Positions 1 through 21,716 of a DNA stretch of 21,716 nt are shown piece after piece; within the stretch, counting starts at the first letter, position 1, and the number at the start of each line of letters is the position of its first letter. The translations under genes and the position numbers were made by a program. Source of the DNA: a virus; IMG/VR virus record IMGVR_UViG_3300030116_005050, positions 1 to 21,716 of that record, one strand, 5' to 3'. Under the pieces are notes generated by a model that worked only from the letters and a program-made list of their open reading frames with translations, made no database searches and was not told where the DNA came from.

Positions 1-249
1 CGAGGCTTGCGATAGGTGAATAGCATCGTTAGCCGGGTGATCAAGAGCGCCAACTAAAGAACGATCACCGATCTTTTCTTGAATAGCCTTAACTTGGCTC
101 TCCAGAATCTTTCTCGGGTAGATTCTCCCATTGTTATTCTGCTCGTCGCACTGTTGGAACTTGCCTCGCAGACGAAGGCGAGTGTTACCCTCTTTGCCTT
201 CATTGATAACTTCTACTTTCTCTAAAACGTTGCACTCGACGAGTAACAT
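1..249 (-). CDS. 21: Prohead protease, T4 gp21-like (N-terminal 83 codons, runs off left edge)
   Basis: This is the start of a serine protease of the T4 gp21 (peptidase S80, herpesvirus-assemblin-like) type, which digests the scaffold core and trims capsid proteins inside the prohead. The visible 83 residues contain a beta strand leading into 'NNNGRIYPRKILE' (38-50) and then 'LVGALDHPAND' (65-75). These line up with T4 gp21 'NRNKRLYPKRILE' and 'ALGELNHP', so His71 corresponds to the T4 catalytic histidine (His85). The catalytic serine lies beyond the window. The N-terminus is about 14 residues shorter than in T4. The ATG at 247-249 is chosen because an AGGA Shine-Dalgarno lies 6 bases upstream, overlapping the TAG stop of the preceding basic-protein gene. 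The gene follows three small core-type genes, as gp21 follows 67 and 68 in T4. The family call is firm on motif and context; the gene name rests on homology by eye. Confidence 0.85.
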   Translation of the reverse strand, partial: MLLVECNVLEKVEVINEGKEGNTRLRLRGKFQQCDEQNNNGRIYPRKILESQVKAIQEKIGDRSLVGALDHPANDAIHLSQAS

Positions 250-255
250 AATAAA

Positions 256-259
256 TCCT
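256..259 (-). promoter_or_regulatory. Ribosome binding site of the prohead protease
   Basis: On the minus strand this reads AGGA, 6 bases before the ATG at 247-249, and it overlaps the TAG stop (258-260) of the upstream gene. The whole leader, AGGATTTATTATG, is nearly the same as the leader of the 110-residue acidic protein gene (AGGAGTTTATTATG), so the first and last visible genes of the head module share an initiation signal. It fixes the protease start, which would otherwise be uncertain because the gene is cut by the window edge. Confidence 0.7.
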
Positions 260-656
260 ATTTCTGCTTACGTGACCAGTATTTCTTGCTCTTGAATTTA
301 CCGGACCTTTGCTTACCATGCCTAACCAGAGTTCTGACGGCATATTTTTTTACATCTTCAAACTTGGAAGGGATGCTGCCAGGAGAGAATCCTTTAGCAA
401 CTCGCCCTCCAACTTCCTGTTCATCATCCTTACCCCACTTTCTTTTGGTAATGACATAAAGACGATTAGAATTTTTAGTGGAAAAGATCTGACCTACGTA
501 ACCTTTTTTCAAAGCAGTTGTGATAGAATCATAAACTTTAACGCGGGACTTAGACGCTTTAGTCTTAGCCCCACCTTTCTTCATCTTGGCCCTGCCCTCA
601 GCAGAGCCTTGAGCCTTAGTTGCCCTTGTTTCTTTTATTACGTTTACGAGATCCAT
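258..656 (-). CDS. Very basic small protein, likely prohead core or DNA-associated
   Basis: This is a 132-residue protein with about 36 Lys or Arg against roughly 10 Asp or Glu. The basic residues are spread through an N-terminal tail (8-40), a central beta-looking segment ('GYVGQIFSTKNSNRLYVITK', 52-71) and a C-terminal tail (113-132). I do not recognise the family. It sits between two probable core-protein genes and the prohead protease, so a role in the prohead core, or as an internal nucleic-acid-binding protein, is inferred from place and charge. It has no obvious (I/L)-x-E protease site, unlike its two upstream neighbours. The 5' end overlaps the upstream gene by 41 bases. An alternative start at Met25 (582-584) has AGGG upstream and would leave a 108-residue protein with almost no overlap. 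The long start has only a weak AAAGAAAA leader, so the start is unresolved. Confidence 0.72.
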   Translation of the reverse strand: MDLVNVIKETRATKAQGSAEGRAKMKKGGAKTKASKSRVKVYDSITTALKKGYVGQIFSTKNSNRLYVITKRKWGKDDEQEVGGRVAKGFSPGSIPSKFEDVKKYAVRTLVRHGKQRSGKFKSKKYWSRKQK

Positions 657-1032
657 TTTTCTTTACAGGAGCTAAATTCACACCGATCATGCCAGTGGTG
701 GTCATTTCTTCCATGACAGTTCTAGCTTCTTTTAAAAGTTCTTTGAGATTTTCGACAAGAGTTTCAAGTCTTTCTTTTAAAATGGTAGCCTCATTAATCG
801 GTTCAAAGTCTGGCATCATTTCCTGCTTCTTATCAGGATCAGATGCTTCATTCAAAGCCTCACTAAATCCAACCACTTGATCGACAAAGGCATTAGGAAC
901 TATAACGTCCTTAAGCCCATCGTCTTTGATCGGCTTACCTTCATGATTTGGAACAATCACCTTCTCCACGGAAGGTGTTTTAGACAAGATACCTTCGGTT
1001 AAGGCTAAAAGATTTTTAGTGCTTGCACTCAT
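616..1032 (-). CDS. Putative prohead core protein with protease-type cleavage sites (T4 gp68-like by position)
   Basis: This 138-residue protein has a mixed N-terminal half, a helical, probably coiled-coil segment (about 79-111) and a short basic tail ('KKNGSRKRNKRNKGN', 124-138). Four places match the T4 prohead-protease consensus (I/L)-x-E|(A/G/S): LTE|G (11-14), LNE|A (60-63), INE|A (79-82) and LKE|A (100-103). T4 core proteins are digested at such sites by gp21, and a gp21-like gene lies two genes downstream. Size (T4 gp68 is about 141 residues), place and sites together suggest a scaffold-core component, but I cannot align it convincingly to gp68. The ATG at 1030-1032 has GAGG 7 bases upstream, overlapping the TGA stop of the previous gene. 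It is very probably co-expressed with both neighbours. Confidence 0.75.
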   Translation of the reverse strand: MSASTKNLLALTEGILSKTPSVEKVIVPNHEGKPIKDDGLKDVIVPNAFVDQVVGFSEALNEASDPDKKQEMMPDFEPINEATILKERLETLVENLKELLKEARTVMEEMTTTGMIGVNLAPVKKNGSRKRNKRNKGN

Positions 1033-1041
1033 CTTTTAACC

Positions 1042-1374
1042 TCACTCGTCGTCTTCTTTGTCTTCTTCGTCCTTGTCCTCTTCTTCCTTCTCGTCTTCGT
1101 CCTCATCCTTCTCTTCAGCTTCCTCAATGGACTCTCCGTCCTGCTCAAGGGCTTCATTGATGGTACCAAGGATGAAGTCAACGCACTCTTGCATCGCCTC
1201 TTCCGAGATCGGGGCATCTAACTCCGACTCACACAGCGGGCAAACGTGACCATCTTCGCAGGCTTCCTCAACCACTTCAACTTCTTGAGCCTCATTGATC
1301 TCCTTGGACTCAACAAGCTGGTTCGCGGCCAGGATTTGGCCAACATAATCATCATCAACATTAATGTAACGCAT
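1042..1374 (-). CDS. Acidic small protein with Cys cluster, putative prohead core protein (T4 gp67-like)
   Basis: This 110-residue protein has three parts. The N-terminal region (1-38) is helical and acidic. A cysteine cluster follows: Cys39, Cys45 and Cys48 in 'CEDGHVCPLCESEL', then Cys64, with His43 inside the cluster. The C-terminal third (from about 76) is almost entirely Asp, Glu and Lys. T4 gp67, an internal core protein, also ends in a long acidic run and lies just before 68 and 21. Possible gp21-type sites are LVE|S (20-23), INE|A (26-29), INE|A (72-75) and IEE|A (83-86). The 'VCPLCESEL' stretch looks like half of a zinc ribbon, which I do not know from T4 gp67. AGGAG lies 6 bases before the ATG, giving the best ribosome binding site of the head module. 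It is the first gene after the only real gap in the window and may open a new transcription unit. Confidence 0.75.
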   Translation of the reverse strand: MRYINVDDDYVGQILAANQLVESKEINEAQEVEVVEEACEDGHVCPLCESELDAPISEEAMQECVDFILGTINEALEQDGESIEEAEEKDEDEDEKEEEDKDEEDKEDDE

Positions 1375-1428
1375 AATAAACTCCTGTACGTATATGTATC
1401 TAGTTTTAAAGATATAAAAGTAATAAAA
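1375..1428 (-). promoter_or_regulatory. 54-bp AT-rich intergenic gap at the tail/head module switch
   Basis: This is the only non-coding gap longer than 10 bases. It lies between the stop of the 867-residue protein and the acidic core-protein gene. On the minus strand it is very AT-rich and ends in a strong AGGAG leader. A weak sigma70-like pair, TTATTA and TAGATA about 18 bases apart, can be drawn, but no T4 late-promoter box (TATAAATA) and no stable G+C-rich terminator hairpin are visible. It is a plausible place for a promoter or RNA-processing site that sets head-core levels independently, inferred from position and composition only. Confidence 0.3.
1381..1385 (-). promoter_or_regulatory. 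Ribosome binding site of the acidic core protein
   Basis: On the minus strand this is AGGAG followed by TTTATT and the ATG at 1372-1374, a near-ideal Shine-Dalgarno at a 6-base spacing. It confirms the start and stands out because most upstream genes in the window rely on stop/start overlap with weak or distant Shine-Dalgarno sequences. Confidence 0.75.
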
Positions 1429-4032
1429 TTATATCTTGACCGTGGTTACTCCTCTTCTGTCCTCAACAGACACAATGGTCCTGGAATCGGATGCGACCAG
1501 TCTGGAGGTTGTCTCAAAACCCGATTCAATATTTTGCAAGGTTATGCCTCCTCTAAATCCGTTGGCTATTTTCAATAGAAGTTCCTCATCAGTATCGTAG
1601 AACATCTCGCCGACTTTAGTGATTGGCATTCTACTAAAGACATCAAACCAAGTAAATGTAGTAGAATCATATGTATCTGAGAGATAATCAATGACCTCTC
1701 GAAGCATATAAGCTGTGCCTCGTGTCGTAATTGCAGGGGCTCCGGTCAACGAGCTATATTCCCCGTTGTTATAAAAAGTTTCAGTGAAATCCGACTCGTT
1801 ATATTTGTACCCTATGTTTTGAGTGTTAGCTTCTTCCCCAATGCCTATTCGATCAACACCATCCTCTAAGTTTAAACTAAACTTTTCAAGTGTAGTGGTC
1901 TGATTAGCGTCGATGCTGGCATCGGTGACCGGCAACACAGATACTGATCTTACTTGAATATTTCCAGTGCTATCAATGATCGAAACTCCATTAAAGGGAT
2001 TGTACTTGCCACCGGCAACCGGGGTGACTATGAAACCAAAAGGAATGTTTTTAACAAATCTAGAGCCAATAGACGGGAATCCTTTCTTTTCAAATCCAGC
2101 CAAATTGAAATCTTTCAAAGAAGCGGTAAGCGAAGATGTGTCTAATATGTATCGGTATATAGGATCTCGGTAATCGATACACAGCATGGGTATGCTTAAA
2201 GCATGATTGTTAACGTAGGTAGCTATGTCAGAACTGTCAGTTACCCTGACGTATGTGCCACTATAACTTTCAATCAAAGGATTGTCAGTATAATCCCCGG
2301 TGACTGAAGTTACGTTCAATGCGAAGAATAGAGGGTTTGTGCTAGAAGGGCCTGAATCACCCGAAACAAACTCGTACTGATTCGTTAATGAAGACGCCGT
2401 AATAGTAATAGAGGAGTCTACATCAAGCATCTCCAATACTTTCATCCTTGCTGATGCAGGAGCGTAATAAGAATCTTCAATTAAGTTGTCCGTGTAAACA
2501 GGAACATCACCACCATTAATGTCTTCCCCGCGAACGTAGTAGCCTCCACCATCGCCTATGTTCAGCTTGGTGGTGGATCCAAAAATAGGAGATGTGACTT
2601 GTGACACGGGTGTCAGCCTATCGACATCAAAACCATCGTTTTCAATGGTAATATCATTAGTTGTCCCATTAAGCAGTTCAACATCTAACTCCATATCCAC
2701 ATCTTCGTTGAGAGGTCTGACTCTGTTTATTTGAAAGTTTCTCCAGGTCGAACTTTTGTTAGTTTGATAGGTGTTTAAGTTATTAGTTAAGAACTGGATA
2801 GCTAGTCGATCAGACAGTTCCTCTCTCTCAGGCTTCTCTAGAACATCAAACTTATCTTCCAACTGTGATTGGGCGGAGTTCACGTAATAATCAGGATCAA
2901 ATTCGTCTATTGTCCCTTCAAGAAGATGCTTTCTAACAACATTTAGTAAAGTGCTTACTCCAATTGGTTGACCCCCTGGATATCTAAGATACTGAAAAGA
3001 GTTCGCCAACAGAGGGTTTAAGCTAACTAGTAGTTTATCGTCAGATAAATTTTGAAGGGTAATTTCATTCCAAGGCATGTTAGAATTACTGTTGCTTAAT
3101 ACCTCCGATACCTCCTCTGCTATTTGATTATTAAACACCTTAAGGTTGCTACTGTTAGAAACTAATTCTATAGTTTGATTAGGATTAGCCTTAAAGAAAT
3201 TTAAATCAGGGTCGAATAGAACAGGCTTAGAGATACCAGCTTGAGTGTCCCTAAAGTCCTCATCTTCAACTATGGAATTAACTGATAATATGTTGCCGTT
3301 AGTCGCTTGTTGATTGTTTGTAATCTGTGTTGCCTGATTATCTACATTGACGCTTAAAGATGGGGATTGTGGTTCAGTAATTTGAGGCCGTCCAGGAATC
3401 GTCAAGCTAGGCTCACTAGGCACTTGATTACCTATGGTAGCCAAAGGGATTAAAACTACGGGATCGCCTTGAGGTGTTACGATGCCTCCTGGATCTGGTT
3501 GTGTAACAGCCCCTTGAGGAGGACATACCAAATTGGTAAACGTGGGAGATTGACAGTTCGCTTGGCATAAAGCTAAACTAGAGAACGAACAAGTGGGGTC
3601 TGGTTCCACTTGCCCGTTAGCATTTGTAATGTTAGGAGTGCAAGGAACACACTCAGTGAACACAGTGGTTATTGTTGCCTGACTTAATGGAATGTTTTCT
3701 TCACCAGGGCAAACCCCTAAACCAACAACCTCACATCTAAAGAAGCCTGGATCAGCGGTTGTTACTTGTGTAGGGTCAGGCTCGAAGGTTCCTGGATCAG
3801 GTTCCCGACCTCCTCCTGTTATAAGTGGATCATCAGGCGGAACAATAACTGGGTCGTCAGGTTGATCCGGTACAAAGGGCGGAATAAAAGGAGGATTCGG
3901 AGGATCGGGAGGCTTGGGAACAAGGATACTCGGAGTTACTGTCGGCTCCTGACCGCCTGCCCCAGGACCTTGAGTTCCTGGGAAATTCCCTCTGCCGCAA
4001 GGGAATACAGTTGGGTCATTAGATACAGGCAT
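1429..4032 (-). CDS. Large virion appendage protein with Pro/Cys-rich N-terminus
   Basis: This is an 867-residue probable structural protein; I do not recognise a named family. Residues 20-95 are Gly- and Pro-rich with repeated Pro-Asp-Pro and Pro-Pro units, suggesting an extended stalk. Residues 96-172 hold eight cysteines (Cys100, 108, 128, 131, 148, 156, 160, 170), including C-x7-C-x3-C, with a ninth at Cys12. The remaining 700 residues have a single further Cys. This points to small disulfide- or metal-stabilised modules after the stalk. The rest is Asn-, Asp-, Ser- and Thr-rich beta-type sequence, ending in a more globular region from about residue 780 ('YMLREVIDYLSDTYDS' and onward). 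It follows two other giant appendage genes, so a baseplate-attached fibre or decoration protein is the best inference. The ATG is 8 bases after the previous stop, with no clear Shine-Dalgarno, so coupling to the upstream gene is likely. Confidence 0.8.
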   Translation of the reverse strand: MPVSNDPTVFPCGRGNFPGTQGPGAGGQEPTVTPSILVPKPPDPPNPPFIPPFVPDQPDDPVIVPPDDPLITGGGREPDPGTFEPDPTQVTTADPGFFRCEVVGLGVCPGEENIPLSQATITTVFTECVPCTPNITNANGQVEPDPTCSFSSLALCQANCQSPTFTNLVCPPQGAVTQPDPGGIVTPQGDPVVLIPLATIGNQVPSEPSLTIPGRPQITEPQSPSLSVNVDNQATQITNNQQATNGNILSVNSIVEDEDFRDTQAGISKPVLFDPDLNFFKANPNQTIELVSNSSNLKVFNNQIAEEVSEVLSNSNSNMPWNEITLQNLSDDKLLVSLNPLLANSFQYLRYPGGQPIGVSTLLNVVRKHLLEGTIDEFDPDYYVNSAQSQLEDKFDVLEKPEREELSDRLAIQFLTNNLNTYQTNKSSTWRNFQINRVRPLNEDVDMELDVELLNGTTNDITIENDGFDVDRLTPVSQVTSPIFGSTTKLNIGDGGGYYVRGEDINGGDVPVYTDNLIEDSYYAPASARMKVLEMLDVDSSITITASSLTNQYEFVSGDSGPSSTNPLFFALNVTSVTGDYTDNPLIESYSGTYVRVTDSSDIATYVNNHALSIPMLCIDYRDPIYRYILDTSSLTASLKDFNLAGFEKKGFPSIGSRFVKNIPFGFIVTPVAGGKYNPFNGVSIIDSTGNIQVRSVSVLPVTDASIDANQTTTLEKFSLNLEDGVDRIGIGEEANTQNIGYKYNESDFTETFYNNGEYSSLTGAPAITTRGTAYMLREVIDYLSDTYDSTTFTWFDVFSRMPITKVGEMFYDTDEELLLKIANGFRGGITLQNIESGFETTSRLVASDSRTIVSVEDRRGVTTVKI

Positions 4033-4040
4033 GACTTATA

Positions 4041-6764
4041 TTAAGAGCAGTTAATAACCGGGTTCTTAGTTCTCATCTTAGCGCCGTTTCCTCCTAAAGA
4101 AGCTGTTAAGAAATCACCAGCGATTCCAACGACCTCAAACTTAATGGAGGGGTACAGCAAAGGAATAAGTGGGTTAAAGAATGCAGGGGTAGCAACATTG
4201 GTTCCAGGTGATGCTCCTGGCTTAATCACTTGCTGACTGAAGAAGTCTTCTCTTTGAGATGCATTTCCGTAATTCACCGAATAACCAAAAGGTGCATTAT
4301 TGCCTCTTCCAAAGGGGGACCCTCCTAAAAGGAAAGGTTGAACTTGAGTAAACCCTGCAAATTGCTCAGGGGTGTTTCTGTTGTTCCAAGGGAACATGTT
4401 TCCCGAAGTCTTGCCGAGGTGATTAGTCCCTGCCCAAGCAACACAAATGTTGAAGTAATCTTTGAATTTCTCAATCCAAATTTGACAAGAGTTTCTATTG
4501 AAAGTTTGACCCTGACCTTGGTTTGTACCGCTATTACCAGGGTCGGTTGGATCACATAACGGAGTGCAATTTAAAAAGCTGACATTAACATTGTAATCTT
4601 GAACCCAAGGTGTGTTGGTGAGATCCAATTTAATGGTCTTCCTAACAAAGTTAACTTGCACATTTCTTCGGTTGATTGACTCAAGAGCTTCACCATTTAG
4701 ATTCGGTGTTTGACTGCCAAAGACTGATGAGTTTGGAGCATTTACCGTTGGGCGACTGCCGGTGCTAAAGTAAGTCGGCGTACCGTTCGGACCCCAGTTG
4801 AACATTGCAAATCTGTCAAATCCACGCTCATCTCTAATTTGTTGAACGGTGCTGTTTGACCCATTATTACGACCTCCAATCCACGGAGGCATGTACTTAT
4901 GATCGCCATCAGGACCCGCAGGCTCTACCAATAAACCAGCGCCCATGTTAATGTGGTCACAAACACCATCCCCAGTAAAGTTACCCTTACCATACCACTC
5001 TGCCTTATCCCAATTAGGCAAGTAAGGAATAGAGCCAGCCTTATAACCAAACTCGGACTCGACTATATCTACAATTTGATTAAATTGAGCGTTTCTTAAA
5101 CCGCCAGCTATGTTAGATTTAGCCAACTTCATCAAGGCCCCTTCAGGACCCCAGAAGCCTCCTAAGACTTGACCGGCAGCAATTGGTCTAGCTCCCGAGT
5201 TCCCTGGTCCTGCAATCTGACTAACGGCAATATTTGTTTGACCAAGAGCGCTTTCAATTGTTCCTATACGGTTATTGAGATCGCTGTAGACCTCTTTTCT
5301 AACCTTCTCCAAGTTAGCCTCAGTAACAACAGGGTTAGCTATTGAAACCTGAGGTGTCGCGGCGGCGATACCAGCACGCTCATTGTAAGCTAACTCTGTG
5401 GTTCTGAAGAAGGGACGAATATCAATGAGATCATCCTCATTTAAAACGTCAGCAATTGGGCCAGCAGCCGTTTGAACTCTAATATAAGCGACGGGTAAAA
5501 TCGATTGACCAATCAACTGGAATGCATTAGTCTCAAGCTGCTCGGACAGTGCAGGAGCCAAGTTCATCAAATCATCAGGCGCAGGGAAGGAGCCCCTGAT
5601 TACACCAGCGGAAGTCGTGAAGCCATTACTAGTCCCGTTCTCATCACCGGGGTGAGCCAGCATTATCGGTGTACCATCTAACGTTTGAAGGCTCACACGA
5701 TCGTCTGCGTTATCATTATTGGTTGCAGTCTGCCTGGAAACCCCAATTCCTGCGCCTTTTAAAATACCTAAAGTGGGCTCAGTGATCGTGGTCGGGTTAC
5801 CGTTAGCATCAAATCTAGGTATGGTGGTGGATTCCTCATCAACTGCTTTTGAATAGATAAACAGCAAGTCAATTCTTTGATTGGCATTTAAAGCCTCTCT
5901 GTTACCATCCGCATCAATGTAAAAGAAATCATCAGCATCAAAGTCTGGAATAGTGACTTCCAATTCATTTGGAACGTCCACAACCGCAGTTCTAATAGCT
6001 CCTCGCCATCTCTTGATAAACTCAGATTCAACTCTACCCTGTTGATTTCCTTGAGGATTTTCCGGCGTAAAGACGTTCTTAATAAGAATTAAGTCCCTGG
6101 TAGTATCGGGAGTGCTATGCTTTAATAACGCACCTACAAAGTTAGGGTACAAGGATCTATCGTCGGGATCAAAGTCACTATCAAACTGCCCGTACCCTGG
6201 AGTCGTTGTACCAGAGACAGCAAAGCCTCTAGCTAAATGAAAGCCATCTTCATCCCAGAAAGGAAACACAAACGTTCTCTCAGCAAGACCATTCATGTTC
6301 AAGGCATTGCCTAAAAGACCTTGTTGAAATTGATCAAGGGCAGCGGCTGCTGTATCCCCAATATTCGTCTCAACCCTGTAAGTATTTAAATCAGATACTG
6401 TCCCGTCTGCGATTCGAGTATTACTAAACCCTGCAATCTGTTCAACAACCTGTAGTGGAGTTAAGCTGTAAGCATTGTTAATTCTGGAGGTGTACTTACC
6501 CGGCTTCACTCTAACCTTACGATCGCTACCTGTTACAAATGGCTTCAACTCTGAGAAACCTGTTCTGTCAATTTCAATATCTTTTTTATTGTTTTGACGA
6601 GAGATTATCCCATCCACCTGATCCTTGAGAAAGTTTTGAGACTCTTCAAGTTGTTTAACGGGGATGTTATCAATCTCAAAGTAGTAAGGATCATTAGCCT
6701 TGAAATGTCTAACAGGACTAATAAACGTATGAGGTGTATCGTAATATCTGATTTCGTTAGGCAT
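4041..6764 (-). CDS. Large baseplate-attached structural protein, shares N-terminal motif with the beta-helix protein
   Basis: This is a 907-residue probable tail appendage or baseplate protein. Residues 28-43 ('YYFEIDNIPVKQLEES') match residues 33-48 of the upstream 1135-residue protein ('YNFEQDNLPLHDLDER') at half of the positions. This suggests a common anchor that docks both proteins to the same kind of baseplate site. The middle is Asn-, Gly- and Asp-rich with few long helices. A short helical segment near 'EANLEKVRKEVYSDLNNRI' may trimerise. The C-terminal region has a small group of cysteines and aromatic-rich, loop-rich sequence typical of host-contacting ends. The ATG overlaps the previous stop (TAATG) and has AAGGA at a 6-base spacing. 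A late-promoter-like CATAAATA lies 26 bases upstream, so this gene may also be transcribed on its own. The structural role is likely; receptor binding is inferred. Confidence 0.8.
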   Translation of the reverse strand: MPNEIRYYDTPHTFISPVRHFKANDPYYFEIDNIPVKQLEESQNFLKDQVDGIISRQNNKKDIEIDRTGFSELKPFVTGSDRKVRVKPGKYTSRINNAYSLTPLQVVEQIAGFSNTRIADGTVSDLNTYRVETNIGDTAAAALDQFQQGLLGNALNMNGLAERTFVFPFWDEDGFHLARGFAVSGTTTPGYGQFDSDFDPDDRSLYPNFVGALLKHSTPDTTRDLILIKNVFTPENPQGNQQGRVESEFIKRWRGAIRTAVVDVPNELEVTIPDFDADDFFYIDADGNREALNANQRIDLLFIYSKAVDEESTTIPRFDANGNPTTITEPTLGILKGAGIGVSRQTATNNDNADDRVSLQTLDGTPIMLAHPGDENGTSNGFTTSAGVIRGSFPAPDDLMNLAPALSEQLETNAFQLIGQSILPVAYIRVQTAAGPIADVLNEDDLIDIRPFFRTTELAYNERAGIAAATPQVSIANPVVTEANLEKVRKEVYSDLNNRIGTIESALGQTNIAVSQIAGPGNSGARPIAAGQVLGGFWGPEGALMKLAKSNIAGGLRNAQFNQIVDIVESEFGYKAGSIPYLPNWDKAEWYGKGNFTGDGVCDHINMGAGLLVEPAGPDGDHKYMPPWIGGRNNGSNSTVQQIRDERGFDRFAMFNWGPNGTPTYFSTGSRPTVNAPNSSVFGSQTPNLNGEALESINRRNVQVNFVRKTIKLDLTNTPWVQDYNVNVSFLNCTPLCDPTDPGNSGTNQGQGQTFNRNSCQIWIEKFKDYFNICVAWAGTNHLGKTSGNMFPWNNRNTPEQFAGFTQVQPFLLGGSPFGRGNNAPFGYSVNYGNASQREDFFSQQVIKPGASPGTNVATPAFFNPLIPLLYPSIKFEVVGIAGDFLTASLGGNGAKMRTKNPVINCS

Positions 6765-9700
6765 TAGTTATCCTTTTTAAGATCAAAGTTATTTATGGAA
6801 GCAAGACCTGTGCTGTATGGATATTCATTATAGGAATCTCCACCAAATGCACTAGTAGAGTAGTAGCCCTCTACAACCTTTCCGAGTCCTGATTTACCCA
6901 CAGTATTGTGTTTAGCATTGGCAAATGTATTCAACGCGGAATCGTCTAGCATTGCCTTTATAGTATCCGCACCCGCCATCATGGCTGAGGCGTAGTAAAA
7001 TCCAGAGGACTGAAGAGACCCGGTCCCGTCTCTTTGAAGAATTGAAGTGTATTGTGCAGAAGCTATGAAATCATCGCTAGATGACGCAATCAAATTACCA
7101 GAAAAATTGTAACCCTGGGCAAAAACTTGTCGAGCAAGACCCTCAAGTCTAGGAGTTTCACTTGCAACCATAAAGTTTGTAACAGGATCCACCGAGAAGT
7201 AGAGTCTGAATGCTCCGAAGTTTTCAATGGAGGACGCTCCAAATGGGTTTTCTGTGCTCTTACCATAATAGTCTAACACAGACAGGCTCGATGTATCAGG
7301 GGTAGCCATGGGTGCGCCAGATGCAGCCGCATTACCAGTGCTATTAGTCCAAACACCCGAAGGACCATGATAACCTGAATCTTTAGGGTGATGTCCACTT
7401 ACGGATAAGTAAGACGCTTTTAGCAGCGAAGTGTCAGCTATGTTCCAGATGAACAGTCTGGTGCAATTGTTTCCGGGTAATGGAGCAGTCCCTTCAAGAT
7501 CATAAACCTGCCCTGAAGTATTATGCCATGTTGCCGGGAAGTGAACATTGTTGGTTTCGACAACGCTATCGCCAACGGCCCTAACACACATACCACCAGT
7601 TGAAATATTATCAATACTGTTAGTTTGGTTGTGTATCAGGTAGTATGGACTAGGCGCACCAGCGGCATCACTTTCAAAAACATACTTGTTATCAGCAGTG
7701 GTCGGGTTGAACACAACATCACTATGACTGACGTAAGCGTTCGGATAAAATTGAACGTACCCAGCACTAGCAAAAGTTTGATAATCTGAGTTAGCGAAAT
7801 CATACGCGGCTCCAATAGAGCTTCCATAGGCACCGTTGGGATAGAAAGATTGATAATCACCAACGTTCTCCATTAAAATATTTGAATTCCTATTTGCCAC
7901 AAGACAAGCTCTAGTTGAGTGGAGTTCAACCATCGTGTGGTTAGCAGGATTTGATAAATCAAAAGAGGATACTAACAGAACACCATTATTAGATTGAAGG
8001 GGAGTAATTTCTATCGTAGAGTTGTCCTCTGCTAGAACGTCCACCCCAAATCGACCAATGGTGGTCGGACCTTGAATCTTGATAGTAGACTGATTGTCCG
8101 CGTATAAACCAGCGACATTAACATTGTCCGCTCTCGTGTTAGGTCCAAGGAACACGTTTGCATATTCCCCAGACCCCCTGACAGTAAGAGTAGAGTTATC
8201 TTCTACATGAGTAAGGAGGCCGTACTGAGCCTCGGTCGTTTTACCAGCCCCAGGAACTCGCTTCATGTGAGCATGGATTAAATCAGCATCAGAGCCACCC
8301 TTTAAGTGTACAGAGGGTAAAAGCTTGTCAGTGGTTTCCTCCCTACCAAAGGATCCACTTGCGTAAACCATGGTGAAGATGTCTTGCATGGAACTCGCGT
8401 AATAGGGTTTAATAACACTATTATCGCAAACGATGTCCTGCCCGTTATCAATACAGGCAACCTGAGACTCAAGAATGCTCTCAACTGCATCTTTGTCAGC
8501 TTGGTAGAATCCAGCGTAAAGATCTTTGTTATAAACAAATTCTGAGCTATTAAGATTCAACGCTGTTGACTGGTTGAATCTAGCTGTAACAGTATCCGCG
8601 TAAATCTTAGAGCTATTAGCATCTAAACCCATGTAGTTACCGTCCAGATAGAGCCTACCGCTGTGTGTCACAACACTGTTTTTGAGTCTTACTCCAGCTT
8701 CGGTGTTAAGTTCAGCAAACATCTGGGCGCCGTCGTTCCAGGAAACTAAGGAGCTTCCGTTAAGCTCAGTTCTACCCCCAATAATCCTGGAATCAATAGC
8801 GTCAATACCGATATCATTTCGAGACACACAATACAGAGCCTCTAATGAAGGAGCAGGGACTCCACCCTCATAATTGGGATAGTTAGTCAGTATTGAACTT
8901 GCAATAAGTGACTGATCAATGTCTCGTTGATACGTGGACTTTAAGTTTATTGTAGAATTAACAGCGCGAATACCTGCGCCATAGCTTGCCTGAGTCGCAT
9001 AAGAGTCTCTCTTATCAGCAAAGGCTATACCAACTCTACCTGAGCCGTCATTTGAATAGTTACGATACCCTACAAAGCCCCTTAACAGATTAACTTCAGA
9101 ATTATCCACATGCAGTCCAGCTTCATTGCATCTAGACACTGAGCATCTCTCTAAGTTAACGGTAGAGTTTTTGATCTCAATACCGCGAGCCACTAAGTTT
9201 TCGCCATCGACATTAAAGTTTCTAATGAAGACGGGACCATTACAATCATTCACCTTAATGTAATCTAATTTATTAAAGTAGGCAAACGCTGCGGCAGCAG
9301 TATCGTTGGTGCCATTTTCGGTCCCATTACCCCACTTAATCTCATCACCAGTCACTTCATTAAGTGTGCTAACATCAAACGTTGCATCAAATCCTGCCTT
9401 ATCAAAAGGAACAAATTCAAAAGATGAGGCTGCGGCAAAAGTGCTTAACCCTGTGTCCCAAGGATCAATTGTACTACTTAATGACGCCGTTAATCTATTT
9501 AGCTGAGTGCCTCTTACCTTCTTAGTGAAGACGTAAGGGTTGAAATCATCAAACCTTTGATCCTTCCATCTATCATTGCCTGAAGCAATATACTGGCCGT
9601 TGCTAAAGATTTGCGAAGACTGCATATCATACGCAAGCCCTGGTGCCGAGGCTCCGATTGAACTGGTAATCGGTACCACAGCGGATGCCAATTTATAGTC

Positions 9701-10171
9701 TGTGAAGGCAGAATCATACTCTTGAGCCGCCATGCCGTTACCAGAAATGTCCATGGCGCCAGCAAACGCTGTGTTACGGTTTATCACCTCTAAAGAACCG
9801 TAAGGTCCGAAGGCTTTATTGGAAATGTTAAGGCCCCCAAGATCGCCAAAGCTTGCAACTTCAACTAAGATAGGGTAGTTAATGACCTCAGGCAACGCAT
9901 CGATACATGCGCTTAAAGTTGTGAAGTATGTTGGAGTGCAGGAGTCTGCCGCATCAGCAGAAACAATAAAAGACAGACCTGTAAGGGCTGAAGTTGGATG
10001 TCCAAATTTCTCCCAAAGGAGAGTGGTTCGCTCATCTAAATCATGAAGGGGTAGATTATCCTGTTCAAAATTGTAAAATGAGCTAGCGTCATATTTAGTA
10101 ACCTTATCAGTCCAACAAACTAAAAGGCTATCCGATCCACCTGATACATATACGTCACTTGGGTTTAACAT
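6764..10171 (-). CDS. Right-handed beta-helix tail appendage protein (tailspike/fibre-like)
   Basis: With the chosen start this protein has 1135 residues. An N-terminal motif 'YNFEQDNLPLHDLDER' (33-48) is shared with the next gene's product and is probably a baseplate anchor. After it comes a short domain (about 67-130, with 'ALPEVINYPILVEVASFGDL') of the kind that leads into parallel beta-helices. From about 305 to 800 there are many irregular beta-helix rungs, such as 'GIEIKNSTVNLERCSVSRC', 'AGLHVDNSEVNLLRG' and 'DNSTIKIQGPTTIG'-like turns, as in pectate-lyase-fold phage spikes. The C-terminal third is Ser-, Ala- and Tyr-rich. No catalytic residues can be assigned, so depolymerase activity is unproven. 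A longer reading from an ATG at 10208-10210 would overlap the previous gene by 38 bases. The start at 10169-10171 is preferred: it gives a TAAAATG junction with GGA just upstream, and no extra residues with an odd composition. Confidence 0.82.
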   Translation of the reverse strand: MLNPSDVYVSGGSDSLLVCWTDKVTKYDASSFYNFEQDNLPLHDLDERTTLLWEKFGHPTSALTGLSFIVSADAADSCTPTYFTTLSACIDALPEVINYPILVEVASFGDLGGLNISNKAFGPYGSLEVINRNTAFAGAMDISGNGMAAQEYDSAFTDYKLASAVVPITSSIGASAPGLAYDMQSSQIFSNGQYIASGNDRWKDQRFDDFNPYVFTKKVRGTQLNRLTASLSSTIDPWDTGLSTFAAASSFEFVPFDKAGFDATFDVSTLNEVTGDEIKWGNGTENGTNDTAAAAFAYFNKLDYIKVNDCNGPVFIRNFNVDGENLVARGIEIKNSTVNLERCSVSRCNEAGLHVDNSEVNLLRGFVGYRNYSNDGSGRVGIAFADKRDSYATQASYGAGIRAVNSTINLKSTYQRDIDQSLIASSILTNYPNYEGGVPAPSLEALYCVSRNDIGIDAIDSRIIGGRTELNGSSLVSWNDGAQMFAELNTEAGVRLKNSVVTHSGRLYLDGNYMGLDANSSKIYADTVTARFNQSTALNLNSSEFVYNKDLYAGFYQADKDAVESILESQVACIDNGQDIVCDNSVIKPYYASSMQDIFTMVYASGSFGREETTDKLLPSVHLKGGSDADLIHAHMKRVPGAGKTTEAQYGLLTHVEDNSTLTVRGSGEYANVFLGPNTRADNVNVAGLYADNQSTIKIQGPTTIGRFGVDVLAEDNSTIEITPLQSNNGVLLVSSFDLSNPANHTMVELHSTRACLVANRNSNILMENVGDYQSFYPNGAYGSSIGAAYDFANSDYQTFASAGYVQFYPNAYVSHSDVVFNPTTADNKYVFESDAAGAPSPYYLIHNQTNSIDNISTGGMCVRAVGDSVVETNNVHFPATWHNTSGQVYDLEGTAPLPGNNCTRLFIWNIADTSLLKASYLSVSGHHPKDSGYHGPSGVWTNSTGNAAASGAPMATPDTSSLSVLDYYGKSTENPFGASSIENFGAFRLYFSVDPVTNFMVASETPRLEGLARQVFAQGYNFSGNLIASSSDDFIASAQYTSILQRDGTGSLQSSGFYYASAMMAGADTIKAMLDDSALNTFANAKHNTVGKSGLGKVVEGYYSTSAFGGDSYNEYPYSTGLASINNFDLKKDN
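6771..6775 (-). promoter_or_regulatory. Ribosome binding site of the 907-residue appendage protein
   Basis: On the minus strand this reads AAGGA, 6 bases before the ATG at 6762-6764, inside the last codons of the upstream gene. It is one of the few well-placed Shine-Dalgarno sequences in the tail module and fits with the candidate late promoter just upstream. Confidence 0.6.
6790..6797 (-). promoter_or_regulatory. Candidate T4-type late promoter box (CATAAATA)
   Basis: The minus strand reads CATAAATA, one base from the T4 late box TATAAATA. T4 late transcripts start a few bases downstream of the box, which here would give a leader of about 20 bases that includes the AAGGA ribosome binding site of the 907-residue gene. 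The geometry is right, but the box lies within the coding end of the previous gene. A similar GATAAATA occurs far from any gene start at 19359-19366, so chance is a real alternative. Confidence 0.33.
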
Positions 10172-10172
10172 T

Positions 10173-10787
10173 TTATCCGAATGATATTGTCCACCTAAAC
10201 ACCAGACCAAAATCTGACGTTTTTCTAATATTACTAAAGTATCTATATGCCGCTAAAATAGACGTTTCAGTTGCACTAGCTTTTGGATTCTTGATGAATA
10301 TTCCAATTTCGTTTAAGTTAGCGTCCTCCCCGTCTCGGGATAAGTTATTACAAGAGTCCTCATCTACAAAAATTGTAAATCGAACAGTCCTGTCGTCCAC
10401 TTTTGTAACCTTACTAAAAGGTATTTTTGCAAAGAACTCACCAGTGGTGGTCGCTACGTTATTAGCCCACCTGAATCCAGAAACAACGTTTAAGTTACTG
10501 TCTCCAGTTCCGACATATTCTGCCAAAGAGGATAAGGCGCCTGAGAGATCATTCGTGCTGCTAACTTGAAGTTCTGAGCCTCCGCTGACACCAAGCTTAA
10601 ATCTGTCTATCTGGTAATCCGTGATAGTTTCGGATCCCACACCCCCATAAAGGTGAGATAAAGCCCAACCAAAGCCAGAGACAATGACGTTATCTTCGTC
10701 ATACACAAGCTCTTCCTGACCATCAACGATCTTATGGACCGTCAAGTGCCCTTTAATACCTAATTGATTTGTCAGTGATTTAATCAT
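10173..10787 (-). CDS. Baseplate/tail-fibre connector-type structural protein (unassigned)
   Basis: This is a 204-residue protein of mainly beta character. Its layout recalls small collar or fibre-attachment proteins of phage baseplates: an N-terminal strand pair ('GHLTVHKIVDGQEELVYDED', 13-32), a Gly/Ser-rich middle, and a C-terminal half with 'NEIGIFIKNP' and the ending 'FGLVFRWTISFG'. NEIG-containing strands followed by an aromatic-rich last strand are seen in several tail-fibre and baseplate proteins, but I cannot name this family. The start ATG overlaps the previous TGA stop (ATGA) and no Shine-Dalgarno is visible, so translation should depend on the upstream gene. Its place between the gpI-type/331-residue proteins and the beta-helix appendage suggests that it helps join appendages to the wedge. 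Confidence 0.75.
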   Translation of the reverse strand: MIKSLTNQLGIKGHLTVHKIVDGQEELVYDEDNVIVSGFGWALSHLYGGVGSETITDYQIDRFKLGVSGGSELQVSSTNDLSGALSSLAEYVGTGDSNLNVVSGFRWANNVATTTGEFFAKIPFSKVTKVDDRTVRFTIFVDEDSCNNLSRDGEDANLNEIGIFIKNPKASATETSILAAYRYFSNIRKTSDFGLVFRWTISFG

Positions 10788-11779
10788 TTGAAATCTAAAG
10801 TTAAATTAAATAGTACTGATACAACAGCAAGAACTGATTTGAAACCTGATACTGTGCCAAGATCTCGATGAAACAGAGGATTGTCTAGAATTGTAGACTT
10901 TGCCGCTAGCTTATACTTCCTGTTATTATTTAGAGCGTCCCAGCTATAAGGTGGCATTAAGCCTGAGGCCAACATGTCTTTTAAGTCTAGGCAGTAAATA
11001 CCTATGTGCTTAACACTACCGAAGGAGACCAAGGATAATGCATCTCCCGTCTTTGCTCTAGTTTTTACAAGTATAGAACCAATCGAAGGTGAGAAATTGG
11101 CAGATGAAGCAACGAACGCACCCTGGTCATAATCCGCTGAATCACTTACAGATAATGGGCTTACTGTCAGATATCCGTTCTTATCCATTAACCCCTCAGT
11201 ATTGAACTGGCCACTGAGTGTTCCTGTGAATGAAATTTGCTTATCTTTGTCGTAAAAGTGATATTCACCACCATCAGAGGGGGCAAACCCCCCTACCTTA
11301 TTCCAGATTGAACTGAGTTGACTATCAAGTATAGGATTCGCATAATGCCCTAAGTCGGGTAAAGCACTAGCGTATTGATAATCAGAAAGATTTGTAGACA
11401 ACGTTGACCCTCGCTCTAACCTAGTGTCTAGAGGGGAAGGATCATTAGGGACTGAATTGTAAACAGACAAGAACTGATCATAAGTGCCCGAGAGCACATA
11501 AGAAGATGCCGCGCTGGTCGCATCAGATCCGTAATTTATAATGGTTAGTATACCCCCGTCGTAGGAGCTAGCGCCTGACGCGGATTCACCATTAACATAC
11601 TGAATTGAAGAAACAGCGTGTGAGTGTCGTATGAATCCATTGGCGTCTTTTCCAAAGGTCACCGCTTGAAAGGTATAATTTGAAGTGTCTAGAATCGCAC
11701 TAGTGGACGGCAAATCGGCCAGCGCCGGATTAACCGTCATGACATCAGTTAAAACTTCTCCGAATCCTTGAACAAACAT
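10784..11779 (-). CDS. Baseplate-region structural protein, 331 residues (unassigned)
   Basis: This 331-residue Ser-, Ala- and Asp-rich protein has 'YTFQAVTFGKDANGFIRHSH' at about 35-54, a low-complexity Ser/Ala/Gly middle, and a C-terminal globular part with 'KHIGIYCLDLKDMLASG' and the beta ending 'VLFNLTLDFK'. I do not recognise the family. It directly follows the gpI/gp7-type gene, the slot that gp8 (334 residues) occupies in T4. The length agrees, but no convincing gp8 motif is visible, so that is only a positional hypothesis. The start is a TAATG overlap with no Shine-Dalgarno, and the end is an ATGA overlap with the 204-residue gene, so the pair is tightly coupled and the two products may form one subassembly. 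Confidence 0.75.
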   Translation of the reverse strand: MFVQGFGEVLTDVMTVNPALADLPSTSAILDTSNYTFQAVTFGKDANGFIRHSHAVSSIQYVNGESASGASSYDGGILTIINYGSDATSAASSYVLSGTYDQFLSVYNSVPNDPSPLDTRLERGSTLSTNLSDYQYASALPDLGHYANPILDSQLSSIWNKVGGFAPSDGGEYHFYDKDKQISFTGTLSGQFNTEGLMDKNGYLTVSPLSVSDSADYDQGAFVASSANFSPSIGSILVKTRAKTGDALSLVSFGSVKHIGIYCLDLKDMLASGLMPPYSWDALNNNRKYKLAAKSTILDNPLFHRDLGTVSGFKSVLAVVSVLFNLTLDFK

Positions 11780-14700
11780 TAAATTGGAATAGTCACTTCA
11801 GTGTAGTAATTACCAGTCCCAGCAAAAGCACGAGTAATTAATTCATTCGGCAGTCTATAGTCGATTCGAGAACCACCCTCAGATTCCATTATAGTCTCTG
11901 TTTTTTCTTTGTCTCGGCTTGCGTAAGCCGTGGCTGAATTTTTGCCTGCGATATTATTAAAATGCTTAAATACATCAAACAGATCTTGTTTGGAAAGCTC
12001 GACTCGATACTCAACACACTCTCGATTAAGATCTGTCAATTTACATAGAGGATTAGATAAAGTGCCAGCAGCAAATATCTCCGATAGATTCTTTAGCGTA
12101 AGGTCTTGAACCTCAAGTTTATCCACAAGCATAAACTCGTTTGGCTGTGCTCCTGGAGTCATGAAAATCTCTATGACATAATTCTGATTTAATCGGTGAA
12201 GTTGCTTGTATTCCTTTTGGTAATCTCTTGGAAGTCTGATATCTCTGTTACGAGTATTGAACAAGACCTCGAAGTTCTCAAAGTCTTCCTCGCCCAGTCC
12301 TATAACTGGCGATGTTCTAATTGACGATACTTGATCCAAACACTCGAAGTTTGTTGAATTAACCGATGCTGAAACTTCTCTTGTTTTTAATTCAAGATTC
12401 TTTGTGTGCGAGTATGTTTTCAGCATGTCATTTCTTGAAATTAATTGATTATGCTGAACCCAATACCCTTCTGGCGTAAAGCTCCACATCTGGCCATCTT
12501 CAGGTTTTGTGTGAATCCAAATACCAATACCGCGACCTCCTAGAACAGACCCTGAGTCTTTACTTATAAGGCTATTTAAATTAACCTTAAACTCGTGTTC
12601 TGGAGATAAGAAGTTGTTAGCTATGGGATACTGGGAGCCTGCGGCATATTTTGAAATATCAAATCTTAATCTTGTCGCGGCTCCATCACCGGATCGCATA
12701 GCAATAAATGTATTATCAAATAGGAACGGATCTTCATAGGAAGCGCGCTGAGAGCCAGGGACCTTAATAACAGAGAACGATGCTGATTCTCCAAGACCCG
12801 ATGTTAGGACTAATTCAACAGCATCTAGAACGCCTGAGGATACTCTCTCAAAAGTGTCGAGATACATATCAGAATCACTTGAAGCAGCGAAAGAAGCAAC
12901 CCCTGTGAAGGCAGCATTGGTTACATCGATTCTTGGCGTTGCAGAAAGAGAGGTAGCAACTGATGTTTTTACACTACCCAAGTCTTCAAAGTCGTGATTG
13001 TAGAGGAGAGGTCCAAACGTGTGAGAGAATATGTTTGCACCATCTTTATCCTGAATATCTGGACTTAGGCGATGCCATTCAAAATTGTCCTGATACTTTC
13101 GGAATAACCTGTGAAGATCTCTACCAAACTCAAAATTGTAGTAGTCACTCGTGTTAACAGGGAATCCATATAAATTAGCAAGTTTATTATTTGGATCGAC
13201 TGTGAAGGTTATATCTCCGTTTGTTGCACTATTAACATAAGACACCGTAACTCCACTAGTCCAGTTGGTTAAGTTGTCTTGAAGAACTCCCAGCGCACTA
13301 GGGACTCCAGGACCCACGGATGAGAAGGGAGCTAACTCTCTTATGTCTTCTTCAATTGCAGGAATACCAACTCTATTAAGATCAGCATCCAGGTATTTGC
13401 GCCTCTCACCAATTCTATGCATGGCTGCATAAATACCGGGAAGTTGTCCGCGATCGGTTGTTCGATCTTTATTTTGTTGGAAGCCTCCAGCTTTACCCCT
13501 AATGTTTTGAGTGTTACTCACATCATACTCATAGTAAGTATTATCCGAGTTTAAGTTTTCACACTGAGCCCATATTGGAGGTAGATTAATATAGCTACTA
13601 ACAGGAGTGTACGATAGAGTGCTGGGGTTCAACCCTAACGGAATACCACTCAGCCCAGAGGCCATATCAAAAGACACAGGCATGTTAAAGCCAGTCCTAT
13701 CGCTATACCCGTTGAAGGGCATTATCTTTTCGTAGGATCTTCTTCTTGAAGATTTTCTAGGCACAGACCCTATACTTGAAACGTTAATCAATTGCGGAGA
13801 AACCAACGACTGGGTGGCAGATCTACCGATAACGTTCCCATCAGAGTTGATACCTCTCTTGTAGGTGTTCAAGAATATACCAGACGCAAATCTGTTATCC
13901 CCGGCTGCAACATCAATCTCTTCGCTATCTAAGTATACGTAGGGAAGAGAGCTACCCTCAAATCCAAAGACATCGGGAGCGGCAGATATCTCAAGTGAAA
14001 TTAATGGTATCGCGTGGGCTGGTGCAAACTTATGAACAGCCTTAGATACAAAATGCAGTGCATCTCCACTATCAGTTGTATCCAGATTCTTCTTATTAAA
14101 ATCAAATTCAGATGAGTCTAATACAAGCTTAAAGTGAGAAGATTTACCAGACCATAAAGACGCATAATCAAATTTCTTACTATTTAAATTTTTTATGAGA
14201 TTATCGAGATTTGGAGGAGCATTGTATCCCGATGTGAAGATCAACCAAGATCCAAGTTTAGGCTCATCGTCATCATTCAGAGCCTTCGTTGTTATGTAAG
14301 AGCTTACGTCCAAAGCAAAATCTTTTCTAACCCCGAAACATGCTAACCTGTCGGATATAAACTCAACCATGTCAGCGTTTAACTCTGTATTAACATAGTA
14401 GGGATACTCTTCAAATGGAGGTATTGAGTAGTCTCGTCCTCGATAATTAAAGGTGCCGTCAAACTCAGCGAGCCAGGAATTAATGGGGAAATTATCAGGG
14501 AACTCACGAATGATTTCTAAAAGTATTCTATCTACAGAGAGTCTAATATTATCATCCATACTGGAGGTGGAGTACTTCTCCACGTTCATCTGGGCTGCTA
14601 GTTGAGGTGTCCAAGTCGTAAAATCTTTGTAGAATGGCGACTCCGTTGCCAAAGAGTAGTAAATTAAGTATGGAACATACGACTCCCAAAGCTCAGTTAT

Positions 14701-15810
14701 TCTACTTTCAATGGGGAAGCTATCTTTAGGGAAGACCGTATTTACTGTGCTTTGGAGAGCTTTTTTAGTCCCCACCGCTTTGTAAACTGAGACCGCATTT
14801 CTAAGTTGCAATCTCCATCTTTCAGGATTGTTACCAAACAGGTCCCAACCAATCAATTGTGCGATGAGCGGTAAGTAATCATCAGGGCAGTCATCAATAT
14901 CATACAGAGTTGATATTTGTTCAGTATCATTATTAATATCAAAGGCAAAGAACGATAAAGCCCTTATTAACCTAGCGAAGGGACCACTTTCAATCTTAGA
15001 AGCAGTTTGTAATCTGCTCTCTATAAAAGTATCAAACTTATCCCGAACTCTAAAGTCGGAAGAATCCGAGAAAAGCTCGGAGTATATGACATCGTTCCAA
15101 GTTTTAAGTTTATCTAATTGCTGTGTGCCACTAAGATCAGATCTTGAGCCAGACTCAAATGATGTCGGGTAGTAGGCTGAAGATGCGTTTCTCCAAACGT
15201 ACTCGGTTAATCCATTGATCCCATCTTTGGTGACAAATGGTTTACCCACATAAAGGCTGCTAACTAAAGCATCCTTAACATAAGACGACGGGTCAAAGGT
15301 AGGACCCGAGGTATTAAGGAAGTACATCCAGGAAAGATTAGAAATTAAATAGTTATGTATTGCAGACGCATCGCCAATCGTAGAGAATCGAGACTCATCA
15401 GGCGTATTAAGAGTTATTGCTGACAGTAAGGTCTCATCTACATAATTTGAAAAATCTTCCTGCGTGGCAAAGTCTTTAAACTTCGTATTGAAGTAAGATA
15501 ATATCTTGTCTTCAAAGTTTTGAGTTGTAATATTTGTTAGATTGTTTTGCTTTACAAAATAGGGAGCAATGCCATTAAGCGTGTTAATTGAGCTAAAGGA
15601 GGTGCCAGATACAGCACTCACGTTTAGCACTGATGAAAAATTATCAGCAATATCAATGTGACTATTAATTATCGTGTCAACAAGGTCATCCGCTTTAGGA
15701 GTTCCTGACACATCATCGTCATAAAGATAACCCGGTAGGATGAACTTTAGAGCTTCAGAATAATTTCTTTGAAAGAAGTTCTGATTTCTTAAGTAAGTCT
15801 TTCCTGACAT
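11779..15810 (-). CDS. Large baseplate wedge protein with tail-protein-I (P2 gpI / T4 gp7-type) domain
   Basis: This is a 1343-residue baseplate protein. Residues about 304-362 read as a phage tail protein I domain: 'DDCPDDYLPLIAQLIGWDLF' (306-325), then Trp332 and Arg333, then 'YKAVGTKKALQSTVNTVF' (343-360). P2 gpI and T4 gp7 share this wedge role, clamping against gp6/gpJ and gp25/gpW around the hub. The gene directly follows gp6-like, as gp7 follows gp6 in T4. Before the domain is a helical N-terminal region of about 300 residues. After it come about 900 residues of beta-rich sequence, including an aromatic/His segment around 'HRLSPD' and 'FSHTFGPLLYN'. It is much longer than gpI (about 180 residues) and longer than T4 gp7 (1032). 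The start is a TAATG overlap with AAGG about 11 bases upstream. Wedge function is well supported; a strict gp7 name is not. Confidence 0.85.
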   Translation of the reverse strand: MSGKTYLRNQNFFQRNYSEALKFILPGYLYDDDVSGTPKADDLVDTIINSHIDIADNFSSVLNVSAVSGTSFSSINTLNGIAPYFVKQNNLTNITTQNFEDKILSYFNTKFKDFATQEDFSNYVDETLLSAITLNTPDESRFSTIGDASAIHNYLISNLSWMYFLNTSGPTFDPSSYVKDALVSSLYVGKPFVTKDGINGLTEYVWRNASSAYYPTSFESGSRSDLSGTQQLDKLKTWNDVIYSELFSDSSDFRVRDKFDTFIESRLQTASKIESGPFARLIRALSFFAFDINNDTEQISTLYDIDDCPDDYLPLIAQLIGWDLFGNNPERWRLQLRNAVSVYKAVGTKKALQSTVNTVFPKDSFPIESRITELWESYVPYLIYYSLATESPFYKDFTTWTPQLAAQMNVEKYSTSSMDDNIRLSVDRILLEIIREFPDNFPINSWLAEFDGTFNYRGRDYSIPPFEEYPYYVNTELNADMVEFISDRLACFGVRKDFALDVSSYITTKALNDDDEPKLGSWLIFTSGYNAPPNLDNLIKNLNSKKFDYASLWSGKSSHFKLVLDSSEFDFNKKNLDTTDSGDALHFVSKAVHKFAPAHAIPLISLEISAAPDVFGFEGSSLPYVYLDSEEIDVAAGDNRFASGIFLNTYKRGINSDGNVIGRSATQSLVSPQLINVSSIGSVPRKSSRRRSYEKIMPFNGYSDRTGFNMPVSFDMASGLSGIPLGLNPSTLSYTPVSSYINLPPIWAQCENLNSDNTYYEYDVSNTQNIRGKAGGFQQNKDRTTDRGQLPGIYAAMHRIGERRKYLDADLNRVGIPAIEEDIRELAPFSSVGPGVPSALGVLQDNLTNWTSGVTVSYVNSATNGDITFTVDPNNKLANLYGFPVNTSDYYNFEFGRDLHRLFRKYQDNFEWHRLSPDIQDKDGANIFSHTFGPLLYNHDFEDLGSVKTSVATSLSATPRIDVTNAAFTGVASFAASSDSDMYLDTFERVSSGVLDAVELVLTSGLGESASFSVIKVPGSQRASYEDPFLFDNTFIAMRSGDGAATRLRFDISKYAAGSQYPIANNFLSPEHEFKVNLNSLISKDSGSVLGGRGIGIWIHTKPEDGQMWSFTPEGYWVQHNQLISRNDMLKTYSHTKNLELKTREVSASVNSTNFECLDQVSSIRTSPVIGLGEEDFENFEVLFNTRNRDIRLPRDYQKEYKQLHRLNQNYVIEIFMTPGAQPNEFMLVDKLEVQDLTLKNLSEIFAAGTLSNPLCKLTDLNRECVEYRVELSKQDLFDVFKHFNNIAGKNSATAYASRDKEKTETIMESEGGSRIDYRLPNELITRAFAGTGNYYTEVTIPI

Positions 15811-17417
15811 TAGACGTATTCTACCTTAATAGCTAAATTGTTTAGCTGGATAATTTCATTGAACCCAACCTTAATTGAAGAGTCCACGTTATCCACTTCC
15901 GCATACCTAATGTTTGTTTCATCTTTCAATAAAACTCTAATCAAATCTTGAGGAACAAAGGGCTCACCAAAATCAGTGTTGTCAAAATTCATGTAATTCA
16001 GAATAGAATCCCTAGCAGACTGAATGATGATGCTTTCATTTCTTCTAAATTTCTCATCAACATTTAAAGTAATAACAAGATCAAGAGTTCTAATGAGGCC
16101 ATCAACAACAACCACCTCATCCGTTAGCATCTTCTGAGATTCAACGGCTTCCAGAAGTTGACGTTTGTACTCCTGAGTCGCTCGTCTTAGTTGAGTGTTC
16201 GAGGCTCTCTCAAGCACAAAAAGATCGATAATGTTGGCAGAAGAAAATGCTCTTCTAACAGTCGCCGTGGCTTTACCAGTTGATCCATAGTTTGATGCAA
16301 ATGTATTTGCAAAAGCTTTGAAGTCCTCTAAGGTAACCAGTCTGTTCTGAGTTCTAAAGAATAAAGGGGCGTATCGTTTTGCTTGAGCTACCGATTCGGC
16401 ATCACGACCTCCAGTTGCGAGGCTGGTGTTCTCAACAGTTAAAGTGACAGTTTCAGTATTAGATGCAGAGACTGATGTTCCCTGAATTTGAGAATTAATC
16501 ACACCCTCCGCAATATTGCCCCTACTACCACCACCCACACGATAAGTGATGACATAGTTGTCGCCTATCGAAGGGGATTTACCAATACTATCATCCCCAA
16601 ACAGAATTGAGGCTTTGAAGTTTTCATCTGTTGTCACTTGAAAGACCTTGTCAGTCCCTCCAGATGCAAAGTAGATATTCTCCTCTTCCTTGTAAACGCC
16701 CTCAGTGTCTGTACTACCCGTAAGATAAACCTGAGCACTCCTCTCTACGTAAGGGGATCTAGACAAATTTACAGTCTTTATCTGTGACGGAGAAGTAAAA
16801 GTGCCAGTTTCGACAACTAAAGCTCCCTCAAGTAAAACAGCATTAGTAACCTGAACTGTCCCACCACCCGAATCACTTACAGAAAACTCCAAATCCTCAG
16901 TAGGGTCAGTCAGATCAACAGTGCCATTATTATTAACCTTATACAAGGTGTAAGATATCGACCCATTATCTTCTGGGGAGGTGATACTAATTACTCTATC
17001 AGCAGCAGAGACTGTAAGTGATGAGGGGTCAGATACTGACCCTATGGTATAGGTTAAGGAAGCGTTTGCAGCCGCTGAGATTGGGCCTTTCATGCGAACC
17101 CCAATAACCTCTAAGAGCCTCTTAACGCTATCTCGACTACGAGCGGTCCCTATGTAATTTTCATTGGCTAAGAAATCAGATTTGTTAGACTGAATGTGGC
17201 CAACTGCCGCCATCATCTCAAGGAGCAGCATACCAAAATCTGAACTTTCAAAGTTATTGTAGTCTAGGGGAAATGTTGCCTTGATATAGTCAATTAGGTT
17301 TTGACGTAAACTTTCAAAGTCTGAAGCACTAAAATCAATGAGTTTTTCTTTATCATCAAGATCAGACGGTAATAGCTTTAAAAAGTCCGATTCAACTGTT
17401 CCTGAAAAAACAACCAT
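15810..17417 (-). CDS. 6: Baseplate wedge protein, T4 gp6 / baseplate J-like
   Basis: This 535-residue protein is the wedge component that forms the inner baseplate ring with gp7 and gp25. The N-terminal signature is strong: 'FGMLLLEMMAAVGHIQSNKS' (61-80), then an 'NENYIGTARSRDSVKRLLEV' block (85-104) and 'GVRMKGPISA' (106-115), typical of gp6 and gpJ proteins. A second J-like block ('RYAPLFFRTQNRLVTLEDFK') lies in the second half, followed by alternating beta strands and helices to the end. It is shorter than T4 gp6 (660). Neighbours agree: gp25-like directly upstream, gpI/gp7-type directly downstream, both joined by TAATG overlaps. GGAG lies 10 bases before the ATG. Family assignment is secure by motif and context. 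Confidence 0.93.
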   Translation of the reverse strand: MVVFSGTVESDFLKLLPSDLDDKEKLIDFSASDFESLRQNLIDYIKATFPLDYNNFESSDFGMLLLEMMAAVGHIQSNKSDFLANENYIGTARSRDSVKRLLEVIGVRMKGPISAAANASLTYTIGSVSDPSSLTVSAADRVISITSPEDNGSISYTLYKVNNNGTVDLTDPTEDLEFSVSDSGGGTVQVTNAVLLEGALVVETGTFTSPSQIKTVNLSRSPYVERSAQVYLTGSTDTEGVYKEEENIYFASGGTDKVFQVTTDENFKASILFGDDSIGKSPSIGDNYVITYRVGGGSRGNIAEGVINSQIQGTSVSASNTETVTLTVENTSLATGGRDAESVAQAKRYAPLFFRTQNRLVTLEDFKAFANTFASNYGSTGKATATVRRAFSSANIIDLFVLERASNTQLRRATQEYKRQLLEAVESQKMLTDEVVVVDGLIRTLDLVITLNVDEKFRRNESIIIQSARDSILNYMNFDNTDFGEPFVPQDLIRVLLKDETNIRYAEVDNVDSSIKVGFNEIIQLNNLAIKVEYV

Positions 17418-17860
17418 TAGATTCTAACTCCAATATTAAAAGCCGTAGCGATAGCGTCCCTAACTGAGCAGAACAAGTTAACCTTCAGTTGTCCGCCTCG
17501 TGTTTCAAAAACTTGAAGCTTACCAATCGCAACGGTTCTAAGGTATCTACGTATTGCGGTTACAACCTCCTCTTTTATCAAGGAAAACAAGACCTCATCT
17601 AAGGGCTCCATGAGAAACTTTTTAAGATTACAACCTAAGTCAGGTCGCATGAACCTTTCACCTCGTTGAGTCTTAATCAAAGATGACAGGTTGGATTTGA
17701 TCAAATCTAAGTTTGATGCCTTGCTAAAGTACCCATTCTTTGGATTTAGGGGGACGGGGTAAGCAAGCCCTTGAAATTTAGGATCTTCTAGGGTAGGTGG
17801 TCTTTTAAGTAGACGCGGGGAAACGTTCCCGTAGGTGGTTACAGTATTAGAAATTGGCAT
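17417..17860 (-). CDS. 25: Baseplate wedge protein, T4 gp25 / GpW lysozyme-like fold
   Basis: This 147-residue member of the gp25/GpW family (T4 gp25 is 132 residues) is the small wedge subunit that links wedge and sheath. It has the family core: 'DLIKSNLSSLIKTQRGERFM' (52-71) with the GER triplet at 67-69, then 'RPDLGCNLKKFLMEPLDE' (72-89) with the Glu-Pro at 85-86, a helix with paired Arg ('TAIRRYLRTV', 101-110) and a C-terminal beta strand pair. The fold resembles lysozyme, but the family has no enzyme activity. It starts one base after the previous stop (TAAAATG) with no good Shine-Dalgarno, and ends in a TAATG overlap with gp6-like, so the ratio to its partners is probably set by coupling. 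Confidence 0.94.
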   Translation of the reverse strand: MPISNTVTTYGNVSPRLLKRPPTLEDPKFQGLAYPVPLNPKNGYFSKASNLDLIKSNLSSLIKTQRGERFMRPDLGCNLKKFLMEPLDEVLFSLIKEEVVTAIRRYLRTVAIGKLQVFETRGGQLKVNLFCSVRDAIATAFNIGVRI

Positions 17861-17861
17861 T

Positions 17862-20489
17862 TTAGCTTAAATCTATGTTCTTAAAGAATTTTTGAGTGGC
17901 GTTATAGTTATTTAGGACTTCACCATCTTCAAGTGGTCTAGAATAGAAACGAGTGCATCCTAAATAACCTCGCAATCCACTAACTTTACCATTGTATTCT
18001 CCACCCATAAAGTTTCCGTTTGGATTACCATCAGTGTATCCACCGCCTAGAATCCAAGGAGTAAAGAAGGTGTCCAAAGAAGGACCCGCCTTTGAAGCTG
18101 CGATTGAATTAGCATTTACGCTGGATGCATCGTACCTGAAGGAATTATTTTGGAATACAGACGGAGTCTTAAACACTTCCTCAGGCTTAGTAGTTCCGAA
18201 TACAGTCTGGTAGCTGGATGTAGCAATGTTAACTCCGTCAAGATAAACCTTGACTGAGTCTTTAGTTGGGTCTACAGTTAATGACAAATGGCAGAACTCA
18301 TTCTCACAACTAGAAAGCGACTTGCCATTTAAAGTCTGGAACACAGGCACTTTCATACCTCTCCAACCAGTTCTATTACAGTTAGTATCCCTATCGGCGA
18401 TAAAGCCTGCGCTAGACGAATCATATGACTGTGTAGGCGCCAGGACTAGCTGAAGACTGGATGTCGCGTTATCGGCAGCAGCGTTACTAGGGACTTTATT
18501 TTCAGTGAATCTCCTATCCCTAGTAAAGCCGTATATTAACCCTTTCGTCACACCCGTTCCTGCATCCCTATCCAGGTTGTTAATGTCTGCTTGAGGGGAT
18601 TTAGAATCACTGATGCCAGTGTTCTCGTTAGCAAGAATTAATCTATACAAGGCAGACGTTGACGAGTTACCAACCTCATATCCGGCTGAGACACTGCTAA
18701 GGCTTGGAGCATGAATCCAAGTTTCGAACGATGCCCCTCTCGTCAGGTAAAACAAGTCTTGCAACTCTGTCACCTCAGGAAGTTTTATGTAGCTACCTGT
18801 AGCTGATATGACACCATTGGCATCATCATCCGTACTTAACTCACATATCCCCTCAAGATTAGCTAAACCTAAGCCTTTATTAAAGATTTCAGAGGGCGTT
18901 CCAACTAATTGTCCATTATGTGTAGTCCCAAACTCGCTGCTATTGTGTAGTTTGAAGTCAACTCCCGAGGTTTCACTTGTTTCAGCGGTAAGGTAGTTGT
19001 ATAATGAAATAAGTCCATCCTCAACTATTCGAGTGTTGATCTGTAGGCTAGGGGCAGAGGAGGCGGGTGCGTCGTCAATAATCTCACCCTTGGCGACATT
19101 TGCCAATAAGATGTGATCAAGGAATACGGTGTCAGTAGTTTCAATTTTCTCAGTAAACTTAACCTCAAGAGGTAATACAACGCCTGTCACATCAGCCTGA
19201 TCAAGAACAATGCTCCGTTGATTCTCAATATCAACCAGGAAATTAGATCCTGCTAAGTATGAGAAGTCATTAACAGGTATATTACCGGGAGTAAATTGAG
19301 GTCCCTTTCCAAGGAATGTAGGCACCTTCACCGCTAACTCAATTTGCTTCTTTCTCTTATTTATCTTATGCTGATACTGCGCGGTTTCAGAGAACATAAC
19401 TTGCCGCATGTTATCAGTGACTGCAACTGAAGATCCTGCGGTAATTAACTCTTGCAATTCAGCAGAAACATCAAATACTTTCCTATCCTTCTGCCCTTCC
19501 AGACTTAGTAAAAGCTCATCCTTGTCATAGAACTTTGTGAGAGATGGTGAGTCGTCAATTATGTCGGGATCTAATATGGTGTCAAAGTAGTATCTTAAGT
19601 CTTTAGATGTAGTTGGAATACCTCTACCACCAAGACTAGGATCAAACTCAAGCTTCCACAATTCACCATTCGGGAATCCACCCTTTCTAAATCTTAAATC
19701 TTCATCTCTCTCTGAAAGTTCAAGTAACGCAGGTTCAATACCACTAACTTGCGAGTCATAATATAATCCATCAACCGAAAGAACAAACTTACCCGATCTT
19801 GATTTAGGCGGGCCAGCTTCGAGTCTAAACACGGATTCCACAGGGGCCTCATCCGCCCCCGGCTCTAGAGATGGGTCCAAAGTCCTTTGAAGGAGGATGG
19901 TGTCAATTGTGGCGATTTGATTAGTGGCTGAAGTTGCAAAGCCCTCAGCTTGCTGCTGCTGTTGAAGAGCTACGTTGAATTGAGAATTAATAATCTCGTC
20001 AAGAGCAGATGGGCTTAGAGTGGCTAACTCCTCTCGACGATCGGAAGCGTTTCCGTTTTGGAAATCTAAAAACTCTTTGTATTTTTCCATACAGTTTTTA
20101 GCGGCCTCAAATCTCCTACCCAGTTCGTCCGCCGCTGCTGCGGCACCCTGTGCGAACCCTATGAAGGTTCCTAAAGCACCCGTCACTCCACTAAGAACAT
20201 CTAAGCCGAATCTAGACGAGGAAGAGAAATACCCAAAGAATCCATCACGATCAGGGAATAAGGATATGCCTAAAAAGTCTCTAATATCAGAGTTTATTCT
20301 CTTTACAACAGCGTCCGCTAAAGCTTGACCCTTAGCCAATGATGTGCGATAGGCTAACAAGATGGGGCTTGGGATAAGCCCAAGAACATCAGAAGCCAAT
20401 CCAAGCATACAGCTTGGAACACCAAACTGACTAGCAAGGTTAGCGGCACTGCCTCCAGAACTAAGAAATGTTTTAAGATCGAATGCCAT
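17862..20489 (-). CDS. Baseplate-associated structural protein with C-terminal LamG/concanavalin-A-like domain
   Basis: This is an 875-residue protein. The N-terminus (1-125) is rich in Gly, Ala and hydrophobic residues, with two stretches (about 28-50 and 95-120) that look like membrane-active or buried helices. A helical linker follows with a run of five Gln near 174-178. A mixed middle leads to a LamG-type jelly-roll from about 588 to 866: 'ASFETWIHAP' opening, 'CHLSLTVDPTKDSVKVYLDG' (146-165 of that region), 'WILGGGYTDG' and a closing 'FYSRPLEDGEVLNNYNA'. Such domains bind glycans or pack as decoration on virions. T4 has nothing comparable between 5 and 25. The position between spike and wedge suggests a hub- or tail-tip-associated protein; the N-terminal helices could be the part that meets the host envelope (inference). 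The start is a TAATG overlap with GGAGGT 11 bases upstream. Confidence 0.85.
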   Translation of the reverse strand: MAFDLKTFLSSGGSAANLASQFGVPSCMLGLASDVLGLIPSPILLAYRTSLAKGQALADAVVKRINSDIRDFLGISLFPDRDGFFGYFSSSSRFGLDVLSGVTGALGTFIGFAQGAAAAADELGRRFEAAKNCMEKYKEFLDFQNGNASDRREELATLSPSALDEIINSQFNVALQQQQQAEGFATSATNQIATIDTILLQRTLDPSLEPGADEAPVESVFRLEAGPPKSRSGKFVLSVDGLYYDSQVSGIEPALLELSERDEDLRFRKGGFPNGELWKLEFDPSLGGRGIPTTSKDLRYYFDTILDPDIIDDSPSLTKFYDKDELLLSLEGQKDRKVFDVSAELQELITAGSSVAVTDNMRQVMFSETAQYQHKINKRKKQIELAVKVPTFLGKGPQFTPGNIPVNDFSYLAGSNFLVDIENQRSIVLDQADVTGVVLPLEVKFTEKIETTDTVFLDHILLANVAKGEIIDDAPASSAPSLQINTRIVEDGLISLYNYLTAETSETSGVDFKLHNSSEFGTTHNGQLVGTPSEIFNKGLGLANLEGICELSTDDDANGVISATGSYIKLPEVTELQDLFYLTRGASFETWIHAPSLSSVSAGYEVGNSSTSALYRLILANENTGISDSKSPQADINNLDRDAGTGVTKGLIYGFTRDRRFTENKVPSNAAADNATSSLQLVLAPTQSYDSSSAGFIADRDTNCNRTGWRGMKVPVFQTLNGKSLSSCENEFCHLSLTVDPTKDSVKVYLDGVNIATSSYQTVFGTTKPEEVFKTPSVFQNNSFRYDASSVNANSIAASKAGPSLDTFFTPWILGGGYTDGNPNGNFMGGEYNGKVSGLRGYLGCTRFYSRPLEDGEVLNNYNATQKFFKNIDLS

Positions 20490-21613
20490 TAGATTTCAAT
20501 ACCTCCAGGACCTATACCTGTTGGGTCGAAGTAGTCATTAGGAACTAATTGCACCCCAACTGGAGGACTCCCAGTTGCAGGACTAACCGGCTGTGCTCTG
20601 TCGTCCTTAGAGGCGCTTTTTGGTAGGAATGTTACCGGAGTCCCGTTCAGGTTAACAACAGACCCATTTGCGTTCACACTACCATTGGAACCAATTTGAA
20701 CACCGTTTCCTCCAAATATATTAACACCTTGAGTAGCGTTTAAGTTGATACTCTGTGCGCTTTCAAATTGTATATTACTAACTGAGGATATTTTAACTGT
20801 GCCTTGGCTGTCCACTTGAATTGTAGCTCCTTGAGTAATTATATTTACATGACTTTCTTCTCCAAGGGCTGCTAAATCAATATTTCTTTCCTTACTCTTT
20901 AGTCTGATATTCCCAGACCATTTACCGCCAACACCATCTAATCCAAAGGAGCCTGTTGAGTCATTTAAGATATTAATATCACCACCATCAATAATTTTAA
21001 TTTTTATGTCTGATGACATACACTTGTATTCCTGACCAGACTCCGTTTCTACCGAGAATGATTGAGCGGCATAACTATCATTTGGATTAGAGCCTGTCAG
21101 TACAATGGAGTCACCTTGAGCATTTCTAACTTGAAATCCTAAGGCTCCTACATTAACCTCATCTCCAGTCTCAGACTTTAAGGTTACGTTGTTACTAATT
21201 TTGTTTTCTGAGAAATCTCTTTGAATAATAAGACCGGCTCCAACTGAATTAGTAAATGTTTGGGTTACAGGTTGGTCCTTATCGTTGTAATATTGAGCCT
21301 TAGGATCACTGCTTCTTAAAACATCTACATTAGGATTAAATTCTTTATCGCTAGCGATTGATTTTGCCTTTACAATCGTTGAATGATAATATAGTAAGGC
21401 TTCACCAGGGAGAAGATCCTCATTATACAATGCTATAATCTGATCTCCAAATTGAGGGATTGAAACGATGCCTCCCGCATTAACCTGATAAGAGGGGGAT
21501 GTATAAGTGACCCATTGTGCCTCCCCGTCAAAAAGCTTAGGAAATCTAGCCTTAAACTCCCCGCTTCTACTGGGATCTGTGTTGGTTTCAACTACTCCTA
21601 CGTATGCTTTCAT
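20489..21613 (-). CDS. 5: Central baseplate spike, T4 gp5-like without lysozyme domain
   Basis: This 374-residue protein belongs to the gp5/VgrG-type central spike family. Residues 1-85 form an OB-fold: 'MKAYVGVVETNTDPSRSGEF' opening, Trp34 and 'IPQFGDQIIALYNEDLLPGE' (52-71). The middle is a strand-rich linker. Residues about 245-335 are short repeats of a triple-stranded beta-helix ('INLNATQGVNIFGGNGVQIG' and similar), the membrane-piercing needle. The C-terminus is Pro- and Gly-rich. T4 gp5 (575 residues) has a lysozyme domain between the OB-fold and needle; there is no room for one here and no lysozyme motif is visible, so cell-wall digestion must come from another protein. The start is a TAATG overlap with GGAGGA 5 bases upstream, the strongest ribosome binding site in the window. 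The next gene also starts as TAATG at its stop. Confidence 0.88.
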   Translation of the reverse strand: MKAYVGVVETNTDPSRSGEFKARFPKLFDGEAQWVTYTSPSYQVNAGGIVSIPQFGDQIIALYNEDLLPGEALLYYHSTIVKAKSIASDKEFNPNVDVLRSSDPKAQYYNDKDQPVTQTFTNSVGAGLIIQRDFSENKISNNVTLKSETGDEVNVGALGFQVRNAQGDSIVLTGSNPNDSYAAQSFSVETESGQEYKCMSSDIKIKIIDGGDINILNDSTGSFGLDGVGGKWSGNIRLKSKERNIDLAALGEESHVNIITQGATIQVDSQGTVKISSVSNIQFESAQSINLNATQGVNIFGGNGVQIGSNGSVNANGSVVNLNGTPVTFLPKSASKDDRAQPVSPATGSPPVGVQLVPNDYFDPTGIGPGGIEI

Positions 21614-21716
21614 TAAAATCCTCCAGCGGTGCCAGGTGTTTTTTGCTGAACTCTAACCATATCTTGCTGCTTGCGGTCGAGACCACCTTGATCCTGGTCA
21701 GGAATTTTAACATTGA
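21613..21716 (-). CDS. C-terminal fragment of an upstream tail gene (runs off right edge)
   Basis: An open frame enters from the right edge and ends in TAA at 21613-21615, sharing a base with the gp5-like start (TAATG). The last 33 residues are hydrophilic and Gln-, Gly- and Asp-rich ('NVKIPDQDQGGLDRKQQDMV', then 'RVQQKTPGTAGGF'). The family cannot be told from so little. In T4 the gene before 5 is 53, but no gp53 motif is visible here. The shared-base junction, identical to those downstream, is the main reason to believe the frame is real. Confidence 0.65.
   Translation of the reverse strand, partial: NVKIPDQDQGGLDRKQQDMVRVQQKTPGTAGGF
21619..21624 (-). promoter_or_regulatory. Ribosome binding site of the gp5-like spike
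   Basis: On the minus strand this reads GGAGGA, 5 bases before the ATG at 21611-21613 and inside the last codons of the preceding frame. It is the strongest Shine-Dalgarno in the window and fixes the spike start. Confidence 0.75.

Follow-up and report, generated by a model that had tools for sequence, protein, structure and literature searches.

Organisation of the locus

The window analysed here, a fragment of viral DNA, spans 21.7 kb, and the minus strand holds its main genes. Read in transcriptional order, genes for the baseplate and tail (gp25- and gp6-like by Pfam and PHROG) and for large proteins come first, followed by p110, p138, p132 and a protease gene (Table 1), the gene immediately preceding p110 coding for a large tail-region protein and not for a portal. 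The protease fragment matches Pfam Peptidase_S77 (E=2.5e-8, and E=5.5e-22 for a full-length relative) as well as phrog_207, the head maturation protease (E=1e-15). The sequence-only reading had placed a gp21-like gene just downstream of p110 and p138, and judged by these profile matches the gene downstream of p110, p138 and p132 is indeed a gp21-type S77 protease. Of the catalytic motifs only the LDHP His motif falls inside the window part; relatives that share 94-100% identity with it retain DHP, GISSRG and FDLVSDP, matching by eye the NHP, GVSSRG and VDAVWGP of T4.

Table 1. Genes and putative gp21 sites at the locus. A slash follows the motif Glu (P1); fractions are nonredundant relatives keeping the Glu unless stated otherwise.
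Feature	Position	Strand	Remarks
gp21-type prohead protease, first 83 residues	1..249	-	gene cut by window end
gp21 INE17/G	in fragment 1..249	-	N-terminal; conserved
p132	258..656	-	132 aa, neighbour in the series; strongly basic (+27); start overlaps p138 end
p132 Glu9, MDLVNVIKE/T	630..632	-	CTS-like leader site
p138	616..1032	-	ORF, 138 aa; LxE-rich; short basic C-terminal tail
p138 Glu109, VMEE/M	706..708	-	34/35; hydrophobic P3, large hydrophobic P1'
p138 Glu102, LKE/A	727..729	-	35/35, invariant; 9 different P2 residues
p138 Glu81, INE/A	790..792	-	31/35; 9 different P2 residues
p138 Glu62, LNE/A	847..849	-	32/35; end of helix 47-62
p138 Glu13, LTE/G	994..996	-	26/35 (moderate); N-terminal helix
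p110	1042..1374	-	ORF, 110 aa; acidic
p110 Glu85, IEE/A	1120..1122	-	30/34; 9 different P2 residues
p110 Glu74, INE/A	1153..1155	-	31/34; within predicted helix
p110 Glu49, LCE/S	1228..1230	-	invariant, inside CPLCES
p110 Glu28, INE/A	1291..1293	-	candidate cut; [ILVM]xE in 30/34
p110 Glu22, LVE/S	1309..1311	-	9/34
161-aa protein with membrane-like stretch; variable strongly basic protein (in a relative)	L093:7670-8155; L093:8152-8601		phrog_23735; phrog_27331

Scanning of viral contigs for relatives gave 46 distinct sequence sets; these preserve the arrangement p110-p138-p132-gp21-(variable basic genes)-gp22-like-gp23, with gp23 identified by Pfam at 4e-75. In several relatives the interval between gp21 and gp22 holds a protein of 161 aa that includes a hydrophobic stretch of membrane-like character, together with a variable, strongly basic protein. 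Two other ORFs in the window, 1029-1217 (-) and 1058-1249 (+), are out of frame and overlapping, and we judged them to be shadows of the acidic codon run and not genes. The last 41 bases of p138 (616-656) also belong to p132, and the basic C-terminal tail of p138 thus shares its DNA with the p132 leader.

Homology searches gave no name to the three proteins. No match to p110 or p138 was found by tblastn against 50,697 phage records, and Pfam and PHROG scans assigned the window p110, p138 and p132 to no credible family. A few p110 relatives match scattered unnamed PHROGs, probably through their acidic sequence, while p138 relatives have no PHROG matches and PDB profile searches returned marginal matches only (best E 0.01).

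gp21-type motifs are in excess in p110 and p138

Proteolytic maturation of the prohead core is textbook knowledge. In T4, gp21 cuts after (L/I)-x-E, and the core proteins gp22, gp67 and gp68 are degraded (PMC9026906, PMC9958956). The sequence-only reading had listed eight matches to [IL]xE/[AGS], four in p110 (E22, E28, E74 and E85) and four in p138 (E13, E62, E81 and E102), with INE/A occurring three times across the two proteins. All of these are present, and a ninth strict match, LCE49/S in p110, had been overlooked. It had also warned that chance could produce such matches in Glu-rich sequences, and had named shuffled versions of the proteins as the check. In composition-preserving shuffles 0.52 strict matches are expected in p110, where five are observed (P=3e-5), and 0.36 in p138, where four are observed (P=2.5e-4), the counts thus lying far above the shuffled ones. 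Shuffling within 20-residue blocks left the significance the same or stronger. This excess answers the worry about Glu-rich composition, and chance did not hold up as the source of the matches.

The same excess is seen across the 46 relatives, with 192 motifs in the p110 family versus 22 expected from shuffling (8.6-fold) and 161 versus 18 in the p138 family (9.0-fold). The gp21 family (205 versus 39) and the gp22-like protein (111 versus 30) are also rich in motifs, gp23 is near expectation (44 versus 35), and two tail-region families show 85 versus 66 and 64 versus 62, that is, 1.0-1.3-fold. T4-type gp67, gp68 and gp22, used as a positive control, are enriched 5.4-, 4.9- and 5.1-fold. A neck protein family has a 2.4-fold excess.

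As a held-out set we used nine new divergent loci, absent from the earlier counts and found by a scan for relatives containing CPLCES. With CPLCES itself excluded, their p110 homologues carry 21 strict motifs versus 5.1 expected, and their p138 homologues 12 versus 2.6. The Asp control [ILVM]xD[AGS] is at expectation in these loci. In p110 the less stringent reversed pattern E-x-[ILVM], a second control, is in excess as well, so that the strict motif alone is informative there.

Conservation and predicted structure of the sites

Conservation of each site was read from nonredundant relatives, 34 for p110 and 35 for p138. The Glu is near-invariant (88-100%) at six of the eight listed sites and moderately kept at LTE13 of p138, bearing out the expected conservation in homologues except at LVE22 of p110, which we set aside as a likely cut site because it is poorly conserved and which is probably an incidental motif match. 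On average, motif Glu residues are conserved in 79% (p110) and 89% (p138) of relatives; the corresponding figures for the remaining Glu residues are 51% and 33%. P2 is highly variable at E85, E81, E102 and E62 (seven different residues at E62), yet the hydrophobic P3 is kept. A motif-blind score for conserved-variable-conserved triplets ranked INE28 second and IEE85 third of 88 in p110, and LKE102 first and INE81 third of 107 in p138. At E28, P1' is A, S, T, D or N. Over the sites generally, the choice at P1' broadens in remote relatives, taking in D, N, E, T and M. Such widening is also seen in gp23 homologues, where [LMIV]xE followed by E or A lies at about residue 47, near the position of FLTE65/A in T4 gp23.

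p110 consists of an N-terminal helix, the HxCPLCES motif, a second helix and an acidic tail. AlphaFold2 models of p110 and p138 (pTM 0.29 and 0.26) show isolated helices separated by low-confidence linkers and are largely without tertiary structure. They place E28, E62, E81 and E85 in linkers or at the ends of helices, with E28 in a low-confidence linker, E81 at the start of helix 81-112 and E85 at the end of a helix immediately before the acidic tail. Since E74 and E102 lie inside confidently predicted helices, E102 in mid-helix, these two are the least certain as cuts, and INE74 and LKE102 may be conserved partly for structure. E109 of p138 could be a further, atypical site.

The invariant LCE49/S was dropped as a cut site: it belongs to CPLCES, and its role is probably structural. 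Between residues 43 and 64, p110 has the invariant CPLCES, a nearly invariant H43 and, in relatives, either Cys or His at position 64. This HCC(C/H) set may form a metal site within a protein of the prohead core.

p132 carries a leader site and gp21 its own

The sequence-only reading had p110 and p138 as substrates and missed p132, which has a conserved leader site of its own. Counting from the aligned Met, [IL]xE ends at one of residues 8-11 in practically every one of 52 distinct homologues, with T, A, S, G, M, E or L at P1', and only seven of 305 other ORFs in the same loci have the stricter [IL]xE/[TAGS] at the leader position. T4 internal proteins carry a capsid targeting sequence (CTS) that gp21 trims off (PMC9026906, PMC9958956). 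The p132 leader resembles it: T4 IPII and IPIII start MKTYQEFIAE/A, and both leaders are some 9-10 residues long with [IL]xE at the end. The mature part of p132 is by eye dissimilar to those of IPII and IPIII, and its gene, unlike theirs, lies within the head cluster. p132 is a probable internal or core protein.

The protease also carries the motif. Near residue 17 of gp21, [IVL]xE, mostly as INE/G, is found in all 38 distinct sequences and is comparable to LIE-9 of T4 gp21, an autocleavage candidate (PMC9026906).

Basic extensions of gp21 in relatives

In relatives (L002-L052, for instance L028, L021 and L017) gp21 continues after residue ~197 into a long basic C-terminal extension; the window fragment stops short of this region, and T4 gp21 (212 aa) and Syn1 gp21 (214 aa) are without it. 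The extensions are 86-412 residues long and net basic, with embedded [VIL]xE/[AG] sites and with cassettes shared at different offsets between phages, among them STEIxGxxVVE/AFKKVCWGDRYDE (twice in L028), GSIKDDPEAFKKAKAK and ERCWKGYEPTPGKKAYSKGSC. A search of phage records for these cassettes gave no match. In one relative (L093:6408-7646) residues 206-255 of gp21, directly behind the protease domain, form a Dockerin/EF-hand-like stretch (DKNKNNKIDSEDF...DLSGDGKVTMKDIL) that matches Pfam Dockerin_1 at E=1e-4, just below the family cut-off.

A wider reading, which we offer tentatively and regard as somewhat less likely than not to be right, is that this lineage swapped gp67 and gp68 for unrelated core proteins that re-acquired the protease code, one of them Cys-rich and possibly metal-binding, and that gp21 is in addition a polyprotein whose extension sites could release internal DNA-binding peptides. 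If true, the extensions would be a new delivery route for internal proteins.

A prohead core probably cleaved by gp21

What we observed is the sites, with their enrichment and conservation, the order of the genes and the type of protease. On this basis, and by analogy with T4, we consider p110, p138 and p132 to be core (scaffold) proteins of the prohead that belong to a T4-like head module and are cleaved by gp21, with a probability of about 85%. The conserved gp21-type sites and the adjoining protease led us to take the three proteins as temporary parts of the inner core. The head-core, gp21-substrate reading first proposed for p110 and p138 therefore gains support from motif enrichment, from conservation that extends to held-out divergent loci and from the S77 gene next door. 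Counting against it are the missing profile similarity to gp67 (outside the acidic tail) and gp68, the helical setting of E74 and E102, the poor conservation of E22, the drift of P1' in remote relatives, the raised loose control in held-out p110 and the excess in the neck family.

With core location, cutting and peptide exit modelled on T4, p110, p138 and p132 would co-assemble with gp21 and the gp22-like scaffold inside the gp23 shell. Once active, gp21 would cut after Glu in (I/L/V/M)-x-E. Cuts in p110 at E28, E74 and E85 would free an N-terminal peptide, a segment with the Cys motif and helix, and the acidic tail, and p138 would be cut at E62 and E81, probably at E13 and possibly at E102. 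p132, a basic protein, would lose its 9-residue leader and remain in the head in association with DNA, while the small fragments would exit, making room for DNA.

The strongest competitor to this model, though improbable, holds that the mature head keeps p110 and p138, once trimmed, as internal proteins to be ejected, and that they are not degraded as scaffold. A small metal-binding fold built from CPLCES, H43 (in most relatives) and the Cys or His at 64 might survive cleavage, and the basic tail of p138 would also suit a retained protein. However, three to four internal sites per protein leave fragments of only ~11-50 residues, resembling the fate of gp22, gp67 and gp68 and not the single leader cut of T4 internal proteins (PMC9958956). 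We think it still less likely that the LxE positions are kept for structure, as helix packing, caps or coiled-coil contacts, in core or accessory proteins that stay uncut there. The helical setting of E74 and E102, the invariant L96 and L99 adjoining LKEA, and the clear membership of LCE49 in CPLCES all favour such a role, but E28, E62, E81 and E85 lie in linkers or at the ends of helices and have highly variable neighbours, yet P3 and P1 are kept, and p132, gp21 and gp23 carry the motif where T4 IPIII, gp21 and gp23 carry theirs. As for chance matches inherited through common ancestry, p110 and p138 contain much Glu or Leu, and the relatives are not independent of one another; yet the shuffle P values come from the window proteins alone, motif Glu residues are far better conserved than other Glu residues and the held-out loci agree, making this explanation very improbable.

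The novelty lies in which proteins serve as substrates and in gp21 possibly being built as a polyprotein in relatives. Families whose window members have no PHROG or Pfam assignment can now be named as likely substrates of gp21 in a T4-like lineage that is uncultivated, and prohead core proteins can be found by the conserved-variable-conserved LxE signature instead of by homology.

Comparison with T4 and other phages

Aligned with hhalign, p110, p138 and p132 show no homology to T4-type gp67, gp68 or gp22: p110 matches gp67 in the acidic tail only (Prob 12%), and p138 versus gp68 gives Prob 0.1% (E 0.41). Membership of the gp67 and gp68 families is thus not supported, while it is well supported, by analogy, that p110 and p138 work like gp67 and gp68. 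Our best reading is that the two are non-homologous counterparts of these T4 proteins and that p132 is an internal protein. The architecture of p110 is gp67-like: T4 gp67 (Pip) and p110 are both short, acidic and encoded in a cluster upstream of gp21, and gp67 has LIE/A near its N-terminus and LIE/G right before its acidic tail, where E85 of p110 is equally placed. The HxCPLCES motif is missing from T4 gp67, and in T4 the gp20 portal gene, not a tail-region gene, precedes gp67. p138 in turn is gp68-like in architecture, with homology not detectable; T4 gp68 (~140 aa, with N-terminal LxE sites and a basic C-terminus) is similar in size and layout, but lies immediately before gp21, whereas here p132 stands between p138 and gp21. 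In phiKZ and SPN3US, likewise, a prohead protease directed at Glu (gp175/gp245) cleaves many head proteins and cuts propeptides at multiple places (PMC5694885); these phages differ in their preference for S-x-E and A-x-E, that is, at P3, and in their much longer propeptides.
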